Positions 1-64,000 of a stretch of DNA of 64,000 nt are shown here, piece after piece; positions within the stretch are counted from its first letter, which is position 1; every line of letters starts with the position of its first letter. This DNA comes from Brachionus manjavacas. Its lineage: Eukaryota; Rotifera; Eurotatoria; Ploima; Brachionidae. The stretch covers positions 8,122,001 to 8,186,000 of the forward strand of contig JAHQIY010000002.1 in assembly GCA_019054805.1 (NCBI GenBank). The letters run 5' to 3'. The translations under genes and the position numbers were made by a program. The notes under the pieces were generated by a model. It worked only from the letters and a program-made list of their open reading frames with translations, was not told the DNA's origin and did no database searches.

Positions 1-100
1 ATTTCAAAGACTTCAAAAAATGGCCTAATACAGTCTCTAACATCAAAAAACCATCAGAAGTAAAATATTTAAGTAGTGGCTCCTTTTTTAAAGTAAAAGA

Positions 101-1419
101 TTGAAAAATGAAGCGGCATCAGGACCTGACCAATTTCATAATTTGATGCTAAAAAATTTACCAAGAAATTCATTAATAGAAATCTTAGAACTTTTTAATT
201 TATCTCTAAGCGAAGGTAAAGTTCCGAAAGCGTGGAAAACTTCGAACATTACTATGATTCAAAAAAAGGCCTCTACTGTACAAGACCCTTTAAATTATAG
301 ACCAATTAGCATAACGAGTTGTCTAGGAAAGTTAATGGAAAGAATAGTATACTCAAGATTATACAATTATTTGGAACAAAATTCACTCCTTATCCAGGAG
401 CAATCTGGATTTAGGAAACACAGGCGAACATCAGATAATCTTTTCTTTTTAATTCAAAAAATTGTGGAATCATTTAATAGAAAAAAAGAGTTTGAGGCCT
501 TTTTTTGATATTTCAAAAGCCTTTGATAGGGTTTGGCATGAAGGTTTACTATTTAAATTGATTAAATTGAATCCACCTCATTACTTGACTAACTGGATTA
601 GGTCCTATTTAGATTCTAGGAGATTCAAGGTAAATGTGAATGATCACCTAAGCGAAGAATATAAAATAACTGCAGGTGTTCCTCAAGGCTCAGTAATTAG
701 TCCCCTTTTATTTAGTATATATATTAATGACATACTAAAAAGAAACAAAACAAATAACGAATACTCTCTGCTTTTAGCAAATGATCTAGTAACGTTCTTC
801 ATTTATCACAAATAGGGAACTTAGAAAATAAGATAAATGGATACATCAACGAACTAGAACAATGGCTTATTAAATGGAAAATGAAGATATCAGTAGAAAA
901 GTCGTGTTCAGTAGTCTTTTTAGAAATAAAAAAGAGAGTGATGAACTAAACTTAAAAATTTATGGAAACAGAATAGTGAGCCAAAACGAAATCAATTTTT
1001 TTGGTATTAAATTTGATTCTAAGTTAAACTTTAATGTACTGGTAGACGAAATCAAAGAACGCTGCAACAAAAGGCTAAATATTATTAAGATATTGTCAAA
1101 CAAAAAATGGGGTCTTACTCAAAACATACTAGGAAATTTATATAAATCTTTAGTCGGATCAATTTTAGACTATTCTTTTCCCTGCTTGAATTCATTTTCA
1201 AAAAATAATATCAAAAAACTACAAGCAACTCAGAATACAGCAGTCAGAGCTATCCTCAAGTTAAAATATGATACTCCTTCCAACATTGTGCATCATGAGG
1301 CTTTTAATAAACTTAAATTACTAACAGTCTCAAATCGGCTTTGTGAGTTGAGTGAGAGATATGTTGGGACAGGACTGAGACATTCTATTCCATTGGTTGT
1401 TAGACTGGTGGAGGAATAA
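101..1419 (+). pseudogene. LINE A reverse transcriptase, array unit 1 (broken)
   Basis: Jockey/CR1-like non-LTR reverse transcriptase lacking its endonuclease. The first frame (101-508) holds the SGPDQ motif, NYRPIS and GFRKHRRTSDN blocks. A second frame (from about 485) holds DISKAFDRVWHEG and AGVPQGSVISPLLF. A third (874-1419) holds the thumb and C-terminal region. Two frame breaks are visible, one at a poly-T run near 500 and one near 815-870. The catalytic F/Y-A-D-D box reads LAND (about 775-786), so the aspartate pair is lost and the enzyme would be dead even with frames repaired. The 3' UTR runs to about 1737 and ends in an (AAAT)n-like tail. Confidence 0.9.
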
Positions 1420-1837
1420 AAAGAAGGTTTCGAATCAAGATTTATTGAATACCCAACTCCATTGTGTAATTGTTACCTTCCAATTTCTTATTTTTTCCCT
1501 GAACAATCAATTTTTAAAAATATATATATCCTTTAACTCTCTAGTTCAATTTCATTAATTTTCCTCTATTTTAAACCATTTTAAACCATTTTATTACATT
1601 TTATTAAATTTAATTTTCTAAATTTTTATTCTATCTTATTTAACTTTATTTTATTTTGATTTTATTTATTTTTTTTTTTAATCTGAAGGAGCTTTTGATC
1701 GGTACAGAAAACAAATAAATAAATAAAATAATACAAGATTTCAAAGACTTCAAAAAATGGCCTAATACAGTCTCTAACATCAAAAAACCATCAGAAGTAA
1801 AATATTTAAGTAGTGGCTCCTTTTTTAAAGTAAAAAG

Positions 1838-3158
1838 ATTGAAAAATGAAGCGGCATCAGGACCTGACCAATTTCATAATTTGATGCTAAAAAATTTACC
1901 AAGAAATTCATTAATAGAAATCTTAGAACTTTTAATTTATCTCTAAGCGAAGGTAAAGTTCCGAAAGCGTGGAAAACTTCGAACATTACTATGATTCAAA
2001 AAAAGGCCTCTACTGTACAAGACCCTTTAAATTATAGACCAATTAGCATAACGAGTTGTCTAGGAAAGTTAATGGAAAGAATAGTATACTCAAGATTATA
2101 CAATTATTTGGAACAAAATTCACTCCTTATCCAGGAGCAATCTGGATTTAGGAAACACAGGCGAACATCAGATAATCTTTTCTTTTTAATTCAAAAAATT
2201 GTGGAATCATTTAATAGAAAAAAAAGAGTTTGAGGCCTTTTTTTGATATTTCAAAAGCCTTTGATAGGGTTTGGCATGAAGGTTTACTATTTAAATTGAT
2301 TAAATTGAATCCACCTCATTACTTGACTAACTGGATTAGGTCCTATTTAGATTCTAGGAGATTCAAGGTAAATGTGAATGATCACCTAAGCGAAGAATAT
2401 AAAATAACTGCAGGTGTTCCTCAAGGCTCAGTAATTAGTCCCCTTTTATTTAGTATATATATTAATGACATACTAAAAAGAAACAAAACAAATAACGAAT
2501 ACTCTCTGCTTTTAGCAAATGATCTAGTAACGTTCTTCATTTATCACAAATAGGGAACTTAGAAAATAAGATAAATGGATACATCAACGAACTAGAACAA
2601 TGGCTTATTAAATGGAAAATGAAGATATCAGTAGAAAAGTCGTGTTCAGTAGTCTTTTTTAGATATAAAAAAGAGAGTGATGAACTAAACTTAAAAATTT
2701 ATGGAAACAGAATAGTGAGCCAAAACGAAATCAATTTTTTTGGTATTAAATTTGATTCTAAGTTAAACTTTAATGTACTGGTAGACGAAATCAAAGAACG
2801 CTGCAACAAAAGGCTAAATATTATTAAGATATTGTCAAACAAAAAATGGGGTCTTACTCAAAACATACTAGGAAATTTATATAAATCTTTAGTCGGATCA
2901 ATTTTAGACTATTCTTTTCCCTGCTTGAATTCATTTTCAAAAAATAATATCAAAAAACTACAAGCAACTCAGAATACAGCAGTCAGAGCTATCCTCAAGT
3001 TAAAATATGATACTCCTTCCAACATTGTGCATCATGAGGCTTTTAATAAACTTAAATTACTAACAGTCTCAAATCGGCTTTGTGAGTTGAGTGAGAGATA
3101 TGTTGGGACAGGACTGAGACATTCTATTCCATTGGTTGTTAGACTGGTGGAGGAATAA
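1838..3158 (+). pseudogene. LINE A reverse transcriptase, array unit 2 (broken)
   Basis: Near-identical to unit 1. It has one T fewer near 1930 (an additional frame break in the first segment), the same break at the poly-T run near 2235, and the same LAND box in place of F/YADD. C-terminal frame 2619-3158 is open. The shared lesions show that units 1-3 descend from one inactive template. Part of the unit-to-unit variation is homopolymer length only and could be sequencing noise. Confidence 0.9.
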
Positions 3159-3579
3159 AAAGAAGGTTTCGAATCAAGATTTATTGAATACCCAACTCCA
3201 TTGTGTAATTGTTACCTTCCAATTTCTTATTTTTCCCTGAACAATCAATTTTTAAAAATATATATATCCTTTAACTCTCTAGTTCAATTTCATTAATTTT
3301 CCTCTATTTTAAACCATTTTAAACCATTTTATTACATTTTATTAAATTTAATTTTCTAAATTTTTATTCTATCTTATTTAACTTTATTTTATTTTGATTT
3401 TATTTATTTTTTTTTTTTTTAATCTGAAGGAGCTTTTGATCGGTACAGAAAACAAATAAATAAATAAAATAATACAAGATTTCAAAGACTTCAAAAAATG
3501 GCCTAATACAGTCTCTAACATCAAAAAACCATCAGAAGTAAAATATTTAAGTAGTGGCTCCTTTTTTAAAGTAAAAAGA

Positions 3580-4900
3580 TTGAAAAATGAAGCGGCATCA
3601 GGACCTGACCAATTTCATAATTTGATGCTAAAAAATTTACCAAGAAATTCATTAATAGAAATCTTAGAACTTTTTAATTTATCTCTAAGCGAAGGTAAAG
3701 TTCCGAAAGCGTGGAAAACTTCGAACATTACTATGAGTCAAAACAGGCCTCTACTGTACAAGACCCTTTAAATTATAGACCAATTAGCATAACGAGTTGT
3801 CTAGGAAAGTTAATGGAAAGAATAGTATACTCAAGATTATACAATTATTTGGAACAAAATTCACTCCTTATCCAGGAGCAATCTGGATTTAGGAAACACA
3901 GGCGAACATCAGATAATCTTTTCTTTTTTAATTCAAAAATTGTGGAATCATTTAATAGAAAAAAAAGAGTTTGAGGCCTTTTTTTTGATATTTCAAAAGC
4001 CTTTGATAGGGTTTGGCATGAAGGTTTACTATTTAAATTGATTAAATTGAATCCACCTCATTACTTGACTAACTGGATTAGGTCCTATTTAGATTCTAGG
4101 AGATTCAAGGTAAATGTGAATGATCACCTAAGCGAAGAATATAAAATAACTGCAGGTGTTCCTCAAGGCTCAGTAATTAGTCCCCTTTTATTTAGTATAT
4201 ATATTAATGACATACTAAAAAGAAACAAAACAAATAACGAATACTCTCTGCTTTTAGCAAATGATCTAGTAACGTTCTTCATTTATCACAAATAGGGAAC
4301 TTAGAAAATAAGATAAATGGATACATCAACGAACTAGAACAATGGCTTATTAAATGGAAAATGAAGATATCAGTAGAAAAGTCGTGTTCAGTAGTCTTTT
4401 TTAGATATAAAAAAGAGAGTGATGAACTAAACTTAAAAATTTATGGAAACAGAATAGTGAGCCAAAACGAAATCAATTTTTTTGGTATTAAATTTGATTC
4501 TAAGTTAAACTTTAATGTACTGGTAGACGAAATCAAAGAACGCTGCAACAAAAGGCTAAATATTATTAAGATATTGTCAAACAAAAAATGGGGTCTTACT
4601 CAAAACATACTAGGAAATTTATATAAATCTTTAGTCGGATCAATTTTAGACTATTCTTTTCCCTGCTTGAATTCATTTTCAAAAAATAATATCAAAAAAC
4701 TACAAGCAACTCAGAATACAGCAGTCAGAGCTATCCTCAAGTTAAAATATGATACTCCTTCCAACATTGTGCATCATGAGGCTTTTAATAAACTTAAATT
4801 ACTAACAGTCTCAAATCGGCTTTGTGAGTTGAGTGAGAGATATGTTGGGACAGGACTGAGACATTCTATTCCATTGGTTGTTAGACTGGTGGAGGAATAA
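3580..4900 (+). pseudogene. LINE A reverse transcriptase, array unit 3 (broken)
   Basis: Third array copy. Differences include a changed codon run at about 3735-3745, where 'gattcaaaaaaag' is altered to 'gagtcaaaacag' and shifts frame, and an 8-T rather than 7-T run near 3985. It has the same LAND catalytic box and the same open C-terminal frame (4361-4900). Followed by the shared AT-rich 3' UTR and then the stub of a fourth unit. Confidence 0.9.
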
Positions 4901-5454
4901 AAAGAAGGTTTCGAATCAAGATTTATTGAATACCCAACTCCATTGTGTAATTGTTACCTTCCAATTTCTTATTTTTTCCCTGAACAATCAATTTTTAAAA
5001 ATATATATATCCTTTAACTCTCTAGTTCAATTTCATTAATTTTCCTCTATTTTAAACCATTTTAAACCATTTTATTACATTTTATTAAATTTAATTTTCT
5101 AAATTTTTATTCTATCTTATTTAACTTTATTTTATTTTGATTTTATTTATTTTTTTTTTTTTTTATCTGAAGGAGCTTTTGATCGGTACAGAAAACAAAT
5201 AAATAAATAAAATAATACAAGATTTCAAAGACTTCAAAAAATGGCCTAATACAGTCTCTAACATCAAAAAACCATCAGAAGTAAAATATTTAAGTAGTGG
5301 CTCCTTTTTTAAACCATTAGAATACTAGACAACTCGTTATGCTAATTTTCTTTTGTTTTAGTACCATTTCGTAGTTTAGCTGTCAATGAATCATAGTTTT
5401 TAGACCAAAATTAGATTTATTTAAAAAATTGGGACTATGTTGGTTAGTTAAAAT

Positions 5455-6337
5455 GGGTCTCACTTATCCCCACAAATAAAAGTCTTCTCCCCACAATAAA
5501 AAAACTGCTCCCCACATCGCAAAACTTTTCAACACAAAAATGAAAATTTCATACCAAAAACTCTTAAACACAAATTGAAAAACCTTTTAACACAAATGTT
5601 AAGAAAAATTTAAAAACTCTTCAACACAAAAAAAAAAATAATTTTCAAAGCTTTAAATAATCTTTTTCTCTTTAAAATTTAAATTTTTCAAATTTAAAAT
5701 TAAACATAAAACTTCAATGCAGCTAAGAAATAAGAAACAAACTTCAAATTATTTAAATAATGATTTTCCAAAGCGGAAATATTTTGCATTAAGTCTTTTG
5801 AAATTATTAAATTTTATTCAATTGGAGCCAAAACTTATGAGCATTACCCGATTCCAACCACAAGGTGTATTAATTTTTCCAAAAAATTAACCACCTAGAA
5901 AAAATTTAAACGTGTTGGAAAATATGCTTATAAATTTAATGATTATTACACTTTAAACGCAAGAAAAAAAGACTGTGATTGTAAATATTTTGTCAAATTT
6001 GGCTTTTGTTCTCACCAGTTAGCTTTAAAAAGCTTGTTAAAAGACGATGAATTTGCTAATAAACAAAAGCGTAGTAGACCAAAAGATTCGGAAAAATGGT
6101 ATTCAACAGGATAATTGGTAAAATTGGCTTTATTTTTATAAACTTATAAACATAAAATTATATATATAGCAACGATTTATTAAACGATTATTAAATAAAA
6201 TTTTATTTTTTTTGAATTTATGATTAATAAATATTTAATCTCTTACACACAAATTTTTTGTGTTAAAAAGACATTTGTGTTGAAAATTTTCGTGTTTGTG
6301 GAGAGAAGTTTTTTATTTGTGGGGAGTTGATATTCCC
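5455..6337 (+). mobile_element. Mutator-like element with 9-bp target duplication
   Basis: The ends are inverted copies: the left end has GGG...CCCCACAAATAAAA and the right end is its complement, with further related motifs (CAACACAAA) inward for about 100 bp. A perfect 9-bp direct repeat, AGTTAAAAT, flanks the element at 5446-5454 and 6338-6346. Long terminal inverted repeats, G-initial ends and a 9-bp duplication are the signature of Mutator-like elements, and the internal SWIM-finger fragment agrees. The element is 883 bp and too small to be autonomous. Confidence 0.85.
5899..6114 (+). pseudogene. MULE transposase C-terminus with SWIM zinc finger (remnant)
   Basis: An open frame after a TAG at 5896 reads through a block with RVGKYAYKFNDYYTLNARKK followed by CDC...FGFCSH, that is, the CxC-x(n)-CxH pattern of a SWIM zinc finger. 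It then continues HQLAL to a stop at 6112. SWIM fingers sit at the C-terminus of many MULE transposases. Upstream sequence to 5560 shows no catalytic DDE domain, so this is the tail of a deleted transposase retained inside a non-autonomous element. Confidence 0.7.
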
Positions 6338-6346
6338 AGTTAAAAT

Positions 6347-7307
6347 TAGGGGCAAATTGAAGTTTCAAATCAAATTTTAAGATCAAAACGATCATTTAAA
6401 ATTTTTATAACTTAATTAATCTAATTATTTTGATAATTTTTAAGAAATAAATACTAAACACTCCTTGACATGTTATGTCTAATAATGGTTCATTATCAAG
6501 TTAACATCAAAATAAATGATCTCTAATTTATTTAACAAAAACAATCAACAATTTAAATAATTAAAGTTAAGTTAGTTCAAAAATTTAAATTTATAACTTT
6601 TATATCCACTCATTCAATCTTAAATAATGTTATTTTTCCACTTAAATAAATTTTAATCTTTTAAACAGTAAATTTTTGACAAATTGAAGTTCATGATTAA
6701 TTGTAAATTTCGAATCAAAATTTTTTAATTTTTGATTTAAATAAAAAGGTATTTTTTATAAATTAAAAAAAAAATGACTAAACTTTATTAAACACTATTT
6801 GTTTAATCAATAATTAGATAGAAAATTATATGAATTTTTATCTGAAGTAAATTGAATACTTGAATACAAAGTTTTCAAATAAAGATTTTAGAAGAAACAA
6901 TTAAAAATCAATTAGAGAAAAAAAGATTTGTTTTACTTTTAATTAAAATAAAAAGCATCTTATGTTTAATTTAAAAAAAAATTTAATTTTATCATTTTTA
7001 TTGAGATTTTAATCAATTAAATTTTGATCATTTGATTTTGATCATGAACTTCAAGTTGCCAATTTTTTTTACTGTTTTAAAAATTATAACTGATTTAGTA
7101 AATCAGTTAAAATATTTAAACTTATTAAAGTTCGATCAAAAAGGGATATTTTGAAATTTAAAAAAAATGAAAATAAACTTGACATGACATGTCAAGTAAT
7201 TGATTTGGAAAAAATTTATTTCTTTTCTATTATTAAAAATAAATATTACAATTTATATTTTGATCTTTTGATCTTGATCTCAAACGTCAATTTGCCAAAA
7301 TAGGGAC
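6347..7307. other. AT-rich stretch, no gene seen
   Basis: No open frame with protein character, only short A/T runs and scattered ATTTAAA-like words. A few 'gacatgttatgtc'/'gacatgacatgtc' words near 6470 and 7185 hint at very old repeats, without recognisable ends. Confidence 0.5.
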
Positions 7308-7315
7308 GTCAAAAT

Positions 7316-7676
7316 TAGTGTTGGATACGGTCAAGACAAACCGGTGCAATACACGGACGGTTTTTGCCAGTTGGCCATATAAATTTACCAACTGGCAAAA
7401 AGTCAATTAAAGATTATTGGTAATTAAAGATTACTTGATATTTTTAATTTTTTTGATAATTGATAATTGATATTTTTTTGAAAAAATCTTTTAAATTTTA
7501 AGAAATTTAAAATTTATTATTTTTTAAATAGTTTTTTTTTGCAAAATTTTATGAAAGTTTAAATGACCACCCGCCAAAATGTTGGCCTTATTTTTGGCGG
7601 TTACTATTGCGGATACGGCCACAGTTTCTGAAAATTTTGACCGGTTAAGCGTCCGTATGTATGGATCCCAACACTA
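7316..7676. mobile_element. hAT-type MITE with 8-bp target duplication
   Basis: Starts TAGTGTTGG and ends CCAACACTA (inverted), flanked by a perfect 8-bp direct repeat GTCAAAAT at 7308-7315 and 7677-7684. Sub-terminal sequences are GC-richer than the surroundings (CAAGACAAACCGG, GGACGGTTTTTGCC; ACCGGTTAAGCGTCCG). It is 361 bp and non-coding. An 8-bp duplication with short TIRs indicates the hAT superfamily. A related end lies at 13575-13645. Confidence 0.85.
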
Positions 7677-7689
7677 GTCAAAATTGTCT

Positions 7690-8480
7690 TGCTTTCAAGA
7701 AAGCAAGGAAATAAGGTAATTGTAATGTTTTCATTAATACCGTTGGGCCCGTCTATCCGACCTTTTCTTTAGACGTATCAAAGTAGCTATTTATGCTCCT
7801 TCTAGACTTAAACGTTCAATATTAAGTTAATCAACTTTCCAGTTATATTGAAAAAGATGTCCCTAAATCTCATTTCCTGCTTTTATAAAGTGAATGCTTG
7901 TAAGGCGAGTTAATGAATGTTAAAAACAAGTATACTTTTAAATAATTTTTTAAAAAAATTATTGAGTTCTAACAGTTTATAAAGTTAGTGTGATAGCTAA
8001 TATCTATCTATAGCACTAAGAATGGAATCATTATTTCAAATGATGATTTTACCCATTAGTTCGTGTCAAGAACACGGGCTTATAATTAAGGCAAGATGTG
8101 AGCTAATATACAAATGTTTATATCAGCATTTAGAAGCGTCTATCTTCTGAGATACGTGACAAATATATTAATTCTTACTTGTCATTGCGCATCAGTTGAG
8201 AAGCTGATGACCAAATGATATGTTTGGTGTATTACATGCTCCTGATTTTATAAATTGTCGATCATTGATAGAATCACTGCCGGATTACCAATGATTGGGG
8301 CCAGCATTAGACTATTAATTTTCCTAAGCACTAACTGACGCTTGTCAGATAGCCACTGCACGCACTTAAAACATTAAATTTTATTTGTCTTCTGTGGCTT
8401 TATCCTCGTCGCCGAATGTCATCTAATGAAAAAATAAAAACTAGAATTATCCTGTACTTTTTTTAATTTATCTTTAAGAT
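7690..8480. other. Intergenic, one degenerate direct repeat
   Basis: No gene. The stretch around 7740-7830 (GGGCCCGT, 'agctatttatgctcctt', 'gacttaaacg') recurs in the same orientation around 8985-9075 in diverged form. The RTE-like LINE scrap therefore sits between two copies of an older repeat. Confidence 0.4.
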
Positions 8481-8484
8481 TTAG

Positions 8485-8933
8485 GTAAGAAAGGACATTC
8501 TATCTCTACTTAAAGTTCCCTCTACTCAAAAAATAATGTAAAAAAAGCCTGTGAAGGATTCTTGGGATACTGGCCTTAGACATTATCGAATGTTGGCCTA
8601 TACAGAAGAACAAATTCAGAGCCATTAGGTCAGTGTTTTAAGAATAAAAGACTGCGATGGCTCGGGCATGTACTTAGAATGAAAGAAACACGGATACAAA
8701 AAAGAGCCCTTCAATGGACACCTCAAGGGCGACGTAAGGTAGGACGACCAGCAGTAGCATGGAGATCAACAATCACGAAAGAGCTCATCCAAGTGGGAAT
8801 GACATGGGGAGAAGCAAGGCTAAAGGCAAAAGATCGACTTGAGTGGAAATCAAAAGTAATGACCCTATGCTCCACAAGGAGTGTATAAGGAAGAAAAAAA
8901 AAAGTACAGAAAGCATGTCCTTTCTTACCTAAG
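8485..8933 (+). mobile_element. RTE-like LINE scrap bounded by short inverted repeat
   Basis: Contains the LINE C-terminus described separately. It is bounded by 'taggtaagaaaggaca' near 8483-8498 and its inverse 'tgtcctttcttaccta' near 8919-8934. An inverted pair is not expected of a LINE, so the scrap may have been carried inside a DNA element. Confidence 0.5.
8655..8888 (+). pseudogene. RTE-type LINE, C-terminal end
   Basis: Reads RLRWLGHVLRMKETR, then GRRKVGRPAVAWR and AKDRLEWKSKVMTLC before a stop at 8886. This is the typical C-terminal block of RTE/BovB-like endonuclease-reverse transcriptases. Only about the last 80 residues are present. A second scrap of the same block is at about 47855-47965. 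Confidence 0.75.
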
Positions 8934-8949
8934 ACTAAATATTATTTTT

Positions 8950-10369
8950 AAAAAGAACATCCTTTCTATTAGGAAGTTTATAATGGCCAACATTGTCAAT
9001 AGCTTTAGTACTCTTGAGCCCGTTAGACGTTTTGGAGCAGCTATTTATGCTTCTTCTTAACTTAAACGGCAATGTGAAACTTTAGTACAAAAATTACAGA
9101 AAAAAAAGTAAACATTTTTTTCTAATTTTGAAAGGTTTTGTAAAAAGTGCAATATTGTACAAATTTTTACAAACGAATAGAAAATAGTTCAGATATCAAT
9201 CTAATCCAGGATATAAACCGTACCTCCAAATAAAATTCGTGGCACAGGTAGACCAGCAAAAATGAAAAAACTTTATTTAAATAATTTTGCTTCTATTTAT
9301 ATTTTATGTATTAGATTTTTTTTAGTAATTTAATTTCTTGTAAGACAAATTAAATAAATTTTTAACATTATATTTAATACTTGACTTTTGATTATATTTG
9401 ACGAATTTATTTTTCATAAGACAAAATGAATTATTTCATTTGACATCATTAATTTTTGATTAGACGGGTTGATATAGAGCCTTAAAAATTAGTTTCATAT
9501 GTTAAATATTAATATTTAAATTTTTTGGTTTGAAATTTTCAAAAAATCTAAAATAAACAGTCAAAACCCTTTTCGATCCTTTTAGGTACTTATTCTGCTT
9601 GTTGCTCAAAAAATTAAATTAATTTTGACGATTTTTTTTTATCAAGATTAAAATCAAAAAAATGTTATAATTAGTAAATTTTGATTACAAAACATTTTTA
9701 TTTTTTTATTTTTTCAAAGTTATTTTTTTAATTAAAATCATTTTGTTCATAAAATTTTTTAGCCAAAATTTTTATATAAAATGTTATTGCATTGGGTATT
9801 TGATCAAAAAAAAGTTGAGAGATTTATTTTATTTGGCATAAAAACTGACATAAACAAAAATTATCCAGCTTTGAATTACATATAAAGCATTTGGATCTAC
9901 TTGAAGTTTTTTTAGGTTTTTAATCAATGTACTTTTTAGATTTGTTTGAATAGCAAAATAATTCATAAAAGAATAAATGAATTAAAATATTTTTGATTAG
10001 TAAATATTTGAGAGGAGCTAGATACTTTGAAAAAAAAAGTTTGCATTGAATTATTATTTTGAAGTTTGTTTGCTCATCTTGCTAAATACCAATGCTAATA
10101 AAAAATGTTTTTATTACTAGAATTTTTTTGAGATACTTAGAAATGGCAGTGTTCTCAGCCTTTCAAAAGTAGTTTTTCCTGTTTAAAAAGATGTAAAACA
10201 TGTCCAAAAAACTAAAAGACACAAGACTGTGTCTCAAATTCGGATTTTTAAAATATTGAAAAAGAAAAAGTGGAGAATATTGAAACGGTATTTATCGTAA
10301 ATTTAAAAAAGTAACAAAAATTAAAATTTACAAAAATAAACGCACTGTAATAATTTCAGATAAAAAAAA
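8950..10369. other. AT-rich intergenic, nothing recognised
   Basis: No coherent coding frame or terminal repeats were found apart from the degenerate repeat at its left edge (8985-9075). Confidence 0.5.
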
Positions 10370-10530
10370 GAAATAAAATAAAATAAAATAAGATAAAATA
10401 AAATAATTAAAATAGTTTAAAAAACTTTTACATTTAAAGTAAGTTATTTTTCATTTATGACTGAAAAGGATTAGATACAAAAATAAAAATCAAAGAGCTG
10501 GGAGAAAAAACAAAAAATATAGATAAGATC

Positions 10531-11157
10531 TTAAGAGTCGGAAAATTTTTGTATAATTAGGTAGCAGCTACATAGAGGAGTGGGATTCGTAATAAATCTA
10601 GAATCGAAGCCTCTTTGATACTCCGAAACAAGTCTTTTAGTCAATGAAACTGAATAATCAAGAGCATTACGAAGGTAATTTTCTAAGAAATTGCTTAATC
10701 TGTGGTCAATTTTACTGATGTTCAATTTATTTTCTGCTTCATAGAATAATGATTCAGAGGAGGTTCTGAGAGGAAGTTTTAGAATGTATCTAACAGCAGT
10801 ATTTTGAATAACTTGTAACTTTTGTAAACCTGATTCGGAGAATGAGTTAAGACATGGAAAATTATAATCCAGAATTGAGGCAATAAGTGCCTTGTAAAGA
10901 CTAGCTAGTGTATTGTGGTTGAGCTTCCAATTTTTTGAAGACAAAATTTTTATTATATTGAGTCTATTCATGCATTTAGTCTTTACTTCTTTAATTTGTT
11001 TATCAAAGCAAAGACTTTCATCAAAGTACAGACCAAGAAATTTATTAGTTTTAGAATAGGGAATTGTTTTGTTGAATAACTGAAGTCTAAAGGTATTATT
11101 AAATTTCTTATCTTTTGTGAAAATTGTGTAGCTACATTTATTTGGGCACATTTTCAT
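10531..11157 (-). pseudogene. LINE A-like RT thumb/C-terminal frame
   Basis: 208-residue open frame with KFLGLYFDESL, RLNIIKILSSKNW, LYKALIASILDYNFPCLNSF and QNTAVRYILKL. It aligns block by block with LINE A C-terminal frames at 874-1419 and 45641-46648. The catalytic LADD box lies upstream in a different frame, so this is a fragment of the polyprotein, not an independent gene. Confidence 0.85.
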
Positions 11158-11855
11158 CTTCCATTTGCATAACCATGGCTCTATTTCTTTTAAATAGTTA
11201 TTTATTTCTCTTTCAATTCTTCCTGTCTTTTTAAATATGAAGAAAGTAATCAGATCATCAGCTAAAAGGAGTGAGTATTTTTTGTTCGAAATATCAGCTT
11301 TGGGAACATCATTAATAAATATGCTAAAGAGTAAAGGGCTTATTACTGAGCCTTGTGGAACGCCTGCGTTAATTGGAAATGAATTTGATGTAAAGTCATT
11401 AATTTTACCTTGAAAGATCTGTGATACAAGAATGATCGTATCCAGAGGATAAGATAGTCAGGTATTTGAGCTTTAATTAGTTTATAGAAGCAAGCTTCAT
11501 GCTAAACCTTATCAAATCCCTTTGAAAATAAAGAGACCGCACACCTTTTTAGATCTGCAAAAAGACTCAGATATTTTTTAAATCAAAAAGATAAGGTTGT
11601 CTGCAGTCTTCCTTCATCGTCTAAAGCCAGATTGTTCATTTGCTAATATTTTATTATTTTCAACATAAGAATAAAGCCTTTTGTAAACTATTCTTTTCGG
11701 TAATTTTCCAAAACAAATTGTAACACTTATTGGACGATAGTTATTAGGGTCGGAAGGAAACTTTTTTTTTTAAATCATAGAAATTTTGGCGATCTTCAAA
11801 GCTTCAGGGAAAAAATCTTGTTTTAAGCAAAGGCTAAAGAACTCTAGGACTCTTA

Positions 11856-12287
11856 TTAGGAAAGGATTCGAAAGATTTTTAAGAATTTTATTATGGATTC
11901 CATCAAACCCGTTGCCGATTGATCTTTAGATTTATTGATAGCTTCTTTTAGCTCGGAGAGTGTAATTTCAACAAATTTAATAGTCTGTTTCTTGTTAAAA
12001 TAATCATTGACAAATTTATGAACTTCTCTATCAGAACTAACATTGATAAAGTAATTATTCAAACTAAATTTATCTTTAAGAATTTCACCAAAGCAGTTAC
12101 CTAAATCGATTTCTGAGTCAAAAATGCTATTTTTATACTCAAGTTTATTAATTTTGTAATATGATTTTGATTTTCTAAATTTGTTTATCTTATTCCAAAA
12201 CGGTTTACTAGATTTTGGGTTTTTGCCTATTTTATTAATGAAATTTGACCAATTTTTGTTTCTAGACTCTCTTAATTTATATCTCAA
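11856..12287 (-). pseudogene. LINE A-like linker/N-terminal RT fragment
   Basis: Open frame with SKPFWNKINKFRKSKS, CFGEILKDKFSLNN and ITLSELKEAINKSKDQSATG. It corresponds to the SRPFWKKINKF...CFGELLSSIFSPNS...LKNEAAS region of the better LINE A copy at 46829-47800. The frame is lost afterwards. Confidence 0.8.
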
Positions 12288-12538
12288 TTCACTTGTTAAT
12301 TTGTTGTATGAAGGCCTAAATTCCGCATATTTTGATTTTAATCTTTTTGCGTTCCTTCTTTGTCTAATTGTATCAATAATGTTCTAGGTAATGTTTGCCT
12401 AAATAATTTATAAGATTTAACTGGGATAGACCCGCTTGCAGCATTATTTAATTCATTGGTAAGTTTACTAGCGATAGCCTCAATGTTATTAAACTCGAGA
12501 TCAGAGCAATCTTCATATTGGCTGTTTCAAAGGAGACT

Positions 12539-12808
12539 CTAAAATTTAACCCAGTCAGCTCTGTTGAATCCATTACTAAATTTCTCAAGGCTTGCTTGGT
12601 TAATACTAATGTAATTTGAGTTTAGTTTTAATTGTACTGGGTAGTGATCACTTGTCATGTCCCAATCGTATAGAACTTTAAAATCATAAATTTTATCAAG
12701 TAAATTTGGTGAGGATATATATAGGTCAAGAATTTCATAATAGTCCCGATTGGCAAGATGAAAGGTAGGTGAATTATTGTTAATGAGGGCAAAATCAGTC
12801 ATGGACAA
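12539..12808 (-). pseudogene. LINE A-like AP-endonuclease fragment
   Basis: Open frame containing TDFALINNNSPTFHLAN, LDLYISSPNLL and DWDMTSDHYPVQ. The SDH is the catalytic histidine block of AP-type LINE endonucleases. The upstream endonuclease block (LGGDFNAKSRG) is at 13206-13290, across the MITE insertion. Confidence 0.8.
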
Positions 12809-13212
12809 AATTCGATATTTACCAATTATTCGATTATTCGATTATTCAACTATTAAATGAGTGTTAAATTTTCAAATAATTTCCGTTAGAATTTTAGTTA
12901 AAGAAAATTAACCCTTAAATTAACCATAGTTTGACTAAGCGAAAGGCTACGCTAGGCGTCTTGAGCTTTGTCAAATTAGGGTTAATTTCAGGGTTAATTT
13001 TGTTTAAACAAACTGGGGATTGAATGGGGTCTGGGGCACAGCCCCGGTTTAGGGAATCCGGTAAATTAGACGCAAAGAGAGATCTTAATAAATTTGTTCT
13101 GAATTATTTCCCCGAAAAGCTGAATAATCGAATAGTCATACAGTTGAAAAATTAGTTGAAATTAATAATATTTGAATTGTTAAATAATTGTATTTAAAAA
13201 AATATTGTCCAT
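12801..13212. mobile_element. MITE inserted in the LINE endonuclease
   Basis: Splits the endonuclease between GDFNAKSRG and TDFALINN. Ends are inverted: ATGGACAA at 12801 and TTGTCCAT at 13205-13212. Inside, an inverted pair built from AATTAACCCT/AGGGTTAATT (about 12904-12935 and 12972-13004) and a GC-richer core (GGGGCACAGCCCC near 13030) contrast with the AT-rich host. Non-coding. I could not settle a target duplication. Confidence 0.65.
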
Positions 13213-13574
13213 ACCTCTAGATTTGGCATTAAAATCACCTCCCAAAATAAAATGGGTATACTTATTTGATATATTTTCAAGAAGACTATAATTCAGAGTA
13301 CTACTCGGTGGGTTGTAGAGGTGACATGTGCAAAGTATTTAAGTATTGAACAGTTCAGGTAAGAAAAAAGAAATAGAAAAATAATTCTTATCAGACTTTT
13401 AAATTGGAGCATTTCTACTGATCAATCAATTTTGCCTTATCTGTAAGCTCTCATCAAGCTAGTTAATATTCATGAGAATAAACTCTTGAACCAAGAATAA
13501 AATTAAAGTTAAAAGTTTGAAAAGAGCGGAAAGATGAAATTTTAGTCCAAAAATTAGACAAAAATTAGCCTAGC

Positions 13575-13645
13575 TGACCGGCCAAATGACCGCAAAAAAC
13601 CGTCCGTGAAATGGACCGGTTTGTCTTGACCGTATCCAACACTAA
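13575..13645. mobile_element. hAT-type MITE end (solo)
   Basis: Reads ...GACCGGTTTGTCTTGACCG TATCCAACACTA, the inverse of the left end of the element at 7316, with a shared sub-terminal ACGGACGG core. No opposite end or duplication was found, so it is truncated. Confidence 0.6.
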
Positions 13646-13664
13646 ATATAAAAGTTATTTACGA

Positions 13665-13727
13665 TAATAACCATTTTTTACATTACTGTACATTACGTAA
13701 AATAGGTGAATTCATCGTATCGTAACA
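13665..13727. mobile_element. Mariner-type MITE end (solo)
   Basis: Contains ACGTAAAATAGGTGAATTC then GTATCGTAACAGCAC followed by TA. It matches the right end of the element at 16055-16715. Only one end is present. Confidence 0.55.
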
Positions 13728-14417
13728 GCACTAAAATTAAAAATAGCTTTACTTTTTTGTTCGTTTTATGCTAAAATAAAACATTGATAAATAAATTATT
13801 AATTAAAAACTTTTATTGCTAAATAAATCCATAATTTAAATTAAAAAAAATTCTATCAAGCCCTTCGACCCTCTCAGACGTGTTCGTCATATCTTTTTTA
13901 TTTCTGGCTGCGTCACTGATCCACAATCTAATAAAAATCTAAATTAGCAAATATACTTTGATTAAATGATGAGTGAATGAATGACTAATAATGATGATTT
14001 TCATAATAAATTTTAAATATCCTCTGCTAAATTAATCAAAGTTGATTTGTATCACAATTGAATGATGTTTCTTTTGGAAGCCTTACATACTCAAAAATCC
14101 AGAACCCATCTTTACCAAGTGTATGAATTAGAAATTAATTATTAAAAATGATCGGAGCCAAAAAATCTTGTACAAAGTTAAATTGGGAATGCTTTAAATT
14201 ATTTGCTTAATTCTCCTATTATAAAATAATTAATGCAGCCTATAACAAAACAAAAAAAAAAACAAACTAACAAAAAAATTATTTTTTAATTTTAAAAATA
14301 AAATTACGCTTAATTTTAATTTTAAATGGAACTCAATGATTATCATAAAAACCAAGTATAAAACAAGCACCTTTGTTATTTAAATTTTTATTTTTTTGAA
14401 ATTGATAATTTTACACA

Positions 14418-15236
14418 ATGAAAGAGCTGAGCAGCAACAATGACTTGAAATCGACCAAAAAAAAATTCACCTTAAAAAATTTCTCCTTTGTCGGCCTATT
14501 CACCTGCCTAATAACCTTAGTACTAGCCTTTTTGTTTAAAGACAACTTTCTGCTAGTGCTGTCCTATTTGGACAAAATATCGACCAAGAATCTCTACGAA
14601 TTTCACTTTATCCTCATTGTTTTGTTCATTTGTGTCTCGTTGCCGATTCTATGGGGCCACATGGTCTGCATACTCATTTGCTCTTATGTATTCTCGTTTT
14701 TCTACGGCTTCATACTCGTTTCAGTCTATTCAACTCTGGGCATGATCGTAGCTTACTTTGCGTGCCGCTTTGCCTTCTATGATTGCGCTCATCAACGAGT
14801 CAAGAACATTGCCTATCTCCAAGCGATCAACACTCTGCTGGAAAGCAAAGAAAGAGGCTTCCAGATCATTTTGCTATGCCGACTGATGCCGCTGCCATTC
14901 GGCTTGGCCAACACGCTTTTTTCAGTAACCGATGTCGACTTCAAAAAGTACATGACGGCCTCAATCATAGGACTAATGCCCAGCGAGCTCATTCTTTGCT
15001 ACATGGGCTCCACTCTCAAGTCCATGTCTGATGTTCTGGTCAATGAAAAAACAGCCAAAACAGCGTATTTGGTTTTTATTGCTCAGTTGTTTATTGCTGT
15101 GGGTGTTCTCTACTACATTCTCCGAGCTGCAAAAAAAGAGATCAATAAGCATTTGGAAAATAACAAATTCGAATTGCCTAATGATTGTCAATGTTCCAAT
15201 AATGACTGTGATAAGTGTCACTTAATCTCAGTATAA
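14418..15236 (+). CDS. TMEM64: TMEM64-like VTT-domain membrane protein
   Basis: A 272-residue intact single-exon gene. Predicted membrane segments lie at about residues 23-40, 61-80, 84-118 (hairpin) and 217-236. The VTT/SNARE-associated Golgi core runs from about 75 to 205. It includes the conserved block CRLMPLPFGLANTLFSVTD (154-172), then KKYMTASIIGLMPSELILCYMGSTL (split here: KKYMTAS, GLMPSE, YMGSTL), which matches the TMEM64 pattern. TMEM64 proteins are ER membrane proteins of the TVP38/DedA group. In mammals TMEM64 has been linked to SERCA2/calcium signalling; DedA relatives such as TMEM41B and VMP1 are lipid scramblases. The start is the first ATG after a stop-rich leader ('tttacacaATG'). 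The C-terminal tail holds a Cys cluster (CQCSNNDCDKCH). GC content is visibly higher than in the flanks, as expected for a gene under selection. The lack of introns could mean retrocopy origin or simple loss. Confidence 0.88.
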   Translation: MKELSSNNDLKSTKKKFTLKNFSFVGLFTCLITLVLAFLFKDNFLLVLSYLDKISTKNLYEFHFILIVLFICVSLPILWGHMVCILICSYVFSFFYGFILVSVYSTLGMIVAYFACRFAFYDCAHQRVKNIAYLQAINTLLESKERGFQIILLCRLMPLPFGLANTLFSVTDVDFKKYMTASIIGLMPSELILCYMGSTLKSMSDVLVNEKTAKTAYLVFIAQLFIAVGVLYYILRAAKKEINKHLENNKFELPNDCQCSNNDCDKCHLISV

Positions 15237-15296
15237 TAAAAATTCAATTTATCATATTTTTTTTTTTTTTATTTTGTATAGATTTGTTTTGCCAAA

Positions 15297-15302
15297 AATA
15301 AA
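15297..15302 (+). promoter_or_regulatory. Poly(A) signal of the TMEM64-like gene
   Basis: AATAAA about 60 bases after the stop codon of the TMEM64-like gene. Confidence 0.6.
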
Positions 15303-15893
15303 ATTCGTAATTTAATTACTTTGAATTTTTTTTTATTAGAAAATTATTTGTGACTCAGAAAATTTTTTTTTCAAGTGGTTTTTTTAGTTTGAAATGGCTC
15401 TGAGTAATAAAACTCCTTTCACCATTAGACAGAATTGATAAAAACGATTGTAACGTTTGACTATTTGTGATGCTGTCAAGCTTAATATGGCCAAAAGAAT
15501 TTACCAGGGGTTCCGATGCTATGTCTGGAAAATTCAAACATTTTAAAACTATTTTTAAATTTGGAAAGAAAAAATTCAAAATAAAATCATATCTAGTTCT
15601 TTTGAAAAATCTGAGTGTATGAAATTGAAAAATAGAGAGACTTGCATGCATATAAATATAAATTTAAGATCTTGAATTCGTGATTCTAAAGTTTGTTTGT
15701 TTTTTTTATCAATTCCTTGAAAATTATTTTTATTGAAAATTTTTTTATAATTTAAAGAATATCATTTTTTTTTGATTTTTTATTTTTAATTTAAGTTTTT
15801 CTAAAATGTCTTTATTAGTAAGTTAAAAAAATTTTACCTTTGAGAATTTTTTTTTTTGAAAAATTCTTTATTCTCTATGATTCTGATAAAAAT

Positions 15894-17075
15894 GGTTTAA
15901 TTTTTTGTGTTTGAATTAGAAAGTGTATCTAATGCTGAAATAACATTGAAAAAGTGCGATGTTTCAAATATTTTTTGCAGTTTCAAAAAAAAAATATTTT
16001 TAAGTTAATACTGCAGGCATTTTCATATTTTAAACTAAACTCGTTAATGAAATACAGTGCTGCTACGATACCTTGAATTCACCATATTTTGTGTAAATTA
16101 TGAAAAATTCACGATATTTTACCATATTTACCGTAAAATATGGTAATCTAAAAAAGGGTATTTTTCGTAAAATAACGATAATTATCGTAAAATACCGATA
16201 ATTACTGTAAAATTCAGTGAAAAAAAAAAATTCCAAAATTTCTCGAAAAAAACCGATTTTCATGAAAAAAATTTTTTTTTTGAAATTTTGAAAAAGGGAA
16301 ACAAAAAAAAATTTTTTTGACAAAAATTGACGTAAATTTCGGTAAATTCTTGTAAAAAGCTAACAGCTTAAAAGCAAAAAAAGCTAGAAAATAAAATTTA
16401 TTTTTTAAATAATGTTTAAATATTAATTTTCATAATTTGTTTAGAAAAAAATTGAATGAAATAATAAAAAATCCATTTTTCCTTTTCTGTTGAATTTTTA
16501 CCATTTTTTACCTTTTTTTACAAGAATTTACCGAAATTTACGTCAATTTTTGTCAAAAAAAATTTTTTTTTCACTGAATTTTACAGCAATTATCGTTATT
16601 TTACAAAAATACCCTTTTTTAGATTACCATATTTTACGGTAAATATGGTAAAATATCGTGAATTCACCATAATTTACGTAAAATATGGTGAATTCAAGGT
16701 ATCGTAGCAGCAGTGTAGAATGAGTTTAATTTTTATTTGGAAATTTGAACAATTTTTAGATTACGCGAACTAAAATGTCTTAAAACCTGAGAACAAGAAT
16801 TGTTCCAATAACATGTGAACAGTTTACATAAGCGACTAGGCCCGAAAAACTTTGATTTCTTCTTATAAAATTTTGACTTAAGTGATAATCTACTTTCGTT
16901 TGGAGCATTTTAACAAATATTTAATTTAAAAATGAAAAACAGAGCTAGATAGTTTTTTTAAATACAAAAATTATCTTTAAGGATAATCATATCACAAACT
17001 CAAAGTCAAAAAAACACAAAGTTTTTCATGTTTGCAATATTAATTTGAAATTTTTTATTTTTCGAAATTGAAAAA
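15894..17075. mobile_element. Long-TIR element copy 1, interrupted
   Basis: Starts GGTTTAATTTTTTGTGTTTG and continues with the shared block AAAAAGTGCGATGTTTCAAA, the 'long-TIR' family signature also seen at 19.9, 44.0, 50.2 and 53.8 kb. After a 0.66-kb MITE (16055-16715) the family's internal sequence resumes (GAACAAGAATTGTTCC; 'gactaggcccgaaaaact') and stops at about 17075 without the right TIR. Non-coding. Confidence 0.65.
16055..16715. mobile_element. Mariner-type MITE, palindromic
   Basis: TA dinucleotides at 16053-54 and 16716-17 flank inverted ends: CAGTGCTGCTACGATACC at left, and its near inverse at right with one mismatch. The arms stay complementary far inward (TTGAATTCACCATATTT, ACGATAATTATCG, ACGTAAATTTCGGTAAATTC), leaving a loop of only about 100 bp near 16400-16490. 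A TA duplication and CAGT-like start suit the Tc1/mariner superfamily. Non-coding. Confidence 0.8.
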
Positions 17076-17158
17076 TAGACAAATACTTTACAAATCATTC
17101 AATTTTCTTGATTTTGAAAAAGTTAAGAAACGGGAAAAAAATATCAAAATTCATTAAC

Positions 17159-17506
17159 ACTAGAAGCCCCAACGATCAGCTCGTTAGCCGAATGGTTTGC
17201 GTGTTAGTCATGCAAGCAGAGGATCGAGGGTTCGGAACCCGCTGAGGGTGAAAAAATCTTCAAAATATCTCTGCAATACGGGGCGAATGTTTAAACCTCT
17301 TTGATCATAAAAATAGGGACCCCAGTTTCGACTGGGTAATAATTGCGGTGTAAATGATCAACTCGATGCAGTAGCTTCTGTGTCAGATCGGAGCCGTTGC
17401 TCAAAAAGGTACTTGAAAAGGAGATGAGCGCCTCCCCATTATCCACTAGGATAGAATCTTGAGCATAATTTTTATTTTCCAGCTTCAAAAAAAAAAAAAA
17501 AATTTT
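17159..17506 (+). mobile_element. tRNA-derived SINE with target duplication
   Basis: The head contains a pol III A-box-like TTAGCCGAATGGTTTGCGTG and a B box GGGTTCGGAACCC spaced as in a tRNA (about 17187-17245). No proper anticodon arm forms, so it is a SINE head and not a working tRNA. A unique body follows and the element ends in a run of about 18 A (from about 17487). A 9-bp direct repeat TTCATTAAC flanks it at 17150-17158 and 17507-17515. Body sequence is markedly GC-richer than the surroundings. Confidence 0.85.
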
Positions 17507-17579
17507 TTCATTAACTAAATTCAAATATAAAAAAATTGCCTTTGAGCAAAATCTAGAATAGACTACTAGAAGCACCAAA

Positions 17580-17598
17580 ACGAGTCATTTTGACTCGT
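17580..17598. other. Short perfect hairpin
   Basis: ACGAGTCA-TTT-TGACTCGT, just after a 'ctagaagcac' word resembling the SINE start (actagaagcc). It may be the remnant of a second SINE head. Confidence 0.35.
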
Positions 17599-18756
17599 TA
17601 TTTTAAGAGTAACCTCACAACTAAGTTTTTAATTTTATTTTTTTGATTTCGTTGTTTTTTTTATTTTATTATTTTTTTTATTTTATTATTTTTTTATTTT
17701 TTAACTCCCCGAACGTCGTTCTCCCACGGCGAGGGAGTATATATATACTTGTTTTTTTTTATGTTTGAAGCTATTAAAGAAGAAGAGAAGAAAGATTGTT
17801 TTATTTTCTCTACCTCTCTCTCTCGATTTTATTTAATAGCGCACGCTTTTAAAATTGCTTAGAGAAAAATTAATGACCATTTTAGAAAGTAATTTTTTTA
17901 AGAAAAAAAGATCCTCTGATATTATCTTTCATTTGTTCATTATCAATCACATATTATTCAGCAGTTGATCTAAGAGCTTCTTTAAATAACGTCAATTTAA
18001 ATTCTAAAGACTCTTTAGCAAAAATCTAAATTAAATTTTGCTATAGATAAAAAAAAAGTACCTCTAAAAAGTAATAAAATATATTAAATTAAAAAGACAG
18101 TTTGAATTTAATTCCATTTTGTGGTTTAATTTGTAGTACTAATTATAAAATACTTGATATAAAATTTTAATAGCAAGTAATTGTTTTAAAACTTTTAAAA
18201 CTAAGTTAATCCTAAAAAAATTGCACGAGACTACCGAACAAGCTAAAGAGGGAAAATTATGTTAGATCCGATTAAAAAATCATCATAACTAATAGCTAAA
18301 ACCTTCAACTATGAATTAGCCACATGTAACATTATTTCGAGCCGACTGTTCTTTAATTTAATTACTAATCTTTCCGAGAAAAAAATGGCCGAAGAAAATA
18401 CCCAGTCAACTAATTTTTTCAGAAAAGTTGTTGAAATTTAATAGATCTTTAAAAATTTTAGTAATATTCTTTAAATTTTGTTGAAATTTATGGAACGCAA
18501 ATTTTAAATTTATGCAATATAAACAATATGCATGTAAAAAAATTCTGAAGGAGCTCAAACAGAAAACAAATAAAAAGATGATATTAAAAAACATAATTTA
18601 TTCTTGATTCTGACATAAATTTTAAATATTATTAAAAATTTCTATACTCCTTTAAGAATATTTTAATTTTTTTTCATTAAATCTCTGTCATTCTTATCTT
18701 AAGAAAAAATTATCATATTAACAGGTGTTTTATTTTAAGAAATACATTTTTCAGAA

Positions 18757-19893
18757 ATGTCAGATTTAAGCCAAAAAAAAATCCCCAGAAGCACCGCTTT
18801 CTATCAAAGAAAAATAAAGAAAGAAAAAATCACACAGGCTTTTAATCTTTTATGGCCAAGTTTTCATGATTGGCAGGATCAAAATACTACACCAACAACC
18901 AGCAATTTATCTGAACATAAACCGTCAAATAATCCAGATGACTTGACAGGTACCGAATTTAATCGAATGTTTGAGATTGAAAATTTTGCTGTAAAGAACT
19001 GTTTTCCTGATAATGATAATGGGAGTGAAGAGTTGGTCAATTTAGATGAAAATATACAAGAAAAATTTGATAAAATTCAAACCGAAAAAGCTGAATTGAT
19101 CAATATGAGTTTACTCTCACTCTTCTATTCAGGAAAATTGTCACAGACTGGACTTAAACAAGTTGTCCAATTATTTAAAATAGCAACAAATTTTGATATA
19201 CCAACATCTTTTGACAAATTAAGCAATAATTTACTAAAAATAACAAACGAAAAAATAATTTTTGAAAAAAAATGGTTCTGAAAAAAATGTAAAATTTAAA
19301 TTGAATTAATCAACAAAAATCAAAGAAGTTGTGGCGAATGTTTTTCCAGGTGATAAAATTTATTAATTTATCTTTATAGTTTTAATTATGTTTTCTATAT
19401 TAATAAAATTTCTTTGATTTTTTTTATTCAGAAATTTACATAAATGCAAAAATTATAATTAATTTTTTATAAAATTCCCAGAGTCAAAGTCAAATAAATC
19501 ATATGGAATTTACTTTAGACTTGTGACTCTTAAGCTTTTCTCAATTATACCAATTTTTTTTTTTTTTTTTTTTTAGACTGCAAACTTTCTTTAGAATTCC
19601 ACTTGACAATCAAATAAAAAGACTTTTCAAGAAAAAAGTTTTACCAGTTCAGCTAAAAGTGAACACAAACGGCGATTTAAAGGAAGATATAGTTGATTGT
19701 GAAATTTTTAAAAACTTTGAAAATTCAACAAAAAAATCAAAAAGAAACACGGAGAAAGGAATAATTTATAGCTTTACTTTAAATACTGACGGAATTAATT
19801 CAATATCTGTTTTGCCTGTATATCTTGCCATAAATGAACTACCAATAAAAACCAGGTATTATATAGACAATATTCTTATAGCAGGTAAAAAAA
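18757..19893 (+). pseudogene. Tnp2/CACTA-like transposase-family fragment
   Basis: Frame 18757-19281 starts MSDLSQKKIPRSTAFYQRK and is acidic in the middle. The same frame continues past TGA and TAA stops through a zinc-ribbon-like CKKC...SCGECF (to about 19350), then a probable intron. The next open stretch (from about 19577) has FFRIPLDNQIKRLF, YSFTLNTDGI and VLPVYLAINELPIKTRYY, ending before a GTAAAA donor at 19894. The NTDG and 'INELP' blocks are typical of animal transposase-like proteins of the Tnp2 (CACTA-type) group. Two in-frame stops and a missing C-terminal half make it a relic. It sits inside the insertion in micro-exon copy A. Confidence 0.6.
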
Positions 19894-19905
19894 ATTTAAA
19901 AAAAT

Positions 19906-20691
19906 GGTTTTATTTTTTTGTGTTCTAATTTAATGATGTATCCAATGTTGAAATTATTTTTGCGTTGCATCAAATATTTTTTTTATTTTCAGGTAAAAAA
20001 AAATTTCAAGTTAATATTACAAGCATTTTCATATTTGAAGTTAATCTAATTAGCGAAATAGAATAAGTTTTAATTTTATTTGAAAATTTAAAAAAAATTG
20101 AAAATTATTTTTTAAACTTTAAACAGATGTTTAAAATTCACAAAATACAGTCCAAGTCAAGATTAAAAAAAAAACTCTTTGGGTCTTATTTTTGAGAAAA
20201 AATAATTTACTGGACTTGGACTTGACATGTGACTTGTGCATTTTTAACAACCCTGCTTTTAAATAATTCTTTAAAATTAATATTTATAAATCTTTTTAAA
20301 TTTTTTTTCTTTTTTATAAATTTTGACTCTCGGTATGATAAATGATGATCACCACAAAATTCGTATTTGTATTTTAAAAAATTATCTACGCTCTGCTATC
20401 CATTTTTTGTAAATTGAGTTTTTGTTGTAATGCATCCAACGAACTTAAATTTTCATTAAAGTCAAAATTAAAAAAAAACTACATTTTTAAAGGATCAGAG
20501 TTAAAATTTAAATAAAAGTTTTCCAAATTTTTTTCAAATTTACCAAACATTCTTTAACTCATTCTTTCTCACTAATGATTTTAATTTCAAATATTAAAAT
20601 ACATTTTAATATTTGAAATTAACCTAAAACTAAAAATAATGTTTGAAGCATCGCACTTTTTAAATGCTATTTCAACACAAAAAATTAAACC
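19906..20691. mobile_element. Long-TIR element copy 2
   Basis: Left end GGTTTTATTTTTTTGTGTTC with ATGTATCCAATGTTGAAAT; right end GCATCGCACTTTTTAAATGC...CACAAAAAATTAAACC. These are inverted copies of the family TIR. Internally deleted relative to the 44-kb copy (0.8 versus 1.35 kb). It begins directly after the splice donor of the transposase relic. Confidence 0.7.
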
Positions 20692-22014
20692 AAATTTTTA
20701 TTACGATTTTTAGTTTGTTTTTTATTTTTTTACATTTATTTTAAGATGATAGATCAAACTGAGCATGAGGACGAAATTCAGCCTCAACCAATAATTGATA
20801 TGATTAATCTGAGTTAATATTTTACTGATAATGATAATTTTTGATTCTGAATTTTTTAGTTTAATTTTTAATAATTTTTATAATTTAAGATTTGAATAAA
20901 ATAGAAAGAAGATTGGACGAAGTTGAAAAGAGTAACTGATAAATTAAATGTTTCTAAATTTTTAATTTAATTCGATTAATTTTAGATTTTAGTAAAAGAT
21001 TGGACGAAGTTGAAGAGAGGAACTGATAAATTAAATGTTTCTAAATTTTTAATTTAATTCGATTAATTTTAGATTTTAGTAAAAGATTGGACGAAGTTGA
21101 AAAGAGCATTCGATTAAGAAAAATTTTTCAAAATTCTTTTAAATGATTTAATTTTTTAATTATATTAAGTTCAAGAAAAACATGAAGAAAATAAAATTTT
21201 CATACTTCACGTTGATCATCGCCTTAGAAATCTGGAACAAGGTAAAAATAAACAAAATAAGTAACAAATTTTTTTGTAATCTTCCAATAATTCAATAGCT
21301 CTGCAATTGGATCAAACCATTGTCAATGATTTATCTGATTGGAAGAAGTTGAAGCTTATTTATAATTTCTTTTAATTTGACAGCTCTGCAATTGAATCAA
21401 ATCAACAGGGTAGAAAAAATATTAAGTTCGTTTGCAAAAGAAAAATCTAACTTATTTTTAATTTATTTCAGTCCAAAATCAGGCAGCTAACGGAATGACT
21501 TATAAAAATTGAAAATTTCAAAAATTTGTATATCATTCTTCAAATTTTTGTTTAAATAGCACCATTAGCAATTGAAAATCAGAGTAATTTTTTAAAAATT
21601 CATAAATCTAACTTTCTTCATTTATTTAAAGAAAACCGTGATTACACCCATCAATTAAACGGTAAAATTTGAAAACTTTAAAGTACTTAAAAATTTAAAA
21701 TTGAATTTAAAGAAATTTCTTCGACCCTAGGAGAAATAAGTACTGCAGCTAAGAATTTCAAAAAAATTGGTAAATCGATAAAAAAAATTCTTTTATTAAA
21801 ATATTTTTAAAACTTTAATATTGTTATTTCTGTTTATTCACATTAGATACAGTCATTGCGATTTTTCTAATTTCATTTTTGTAAACGAACTTATGTAAGA
21901 ATTTCCGTAAAGGCGCTCCATAGTTGGAAACTCAAATCATCGTACCCAGAACCAGATGGTAAAGGTAATTATTTTCCTTTACCATCATCCCATAAATTCC
22001 TTGCAAAAAAAAAG

Positions 22015-22640
22015 TTTGGGGAGGATTATCATATAAAGGAGCCGCTCAATTTGCAGTTAATTTTAATAACATAAAATTTCTTTTAAATTTATTTAAAAAT
22101 TTTCAAAAATAATATTTATTCAAAAATGTTAAACGAAAGTTTTAAATAGAAAGAAGATTGGACGAAGTTGAAGAGAGTAACTGATAAATTAAATGTTTCT
22201 AAATTTTTAACATTTAATTTATAATTTGATCATTTTTTAGCCTTCTGTGCAGTTAACTTCAAAGTTTTTTCTGCACCAAGATAACACCAAGATAACCCTA
22301 GATAACCAAGATAACCCTAAGCGTATATCCTATGAGTGTATGCGTTTTTTGGACAGAAATTCAATGAGATGGGTAAAAATATTTTTTGGAAGTCTTGTTC
22401 AAAAATTACTAGTCATTAACAAAAAAAATCTGACTTTTACCCTGACTTTTCTTATCTTCGGCTAGGAACTTTTAAATACTGATAAAGCTTTTATTGTTTT
22501 TTAAAATTAATAAGATTCGTTCAATTTCCGTTCACCCAATCTGAACCCTATTGAAATGCTTTTGAATGAGATGATAGTCTTTATTAATAAATCGGGCAGC
22601 ATAACAAAGACTTTATTATTTATCAAAATAAAGGTTTAAA
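22015..22640 (+). pseudogene. Tc1-like transposase relic
   Basis: In pieces: WGGLSYKGAAQF (about 22016-22060), then FLHQDN (catalytic-region QDN, near 22260), RFLDRNSMRW, and SPNLNPIEMLLNEMIVFIN (22540-22600), where SPDLNPIE is the last catalytic block of Tc1 transposases. A small AAGATAACC tandem repeat (22265-22318) disrupts it. Several stops. Confidence 0.65.
22143..22215 (+). pseudogene. Stray exon 3 of the micro-exon family
   Basis: AATAGAAAGAAGATTGGACG followed by AAGTTGAAGAGA and GTAACT donor plus the same intron start as copies A and B. An isolated fragment inside the Tc1 relic. Confidence 0.7.
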
Positions 22641-22649
22641 AAAAATTAA

Positions 22650-23180
22650 ATTTTAAGTTCTTTTTTAGAATTAATTTTTTTTCACTTTTCGAATCATTTT
22701 TAATTGCAAAAATTGTGTTTTTATAGAATTAAAATCATCTTGCAAGGGAAAAAAAAGGATCTTACTAATATTTATATAAATTAAGAAAATTTGAAAAAAT
22801 TTTTTCATTTTATTCCAATAAATTGTGGAATTTTAAGAATTTCTCAATTCATATTAAAATTAAATGCCGCATTTTTAAGAAGGGATTTTTCCCGTTTTTT
22901 TTTTTTTTTCTATTGGCTAATTCAATTTTCTGTGATTAAGTAAATTTTAGAAAGATAAGAATTAAAAAATGCATGCTTACCAGTAAATTTACATAATCAC
23001 CGTCTCACAAGTAATTATGTAAATTTTCTTATTTCTATTTCAGTAAATTACTAAATTGACTTAGTAAATATAAAAACCAATATAAATATTCATTTCATTG
23101 AAATGCTAATTTACTGTTTAAATTTTTAATAAATATAAAATTTAAAAATAAACATTTTGTCAAATTTTCTTAAAAACTTG
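22650..23180. other. AT-rich, one hairpin
   Basis: No gene. A 13-bp inverted pair AAATTTACATAAT/ATTATGTAAATTT lies at about 22986-23026. Confidence 0.5.
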
Positions 23181-23185
23181 TAAAT

Positions 23186-24940
23186 ATGTCACAATCCGAA
23201 AATAAAGAATCTGATTTAAAAAAATTGAACAAGCTCGAGTTCATAAAATCAAATTCTACGAGGTCCCTGATGCACAAAAAATTGAAGAATCATTGACTTT
23301 AAAATCTAAAAAAAGTAATCGAATAAAAAACATAATTGAGTATAAAGAGTTGAATAGTAGTAATTGAAGTCGCGGAAAATGCTCTAAATAAAAAGTCGAG
23401 TCGCCAATATAACTTGCTCAGAAACTATGAAATAATAAGCATAGCAAATACTTAAAAAAATCATAAAAAAGCGCTCAGAAAAGGAACCTGATATTAAATA
23501 TTTGTTTCCTAATGAGGAAATTTTTAATGTTTTGTTACGTTGCCATAATAGAGATTTAATGCTCTCTGAGTGTGCTAAACAATATTGAAAATTTGACGTT
23601 TTATTATATTTCTTGTAATTATTTTCTTTTATTATTTTACTTTATCTAGTAATAAATTATAGTTTTCAACAATTTATGTGTAAATTGAGTGGAAAAAAAA
23701 AGCGAAGAAAAAACAAAGGGGTGTGTTGTTAAAATATATTAAGCACAATATTCAATAGCAAAGCACAAATGGACTTGATTGATATGCAGACTTTAATTGA
23801 TGAAGAATACAAATGGTTAAATGTCTATCAAGACCATTTTACTAAATTCATACAACTAAGACCTATTAAATCTAAATATGCTATTATGTTAGCCACATCT
23901 TTATCATCTCGATTTTTGGAGTGCCTTTTATATTGCAAAGTTACAATGGACGTGAATTCCGCAACAAAATTGTAAATTCCTTAAAAACGATGACCATTAT
24001 TCATGGAAGAGCAGGGCATCCGCAATTTCAAAGTAGTGTTGAAAGGGCAATTCCTGATATAAAGAAAATGCTCGCTACATGGATGCGTGAAAATAAGTCA
24101 ACTAGTCAACAATAAGTCAATGGTCAATTGGTGTCAAATTTGTCCAGCAACGTAAAAATCACATTTTACATACAGCTAACAAATGTTCACACATAAAAGG
24201 CAGCATTTGTAATTGAAACTCCTCGAGGTCTTACATCAACAGTTGTCCCAGTTGAGTAATGGTCTCGATTAAAAACTCCAAAAGAGTTATTCGATGCAGT
24301 TTGCGTTACTTATGATGAAATGATCAACGATGATTATGATGATGATAACGAGTCTGAAAACATATTTAATATAAAAGATTATGAACCAATAATTGATCCA
24401 GTAATCGAGCATGAAGTTGACGAACCATTAACAAATAAGCAGATCGAAATATCAACAAATATTTTACTGGGTACAAGGAACACTGTAAGAGATAGTAAAG
24501 TTAAACAAGTAAAACGAATGGAGACAAGAAGTAAGAATTTAATGCCCCAAGTTAATATTGGCGATTTCGTTATTTTGCCAATTCCAGACGTTGATCATGG
24601 TCCATCCGATCCACCAAATTTGGTATGTAGAATTGTTGATATTGACTTTAATACAAATTTAAACGAATTAGTATGTGAGGTTTGTGTTCCGAATATTCTT
24701 TTTGCTCGAAATTGCTTTGATTTAGTAGAATCGTCAACTATTCTTAATTTTAGCTTCAAATTAGATACAACAGTTTCAGTGAGACAAGCAGTTGGATTAA
24801 TATCTGTCGGAGGTGGACAAGGTATGATCAAATGCAACTGTACTTCTTCATGTGTCACTAATCGTTGAAGTTGTAAGAAATCTCAATTATTATTTAATTC
24901 ACGTTGTCATGGTAGTAATTCATTATGTAGGAATAAATAA
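23186..24940 (+). pseudogene. Ginger/KRBA2-like DDE integrase relic
   Basis: N-terminal pieces (MSQSENKESDLKKLNKLE at 23186; YLFPNEEIFNVL near 23500) are followed by an integrase core in two frames: MDLIDMQTLIDEEYKWLNVY and DHFTKFIQLRPIKSK (23769-), then GREFRNKIVNSL, GHPQFQSSVERA (23921-24115). A third open part (24320-24868) holds a basic linker, VNIGDFVILPIP and GQGMIKCNCTSSCVTNR. Reading on past the stop gives further Cys residues of the family's CxC...CxSxCH tail. These blocks in this order match animal integrases of the KRBA2/SCAND3-related group. The second catalytic aspartate (usual DNG) reads YNG, and frames are broken, so it is dead. Confidence 0.7.
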
Positions 24941-24994
24941 TATTTAAAATTTAAATCTCCTAGTTTCGGTAATTTACTAAACTTCATTCAGTTT

Positions 24995-25193
24995 TATTCA
25001 ATCGCGCACGCACTCGTCCCTGAGTAAGCTTAGTACAATTTATTATAAAATGAATTAAAAAATGATTTTTGCGATTAAATATGTTTATTCAAAAAAATCC
25101 TCATTTTTTATTTTTCTCTTCCCCCCAAAAAGTAAAAGCTCCCCGATCAGCTTAATATAATTAAGTTCCTTAGATAGTCTTGACTACATTACA
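24995..25193 (-). repeat. Gypsy 3' LTR, internally deleted
   Basis: On the minus strand starts TGTAATGTAGTCAAGAC and ends GCGCGATTGAATA. Matches the 5' LTR but lacks about 150 bp after 'cttccccccaaaaag'. Confidence 0.9.
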
Positions 25194-25222
25194 TCTCCCC
25201 TGAACTTATATAAAATATTTGT

Positions 25223-26353
25223 CTAAAGCTTTCTAGTTATTTGGTTTTTACTTAATAAGCCACTAGCTGGTTCTGCAACATAGCGATCAACTTTCCTGAC
25301 TGTTCTAGTAGATACACTTCTAGCTGGTTCATTCAATTGATTACTTTGACTTCGATCAAATCTTGTCTCATTATTAGGTTCAATGTTTGAGCTGCCTTTA
25401 ATCTCTGGAAGAATCTCGAGTTCTAATTCCTCTTCCATTGCATTAGGTGCTCTCTTAAACAAAGAAGCATTTCTAGTAAAAGTCTTACCATCTGAACTAG
25501 CAACTGTAACCATAGACCCTTTTATCGCTTTAACCATCCAAACTTCATTACCAAATCTTGGTTTATACTTATTATAAATCTTCTTGTTGTGAAATTGATT
25601 GTATGCTAACTTATCACCAATCGAAAAATTACAATCAATTGCTCTACGACGCTTATCAGCATACTTTTTCATTTTAAACTTTGAATTATCATCATTGTGT
25701 TTAGCAACACTGGCTAAGCTATCCATCTGACTTGTTTTGACTGGTAACGGAAGCTTATTTGAGTTGCTTCGAACAAAAATTAAATTTGATGGTGCGACTT
25801 TAGACGAACCATGAGGTGTATTTCGATACCCCCTTAAAAAACTATTTAATTCGATGTCCCATTTTGAGTTACTAACAAATGACATCTGTATCAATCTATT
25901 TAAATTCTTATTAAAATTCTCGACTTCTCGACCATTTGCTTGAGGCCATTCCGGTGTAACTTTCCGATGCCTAATTCCATACTCTTGGCAAAACTCAGAA
26001 AACTGTGATCCTTGAAATGGGGGACCATTATCCGATTTTAATACACTTGGTATCCCCATCAACGAAAACAAGTTGTTTAATTTCGGTATTACGTGTTGGC
26101 TTGATGTAGATTTAACTTCAACAACCAACGGAAACTTTGAATGCTCATCAATTATGACCATTAATTCATTACCATTGCTAAGTGGACCATGAAAATCAAT
26201 AGCTAAGCTATCCCATGGATTTTCTGGAAAATCTGTCACACTTATAGGTGTCGGTCTACTAGCACTCGACGTAAAACTACAAGCCTTACATTCCTTGACC
26301 AAAACCTCAACCATCTTGTCGATACTCGGAAACCAAACGCGTTCCCTAATCAA
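25223..26353 (-). pseudogene. Gypsy integrase
   Basis: 376-residue open frame. The zinc-binding C-C pair survives (KECKACSF). The DDE core has IDFHGP (first D), KSDNGPPFQG (second D) and REVENFNKNL (E). Then YRNTPHGSSKVAPSNL and a basic C-terminal region with an IGDKLAYNQ-type chromodomain-less tail. The HH half of the zinc finger lies in the preceding frame (HEGHLGIVRL), so a frameshift at about 26350 separates it from pol. Catalytic residues are intact. Confidence 0.85.
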
Positions 26354-27885
26354 TTGTTTAGTCTCACAATACCCAAATGTCCTTCATGAGCAATTCTCAA
26401 AACATCATTCCAACACTTTTCAGGTATAATTATTCTAGAACCACGTAGAACTAAGCCATTTTTATACACAGATAATTCGTCTTTAATTAACCGATAAAGC
26501 TTTAAGTCCAGATCATCTTTGCTAAATGAATCTCCGATCGCCAAAATAACTTTTTGTAAAATCTTATCCATTTTCGTTTGTTCCATAAATTGTTCTAAAC
26601 TGATCGCTCTTGGTGCATTGTTTGTGGCTATTAAATAAATATATTGCTCTGCTAAATACACTTGCCTACTGACTTCAAGTGATCCAACAGGATTTCTTGA
26701 AACATTATCTTCCCCTGGTTTATGCTTTATGTCAAACTCTAAGTCAATAAATCTCAAATTAAATCTTTTGATTCTAGCAGGTGGATTCGACTTAGGGTTT
26801 CTATAAATAAATTCAACGGCCTTGTTGTCAGTATAAAGTGTGAACTTGCATCCTACCAAATAGAGTCTAAACTTTTCACAAGCTAGAACGATAGCAAGTG
26901 CCTCCTTTTCGACTTGAGAGTATCGCTGCTCAAAGTCTGTGAACGGACATGACCATAACGAAACAATCTTCTTAATTGATTCATCACCTGGCTCTATTTG
27001 GTATAAAACAGCTCCTGCACCAATAGGACCGGCATCAACCTCCAAAATCGTTTTCCAATCTTTATTAAAATAGCTTAAGGATGGTGTAAGAATTGATTCT
27101 TTCACCTTATTCCATTGCGCAATTTCTTCGTTTGTCCATACCAATGTTTTTGGACAATTTTTATGCGTCTTTTTCCATAATAAATTCGAAATTGTTGCTA
27201 AATTTGGTATTGATCGTGCACAGAAATTAGCTAAGCCTAAAAAACTTCTGAACTCGGATTGTGCCTTAGCTAATTCAGCTTCCTTTAAAGTCTTTACCTT
27301 CTCATCCGTAATTGCAATAACATCTTTTGAGAACTTCATGCCGAAAAATTCAAGTTCCGTCTTTTGAAATTCATATTTGGATGTGCCTAGAGTTAAACCT
27401 TTATCTTGCAAACGCTTTAATACGGCTTCGAAATTTTGATTATACTCATCTATTAAATTTTTGCAACCACTTAAGCCATCTAAAGCACGTTTAATTGCAT
27501 TCTGAAACATTTCAGAAGCACAACAAATACCCATTACCAACCGCTTATATCTCATCAGACCCTTTGGCGTTCTAAAAACAGTTATTTATCTACTTTCCTT
27601 GTGGATACTAATTTGATGTTAGCCACCCTCTAAGTCTAATTCACTAAGATACTTTGCTCCGTTTAGCTCAACCATCAGCTCTTCTATGGTCGCCATGTTA
27701 TGCCTTTCTCTCTCAATCGACTCGTTTATTACACTTGAGTCCAATGTGATTCGAAGCTCTTCTGGATTTGACGGTTTTGGAACTGGAACAAAGCATGAAA
27801 CGAATGGAGTAGCTTCACCATTGACCGGTTCGATCAAATCATCCTTAATCATGTCATCAATAGCTTTCTCCACTTTCTCCTTCAA
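26350..27885 (-). pseudogene. Gypsy reverse transcriptase and RNase H
   Basis: 27885-27619 carries the RT start (DLIEPVNGEATPFVSCFVPV, LRITLDSSVINESI, YLSELDLEGG). After a break near 27606 the frame 27555-26350 continues YKRLVMGICCASEMFQNAI, then directly NLIDEYNQNFEAVLKRL. The YxDD loop and neighbouring strand are missing, a small in-frame deletion compared with the family. RNase H follows with EVDAGPIGAGAVLY, SQVEKEALAIVLACEKF and LYTDNKAVEFI, with its D-E-D residues in place. Confidence 0.85.
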
Positions 27886-27909
27886 ATGAAATGGAATCTT
27901 ACGCTCATT

Positions 27910-28616
27910 TTAAATGCATGGCTTCACCCTTGGATTTATATGAAATTTTAATTCAAAATCTTTCAATTTTCCAATTTTCCCAGAAAATAACTCGGGAAAC
28001 TTGTTAATCATTTTCGTCTTAAAACCATCGGTCTCATTTGTTAAGGCATACGTAATCTTAACAAGCTCTAAGTTTAACGAAGTTTTGTAACACAACAGAT
28101 TATCTCTAACACCATCAAAAACAGTAAACTCAGCTTCAACTGACCGTTTATTTGCAAATACTAGTGCTCTGAATTTTCCAATTGACCTCAATGGTTCATA
28201 CCCTTCAAACGAAAACACCACAGTATCATCTTTGTCCAAAACTGTTCGAATTCCCATCTTATCAAATGTTTTCTTTGAAATGGCATTAACTGACGCCTGT
28301 GTATCAACTCCCACATCAAAACTTGATCCCAAAACGTTTATCTGAATTCTTGGACAGTTTTGCTTATCCCCTTTTATTGCAAAAATACTGAATCCATCAT
28401 CATTTTGCTCCTCTGTATTACAAACATCCGCTTGGTATTCACTTTTAAACTGGTATGTTCTTCCGCTTTTCTTCTGATCATAAACTTTCTTAAATTTATT
28501 TTTATTACGACAAAACTTTGCAAAATGATCTTGTTGTCCACATTCTCGGCATTCTTTTCCTTTAGCCGGACATTTTTTACATGTGGATACTCATGACCAC
28601 ACTTAAAACATTTCAT
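27910..28616 (-). pseudogene. Gypsy nucleocapsid knuckles and protease
   Basis: MKCFKCGHEYPHVK begins a CCHC-type knuckle (28616-28560). A frameshift then hides a second one (CRECGQQDHFAKFC, near 28500-28545). The protease frame (28332-27910) has GSSFDVGVDTQASVNAIS: the usual D-T/S-G active site reads DTQ. Downstream ELFSGKIGKLKDFELKFHIN leads into RT. Confidence 0.8.
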
Positions 28617-28619
28617 CGG

Positions 28620-29234
28620 TCCTGTTTTACTTACATTCGAATACTAAGCACCTGAAACTTTGCCTCTTAATTGATAAGCAGTCTCAACTTTACACGAGCC
28701 TTAATCCTTCTTGTACATGTTTGTTTTTACGGCTTCGCAGCTTAACTCCAATAATTGAGAAAACTAAAGTAAATCAGGCAAATTAACATTTTCTTGTGCC
28801 GCTTTTAACTTAATGCGCTTATCTAAGCATCCTTGTATCAATTGTAATTTGATTTCATTGTCTGCTGAAGTACCAAACTCACATGCAGCTGCAAGTGTCT
28901 TTAATCTTACACTGAACGAATCTATACCTTCCCCCTAAACTGAATTGTTGCCATATCAACATTCTTTTGAGGTGAAAAATAGTTACTTAACATCGTTTTA
29001 ACATCATCATATTTCGTCTTTCTTTACGACAGCAATGTTTCTCTTAGCTTCGTATATTTCTTATATCTTTTCTCCAACATGAGGAAGAGTAGCTATACAT
29101 AGACGGTTATCAGCTAAATCAGAAGCTTCCAAAAATAAATCAAAACGACGTATCCAAACTGACCATCTAGTGCCATTACTTCTACCCCCATCGATCTCCA
29201 CATCGAATGGTGCTGGTGCTGACAAATTTGCCAT
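28620..29234 (-). pseudogene. Gypsy gag (broken)
   Basis: ATG at 29234: MANLSAPAPFDVEIDGG, then SVWIRRFDLFLEASDL, typical gag N-terminal sequence. Interrupted by a stop after VGEKI and by frameshifts. Later pieces (NVDMATIQFRG; SLAAACEFGTSADNEI-like near 28860-28890) are in other frames. Confidence 0.7.
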
Positions 29235-29307
29235 ACTTTAAACGTTTACTAACACTCTTTATTATTCAAAACTTAAATTTTCTTTTTAATTATTCCTCGT
29301 CGCCAGA

Positions 29308-29656
29308 TATTCAATCGCGCACGCACTCGTCCCTGAGTAAGCTTAGTACAATTTATTATAAAATGAATTAAAAAAAGATTTTTGCGATTAAATATGTTTA
29401 TTCAAAAAAATCCTCATTTTTTATTTTTCTCTTCCCCCCAAAAAGTAAAAGTTCCCCGAAGCTCATATTTAACTGACTTCCACGTTGTGTCAAAAATAAT
29501 AAGTTTTACTTGCAACATTTAAAAATTTGAAAGATGCAAATAAATAATAGAACCTAAGAACTGTCTTTCTAAAATAATAAATTTCTGACTAAGCATTTAT
29601 AACTTAAGATCAGCTTAATATAATTAAGTTCCATAGATAGTCTTGACTACATTACA
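29308..29656 (-). repeat. Gypsy 5' LTR, full length
   Basis: 349 bp. Contains the 150 bp missing in the other LTR. Followed by target duplication CAGTT. Confidence 0.9.
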
Positions 29657-29782
29657 CAGTTATTTTCTAAAATAAATCTTATTGCAGTAAAATAACATTC
29701 CAATTTTTTTATTTATTTATTTATTTCAATCGTTTACTGACCAGTATATTTGCATATTTACTGTGAATGTAAATTTACAATA

Positions 29783-30745
29783 ACATATATATTAATGACA
29801 TCCCCAAAAGAAATAAAACAAATAATGAATACTCTCTGCTTTTCGCAGATGATCTAGTTACATTCTTCATTCTTTATTACAAAGAGGGGAACCTAGAAAA
29901 TAAGATAAATAAATACAACAACGAACTAGAAAATTGGCTTATTAAATGGAAAATGAAGATATCAGTTGAAAAGTCGTGTTCAGTAGTCTTCTATGGGTAC
30001 AAAAAAGAGAGTGATAATCTAAAATAGAAAATTTATGGAAACAGAATACTGAGCCAAAACGAAATCAATTTTTTTGGTACAAAATTTATTTCTAAATTAA
30101 ATTTTAATATATTAATATACGAAATTAAAGAACGCTGCAATAAAAGACTAAACATTATTAAGATATTGTCAAACAAAAATGGGGTCTTACTCAAAACACA
30201 CTAGGAAATTTATATAAATATTTAGTCGGATCAATTTTAGACTTTTCTTTTACTTGCATGAATTCATTTTCATAAAATTATATCAAAAATCTACAACGAT
30301 TCAGAATAAAGCAGTCAGATCTATCCTTAAGTTTAAATATGATAATCTCTCCAACATCGTGCATCATGAAGCTTTTAATAAACTTAAAATACTAACAGTC
30401 TCAAATCGGCTTTTTGAGTTGAGTGAGAGATATGTTGGGACAGGACTGAGACGTTCTATTCCATTGGTTGTAAGACTGATGGAGGAATACAAAGAAGGTT
30501 TCGAATCGAGATATATTGAATACCCAACTCCATTGTGTAATTGCTATTTCCTCCTTTTTTCCTGAAATCTGAACTATGTAAACATTTGCCACATGTAACA
30601 ATCTATTTATTCTAAACTTTCATTTTTTTTTTTTTTTTTAGCTTATTTACTTTAAATTGAATTTTTTTATCTCATTTTATTAACTTTAATTTAATTTTTG
30701 ATTTTGATTTTTTTTAATTTATTCTGAAGGAGCTCTAATTAATAA
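29783..30745 (+). mobile_element. LINE A copy, 5'-truncated
   Basis: Begins abruptly at 'acatatatattaatgac' within the RT palm and runs to the LINE A 3' end (TCTGAAGGAGCTC at about 30722). The catalytic box reads FADD (29845-29856), unlike the array copies. The C-terminal frame 30254-30565 is open (NKAVRSILKFKYD, NRLFELSERYVGTGL). Upstream frames are broken. A normal 5' truncation. Confidence 0.85.
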
Positions 30746-30759
30746 TAACAATTTGATGT

Positions 30760-31370
30760 CATTTTTTTATTTAATATCAAATGATTATTTTTACATTATC
30801 TTTAGATACATGCCTTATTTAAATAAAAAGTGTATTTTTAATCAATTAAGTAAAAAATTTGTGATATTATTAATATTTTAACAAATTTAATATATTATAA
30901 ACATATATTTTTTAATTTGATATAAATATTTTCTAAAAAAAATATGAGCATAGATTATATTGCGCGATACTTTATCACTGGATTTAAGCTCAAAATTACA
31001 ATTAGAAATCGGGTCATCTTGACACTATTGGGGTATTACGTGTTATTTTTTTTGCTATAAGTAAAAAAATATCGTAAGAAATTTTTTCTTTTCAAAAATT
31101 AGAATAATTTTTTGGTAAATAATTGTCAAAAAAATGGCAAAAAATTTGACAAATTCATTTAAAAAAAGTCAAAATGAAACACCGGAAATTTGAAATTTTC
31201 ATTTCAGTCCTTTTGATGTTATTTTAAAAAACCAAGTTTTTTGAGAAACAGATAGAAATTGGCGATTTTTCTATTTTTTTTTTTAATTTCCTAGCCAAGG
31301 TCATATTTCTTAAAATCACTCAACTTTGACGATTTTCGTTGTTCTAGAAAATTACAAATTAAAAATCAAC
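30760..31370. other. AT-rich intergenic
   Basis: Between the LINE A tail and the F-box gene's poly(A) signal. Nothing recognised. Confidence 0.5.
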
Positions 31371-31376
31371 TTTATT
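31371..31376 (-). promoter_or_regulatory. Poly(A) signal of the F-box gene
   Basis: AATAAA on the minus strand about 57 bases past the stop codon of the FBXO25/32-like gene. Confidence 0.6.
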
Positions 31377-31432
31377 CAATTGGATAAATAATTTTTACTT
31401 TACATAGAAAAACTTTTCAAAAATAAATAAAA

Positions 31433-34400
31433 TTAAATAAATAATAAGTCAATTAATTTTCTTGGTGTGACTGGTTCATAGCTTGTCTCGTACAAGAGGC
31501 TATCCTGGCTGGATGAGCCGAAGCCGTATCGGCACGGATGGCCCATCTCTTTCCAAAACAAGCACTTGCACGACATGCACTTGTTGACCATGTCGGCATA
31601 GACCTCCTTCCTGCCGAATCTTTTTGTCAATTTAAAGTAAATTAACTTCCAATCTAGTGAGTCTATACCCTCTGTGTGCTGACTAGTGTTCTCGTTTTCA
31701 CCGTTTTGTTTTTTGAGCCTGATCACGTGTTGATTTATTTGAGATTGATTAAAGTGAAACTGGCACAAATTTTTCCACACAAGGATTTCGTTTGATATGG
31801 CCTGGTTTAAACTTTTGTTTGCCATTGACATATTTACAATATCGAGGCCCGAGTTGAGGCGTCTAAAAATTTCTAATTTGCAGTCACGTGGCATCACTTC
31901 AAAATAATTAGCTCCAATATTCTCCTTTAAATTTCTTAACTTGTCTTTCTTGGTCTCACTGTCCAACAACTCTTGCCACTTTGATATCTTATTCAAGTGG
32001 CTTTCACACAATTTTTGCGACCCGACATAGTGAAAATAGAAAAATATGGACTCTTGGATCTTTTTCTTCAGTGTTGCCAACAATTTACGCACTAGATTCG
32101 TGTTCTCTTTGCTCCTCAATGCTTTGAAAACAAAAATAAAAAACAAAAAATTTTTTTTAATAAAGTCTTTTTTTTCTTTCTTTAATTTTATTTTTAAATT
32201 TCAATTTATAAAAAAATCAGCTATCTTTTTGATAAAATGTAACAAAAAATATTAATTTTTAAACAGAAATAATCCAAAATCAGAGATAATAATAAAAATA
32301 ATAATAATGTGAGCTACAACAGACTTTAGCCTGTAGAGCAAGACTAAGAGCCTCACTATGGTAGCTAAAACGAGTTACAAAACATAAGATAAATGAACTA
32401 AAGAGAATGAGTTTTGTTTAATTGTAGTTGATAAGACGCTAAAAAATCATCCAAAGATAAATAGAAAAATAATTTTTTCTGCCTCTAATAAATAGTAGAA
32501 AATAAAATTTAATACTCGGCTAAATGAAAAAATAAATCTATTGCATAAAATTGAAGCCATTTTTGAAAAACTAATCTAAATGATTTTAAATCGATCTTTT
32601 AACAAAAAATTAATAATCTTTTTAATTAAAACCTATCAAAAAAATTATCAAAATAAATTATAAAGTATAACAAAGTATAAGAATTAAAATATCATCTTTT
32701 TATTACTTAATAATTGTAAATTTTGAATTAATTATTAATTTAGAATTGAAGCTTTTTAATCGTCTTTTATTAGTATAAACATAAATAAATTAGTTCCAGT
32801 TTTGGTACTTCTAATAGTTTGAAATTTTAGTGCTTCTAATTTTAAAAGAGATATTTTGAATTTGTTCATGTTAGATTTTTTTTCATGTTTGATCAAGAAA
32901 ATTCACTTTTTGACTTTATTTACATTTTAGTTTATAAAAATGTGAAAGAGAAAAAAATCTTGCCATATGCCAACTTAAGTTAATTAAGACAACATTAGAA
33001 AATAAAAATTCTAATCATTGCTTTGTAACTAGTTACATGCACAATAAGAGATTATATATTTTGATACAATAATGTTTTAAGTCCTGCTAATTTTTTTTAT
33101 TTTTTATGCAATCTAAAATTTAACTCTGGGTTTTTTTTTAATAAAAATGTTGACGCTTAAAAAACCTATAATATTAAACAACATTACCGAATATTATTGA
33201 ATTCACTGAATCGAATTTGATCGATTTTACATGGAATTTCTTCCTCCAAATTTTCTCCTTTTATAATTTCCCCAAAAAAGGTGGGAAATTTTAGAGGGGA
33301 AAATTCATGAAATACCGACTTGGTCAATTGCTCAAAATTATTAGTTTCAAACTGATGGCAAAATAAACTTTTAAAGTGCATTCATTCATCAAGTTAACCT
33401 AATTAAAAAATATAATAGTCTGAATTCAAATAATAAAAATTATTCTTAAAATTTTATTTTTATTATCTTGTCTAAAAATTTGATTCAATGGCTGATGAAA
33501 AATACCTTCTAGAAAGAAAAGTAGGCTTTTTTCTTTACTTATTTTAATTTTAAATCATTATTTCAAAAGATTAATTTTCAAACATACAAGCCTCATTCAT
33601 TGCTTGGACAAAAATTAATAAACATTTTAGAAAGTAATTTTTTTTAGAAAAAATGATCCTCTAAAATTATCTTTTAATGTTCAATATCAATCACATATTA
33701 TTCAGTCAGTTGACCTAAGAGCTTTCTTTAGAAGACTTTAGGAAAGAATTTAAATTAAATTTTAGTTTAAAATTTAATAAAAAAAGGGCTTCTTAAAAGT
33801 TATAAATATTACAGATTTAAAAAAAAAAACAGTTTGAATCCAATTCCATTTTGTGGTTTAATTTGTAGTACTAATTAGAAAGTGATTAATATTTGATATA
33901 AAATTTTAAAAGCTAGTAATTGTTTTAAAACTTTTAAAACTAAGTTACTCCTAAAAAAATTGCACGAGACTACCGAACAAGCTAAAGAGGGAAAATTATG
34001 TTAGATCCGATTAAAAAATCATCATAACTAATAGCTAAAACCTTCAACTATGAATTAGCCACATGTAACATTATTTCGAGCCGACTGTTCTTTAATTTAA
34101 TTACTAATCTTTCCGAGAAAAAAATGGCCGAAGAAAATATTAATGGAGAAGTAATTTTTAAGGGTTATGTTTTTTATTTTTTTACATTTATTTTAAGATG
34201 ATAGAGCTAACTGAGCATGAGAACGAAATTCAGCTTCAACCAATAATTGAAATGATTAATCTGAGTTAATATTTTACTGATAATGATAATTTTTGATTCT
34301 GAATTTTTTAGTTTAATTTTTAATAATTTTTATAATTTAAGATTTGAATAAAATAGAAAGAAGATTGGACGAAGTTGAAAAGAGTAACTGATAAATTAAA

Positions 34401-37216
34401 TGTTTCTAAATTTTTAATTTAATTCGATTAATTTTAGATTTTAGTAAAAGATTGGACGAAATTGAAAAGAGCATTCGATTAAGTAAAATTTTTCAAAATT
34501 CTTATAAATGATTTAATTTTATAATTATTAAGTTCAAGAAAAACATGAAGAAAATAAAATTTTCATACTTCACGTTGATCATCGCCTTAGAAATGTGGAA
34601 CAAGGTAAAAATAAACAAAATAAGTAACAAGCTTTTTTATAATCTTCTTTTTATTCAAAAGCTCTGCAATTGAATAAAACCATTGTCAACCAGGGTAAAA
34701 AAAATATTTAGTTCGTTTGCAAAAGAAAATTCTAACTTATTTTTAATTTATTCCAGTCCAAAATCAGGCAGCTAACGTGATGACTCAAAATCGTAAAATT
34801 TTAAAAATTTTGTAAATCATTTTTCAAATTTTTCTTTAAATAGCACCATTAGCAATTGAAAATCAGCGTAATTTTTTGAGCATTCATAAATCAAAATTTC
34901 ATCATTTTTTTAAAGAAAACCGTGATTACACCCATCAATTAGACGGTAAAATTTGAAAACTTTAAAGTACTAAAAAATTTAAAATTGAATTTAAAGAAAT
35001 TTCTTCGACCCTAGGAGAAATAAGTACTGCAGCCAAGAATTTCAAAAAAATTGGTAAATCGATAAAAAAAATTTTTTTTTTCAAATAATTTTTTAATACT
35101 TCTAATTTTTTTATGTTTGTTTATTATTTTCACTAATTATTAACTCAAACCTTTTATTATTTTCAAGTATTTTTTGCTCCTAACTTTTTTATAATTTTTA
35201 ATGATTTTTTTAAGGATTTATTATTATTTAACAAATTTAAAATAGAATAAAAAAATATTATTTTTTTATACTAGAAATTCACACTAACTGGTTTGAAAGC
35301 AATATTGTCCAAATTTTAATTTTGTTAGTTGGCATTGTTATGGTCATCCTATGTATAATAGCATTATTTCTGGGAAATGACCAAAAAAAAAAATCAAATT
35401 AATTTTTTTTCAAACAAATAAAGTTATTCAACTATTAAAGTTTTTTATTAATTATTTTCATTTATAATATTTTTAATTCTATTTAACATATAAAGCATCT
35501 TCCATTAAAATATCTAAAGATCTATCTTGAAAATTCCAATTTTTATTTGAAAAGAAAAAGAGAAATTATTCATTTTCTATCTCAGAAAAAACATTTGTCA
35601 CAAAATATCCGTACGAGTTTTCCTCTAATTTTTCTATAGAAAAATAAAAAGTTAATTTTTTTGTTAAAAATTGTTACAATTTTTGACATAATAGTTAAAA
35701 ACTCTGTATGTATGTTTTGTCTTTATGCCCTTATTTTTTTAACTAACAGATTAATTGGGAATCATATTTGTCAGTAGAAATCTTAACTTTTCCAGATCTT
35801 GTACGATCGTTTTGTGAATTTGTTTGATTTTAATAATCAAAATTAGTCTTAACGCATAAAAAAGTATTACATTGTGTTAAATTGAATAATAAAATTTATT
35901 AGTTTTTTGGCTAATTAAAAATTTAAAAGGAATTTTTTGGCAAAAATATCTTCATAAAAGATCAAAACTTGGTAAAAAGTTCGAGAATCCAAAATCAGTG
36001 TAAAATATAGAAAACATCTTTTTTTTACTGAATTTGTTCGGATAAGCGAGAATTCCGAGTTAAAGAAGATCGGACTAAAGAGGTTTGACTGTAATAATAA
36101 TCTTAAAAAATTAGTCATTTCATTACGAAAACTTAATAAATTTTAAAATTCAAAATTAATTTATATCAAGACTTAGGATTAATTATAGAATTAAATAAAA
36201 ATAAAAATAATTGTATTTTTTTAAATATTTGGTTCATTTAATATTGATCTTGAAAAAGTGTTATATTCATGAAGAATATTCATGAAAAAGTGTTATATAA
36301 TTTGAAGAATTTTTTTATCACACTGGGAATATGATCATAATATTATATTGGCAATAAATTTTTTATTGAACCAAATAAAGAAAATATTGGACCTGTATAT
36401 TTTTTTTTAGATTTGAAAATTTGTATCCTAAGTTATCTATTTCTGCTACGTCTACACTTTTAGAAGCTTTGTCTCTAGCCAGGCAGGTTTTAATTAATCA
36501 GGGTCTAGTCTAACTTAATTAAAATTCTTTCTTTTAATTCAAGTTCACATCACCAAGTGCTTAAGGTATAAAGTGCAATTAAATTTCTGATGCTTACCTT
36601 GAATGATCATCACTTTAATGATCATAAACAAAGTTCGCTGTCCATTTCCGCTGAGCAAATTGAGCTTTTCTTCAATTACAATTTTCATCAGCTGATAAAC
36701 ATAATTGAATCGTTTCAGGTCCCTGACTGCACCTGGCATATCCAGGCCATGCAAAACTTCGCTTACACTCAATTTTGGCGCGTTATTCTAAAAAAAATTT
36801 CTTTCATTTAAAACAAGTATTCAAGAAATGAGACAAACTTTTCTATCAGTAGATTTTTTTTCATGCAGGTATATACAAGGGGCTTTTTTGGTTGAAAGAG
36901 CATCGGAAAGCTCAATGGCGTCGCCGGACTCTGGCTCGGTTTGGTCAAGTTCGCAGTCAGAACTGGCCAATTCATCAAACAAATAAAAGAGAGCGTCATT
37001 TTTGTATTTTTTGTTGTCAGACCTTCGCACTGCATCGCTGCGGTACTCAATGTTGAGGCCGTTCAAAATGCTCTCCAAGGCCTTGCAGCGTTCCCAGCCT
37101 GTGTGAGTTTAAATTGAAAAATTTTCTATTTTAAAAATCTGCACAACAGTCATACCTTGGTCTGTCCGGATCCATTTTTCTCCATTTGATCGCCAGTCTT
37201 TGCCCAAATACGGCAT
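31433..37216 (-). CDS. FBXO25/32: F-box protein of the FBXO25/FBXO32 (atrogin-1) type
   Basis: Four exons on the minus strand: 37216-37156, 37098-36839, 36787-36598 and 32121-31433 (stop included). All introns are GT-AG and the 1200 coding bases stay in frame, giving 399 residues (vertebrate members about 355-370). Exon 1 reads MPYLGKDWRSNGEKWIRTDQ, the conserved N-terminus of both paralogues. Exon 2 starts GWERCKALESI and has an insert of acidic residues (ELDQTEPESGDAIEL). Exon 3 has LHGLDMPGAV and KRFNYVYQLMKI. Exon 4 has LVRKLLATLKKKIQ, FFYFHYVGSQKLCESHL, then the F-box (MPRDCKLEIFRRLNSGLDIV...WKNLCQFHF) and the family's C-terminal LDWKLIYFKLTKRFGRKE, FWKEMGHPC. As a substrate receptor it should join Skp1-Cul1 ubiquitin ligases; FBXO32 targets muscle proteins for degradation in vertebrates. 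A single copy here may represent the pre-duplication gene. The second intron is 51 nt; the third is 4476 nt and holds another gene on the opposite strand. Confidence 0.92.
33945..34123 (+). promoter_or_regulatory. Upstream/leader region of micro-exon copy B
   Basis: About 180 bp ending at the ATG, almost identical to 18210-18384 upstream of copy A, including GCACGAGACTACCGAAC and TTTCGAGCCGACTGTTC. Sequence further upstream (33600-33945) is also homologous but more diverged. It probably contains the promoter and 5' UTR. No TATA box can be singled out in such AT-rich DNA. Close identity may simply reflect recent duplication, since some introns are equally conserved. Confidence 0.5.
34124..35402 (+). 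CDS. Micro-exon gene, copy B (intact): coiled-coil, tail-anchored protein
   Basis: I do not recognise this family. Eleven exons: 34124-34150, 34198-34264, 34342-34383, 34438-34482, 34533-34604, 34662-34694, 34757-34792, 34844-34867, 34916-34945, 34997-35053, 35275-35402. Every junction is GT-AG and the 561 bases read through to one TAA: 186 residues. Exons 3-10 are 42, 45, 72, 33, 36, 24, 30 and 57 nt, all multiples of three with phase-1 introns on both sides. The protein opens MAEENINGE, then an acidic/Gln segment, then coiled-coil-like repeats (LNKIERRLDEVEK, NFSKRLDEIEKSIRL, HVDHRLRNVEQALQL), a Gln/Asn-rich middle, and one hydrophobic helix at about 155-178 with an 8-residue basic end (NDQKKKSN). 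This topology suggests a tail-anchored protein facing the cytosol; function unknown. It lies inside the F-box gene's last intron, opposite strand. The upstream ATG exon is inferred; translation could instead start at exon 2 (also ATG, same frame). Confidence 0.75.
35417..35422 (+). promoter_or_regulatory. Poly(A) signal of micro-exon copy B
   Basis: AATAAA 14 bases past the stop codon. The same signal is present in copy C. Confidence 0.55.
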
Positions 37217-38100
37217 TCTAAATCAATACTGGTAAATTATTAAGTAATTTATTTTTTCTCTCAAATAAAAGAAGTTAGTATTTAAAGAAGCTAATTGCGC
37301 TTTAGAAATTTAGTAAAAAGAATTACGCAAATCAATGATATCTATTGAGAACTACGGAATTCAGACGTAGCTATGTAGAGATCAATTTGTTTTAAACTAG
37401 GCTATTTGTAGTCTAGCACAATAAAGGAGAAAATAGTTTTTAATTATGGACATAATTTTGCAATTAAATACAGACTATGACTTCTAGAAATTTTGTTGCC
37501 TCTATTTTCTTCAAAACTTCAAAATTTGCTTCTTGTTCGTCAAAGTTCTCATTAGTTTTTTCTATTTTGTTGTTGTTGTTGTTGTTGTAAATCTTTCAAA
37601 TAAATATTTCAAATTTTCATATAAAATTAGCATAAATAGATTTGAAATAAACAAATATTTGTATAATAGTTTCAATTTTATCTTGACTTGGCCCCTAGAT
37701 AAAAAAGCAGCGAGTTTGTCTTGAATTTGCAATCTAACAAAGTGGCTTCTTTATTTCCACTCAAATCAAGTGATATCTTCGCCTAGAAAATTATTTTCAA
37801 AAAAATTAAAAAAAAAAAAAAAGCAATAAAATAAAACTAAAATAAAAGCCATGAGTTTTTGTAGTATTTATATCTGAATCCCACAACAAATAGGCAAACA
37901 ATTGCTAAATATGTCACAAGATTACGAAATTTTCTCTTACATAATCCCAAATTGATTTAAATGTTCGGCACACTCACATTTAATGCTATTTCCTGGATTA
38001 AAATGAAATCCTTGCTCAAAGTTTACACTCAAAGAAATTTTGCTCAATAAATCCTTTAAAATTTAGCTAAACGACAGCGCAATCTTTATCCACCATTTTC
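37217..38100. other. Upstream region of the F-box gene
   Basis: Presumed promoter side of the F-box gene (minus strand). A (TTG)n run lies at about 37569-37589. No other feature stands out. Confidence 0.45.
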
Positions 38101-38108
38101 GTGATCTG

Positions 38109-38545
38109 ACTGGTAGAATGGTCAAATGTATGGTTGATGAATTTTAGTGAGGAGAAGTGCAATGCTATGGTTATCAACAACAAGTATTTTAATATTAATA
38201 TAACAATGAATGGTAAGCCATTAGAGAGTACTAATAAAGAACGGGATTTGGGTATTGTCATTTTTTCAAACTTAAAATGGGACCAACAAGCGATGTTAGC
38301 TGCAAATAAAGCCTCCACTGTTCTCTGGCAATTGAGCAAGGAATTCAAGTTCTTGTCTATTAAATCGTTTAGATCGCTTTATGTTGCATTTGTAAGACCG
38401 CATTTAGAATATGCAATAGCAGCTTGATGCCCTCATACCAAAAAAGACATAAATGTACAAGAAAAAATACAGATTAGAGCTACAAAGCTTGTCAAGAGCA
38501 TAAAAAATCTTTCATATGATAAATTAAAAAAACTAATGGTTCGAC
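38109..38545 (+). pseudogene. LINE C-terminal RT fragment
   Basis: Open 38134-38427 with FSEEKCNAMVIN, NKERDLGIVIFSNLKWD and SLYVAFVRPHLEYAI. After a stop it continues CPHTKKDINVQEKIQIRATK in frame. This is the RT thumb region of Jockey/CR1-like LINEs, a different family from LINE A. No 3' end is identifiable. Confidence 0.7.
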
Positions 38546-38559
38546 CATCCCCCTTTTTT

Positions 38560-39900
38560 CTCAATAGCGATTTTAATTACCTTAATTCAAATTTTATATT
38601 TATTTAATTCTATAGTTAAAATAATTCTTACTTTTTTTAAGGGACTTGAATAATATTTACATTTTTCTGGAGTTAATGTTTTTTAAAACTCCAAAATAGC
38701 ATCAAACAAAATATTCGAGCCAAATATTAGAAATTCCAAGTAAAAATTTTATTTGAAGTTAATGTTTTTTTAATAAGATGAGCTAATAAAATGTGTTCCC
38801 CAATACTCGAGATTCAAAGAAGCGTGGAAAAAGGCTGCGAATTCAGTTAAAATGGTGAGATGCGCCAAAAAATAAATTTAAATATTTTTTATCAAACTTT
38901 TTTAATAAAAAATTTCGAAATTACCAAAAATTTCCGCTTTTGTACTCTTTTTTATTAAAATTAAAGCATAGTTTACGTAAAAAAAAGTAAAACATTCAAA
39001 GTTTTTTTTCTTTAAAAAATAAAGAACTTAAAAAAATAACAAAAAATTTCTAAAAATGTCAAAATTAGGGTTAATTTTGGACATTTTGGTTTTCATTTTT
39101 TTCACTTTTTTTATCAAAAAATATAGTCAATTTACTAAAAATACCGAAAATTCACTAAATTTTACTTTCGTAATTTTTACGTAAATTTACGATACTTGCG
39201 TAAAATATAGTTTACTCTTAAACGAGATTAAGTTTAGGACTTTAAGGTAATGTTAAATCAAAAATTTATAATAGAAAATAGTCAACAGTAAGCAGTTTAA
39301 ACCAAGCATTTTTTTTAATAAAAATTTTCATTTTCTAGAAATTTAATTTCAAGGTTAATCAACATGCTAGTGACCATGTCTAAAAATACTGATCAACACT
39401 TCATTTAATTATTTATGAAATTTTGTAAAATATTGAAACTGTAAAAAAATTTTAAATATTAAAACAACAACAAGTAAGTTTATCAAACGATTTTGTGTAT
39501 TTTTCAGGCGTTGATCCAGGCGTTTTTTGTTTTACGGGAAGCAAGAAAAAGAACAAGTTTTTCCTTTAATTAAAAAAAATGATTATAGAATTTTTTACCT
39601 AATTTACGGATAGAAATATTTTAAGATTTTGGTCAAGATATGTAAAAAACATAAAATATTAAATAAAATATTTTATTAATCACAGATGGCTTTGTTGAGC
39701 CACTGAAGTGCATATTTAGACTAAATAATGAATCAGGTGAGTTACCTGATCACTGGACTGTTGCAAACGTATATACAAAAGTGTTTTTAAAAATGCATCC
39801 CTAACTTCTATAATCTGCAAACTTTTTGAGACACTTAATCTTAATGATAACTAGGATATCATTATTAATTACTTAATAATGTCGATTGTGTGCCCTAGTC
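38560..39900. other. AT-rich intergenic with mariner-MITE-like words
   Basis: Around 39140-39215 'acgtaaatttacgatacttgcgtaaaatatag' (split: ACGTAAATTTACG, GCGTAAAATATAG) resembles the inner part of the 16-kb MITE. No gene. Confidence 0.4.
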
Positions 39901-40032
39901 TTTTTATTAGACTTGAATATGTATTAGTAGTAGTAGTAGTGTGAGCTGTAACACATAAGTGTGAGTGCAGTTTATAACGCTGCACTTTATCAGCTTGCAA
40001 CCTTAGTTGCATTAAGTCAAAGTTCCTCAGTA

Positions 40033-40667
40033 TCAGATTCTGTAAACAGATCTTCTCCAGGTCTCCGACTTCATTTGTCTATCAATTTTGGCCTTAAACT
40101 GATTGACCGTATCAGTCCCTACTATTTCCAAGGGTAAAAGGTTCCAGGTTGTAGCTGTTCGGTTAAGTAAGAATTTATCCCTCATTGTCCTTCCCTGCTT
40201 ATCCCTTGTTATTTGGCTATTGTGTCTCCTGCTTGTCCCCTCACTTACTCCCTCATTCTCTCTTATAACCAAATCTATCTTCTCGAACCCTTTCTTTATC
40301 TTAAATATTTGTAATAAGTCCCCTCTTTTCCTTCTTGTTTCCAGGTCTGTTAAACCAAGCTCCCTAAGTCTTTCTTCGTACTCTAATCCTCTTAATTCTA
40401 TTACCATCTTAGTCGCACTTTTCTGGATTCCCTCGACCTTATGATCGAAGTCATATAATTCCATATCGCCGAAGCGAATTCTAAATGCGTTCTGACGAAA
40501 GCTGGGTACAGCTTTTTAAACAACTCTTTATTAAAAAATTTGAAAGTTTTTCTCATTCTACCTAAAGCACTGTTAGTTTTAAATACCGCTGCTTCTATTT
40601 GTTTACTATGCTTTCCATTTGAAAAACATTTGAAACCATAATACCTCTTTCTCATCTTTCTCAACAT
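40033..40667 (-). pseudogene. LINE B RT thumb and C-terminal region
   Basis: Two overlapping frames (40667-40401, 40464-40033): FKFFNKELFKKLYPAFVRTH and LEFASAIWNY, then KVEGIQKSATKMVIELRG, RLRELGLTDLETRRKRGDLL and FLLNRTATTWNLLPLEIV. The GLTxLExRRxRGDL block is the usual LINE C-terminal signature. A single frameshift lies near 40450. Confidence 0.85.
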
Positions 40668-41274
40668 TGATCTTTCTCAACCTCGGATACCTGCAACCAT
40701 ACTTTTTCTTCACCATGTTGAATGTAATATTTGTTTCTAGGGTTCTTCTTCCCGTAATGCATGATTTTGCTTTTATTACTGTTTAAGGACATTGACCACT
40801 TATTGCACCAGTTATATATTTCATTTATATCTGCTTGTAAATCTGATTGTGACATTTCGTTCCCCTCTGAAATCACCTTACTATCATCAGCGTACATCTC
40901 CATTATGTTATTTATTTTGTCTGGCAAGTCATTGATATATATCATTAAAAGTAAGGGCCTAATACTGATCCTTGAGGCACACCGCTTGTAATATTTCTCC
41001 ACCTTGATTCCGAAGTGCCCATTACCACCTTTTGCCTTCTATCGCTCAAGAATGCCTTAATCCAGTCTAGCAGTTTACCACATATTCCATAAGCTCTTAA
41101 CTTGATGAGTAGTTTTCTATGTGAAACCATATCAAAAGCCTTCTCGAAGTCCGTGTATAGTACATCTACCCACTTATTATTACCCACGCTCATCGACACC
41201 TTATGCTGACACTCCAAAAGGTTAGTTACACACGCCTTAAGTTGAGCAAAACCATGCTGTCTACTAGAGATCAA
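40661..41274 (-). pseudogene. LINE B RT palm
   Basis: 41274-40945: QHGFAQLKACVTNLLE, DVLYTDFEKAFDMVSHRKL, GVPQGSVLGP. 41002-40661: LLMIYINDLPDKINN, MYADDSKVI, LQADINEIYNWCNKWSM. The catalytic YADD and the QG block are intact; one frameshift separates them near 40960. Confidence 0.85.
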
Positions 41275-41277
41275 GCT

Positions 41278-42213
41278 TTACTTTTTTAAATGTGCTGTTA
41301 TCCAATCTCTAACTATTCCTTCCATTACCTTACAACACACTGATGTCAAGAAAAACTGGTCGGAAATTTGACGCCGTGAGTTTACTCCCTTTCTTGTACA
41401 ATGGGAAAATATTCGCTTCCTTCCATTCATCCGGTACTTCCTCTCATCTAATGATTTGCTGAAAATGATGGCGAGTGCTTTTGACAACTCTTGAGAGCAA
41501 TTTATTAATACCCTTTGTGTGACCCCGTCTCCGCCTGGTGACTTGTTGCAATTTAGTTTCTCCAACCTTGTTTGCACATCTCTACTCTCCAATCTTTCTT
41601 CTGCATCACACTTGAACTCCGTTCTCATTTCAAAATTCTGAAAGTCACCAAGTTCTACCGAAAAGACCGATTCGAATTGTTCATTCAAAATCTCCGCTAT
41701 CTCACATCTGTCTGTTGTTGCACTCCCGCCTTTCTTAGTTAAAGAACCAATTCTCTCACTCACCTTCTGCTTTCTCTTCATGTAGCTGTATAGTGCTTTT
41801 GGATTCTTAGAGTAGTTGCTTGCAAGCCTCAACTCATAAGCTGAGACATTAGTGTTCATGACCCTTTTAAGATTTTTGCTAATTTCTTTGTACTCTTCAT
41901 ATTTCCCAGTATCTCTTCTATGGCCTTGCACCCAACTGCGCCATAAATTGCTCTTTCTTCTCATCAACGATTTGAGATCTTTCGTAAGCCGCGGTGGCCG
42001 GATCCTTCGATTCGCATCAATTTTTATCTTTGGAATAAATCTTTCACAAGCTTCATTATATATTTTCAGGAACTCTTTATAAGAATCGCGGATGTTCTTG
42101 TCCACAAGAGCAACTCTCCAATTGATGCTCTCAAAGAATTTGTTCATTCTTATATAGTCCCCCTTCTTGTAGTTGAATTTACTCCTCCTAAACCTGTTTC
42201 CAAACTCTTTCAC
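41278..42213 (-). pseudogene. LINE B linker and RT N-terminal region
   Basis: 311-residue open frame: RRSKFNYKKGDYIRMNKFF, RPPRLTKDLKSLMRRKSNL, ALYSYMKRKQKVSERIG, then CNKSPGGDGVTQRVL (the SPGxDG entry motif) and, after a local shift, the SLTSVCCKVMEGIV-type block. Joins the endonuclease upstream after a stop at 42229. Confidence 0.8.
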
Positions 42214-42228
42214 CTTCTCCTTTAACTT

Positions 42229-43107
42229 TTATCTCCAACTCATACTCAAATGACCATTCTCCTTGCCACCGAGGACTTCTCCTGGTTCAAGGTTATCCAT
42301 TCTCTCATGCGCCTCCGTTATGATTAGATCCAATATGTAAGTTAATTTATTAGGCTCCTTCTGGAAAGTTTTAAAACAGACATTCTGAGTCAAAAACCCC
42401 TCGCTTAGACATTTCACAAATTCTGCCGCACTCTCTGTTTCCGTTAAAATTTTTGCCTCTAAATTATCACTCCAGTCCAGTTCAGTATAGTTGAAATCAC
42501 CTACCAGTAATAATCCACTATATAACCCCCGTTTTACTAAATTAATCGCCATTTCTATCGATTTGATTATCTCTCTATCTCTCACCCTGTGCGTCTCCTC
42601 ACTTTCTGATACCCCCTTACTGTTTCTTATTATTTTTGGTCTATACATACATCCCAACAGAATTTTTTCCTTCCCCGATTCAGCTACACACCAGATTTGC
42701 TCAATTTTATTTGAATTAAGTTGTTCGTTGTCGATTTCCGTGAAGTTGAAGGAACTTGAATCACTAACATATATACAAACTCCCCCTCCTCTCTTTCTAC
42801 TACGATCTTTTCGGAAACATTCGTAGCCTTCAATGATATTTACACTTAGTTCATTGAACCAAGTTTCAGAGATAAACAACACATCATAAGTCTTCTCTAT
42901 ACTCAACGATCTCAGTTCTTCCAACTTCTCCGGAGTTAATGATGTTGCATTCGCATACCAACAACTTAGTTCACTCGAACCCTCAGAAATAAAAACAGAC
43001 TTACCTGTATTTAACAAGGACTGATCAGTCAAACCTTCTAAAGCCTCATCTTCAAAACGCACGCCCTCGTAGCCTGTCGACGACCTGCAAACCGTCTCCT
43101 CCACCAA
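42229..43107 (-). pseudogene. LINE B AP-like endonuclease
   Basis: 292-residue open frame. ANATSLTPEKLEELRSL starts the domain, followed by LFISETWFN (catalytic E), RGGGVCIYV, GCMYRPK, LLVGDFNYTELDW (catalytic D-x-N) and YILDLIITE. It stops before the SDH histidine block (here GGKENGHLSMSW). Reading continues upstream of 43107 in the same frame to about 43170, so the true start is not fixed. Confidence 0.85.
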
Positions 43108-43690
43108 ATCTAGCGTGTATATACTGCCCTCGCCTTTATGTATCCCTGATCCACCATCTATCTTTTTATTTGATATAAATATACTATAAATAAAATATAA
43201 AAATATGTAAGTAGCTAATAAAAACGCTAAATTATAAAGATATATAAAATCATATGTTAATAAAATATTCAGTCTGCTTCTTAATAGCTATAAGTCTTTG
43301 TAAATTTTTCGAAGCTCTCCACTTCGAATTCCCCAGTACCACTTCATCTCCGTTCCATTCACCATTGTTTTTCCATATTTCAAGAACCCGGTCCCATGCT
43401 CCAGAGGTCCATTTCTTACTTTTTGTTCAACTCTTAAACGCTATAATGTAATCTATTAAATCTATAAAAATAAATATTAATTACAGTAAATAAGAATTGA
43501 TCAGCTTTGTTCGTTTTTCTTTCTTTTTAGCTTAGCTTAGTTTAGCTTATATGTTCATAAAGATTCACATCAGTCAATATTAATTTTATAATTAAATAAT
43601 TTAGCACTTAAACATCGATTTTTTTTTACGTTAAGTACTAAAAGAGTCCAAAATACCCCTTTAAAAATATGCTTTTTCGATTACATCAAA

Positions 43691-43946
43691 TACAGTACAT
43701 CCTAAAACTAACTTCATCGCTTTCTTTTCCTTTCCTCTTCCTTTCCTCTTCCTTTCCTCTTCCTTTCCTCTTCCTTTCCTCTTCCTTTCCTCTTCCTTTC
43801 CTCTTCCTTTCCTCTTCCTTTCCTCTTCCTTTCCTCTTCCTTCCTTTATTAGAGGAAACAAGAGGAAAGGAAGAGGAAAGGAAGAAGTGAGGAAGAAGAG
43901 AGGAAGAGAGAAGAAATCGATGAAGTTAGTTTTAGGATGTACTGTA
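43691..43946. mobile_element. Mariner-type MITE with an 11-mer satellite core
   Basis: 29-bp perfect inverted ends starting TACAGTACATCC at 43691 and closing at 43946, which read as a TA duplication plus CAGT start. The inside is about ten copies of the pyrimidine 11-mer CTTCCTTTCCT, followed after 'attagaggaaac' by purine-rich complement (GAGGAAAGGAAG). The whole unit can fold on itself. Non-coding. Confidence 0.8.
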
Positions 43947-44011
43947 CCATAATTATTCGAAATATCTAAAAATAATATACTGAATATAAAAATATATGTC
44001 TCTTATAATTT

Positions 44012-45359
44012 GGTTTAAATTTTTGTGTTTGAATTACAAAATGTATCCAATGTTGAAATAACATTTAAAAAGTGCGATGTTTCAAATATTTTTTTTAGTT
44101 TCAAAAAAAAAAATATTTTTAAGTTAATATTGCAAGCATTTTTTTATATTTGAAATTATACTCTTTGGTGAAATAAAATGAGTTTAATTTTTGTTTGGAA
44201 ATTTGAAAAAAATTTTGAAAATTCTTTTTTAACTTTTAAACAATAGATTTTTTATTAATACCGAGCAAATGCTCCTTCAGAATAAAAATACATGAAAAAA
44301 CTAAAAAAAAAAGTTAAAAAATATAAAATAAAATAAAAAATGAATAAAAAAATAAGAAAAATAACTCACTTAGATCAAAGTAAATATTCAATCGTTGAAA
44401 AACTGGGTCTAATCGGTTAGGTAAACCATAGTTCACTTATTATCCAAAAAATTCTTATTCTCAGGTTTTGTGAACTATTGGTTCACCAAATTTTTTTGCT
44501 CAAAATATAATTAGGGTAAACCAAAATAGAATTAAGTGAACAAATTGAATGAAGCTATTTAATAGGATTTTTAATTCTCGAAATTGATATAAAAATTAGT
44601 TAATAACTTTTTTTTTTTAATTTGAAGGAGCTTTAGAAATAACATTTGCTATAATCTGGTTGACTTGGTATTACACTTTCAACAATCCCAAATTCCCAAA
44701 TGCGCTCTTACTTAAATATTTGCCTTTCAGCATCAAAATAATAAAAATTAAAGAAAATTAAAATTAATTTTTCACCCTTTAAGTGTTTGACTTTGAAGAA
44801 CATAGATTCATCTATTTCGCAAAATTTACCTACTTCGCCCAACTTTTAATTTTCTATGTAATAATTATTCTTTCTAATTTTTTATCATTACATTAGCTTT
44901 TCTCTAAATAGATGAAAAAATTTCAAAATAGTTGAACAATTTTTTGGATAATGTTATGGTCAATTAATAGTTCATAAAACATGAGAACAAGAAATGTTCC
45001 AGCAACAGGTGAACCATAGTCTGCCAAAGAGACTAGACCCGAAAAACTATGTTTTCCTCTAATAAAATTTTGACTTAAGTGATAATTTAATTTCGTTTGG
45101 TTCATTTTAACAAATACTAAATTTTTGGAAAATGGAAAAAAAAGCGTAGTAAGTTTTTTAAACTACAAAAATTCTTTAAGGATCATCATATCACAAATCC
45201 CAAGTCAAAATTTATTAATAAACAAAGTTTTTCATATTTGCAATATTAACTTTAAATTAATTTCTTTTGAAACTGAAAAAAAAAATTGAAACATCGCACT
45301 TTTTCAATGTTATTTCAGCATTGGAAAAATTTTGTAATTCAAACACAAAAAATTAAACC
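44012..45359. mobile_element. Long-TIR element copy 3 (best copy)
   Basis: About 150-bp inverted ends: GGTTTAAATTTTTGTGTTTG, ATGTATCCAATGTTGAAAT, AAAAAGTGCGATGTTTC and AGTTAATATTGCAA at left; the same words inverted at right (CATCGCACTTTTTCAATG, AAACACAAAAAATTAAACC). 1348 bp, no coding capacity. A LINE A 3' end (ACCGAGCAAATGCTCCTTC, about 44258-44400) sits near the left TIR. No convincing target duplication, so the superfamily is unresolved. Confidence 0.8.
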
Positions 45360-45640
45360 TGATCTATCTAAATATATTTTGGGAATCCTAAAACTCGATT
45401 CCCAATATATATTCTTCAGGTTCGTTAGCGAACCTCTCGAAGTCATGTTATTTATTTATTTATTTATTTGTTTTTTGTACCGAGCTAGAGCTCCTTCAGA
45501 ATAAGTTAAAAATTAAAAAAATAAAATAAAAATGAAATAAAATAAAATAAAAATAAAATTAAAGTTAATAAGATAAGATAAAAAAAAAAAAAAAAAAAAA
45601 AAAATAATTAAAAAAATTAAATAAGCTAAATAAATGAAAA

Positions 45641-46648
45641 TTAAGAATATATAAAATTGGAAAAGATTGTTACATGTGGCTCATGTTTAAATAGTTCAAG
45701 TTTCAGGAAAAAAGAAGAAATAGTAAGGTAGCAATTACACAATGGAGTTGGGTAGTCAATATATCTTGATTCGAAACCTTCTTTGTATTCCTTCACCAGT
45801 CTTACAACCAATGGAATAGAATGACTCAGTCCTGCCCCAACATATCTCTCACTCAATTCAAAAAGCCGATTCGAGACTGTTAGTAATTTTAGTTTATTAA
45901 AAGCCTCATGATGTACGATGTTGGAGGGAGTATCATATTTTAACTTAAGAATAGATCTGACTGCTGTATTCTGAATTGCTTGTAGTTTTTTGATATTATT
46001 TTCTGAAAATGAATTCAAGCAAGGAAAAGAATAGTCTAAAATTGATCCGACTAAATATTTATATAAATTTTCTAGTGTGTTTTGAGTGAGACCCCATTTT
46101 TTATTTGACAATATCTTAATAATATTTAGCCTTTTATTGCAGCGCTCTTTAATTTCATCTACCAGTATATTAAAGTTTAATTTAGAATCAAATTTAATAC
46201 CAAGAAACTTGATTTCTTTTTGTCTCTCTATTCTGTTTCCATAAATTTTTAAGTTAAGATTATCACTCTCTTTTTTGTACCTAGAAAAGACTAATGAACA
46301 CGACTTTTCAACCGATATCTTCATTTTCCACTTAATAAGCCATTGTTCTAATTCGTTGAGGTATTTATTGATCTTATTTTCTAGGTTCCCTTTTTTGTTA
46401 TAAATGAAGAATGTAACTAGATCATCTGCAAAAAGCAGAGAGTATTCATTATTTGTTTTGTTTCTTTTAGGGATGTCATTAATGTATATACTAAATAAAA
46501 GAGGACTAATTACTGAGCCTTGAGGAACACCTGCAGTTATTTTATATTCTTCGCTTAGGTGATCATTCACATTTACCTTGAATCTCCTAGAATCTAAATA
46601 GGACCTAATCCAGTTAGTCAAGTAATGAGGTGGATTCAATTTAATCAA
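45641..46648 (-). pseudogene. LINE A RT palm to C-terminus
   Basis: 335-residue open frame: LNPPHYLTNWIRSYLDSRR, ITAGVPQGSVISPLLF, YSLLFADDLVTFF (catalytic), LEQWLIKWKMKISVEKS, then RLNIIKILSNKKWGLTQ and QNTAVRSILKLKYD. It is the reference for judging the array copies, whose catalytic motif is LAND. The upstream motif DISKAFDRVWHEG is in another frame. Confidence 0.88.
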
Positions 46649-46828
46649 TTTAAATAGTAAACCTTCATGCCAAACCCTATCAAAGGCTTTTGAAATATCA
46701 AAAAAAAGGCCTCAAACTCTTTTTTTTCTGTTAAATGATTCCACAATTTTTTGAATTAAAAAGAAAAGATTATCTGATGTTCGCCTGTGTTTCCTAAATC
46801 CAGATTGCTCCTGGATAAGGAGTGAATT

Positions 46829-47800
46829 TTACTCTAAAAAATTGTATAATCTTGAATATACTATGCGTTCCAGTAGCTTTCCTAAACAACTCGTTATACT
46901 AATTGGTCTATAATTTAAAGGATCGTGTAAATTAGAGGCCTTTTTTTGAATCATAGTAATGTAAGATGTTTTCCACGCTTTCGGGACTCTACCTTCTCGA
47001 AGAGTTAAATTAAAAAGTTCTATGATTTCTATTAATGAATTTCTAGGTAAGTTTTTTAACATTAAATTATGAATTTGGTCAGGTTCTGATGCCGCTTCAT
47101 TTTTTAATCTCTTTAAAGCCATAATTAATTCATTTAAGCAAATTGGATCATTAAAATTAGACTGGTTATAATTCCTAAAGAAAACATAGTTAGAATTTAG
47201 AATTTCGATATCTTTCTCAGTATCAATTAAATCAGAATTAGGACTAAATATTGACGATAAGAGTTCTCCAAAGCATTTTCCCTTTTCTTCATTAGTTTTG
47301 AATTCCCTTTCATTTAAAATCAATTTAGGAATTAAATTTGATCCTTTTTTTGTTCTAAATTTATTTATTTTTTTCCAAAAAGGTCTACTTGTCAGTGGGT
47401 TTTTTCTCATCTTCTCAATAAAATCAAACCAATTTTGATTCCAGAATTTTTTTAAAGAGGCCTTTAACTCAGATGTAAGTTGATTAAATTTTTGCCTGAG
47501 CTTTTGACAGCGAGTTTTCTGGTAGTTTCTTCTTACTTTCCTACGTTCTTTTATCAAATTAACAATGTTTGGCGGAAGACTGGTTTTGTAGATTTTCTGA
47601 GAAAGATATGGAATGCTTTTATGTGAAGCAGAAATAATTTTTTCTGTTATTCTATCATTTAGTTGATCTATTGTGAGGGAACTTTTAGTGACATTCACTA
47701 TTTGAGAATTTAAAATCTCGCTGAATAATTGCCAGTTTGCTTTCTTATAGTTAAGCCTTTTAGCTGTGATAAAGAAACTCCATTTGTTTTTATTACTCAA
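46829..47800 (-). pseudogene. LINE A linker and RT N-terminal region
   Basis: 323-residue open frame: WNQNWFDFIEKMRKNPLTSR, PFWKKINKFRTKKGS, CFGELLSSIFSPNS, NEAASEPDQIHNLMLKNLPR and PLNYRPISITSCLGKLLERI. A TAG ends it where the array copies read YLEQNSLLIQEQSG. Upstream sequence stops matching at about 47815. Confidence 0.85.
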
Positions 47801-47854
47801 GCAAATCGAGCTTTACTTGTGACAATTGTAAACAATTAACATGTGTCAACAATA

Positions 47855-47965
47855 ATGAAAGAGCTCACCGAAATGGAAATGACATGAGGGCAAAGAAGCG
47901 AAGGCAAAGGCGACCGACTTGAGTGGAAACCAAAAGTAATGATCCTATGTTTCACAAGGAGTGAA
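47855..47965 (+). pseudogene. RTE-type LINE C-terminal scrap
   Basis: KELTEMEMT, then 'cgacttgagtggaaacc' and 'tgatcctatgtttcac', the same block as 8800-8885 with frameshifts. Confidence 0.6.
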
Positions 47966-48348
47966 TTAGGAAAAAAAAAGAATTACATAAAAAGCATATA
48001 TTACTTTTTTTTTATTATTAGAAATTTATGTTATGTGTTAATTAACTGAAAAATTTAAGCCAACTTTGAGCCGATTTTGAATTACTTTGAGTAAAACAAA
48101 TTTTCATTTGAAATCGTTTTCTAATTAACTTAATTAAATCGTTTGCTTGCTATGAAACTTACCTTGCTTTGAAAAGTTTTAATGCCATCTGATCTATCAC
48201 CTTTATGTTTAATAAGATCTAAAAGGCAAGTTTTCACTTATCATGTATTTTTCTTTCATTTAACACTGGATTATTTTCCCCTTATTTATTTTCAAAAATG
48301 TAAATTAAATTTTATGAAATAATTGGTATATTTTTTTTTTTCTTTTTT

Positions 48349-49240
48349 TTACTTTTCTTTTTCGTCCGACCCAAAAACGAGATAAGAATTTAAAAGCTTT
48401 AGCAGTAAATAATTTCTTTTAAGCCATATATCTAGTTTAGTTTTAAAAATATTTTTTGTTTTAGAATTAACTATTTCTTCAGGCAGGCTATTCCAATTTT
48501 TAACCACACGATTTGTCAGGAAATGATAACGATGCATACAATTTTTGACATCTTCTCTTACCATACATTTTGTGTGTTTCCTCAAATTGTATCCTTGATT
48601 AGGAGAAAAGTTAATTCCATTAATAAGTTTTACACTTTCATATTCATTAATGATTTTACAGATATGAATTAAATCACCCCTCATTATTCTTACTTTGAAG
48701 TCCGTTAACTCTAAAAACTCAAGTCTTTTGTCATATTCGTAATTTCGAAGGAAAGGAATGATTCTTGTTTCTCTTCTTTGAACTTTTTCAAGTTTAACGA
48801 TTTCTTTTTCTGAATATGGGCACCAAGAACTTATTGCAAACTCTAATAGTGGCCGTACAAGCGCTGTATATAACATTCTCAAAGAGTCTGTATTTAAATA
48901 TCTGAAATTCTTGGCTATCATTCCTAGCATTCGGTTTGCACGATTTGTACAATACTTGACTTGGTTTGTCCATTTAAGGTCATTTTGAATATAGATGCCT
49001 AAATCCTTTTCAAGAGTCAAGAGTTTTAGATAGTTTTATAGTTCCATATTTATTAAAAAATCGTATAATAATAATTTGGATTTTTTGAACAAATATGCAT
49101 TACAAGACATTTTTCGATGTTTAAATCAAGAGACCAGGTGAAAAACCAGCTTCAAATATGATCTATATCTTTTTGAAGGAGAATGTTGTCTTTTACATCA
49201 TTAACAATTGATAATATTTTTGTATCATCAGTTTGTTTCA
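48349..49240 (-). pseudogene. LINE D RT C-terminal fragment (left arm)
   Basis: Open frame 49020-48349: LEKDLGIYIQNDLKWTNQV, LRMLYTALVRPLLEFAIS, EKVQRRETRIIPFLRNYEYD, LELTDFKVRIMRGDLIHI, FLTNRVVKNWNSLPEEIV. Upstream to about 49240 the palm edge is visible in broken frames (TDDTKILSIVNDVKD, LDLNIEKCLVMH). Different family from LINEs A and B. Confidence 0.85.
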
Positions 49241-50268
49241 AATATTTTTTTCAGCTTCAAATAAAATAATAATAATTTTAAGTTAATATTGCAAGCATGA
49301 AAAACTTTATGTTTTTTAAAAATTTCGACTTTGGATTTGTGATATGATGATCCTTAAGATAATATTTTTAGTTTAGAAAACTATCTACGCTCTGTTATCC
49401 ATTTTTATCGATTGAGTTTTTGTTAACTTAACAAAATGCAACAAACAAACGTCAATTATCACTAACATTCAAAATTTAAAAGGAAAAATCAAAGTTTTTG
49501 TGGTCTAGCTACTTGAACAAATCTTTTTTTTTTCAGATTTTAGTTCACCTGTATTGAGTTTTTTTCTATTTAGAAAAAAGCTAAATATTATATTAAAAAA
49601 AAGGATAGATTAAAAATTAAAAATTGGGTGGGGTTGGTAATATTATACGATTTTTAGATGAATCTATGTGGACACCAGGTCAACCAGATCAGATTTTTCT
49701 AAGGCTTTTTCTAATTTACAAGAATAACAAAAAATTATTAGCTTTAAATGTCCATTTACAAAATAGCTTTATTCAATTTATTCACATAATTTGAATTTTA
49801 TTCACCTAATTAATATTTTGGTTCTTTTTGTGAACAAAAAAATTGGGTGAGTTAATAGTTCAGAAAAACCTGAGAACTGTGCGCGTAATAAGTAAACCAT
49901 GGTTCGCCTAACCAACTAAACCAAGTTTTCAACGATTGATAAATTTTAATCCAAAAGAATTATTTAAGTTTATTTTTATTTTTTTTTCATATTTTTATTC
50001 TTAAGGAACATTAGCTCGGTACAGAAAAACAAATAAATAAATTATTTAAAATTAAAAACAAAAATTTTCCAATACTTTTTCAAATTTCAAAACAAAAATT
50101 AAATTCAAACTATTTCATTATCAAGTTAAATTTCAAAAATGAAAATGCTTGCAATATTAACTTAAAATTGTTTTTTTTGAATTTAAAAAAATATTTGAAA
50201 CATCGCACTTTTTAAATGTTATTTCAACATTGGATACATTTTGTAATTCAAACACAAAATATTAAACC
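49240..50268. mobile_element. Long-TIR element copy 4 (left arm)
   Basis: Right end ...CAAACACAAAATATTAAACC at 50268; the left end is cut at 'tttcaaatatttttttcagc', where it meets LINE D. Carries the same internal LINE A 3' end as copy 3 (TTAGCTCGGTACAG near 50015). Confidence 0.75.
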
Positions 50269-50434
50269 AATTGTTTTTAAAACTAATCAAAGATCAAAAA
50301 AAAAACTTAAGGAACCGAAAAAGTTTTTTTACCAAAATTTACGTCGATTTCGGTATATTTACCTAAAATAACTTTTGCGAAAAATAGTAATTTTAAAAAA
50401 ATTTACATTAATCTACGTATAATTACGTTAAATA

Positions 50435-51390
50435 TAGTAGTAGAATTAGTAGAAGTTCTTGCTACGACACCTAACATGTAAATTGTCTTAGCCCATCACC
50501 GCCTATTGGCCGTGTAGAGCTGTAGCAGCCGATTCCATTGAACTTATCTAAAGCCATTTTAAAATTTGCTGTTGACTTGGATTTCACCACATTTTCTGGC
50601 AACTTATTCCAATGCGGAACTACTCTGTTTGAGAAAAATACATGTCTGACTGCAGCTACAAAATCGTTTCTAGTTTGAGCTAGAAAACTTTCTCTCTGGA
50701 CTCTGATGCAATTTCCTCTTAACGCCTCGGCAGGTCTCTTGTTTTCTGATTTATTCACTAGATTCTTGGTCAAGCTTCCCTTTTCTATTCCATTCATCAA
50801 TTTGTACATTTCAATCAAGTTCCCTCTCACTCTTCTTTCAATCAGCTTTGTCAGTCCTAATTTTGTCAGCCTCATTTCATACGGCATGTTTCTTACAGAC
50901 AAAGGTATATTTGTTGCCCTCTCTTGTACCTTTTCCAACGCATTCACGTCCATTTTCATACTTGGATTCCAAACCTGCACTGCGTAATCTAGGTGGGGTC
51001 TCACCATGGATATAAACAATCTTACCCAAAATCTTTCCTCTCTACTTGTAAACGTTCGCTTTAGCATTCCATGCACCCTACTCGCTTTCGCTCAAGCACT
51101 TTTCACTTGGCTGGTCCATTTTAAATCTTATGAAACCATCACTCCAAGATCCCTTTCACACTTCTTTCAGTGATCACTAGTATAACATTCCTGTTTCTTT
51201 TTTGTGTATATTTATGGCTTTCATTTAGTCTTCCGAAATGCATTACTTTACATTTGTTAGCACAAAGTTCCATACGCCAATCCTCTATCCATTGACATAC
51301 TGCATCCAGATCTTTCTGTAACATCGCTCTCTCATAAACATTAAAAGAAGCTTGGAATAGAGCACAAAATTGTTTTAAGATAGACAATCA
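50435..51390 (-). pseudogene. LINE C fragment (left arm)
   Basis: 51387-51139: MLQKDLDAVCQWIEDWRMEL, CANKCKVMHFGRLN. 51076-50471: FISMVRPHLDYAVQVWNPS, LEKVQERATNIPL, MRLTKLGLTKLIERRVRGNL, FFSNRVVPHWNKLPENVV. A frame break lies near 51100. The 3' end has CTACTA-type repeats (about 50435-50450), like LINE B. Confidence 0.85.
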
Positions 51391-51539
51391 AAATAACCAA
51401 AATAAACAAAATAACCATATTAGATGAGAAAAATGATTAGATGATTTGATTTAATCATCTAATCATCTAAATATTAAGTTTTTTTAATATTTTCTCTCAA
51501 ATTCTACCATTTTTTACCTATTTTTTCCTATATAAAAAG

Positions 51540-51800
51540 TGAATTATACGTAAATTTACGGTAAAAAAATTAAATTTTAAAATGCTAATCTTTGAATCTT
51601 TTTCAAAAGCAAAAATGAAAAAAATTTAAAATTCTACTAATAAATTGCATTTATTAAAACTTTTTTGGCCTTTTTGATTTTACAAATATTTACAATATTT
51701 TACGTAAATTTACCATTTTTTACAAAAGTTATTTTAGGTAAATTTACCGAAAATGACGCAAATTTTTGTAAAATCCACGTAGCAGATCAGCACCGTAAAT
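51540..51800. mobile_element. Mariner-MITE-like end (left arm)
   Basis: ACGTAAATTTACCATTT, GGTAAATTTACCGAAAATG and CGTAGCAGATCAGCACCG followed by TA, related to the right part of the 16055-16715 element. Mirrored at about 52284-52545. Confidence 0.5.
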
Positions 51801-51924
51801 TTAATAACATAAATTCTACATTATTATCCAAAATAGGATCTTACTTCCTCTTTTCATTGAGATTTGAACAGAAGTTTTTTTAAACATCTCGGGTCTTATG
51901 GGTAAAAAGAGTTAAGCAAATTAA

Positions 51925-52159
51925 AAAGCTCTCTATTTGCACCATTTTTAGTAATTTTTTTGAAAAACATTTTAGATGGTAAAATGATTTTGATAATTAA
52001 AAAAAAAATGATTTTTTTATTAATACATTTTTGCATTTTTGAAATGTACATATAATTAAAAATTATATTCAACTCAATGGCTGATATAATTTTTAATATC
52101 AGCCATTGAGTTGAATTTTGGTCATCAAATTAATCCTATTAACTTTTTCTTTCATTCAA
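51925..52159. other. Palindrome spacer with its own hairpin
   Basis: About 235 bp not shared by the arms. At 52067-52087 and 52096-52116 a 21-bp perfect inverted pair (starting ATTCAACTCAATGGC) with an 8-nt AT-rich loop forms a strong hairpin close to the centre of symmetry. Confidence 0.85.
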
Positions 52160-52696
52160 TTTAATTTGTTAACTCTTTTTACCCATAAGACCCGAGATGT
52201 TTAAAAAAACTTCTGTTCAAATCTCAATGAAAAGAGGAAGTAAGATCCTATTTTGGATAATAATGTAGAATTTATGTTATTAAATTTACGGTGCTGATCT
52301 GCTACGTGGATTTTACAAAAATTTGCGTCATTTTCGGTAAATTTACCTAAAATAACTTTTGTAAAAAATGGTAAATTTACGTAAAATATTGTAAATATTT
52401 GTAAAATCAAAAAGGCCAAAAAAGTTTTAATAAATGCAATTTATTAGTAGAATTTTAAATTTTTTTCATTTTTGCTTTTGAAAAAGATTCAAAGATTAGC
52501 ATTTTAAAATTTAATTTTTTTACCGTAAATTTACGTATAATTCACTTTTTATATAGGAAAAAATAGGTAAAAAATGGTAGAATTTGAGAGAAAATATTAA
52601 AAAAACTTAATATTTAGATGATTAGATGATTAAATCAAATCATCTAATCATTTTTCTCATCTAATATGGTTATTTTGTTTATTTTGGTTATTTTGA

Positions 52697-53645
52697 TTGT
52701 CTATCTTAAAACAATTTTGTGCTCTATTCCAAGCTTCTTTTAATGTTTATGAGAGAGCGATGTTACAGAAAGATCTGGATGCAGTATGTCAATGGATAGA
52801 GGATTGGCGTATGGAACTTTGTGCTAACAAATGTAAAGTAATGCATTTCGGAAGACTAAATGAAAGCCATAAATATACACAAAAAAGAAACAGGAATGTT
52901 ATACTAGTGATCACTGAAAGAAGTGTGAAAGGGATCTTGGAGTGATGGTTTCATAAGATTTAAAATGGACCAGCCAAGTGAAAAGTGCTTGAGCGAAAGC
53001 GAGTAGGGTGCATGGAATGCTAAAGCGAACGTTTACAAGTAGAGAGGAAAGATTTTGGGTAAGATTGTTTATATCCATGGTGAGACCCCACCTAGATTAC
53101 GCAGTGCAGGTTTGGAATCCAAGTATGAAAATGGACGTGAATGCGTTGGAAAAGGTACAAGAGAGGGCAACAAATATACCTTTGTCTGTAAGAAACATGC
53201 CGTATGAAATGAGGCTGACAAAATTAGGACTGACAAAGCTGATTGAAAGAAGAGTGAGAGGGAACTTGATTGAAATGTACAAATTGATGAATGGAATAGA
53301 AAAGGGAAGCTTGACCAAGAATCTAGTGAATAAATCAGAAAACAAGAGACCTGCCGAGGCGTTAAGAGGAAATTGCATCAGAGTCCAGAGAGAAAGTTTT
53401 CTAGCTCAAACTAGAAACGATTTTGTAGCTGCAGTCAGACATGTATTTTTCTCAAACAGAGTAGTTCCGCATTGGAATAAGTTGCCAGAAAATGTGGTGA
53501 AATCCAAGTCAACAGCAAATTTTAAAATGGCTTTAGATAAGTTCAATGGAATCGGCTGCTACAGCTCTACACGGCCAATAGGCGGTGATGGGCTAAGACA
53601 ATTTACATGTTAGGTGTCGTAGCAAGAACTTCTACTAATTCTACT
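52697..53645 (+). pseudogene. LINE C fragment (right arm)
   Basis: Mirror of the left-arm LINE C: frames 52697-52945 and 53008-53613 encode the same residues, with the same break between them. Keeping identical lesions on both sides shows the arms were copied after the LINE died. Confidence 0.85.
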
Positions 53646-53815
53646 ACTATATTTAACGTAATTATACGTAGATTAATGTAAATTTTTTTAAAATTACTAT
53701 TTTTCGCAAAAGTTATTTTAGGTAAATATACCGAAATCGACGTAAATTTTGGTAAAAAAACTTTTTCGGTTCCTTAAGTTTTTTTTTTGATCTTTGATTA
53801 GTTTTAAAAACAATT

Positions 53816-54844
53816 GGTTTAATATTTTGTGTTTGAATTACAAAATGTATCCAATGTTGAAATAACATTTAAAAAGTGCGATGTTTCAAATATTTTTTTA
53901 AATTCAAAAAAAACAATTTTAAGTTAATATTGCAAGCATTTTCATTTTTGAAATTTAACTTGATAATGAAATAGTTTGAATTTAATTTTTGTTTTGAAAT
54001 TTGAAAAAGTATTGGAAAATTTTTGTTTTTAATTTTAAATAATTTATTTATTTGTTTTTCTGTACCGAGCTAATGTTCCTTAAGGATAAAAAATATAAAA
54101 AAAAAATAAAAATAAACTTAAATAATTCTTTTGGATTAAAATTTATCAATCGTTGAAAACTTGGTTTAGTTGGTTAGGCGAACCATGGTTTACTTATTAC
54201 GCGCACAGTTCTCAGGTTTTTCTGAACTATTAACTCACCCAATTTTTTTGTTCACAAAAAGAACCAAAATATTAATTAGGTGAATAAAATTCAAATTATG
54301 TGAATAAATTGAATAAAGCTATTTTGTAAATGGACATTTAAAGCTAATAATTTTTTGTTATTCTTGTAAATTAGAAAAAGCCTTAGAAAAATCTGATCTG
54401 GTTGACCTGGTGTCCACATAGATTCATCTAAAAATCGTATAATATTACCAACCCCACCCAATTTTTAATTTTTAATCTATCCTTTTTTTTAATATAATAT
54501 TTAGCTTTTTTCTAAATAGAAAAACTCAATACAGGTGAACTAAAATCTGAAAAAAAGATTTGTTCAAGTAGCTAGACCACAAAAACTTTGATTTTTCCTT
54601 TTAAATTTTGAATGTTAGTGATAATTGACGTTTGTTTGTTGCATTTTGTTAAGTTAACAAAAACTCAATCGATAAAAAATGGATAACAGAGCGTAGATAG
54701 TTTTCTAAACTAAAAATATTATCTTAAGGATCATCATATCACAAATCCAAAGTCGAAATTTTTAAAAAACATAAAGTTTTTCATGCTTGCAATATTAACT
54801 TAAAATTATTATTATTTTATTTGAAGCTGAAAAAAATATTTGAA
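53816..54844. mobile_element. Long-TIR element copy 5 (right arm)
   Basis: Mirror of the copy at 49240-50268, including the truncated end at the LINE D junction. Confidence 0.75.
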
Positions 54845-55744
54845 ACAAACTGATGATACAAAAATATTATCAATTGTTAATGATGTAAAAGACAACATTC
54901 TCCTTCAAAAAGATATAGATCATATTTGAAGCTGGTTTTTCACCTGGTCTCTTGATTTAAACATCGAAAAATGTCTTGTAATGCATATTTGTTCAAAAAA
55001 TCCAAATTATTATTATACGATTTTTTAATAAATATGGAACTATAAAACTATCTAAAACTCTTGACTCTTGAAAAGGATTTAGGCATCTATATTCAAAATG
55101 ACCTTAAATGGACAAACCAAGTCAAGTATTGTACAAATCGTGCAAACCGAATGCTAGGAATGATAGCCAAGAATTTCAGATATTTAAATACAGACTCTTT
55201 GAGAATGTTATATACAGCGCTTGTACGGCCACTATTAGAGTTTGCAATAAGTTCTTGGTGCCCATATTCAGAAAAAGAAATCGTTAAACTTGAAAAAGTT
55301 CAAAGAAGAGAAACAAGAATCATTCCTTTCCTTCGAAATTACGAATATGACAAAAGACTTGAGTTTTTAGAGTTAACGGACTTCAAAGTAAGAATAATGA
55401 GGGGTGATTTAATTCATATCTGTAAAATCATTAATGAATATGAAAGTGTAAAACTTATTAATGGAATTAACTTTTCTCCTAATCAAGGATACAATTTGAG
55501 GAAACACACAAAATGTATGGTAAGAGAAGATGTCAAAAATTGTATGCATCGTTATCATTTCCTGACAAATCGTGTGGTTAAAAATTGGAATAGCCTGCCT
55601 GAAGAAATAGTTAATTCTAAAACAAAAAATATTTTTAAAACTAAACTAGATATATGGCTTAAAAGAAATTATTTACTGCTAAAGCTTTTAAATTCTTATC
55701 TCGTTTTTGGGTCGGACGAAAAAGAAAAGGAAAAAAAAGAATAG
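54844..55744 (+). pseudogene. LINE D RT C-terminal fragment (right arm)
   Basis: Mirror of 48349-49240; open frame 55061-55744. It runs a few residues further (KEKEKKE) because arm homology ends at about 55728. Confidence 0.85.
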
Positions 55745-55769
55745 AAAAAAAAATTTTTAACGCTCGCAT

Positions 55770-56600
55770 TTTGTGCATTTTTGTACGTGCACTTTCTCTT
55801 AAGCGTACGTTGAAAAGACCTTCAACGAATCTCTCCTTAATGATATGGTTCAAATCGATTGAGCCCTCCAAGTTTGGAAAAACACTATTAACCAAATTAA
55901 TGATATTTTGTCCGTAGTCTGAAATTGACTGACTTTGCCTTTGCTTGTACTCATTGAGTTTTGTCCAGTTAGAAATAGACTGGGTGAGAGCTGCTTGTGG
56001 TACTACTAGTCGCAAGAAGGCGGTTTTGAATTGCTCAAATCCATTTTCGTGATCTTTTAAAAATGATTCTAAATTTGAAAATTGTTTCAATATTTGATTT
56101 TCTATGTAGCTGACTGCTACACGAACCCATTCGGATTTGTCGAAGTCTTTTAAAAATGATTCCATGACGGTCATCCAGGATTTACCATCCATACCTTTTC
56201 TGAATACGTCGGAAATTTTAAAATGTTCGTATTTATTGCGGGATTTCGATCCTCAATACGACATTTTTTGCTGTTTGAGTTATTAACATGCATGGTACTA
56301 ATAACTTGTAAGGTTGTCTTTGGCGTGGAATGCCTCCCTTCACTAAAATACTGGTATGCTATGAAAATTGACAAAACAAGCGAAAAAAAATATTATTTCC
56401 GTTGTTTTATGAACTATAACGGAACAACTAACACCATTTACGAGTTGAATCGTATTTGTCCAGGTACGGATTAAATAAGATATGATTTGATCCGTTAATA
56501 ATGGTTCAGGTACAAATTCTTCTTTTTTATGGAAGTTCATCCAAGCATTTACGCGTATAAAAAAGATAAAGAATAGTGCTTTGAATTTCAAAAAGTTCAT
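55770..56600 (-). pseudogene. LTR retrotransposon gag (broken)
   Basis: Frame 56192-55770: MDGKSWMTVMESFLKDFDKS, ENGFEQFKTAFLRLVVPQ, LNEYKQRQSQSISDYGQNI, IKERFVEGLFNVRLRESA, a capsid-type gag arrangement. The frame before it (SDVFRKGMDGKSW side, about 56230) is shifted. A further piece starts at 56600 (MNFLKFKALFFIFF). Truncated at 55770 where the palindrome ends, so pol is missing. Confidence 0.65.
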
Positions 56601-56770
56601 TTTGACAATTCGGAGAATAATAAGAGAAAAAGGAATAAGTATGTGCCTATGTTAATACTTTAAATCGTGTGCTACTACTAATACAGCTAGTATTTAGTGT
56701 TAGAGTACACGTTCTTTCTTTTGTTCGTTTCTAAATCAATTCTAATAAAGAAAGAAACCTAGGGACGCCA

Positions 56771-56975
56771 ATGTAATAAACCTTCTTTTCTCGGCACTAA
56801 GCGATTTATACTCTGAATATTCATAATAAATAAAAGAAATTCTTCTTAGTGAACATTTTATTTAATTAAGTTTTTGGCCACTTCTAGTCTAAAGAAAAAG
56901 ACAATATATAAAGTAAAGATAGGAAAAAATAAACAAAAATAATAAGTAACTAGTAAGCCCCCTCAATGGTAAACG
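56771..56975 (-). repeat. Probable LTR end and primer-binding site
   Basis: On the minus strand an LTR-like end GGTTTATTACA is followed by TGGCGTCCCTAGG, a primer-binding-like block, then the gag region. AATAAA words lie upstream in the LTR. The far boundary is not resolved (about 56975). Confidence 0.5.
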
Positions 56976-57063
56976 TATGGCTCAAAATCTAAAATCTCGT
57001 TTGTTTTTAAAATTTTATTATGATAATAATTAGAACACAAAAATAATTTTCAAATTTTAATTT

Positions 57064-58258
57064 TCAAATTGCTTTGCCTTTTAAATTTTCCGATAGCGAT
57101 TTCGGCATGAATATGGTGTTGATGAAGGTTTTTACTATCAGTCTGGTACCATTACAAAGGCCCATATTCGCCGAAATATTTCTTAAAATAATTATTGGCT
57201 GCCCAACTTTCAGGGATAATTTGTGAGGAGGTAGTCCAGGTGGGTTTATTGTATTTAAAAATTCGGTCGGATAAACAGCGGTGTTAGCATCGTTCACAAT
57301 TGAATCAGTAGATAGGTATTCAATTGTCTCTCCGGGGAGAAATATGGTCGCTATCTCATTGATTGAGTCAACATCTTCATTGGTTGGACAAAGGATAGCT
57401 GAATTAACCAAAGAATCTGGGTCGGGACTATAAGAAAAGAAGAGTTAAGATAATTTGTTATTTTCTGTTTTTTTTTGTATTTACATTGTCTCTAGAGTTG
57501 GATAAACTTTTTTAATTAATCCTTCTTTGTCCAAGTTGTGAAGCAAAGTATCTGGGATTTCAATTAAGTCATCATAACCTTTATCAGATGTAAAGCATTT
57601 TAACTTTCCTTCTCCAACACTGAGAAGAAAGTCAGAAAATTCTTTAGCTCGCTTGCTTTCATTTCCTGTTTTTGAAAGAACTCTCATGTTTTTTTTCAAC
57701 TTGATAATTTTTGTTTTTCTCCAAAAATCAGATTTGTTAAGTGTGGCATTTACTATTTGCTCTCTTACCTTTTTTAACAACTGGTAAAATTTGTCTAAAG
57801 TCGCCACCAAAAAGGATAACTTTGTTTCCAAAAAAAATATCTTCATTCTTTGGATTTTCAACTTTCATTATGTCTCTAAATGTTCTACCAAGAGCTTCAA
57901 AAGCATGCTTGTGCATCATTGGAGCTTCATCCCAAATAATCAAACTTGCTTTTCGAATCAATTCTGCCAAATCAGATTGGACCGAAATGTCACATGTTGA
58001 AGTTGAAGTGAGGTTTAGAGGTATTTTAAAGCGTGAATGGGCTGTTCTGCCACCGGGTAATAACAAAGCAGCTATTCCAGATGAAGCAACCGCCAACACA
58101 ATCTTCTTTTTAGAGCGAAAATAAGCAAGAATAGTTTTGTATACAAAAGTCTTTCCGGTTCCACCTGGACCATCAAGAAAAAAGATATTGTTAGAATCTT
58201 TCAAGTAAAAATAAATTTTATTTTTAAGGTCTATAATGATTATTCAAGCAAAATTACC
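57064..58258 (-). pseudogene. Helitron Pif1-like helicase domain
   Basis: After an intron (58257-58198) the frame reads SNNIFFLDGPGGTGKTFVYK (Walker A), VLAVASSGIAALLLPGGRT, IIWDEAPMMHKHAFE (Walker B), LFGGDFRQILPVVKKG. A one-base shift near 57790 leads to REQIVNATLNKSDFW and MRVLSKTGNE. A second intron (57484-57428) joins TLETI to PDPDSLVNSAILCPTNEDV. The last exon has YLSTDSIV, YPTEFLNTINPPGLPPHKL, VGQPIIILRNISANMGLCNG and ends early at 57064 (ENLKGKAI). The usual C-terminal helicase motif VI region is missing. Confidence 0.85.
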
Positions 58259-59333
58259 ATTGTTTTCATTTTCAACTCGATTTACAACTGTTTCAAGAAC
58301 AAAGTTTTGATCGGTATTTAATAGATTTTTGTTAGTTTGGTACTCTGTTTGAAGCGATTCAATCACAAAGTTTAATTCGCCGGTTAAAAAGGTATTTTCG
58401 GAGTAAAAAACGTCTTCAAAATGAATGATATTCGATTCTTCAAAACTTAAAATTTCGATTAAAGAGTTTATTTTTTTCGAACTTTGAACGATTATTTGAT
58501 AAATATAAAAGAGACATGTGTCGTATATTTGATCATTGTAAGTAATGTTTTTATCTTTTTTTATAATTTGGTATTTTCTTAGTATGTCGGCTGATAGATT
58601 ATCTTTAAAAAGTTCCCAAAGATTCCTAATATCAGACGGTTTACAATTTTCGATCAACAAAACGAAAAAATTTCTTAAGTCATTACCATTTGTAATAGTT
58701 AAGCAGGCTTCATCTAAACAGTCCTTCCATTTACTGTCACACTCAAGTAAACCACTTTTTTTAGTTGCTTCATGAAAAGTTGAACATTTTTGGCCATTAA
58801 TAGTTAAAAGGTCTTCATAACTTGTTGGTCCTTTTGTGTAAAGTAGCATTAATCTTAAGCAAAAACGTTCAATATCTGATGGCGGTACAAAAAACATTCT
58901 AGCAATTATTGGATCATTTGGCCTAAATAATCATAATCATAAATTATTAAGAAAATTTAAAAAGTTTAAACTTTTTACATTACTTTTTTCGTTCAATCCA
59001 TTTTTTTTCTTTTTTATAATATTTAAAATACTTTGGTATTTGATAATAATAGTAGTCTCTTGCTTTATAGTTTGTTTGGTTTAGTTTGAAAAATGCAGTT
59101 AGTTCAGAATCACTGCATGATTCTATTACTTCTTCTATTTTTTTCTCTGAATCAAAATAACAGATTTGTTGATTTCTTAAATGGACTGGCAATCGTTTTG
59201 TGGGTGGATCTTGTGAGTTTAAGTTGAAATGAAACATCCTCCAAATCGATTCACATCCACTTATATACCTCATGTCTTTAAATTTTTCTATTTCATTTGG
59301 ATTCTCATTTGGATATGGCGTTACAAACTTCAA
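58244..59333 (-). pseudogene. Helitron Rep-helicase linker region
   Basis: 59333-58984 has FKDMRYISGCESIWRMFHF and PTKRLPVHLRNQQICYF. A 61-nt intron (58983-58923) joins IERKK to PNDPIIARMFFVPPSD. Then FCLRLMLLYTKGPTSYEDLL and LRNFFVLLIENCKPSD. These blocks are the standard region between Rep and helicase. Confidence 0.8.
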
Positions 59334-60180
59334 CGTTTATATGACAATTATATTTTGTAGATAAATAAGCATTGTACGGAACAACCCATTGATTGTCTTG
59401 GTCAGAACAACTTCGTTTATAAATAGGATAGGTATTATTGGTAAGTATTGTCTCTTCAGAAAAATCTTTGGGAAATTTTTTACTACATACACCATCAACC
59501 ATGCATGGTGCGTTCGGTTTAGCGGAGCCGCATGGCCCATGCATCATACATAATTTGACAATTCGATAAAGATTTGGGAATTTGGATTTATCAGGAATCT
59601 CTGCTTTTACTATTTGATCTACTTGCTCTACAGTTTTGATTTTGTTCGGGGTGTAAAATAATTAAAATATGAGCATGTGGGAGTCCTCTTTTTTGGAATT
59701 CGACAACGTAAATATTTGCAACAGTACGTCCAAAAACATGATTCCTTAAAAGATCGTCTAAGAGAATTTTGAATTTTAATCGAAACACACGTACTAAAAG
59801 ATCAGGTCGGTCATTAGGGGTTTGAGATTCTAGAAGTTCATTTTTGATTTCTGGCCAGTTGGGGTTACATGTCATTGTGATAAATAAGTCTGGTTTGCCA
59901 AATGTTCTTACCACTGACATTGCATCTTAATAAAGTTGATGCATGTGCCTTGGGCTTCCTGAGAAAGATGAAGGAAGAATTATTTTTTTACCAATATTTT
60001 CTGGTTTGGTAGAAGAATCATTGTTTAGTGAATCGATCATTCCTTGATATAATTCGGCACGTATATTTTTTTGGTTAAAAAATAAATAGTTCAAACGACC
60101 TGCTTCGACTTTCCCTGCATATTGTTCGACAATATATTGATGAAAAAGTCGACCAAAAAGGTTTAAGTTCGAATCTTAAA
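59305..60180 (-). pseudogene. Helitron Rep (HUH) nuclease, catalytic Tyr region missing
   Basis: 60180-59940: LFGRLFHQYIVEQYAGK, KIILPSSFSGSPRHMHQLY. 59920-59591: FITMTCNPNWPEIK, VEFQKRGLPHAHILI (the HUH metal site). 59547-59305: MMHGPCGSAKPNAPCM, CSKKFPKDFSEETI, YLSTKYNCHINVEVCNAI. The next expected block, with the paired catalytic tyrosines (KYxxKYxxKG type), is absent. The sequence jumps to the EIEKFKDMRYISG block with a frame change. Two frameshifts precede this. Confidence 0.8.
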
Positions 60181-61276
60181 AAAATAGTTTAATTAAAAGT
60201 CTTTCAATCTTAATTGAATTACCTTGTCGGTCATGTATTTGATATGCATAATATTGCATTGCCGTTACATACTTAGTTTTTACGTGTTCTTGAGAACAAT
60301 TTTGATCTTCACTGTCTTCATCTCGTTTTTTTTTTTTACCTTTCAGTACTTTTTTTGGATAAGTTTCTATTTCCCATCCTTGCTCTCCTCTTATGAACAT
60401 CAAAACATAATGAAGAGGGTCAGCATATCCGTGCTTTTCATTAACAGCTTGGATGCTACCATTTTTTTGTTGTACAACTAAGTCATTCGAGACAGCCTTA
60501 TTCTCTTCGTTTGAAATTAAAGCAGCAACCTCTTGTGTTGTTGGGAGGTTATAAGGTTTATTTTTGTTTACGTTTTTTTTTAAAACAATTGTTAGATCTA
60601 ACGAAGGGTCCATCTTAATTCTTTTTCCATATTGTTTATAAATATTTACGTATGGATCGTTTTGATCAAGAATGTTTTGGAGTTCGTTTAAAATTTTTAC
60701 ATCGATTGACGCATTAAATATATTTGTTCGATAGTTAGTTTGAAATTCAGGGTCATATAAATATATTTGTGAGAAAGCAGGTTGATTAGAATCGTTCGGT
60801 TTGAGATTACTTATTAGTTGGTTTACAGAGCCTCGTATTTGGTAAGTGTAAACACCGCGTATAGCTTTCATTAGCTCTTCGTTGTAGTTAGTTTGAATCG
60901 AAGTAAATGATAAGATTTTATTATACATTCTTATAGATTTTCGAAAGTTTTGAGCTTGTTGAGTAGAATCAGTTAATAGTTTTTGTACATATTCGGGTAA
61001 TGGATTTTGTGGTGGAAGTTCAACTACGCCTTTGCTACAACAGATTCCAAATAGTGGAGACTTGACAGTACCAGCGGTTTTTTCTTCGATCCACATCAGA
61101 GCTTTGCAATTAAGACATTTGACAGTTCTTTTTGGTAAAATTATTGAACCGTATAACTCAGATTCTGGATCATTGATAACATATTTTCCAGTTATTTTGA
61201 TTGGATCGTACTTTTTTTTCGCAATAAAATTTTTTTTCGAATTGGAATTGCTTAAATTAAATAATAAACAAATCAA
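60176..61276 (-). pseudogene. Helitron-like N-terminal region
   Basis: 366-residue open frame: KCLNCKALMWIEEKT and FGICCSKGVVELPP (zinc-binding Cys), LPEYVQKLL, SFTSIQTNY, YTYQIRGSVNQLI, QIYLYDPEFQTNYR, and YADPLHYVLMFIRGEQGWE before a basic stretch and the Rep domain. The Met at 61276 is probably not the start; coding signal continues upstream. Confidence 0.8.
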
Positions 61277-61855
61277 TCAATTAACAACACGACAAAAAAA
61301 AACTTTTTTTCTATGTTTTCAGTCGGTAAAATTTGAACATCTGAAGAAGTTTCTTCATTTAATTGATCAATATCAACATTCTAACATACGAATAAAAAAA
61401 TTAATTTTGTTTCTTTTCTCTTTTTTTAAAATTTTTATTACGTTGTTTTTAGATTGATTATTTGGATTCAATCGACACTGTCTACTGGAAATCCTTTGAT
61501 GTGTTTTGCTACCAAACTTACACGGAGGCTTTTGTTTTATATTTGGATCATTATTCAAATTAGTTTGATTAACTGAGGGCTTGATTTTAGAAAAGTATGA
61601 CTTAAAAGCTAAAAAAAGTAATATATTTTATTGCATGACTTTACATTTAGATTTCGTGTCTCTGGGATAGTTTGTATTGGGGTAGATATCAAAGTATCGA
61701 ATTTTAAATTCAGATTTCGAACTACCATTTGTGATTTGTCAGCCTAAAAGATTTTAATTGATTATATAAAAGGCAAAGTAAAAATTCTATACAATATTTA
61801 ATATTGTTGAGCAAGAATGAGCAAAATAAAATTTGAGCAGGATTTTTACTTTTAC

Positions 61856-62518
61856 TTATAAAAGCAATTTTGGTTTCATATCAGAGTAATTTACTACTGT
61901 ATTGATATTTTTTTTAGTTTGCATTGGAGTATATGGATTTTGTATTGTTGAGACATTGGGAATGAGTGAGTTTGTATTAGGTTGAATTGAGTAGTTAGGA
62001 CTTTGGACAGTTCTATTCTCAACATGAGTAGGAGTAAAAGTATGCTTTTGATCAAACAAAAATCGTTGTGTAGCATTAACAGGACTATAAGATTGTGTGT
62101 AGATAAAATTGGTTTGTTGTGGTTCATGGACAGGACTAAAGTTATTTGGGTACTGAAAAAGCTGTGGTTGTGCAACATTAACATGACTAAAGTTGTTTGA
62201 AATATTTAATAGTTGTTGTTGTGGGACAGAGGCTGATGCGTAACTAAAATCCACTGGTTGATGTGAATGATGTGATTTTTGGAAGACTTGTCTTTGTACA
62301 ACATTAACAGGAGTGACATTTTGATTAATTAGGTGACGTTTTTTCGCCTGTAACTGATTAGATAATTCCTTGTTATAGAAAGTAGTAGATTTTAAGTTTA
62401 AAATTTCGAAAATTTTTGTTTAAATACGGGTTTTCTTTTAAAGGAATCAGGAGTGCAATAGTCTACATCTATGTTTATTTGACAGATTGTAGCGTGTATT
62501 TTTTTGGGAGTAGAATTC
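61856..62518 (-). pseudogene. Helitron N-terminal repeat-rich segment
   Basis: A probable start MNSTPKKIHATICQINIDVD at 62518 is followed by frame breaks. A 132-residue open part (62254-61856) is made of about 17-residue degenerate repeats rich in Gln, Asn, Pro and Ser: QLFQYPNNFSPVHEP, NFIYTQSYSPVNAT, FLFDQKHTFTPTHVE. Upstream HLINQNVTPVNVVQRQVFQ belongs to the same series. Likely disordered. No known domain. Confidence 0.55.
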
Positions 62519-62593
62519 ATAAAATTATTATAAAATATAAAATATAAAAATAAATATTTATTAAAAAAATCAGAGTTTTTTTTTCCTCTTTTA

Positions 62594-62922
62594 ATTAATA
62601 TTTGATACGTCTAGAACTGTTGTTGAGTTGAGTTGAGACTTTTCAAACTTAGACATAACCAAATTAGCGATCATCTCATTATCGGATTCATTATCTGACT
62701 CCTCTACGTCAATTTTGTTTAAATCATTGTCTTAGACAAAACCAAACTTCCCTTTTGCCAAATTTTGAATAAATTTTAGTTTTTTTTCAAGAGACAGTTG
62801 CTTTCGTTTAATCCGCAATTTGAGGTTTTTGAGTTATTGTTGCTCTGTGTTATACTTGGCTATTATCAGGGCTAGATTCTTGAAATCAGTTTTCTTTGTT
62901 TTTTTTTGTTTTTTGGTATTCA
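62594..62922 (-). pseudogene. Small ORF upstream of the Helitron protein
   Basis: From ATG at 62922: MNTKKQKKTKKTDFKNLALI, IKRKQLSLEKKLKFIQNLA, VEESDNESDNEMIANLVMSK. Basic then acidic, coiled-coil-like. Two in-frame stops (after NTEQQ and KFGFV). It may be an accessory Helitron ORF or an old N-terminal exon. Unrecognised. Confidence 0.4.
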
Positions 62923-63334
62923 TTTTTGCTTTAGTAAAATTAAAAAAATATTGGTTTATTTTAATATAATTGAATAATAGACTGAAAGTTTAACTTACTT
63001 TACAAAAACATCAGAAAATTTCATTGTAAAAAGTGTGATTTTATTTAAAAAAAGTAACACAGTTAATAAGCGTGGGAAAATTTATTTCTCTGATTCTCTT
63101 AATTTTTTAGCTAACTTTTTCACACTTTTGATTTTTAAATAGTAAGGATACTAAATAATAACAAGTAATACCGGAAAACATGTGCTACAATTACAACATG
63201 CTTTTATATAATTTACAAAAGATGCATATGTAATTTATTAAATCAAAATAAACTGCTCTTTAAGTGAGAAGATGATGTAGTTATATGGAGAACTACAACA
63301 TAATGAAAAAAAATTAGAAAGAAAAATTATTACA

Positions 63335-63690
63335 TAGAAAATTAAAAGTTGGGCGAAGCAGGTTAATTTTGCAAAATAGATGAATCTATGTTCTTCTAAG
63401 TCAAACACTTAAAGGGTGAAAAATTAATTTTAATTTTCTTTAATTTTTATTATTTTGATGCTGAAAGGCAAATATTTAAGTAAGAGCGCATTTGGGAATT
63501 TGGGATTGTTAAAAGTGTAATACCAAGTCAACCAGATTAGAGAAAATGCTATTTCTAAAGCTCCTTCAAATTAAAAAAAAAGTTATTAACTAATTTTTAT
63601 ATCAATTTCGAGAATTAAAAATCCTATTAAATAGTATCTTTCAATTTGTTCACTTAATTCTATTTTGGTTTACCCTAATTATATTTTTAA
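63335..63690. mobile_element. Long-TIR element, internal piece (copy 6)
   Basis: Inverse of about 44500-44870 (GATGAATCTATGTTCTTC, CAAATATTTAAGTAAGAGCG, GTAATACCAAGTCAACCAG) with few differences. Ends exactly where the micro-exon copy C flank begins. Confidence 0.7.
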
Positions 63691-64000
63691 CAAAAAAATT
63701 AACTTTATATTTTTCTATAGAAAAATTAGAGGAAAACTCGTACGGATATTTTGTGACAAATGTTTTTTCTGAGATAGAAAATGAATAATTTCTCTTTTTC
63801 TTTTCAAATAAAAATTGGCATTTTCAAGATAGATCTTTAGATATTTTAATGGAAGATGCTTTATATGTTAAATAGAATTTAAAAATATTATTAATGAAAA
63901 TAATTAATAAAAAACTTTAATAGTTGAATAACTTTATTTGTTTGAAAAAAAATTAATTTGATTTTTTTTTTTGGTCATTTCCCAGAAATAATGCTATTAT
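63691..64000 (-). CDS. Micro-exon gene family, copy C (3' end only)
   Basis: Reverse complement of 35350-35671 with about one substitution per 100 bp. The last 41 bases of the window encode the family's C-terminus (IIALFLGND...KKKSN then TAA, with the same 11-A run), followed by the same AATAAA and 3' flank. The rest of the gene lies beyond base 64000. No lesion is seen in the part present. Confidence 0.7.

Follow-up and report, generated by a model that had tools for sequence, protein, structure and literature searches.

Among described systems, the closest to the locus reported here are the micro-exon genes (MEGs) of schistosomes. PMC4350168 defines these by most of the coding sequence lying in very small symmetric exons, by a signal peptide and by alternatively spliced variants; it states that they "appear to be restricted" to platyhelminths and, for three of them, gives dN/dS values exceeding 1 in the mature portion. 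Closer in host are the mmr mate-recognition genes of Brachionus, which, according to PMC2746195, resemble the present family in being multi-copy orphans whose members vary in repeat number and differ from it in showing no introns, in starting with a signal peptide and in having repeats of 87-92 codons. A 26-base mmr-b primer of B. manjavacas given in that same text falls at C7:5017989, 5027191 and 5124063 of the genome with 1, 0 and 1 mismatches, the first two places about 9 kb apart and the third about 97 kb beyond.

The window, by which we mean the whole 64,000-nt stretch of Brachionus manjavacas DNA that was analysed, lies on contig C2, and an earlier note on it had described one gene (gene A, or copy A; Table 1) and likened it to schistosome MEGs. 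Brachionus is free-living. Our comparison, made on the exon plan and on the criteria given above rather than on MEG protein sequences, upheld the likeness in exon plan, since coding lies mostly in small symmetric exons, there are several copies and the product has one hydrophobic segment. Exons of 24-72 nt divisible by three make up 9 of 11 (366 of 561 nt), which fits if "very small" is read generously, since only 150 of 561 coding nt fall in exons no longer than 36 nt. The likeness did not extend to the signal peptide, as gene A encodes no hydrophobic N-terminal stretch by hydropathy, nor to a flatworm host, the animal being, as the exact match of the mmr-b primer bears out, a Brachionus rotifer, taken here as one of the B. 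plicatilis complex, nor to the rate of protein change (dN/dS about 0.33), and the product is, unlike those of MEGs, rich in coil.

Gene model and paralogs of copy A

The proposed model of eleven GT-AG exons joining into a single 186-codon frame was reproduced exon by exon. All 10 introns run GT..AG and span 47-221 nt, exons measure 24-128 nt, and none of the 20 splice borders is damaged, nor is the frame broken, over a coding total of 561 nt (186 codons plus TAA). Exons 3-10 are each divisible by three, introns 2-10 are all in phase 1, and G+C stands at 0.141 in introns versus 0.317 in exons. The argument that so many junctions would hardly keep frame by chance fared less well and is weak alone: among 1000 dinucleotide shuffles of the gene A stretch, scored by the longest in-frame exon chain in each, 167 reached at least 561 nt when any GT and any AG were allowed, and 46 reached the 621 nt found in the real stretch under those rules. 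Under strict borders (donors GTAA/GTTA, acceptors TAG/AAG/CAG), a set chosen post hoc after gene A had been seen, 0 of 1000 shuffles attained 561 nt (maximum 516), and when 84 pieces of the window, each 1.5 kb long, were scored (42 places on both strands, surroundings of gene A included), 3 did so, all three away from gene A. Joining into an open frame is not by itself a convincing case for gene A, and we accept it as real because a paralog on contig C7, spliced at its own borders, aligns with it colinearly.

Table 1. Positions, within the window, of gene A, its copies and the upstream exon-like segments.
Feature	Positions	Strand	Description
Copy D, 5' part	17854..18400	+	includes exon-1 start; about 2.3 kb between exon 1 and exon 2
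Copy D, decayed	20706..21838	+	counterparts of exons 2-10; three exon-3/4 units
Unit common to A and B	33334..35671	+	B = C2:8187870-8190144; copy C has the same 3' boundary
E1'	33488..33520	+	MADEKYLLERK; 33 nt, phase 0, GT donor
E1b	33570..33633	+	64 nt, phase 0 to 1, AG/GT borders
Gene A	34124..35402	+	11 exons, 186-codon frame; from frame and splice borders, copy comparison, C7 alignment
Exon 1	34124..34150	+	27 nt, phase 0, MAEENINGE; C7 and C17 counterparts likewise 27 nt
Exon 2	34198..34264	+	67 nt, phase 0 to 1
Exon 3	34342..34383	+	42 nt (14 residues), coil unit
Exon 4	34438..34482	+	45 nt (15 residues), coil unit akin to exon 3 (71% self-match)
Exon 5	34533..34604	+	72 nt, coil
Exon 6	34662..34694	+	33 nt
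Exon 7	34757..34792	+	36 nt
Exon 8	34844..34867	+	24 nt, Pro-Pro hinge
Exon 9	34916..34945	+	30 nt
Exon 10	34997..35053	+	57 nt, membrane-proximal short coil; counterpart in C19 array
Exon 11	35275..35402	+	128 nt, NW juxtamembrane motif, hydrophobic helix, short tail, stop
Copy C, 3' end	63683..64000	-	5' side truncated within intron 4; extends past the window

The C7 paralog has nine exons with GT-AG borders and 181 codons, its first intron being in phase 0 and all the others in phase 1. Its protein follows that of gene A from the very start through the whole membrane helix at 34% identity (E 2e-24), a value measured with the upstream MADEKYLFGKN as exon 1, the later model using a 27-nt exon 1; both candidate first exons have an open frame. 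The NW juxtamembrane motif and the membrane helix form the most conserved block between the two proteins. On contig C17 a further relative keeps all 8 exons that precede its broken terminal one in the same phases as C7, with an in-frame TAG seen by eye in that last exon.

Divergence between copies bears on whether a protein was maintained. Against copy B, gene A differs at 12 of 528 exon positions (2.3%) and 42 of 661 intron positions (6.4%; p 0.0007), counts that omit 33 deleted exon bases and 57 deleted intron bases, and against copy D at 18 of 406 exon versus 44 of 551 intron positions (p 0.03). For A and B, dN/dS is 0.33 and falls short of significance on its own (5 of 102 synonymous versus 7 of 423 other sites, p 0.06). 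Their 5' flanks differ at 10 of 721 positions, fewer than the exons, suggesting that the 5' half was exchanged recently. Between C7 and C17 dN/dS is likewise 0.33 (bootstrap 0.15-0.59; 37 of 67 synonymous versus 68 of 254 other sites, p 2e-5), with C7 exons 3 and 9, four exon-8 codons and the end of C17 exon 2 that has no match all excluded, and it is 0.36 when restricted to the five exons of equal length. Raw divergence of this pair is equal in exons (122 of 391) and introns (147 of 547; p 0.16), in a comparison where the AT-rich introns align too readily. Because of the phases of the C7 paralog, the A-B contrast between exons and introns and the C7-C17 dN/dS, this is, as judged from sequence, a family that made a protein on which purifying selection acted. 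Copy A itself appears to be a genuine coding gene, still intact, in this Brachionus rotifer. It was confirmed through its relatives and not through a known domain, and genes of such small exons in AT-rich DNA are easily overlooked by gene finders.

Family copies and upstream segments

Relatives were sought by protein and DNA searches of the 114-Mb genome in 61 contigs, with all counts being lower bounds. The description of a single gene stood for the gene itself and had overlooked both its family copies in the window (D and the end of C) and the exon-like segments upstream. Copy B lies 32 kb downstream of gene A and matches it in two aligned stretches at 93.8% and 94.8% identity, having lost the acceptor AG of exon 10. 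Copy C is inverted and 99.5% identical to B across 1709 bases, and copy D lacks donors after 21018, 21117 and 21510, with no exon 11 found for it within the window. Dispersed relatives occur on C7, C17, C28, C1 and C3, with fragments at C2:8228372, and by eye D, C17, C28, C1, C3 and these fragments are broken. The whole is a birth-and-death family in which A and C7 are apparently intact, B nearly so and several members decaying. A reading of the A/B/C unit as a mobile element was rejected: a search at its ends found no terminal inverted repeats, the best inverted match between one end and the other covering 13 bases, and A and B have different flanking sequences. A match at C24:496903 (E 0.082) was likewise dismissed as a relative, its DNA likeness being unconvincing.

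Upstream of exon 1, E1' has counterparts of equal length with a GT donor on C7 and C17 and one without a donor on C28, and E1b has 52-nt counterparts in the same phase on C7 and C17, where the protein likeness is weak (by eye). By phase E1b could join exon 3 and E1' could join exon 2, and the two may serve as alternative first exons or make up a small gene of their own. The bdelloid spliced leader is absent from this genome at up to 2 mismatches, which disfavours reading the two exon sets as an operon; PMC1925144 likewise detected no trans-spliced leader in B. plicatilis, allowing that a small subset could remain. A further segment near 33944-34070 resembles stretches of C7, C17 and C28 by eye, and window 33887-34019 matches C2:8228372.

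Counterparts of exons 10 and 11 also occur, near-identical, at ten places of a tandem and inverted array of nearly identical units of about 1.48 kb at C19:598000-627700, behind a different candidate N-terminal exon (by eye). Two of the ten carry an early stop or a shifted end in exon 11, and two others differ by one base at the end of exon 10. A 52-residue query from this array found at least 23 genome places, three of them outside C19, namely copies A, B and C (E 0.014-0.035).

Predicted coil, anchor and cassettes of the product

By hydropathy the gene A protein has no hydrophobic N terminus, 19-residue windows starting before residue 115 reaching at most 0.23, and its profile peaks at 3.5 at residue 158 (19-residue window), in a strong hydrophobic helix that starts at about residue 155 and is followed by a short lysine-rich tail of about nine residues. 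Ahead of the helix lie a long heptad coil at about 28-105, a Pro-Pro hinge at 108-109 and a short membrane-proximal coil at 117-144, and heptad periodicity, tested in segments picked by eye, was reached by 1 of 5000 shuffles for 28-105 and by 0 of 5000 for 117-144. The corresponding C7 test gave 38 of 5000 for residues 26-84 and no periodicity for 96-134 (1026 of 5000). The C7 anchor reaches 2.7 at residue 148, and a second, moderate stretch (KD 1.49) lies at residue 99, so that the case for just one membrane segment is clear for A and less so for C7, whose topology may differ. Tail anchoring, taken as one membrane helix near the C terminus without a signal peptide, is thus what hydropathy gives for A, and significant heptad periodicity, taken as the mark of a coiled coil, is found in A and in C7 26-84. 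The idea of a tail-anchored coiled coil with one membrane helix was in this way supported, the heptad test bearing on the coil and only hydropathy on the anchor; of the earlier note's broader suggestion of a secreted or membrane protein, the membrane part agrees with the sequence and the secreted part finds no support in it.

That the protein belongs to no recognised family was borne out by searches with the translation, including the profile (HMM) check that had been proposed. Nothing exceeded the cut-off in Pfam (best DUF6548, E 0.0049, 17.2 versus 27.3 bits) or NCBIfam (best E 0.0011, 17.9 versus 172.7 bits), phmmer against PDB gave no fit (best E 0.65), and the C7 and C17 proteins had no Pfam match above cut-off (best E 0.14). 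PDB profile matches (best 60 of 164, E up to 10) were rejected as coil-on-coil likeness; the first-ranked was an influenza HA2 chain (E 0.0033) over a short coil stretch at positions 16-66, and others were a flagellar ring protein (E 0.0093) and Brk1 (E 0.027). Rfam gave no family at gathering score, 131 pattern matches on viral contigs yielded 0 confirmed, and a literature search, with most subscription journals outside its reach, found no paper on Brachionus and tail-anchored proteins and two that name Brachionus and micro-exons once each. The family is genuine by these comparisons and without a name as far as the searches reach, and its members, from a rotifer, are probably coiled-coil proteins with a tail anchor.

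Exon 3 is akin to exon 4, and at 14 and 15 residues each covers about two heptads. Such units number one in B, two in A and three in the pseudogene D, the one in B being a 54-nt exon in which the start of exon 3 is fused to the end of exon 4. All units in A and B are in phase 1, and because this phase is kept, unequal exchange would alter coil length without a frameshift.

Competing readings and neighbouring features

We consider it probable that gene A is a real gene for a tail-anchored coiled rod whose length is set by phase-1 cassettes. The protein would be made in the cytosol and inserted into a membrane after translation as a tail-anchored protein, its coil would oligomerise and face the cytosol from an internal membrane as a rod, tether or scaffold, and the frame-neutral phase-1 exons would act as cassettes, gain or loss of an exon-3/4 unit lengthening or shortening the rod by about two heptads with the frame kept. 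The conserved NW motif and membrane helix may have a role beyond anchoring. We infer that the protein serves as a rod or tether fixed to a membrane, and that its adjustable length matters functionally. If true, the use of exons as heptad cassettes would be a clear natural case of in-register change in coil length through unequal exon exchange, and would suggest that flatworms are not alone in having the micro-exon gene plan.

It is doubtful, to our minds, that copy A, as part of a family in decay, has instead died recently or hardly functions any more, its frame open for want of time. Most other copies being broken, the truncation of C, the lost acceptor in B and a region rich in retroelement frames (by eye; one Pfam-confirmed) would all fit such decay, but copy A retains every splice border and its frame, its exons have diverged more slowly than its introns against B, and C7, long diverged, is intact too. 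Splicing offers another route to variation: frame-neutral exons would allow it, which makes a variable gene A product possible, and at a locus resembling a micro-exon gene their alternative use together with two first-exon pairs could yield variant membrane proteins. Exons 3-10 are indeed all phase 1-1, and the upstream pair has its same-phase counterparts in C7 and C17; however, the hydrophobic N terminus is absent, dN/dS is about 0.33, and the two upstream exons could form a small gene of their own or be a duplicate that goes unused, the C28 counterpart of E1' being donorless, and we hold this account to be improbable.

A tail anchor, a membrane-proximal coil and a Trp at the membrane edge together give what we take to be a resemblance to synaptobrevin. 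Tail-anchored SNAREs (synaptobrevin PF00957, V-SNARE PF05008) share with the family a coil, a C-terminal anchor and this Trp just ahead of the membrane, and gene A has a weak PF05008 match (E 0.029, 15.2 versus 25.9 bits), but the family proteins have no profile match over cut-off, C7 and C17 show no PF05008 match, 0 of the 18 genome places listed for PF00957 is a family locus, and in A the Pro-Pro hinge interrupts the would-be SNARE motif. A strongly diverged SNARE-like vesicle protein therefore has, in our estimate, a very small chance of being correct. The tail-anchored rod with length-setting cassettes could also be part of something larger, an independent rotifer system of micro-exon diversity in which two first-exon sets, eight frame-neutral cassettes and gene duplication tune both rod length and choice of partner, with the module of exons 10-11 set on another N terminus in the C19 array; we regard this extension as quite improbable.

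Elsewhere in the window, retroelement-like frames at 50471-51091 and 52993-53613, and at 48349-49035 and 55046-55744, have identical translations in opposite orientation, suggesting that the right part of the window holds a large palindrome. About 1 kb upstream of the A/B unit, positions 31436-32200 on the minus strand carry a weak F-box-like match (E 0.00016, 21.8 versus 24.3 bits). A single frame at 14409-15233 encodes a VTT-domain membrane protein (PF09335, E 2.1e-17) and is probably an ordinary cellular gene.
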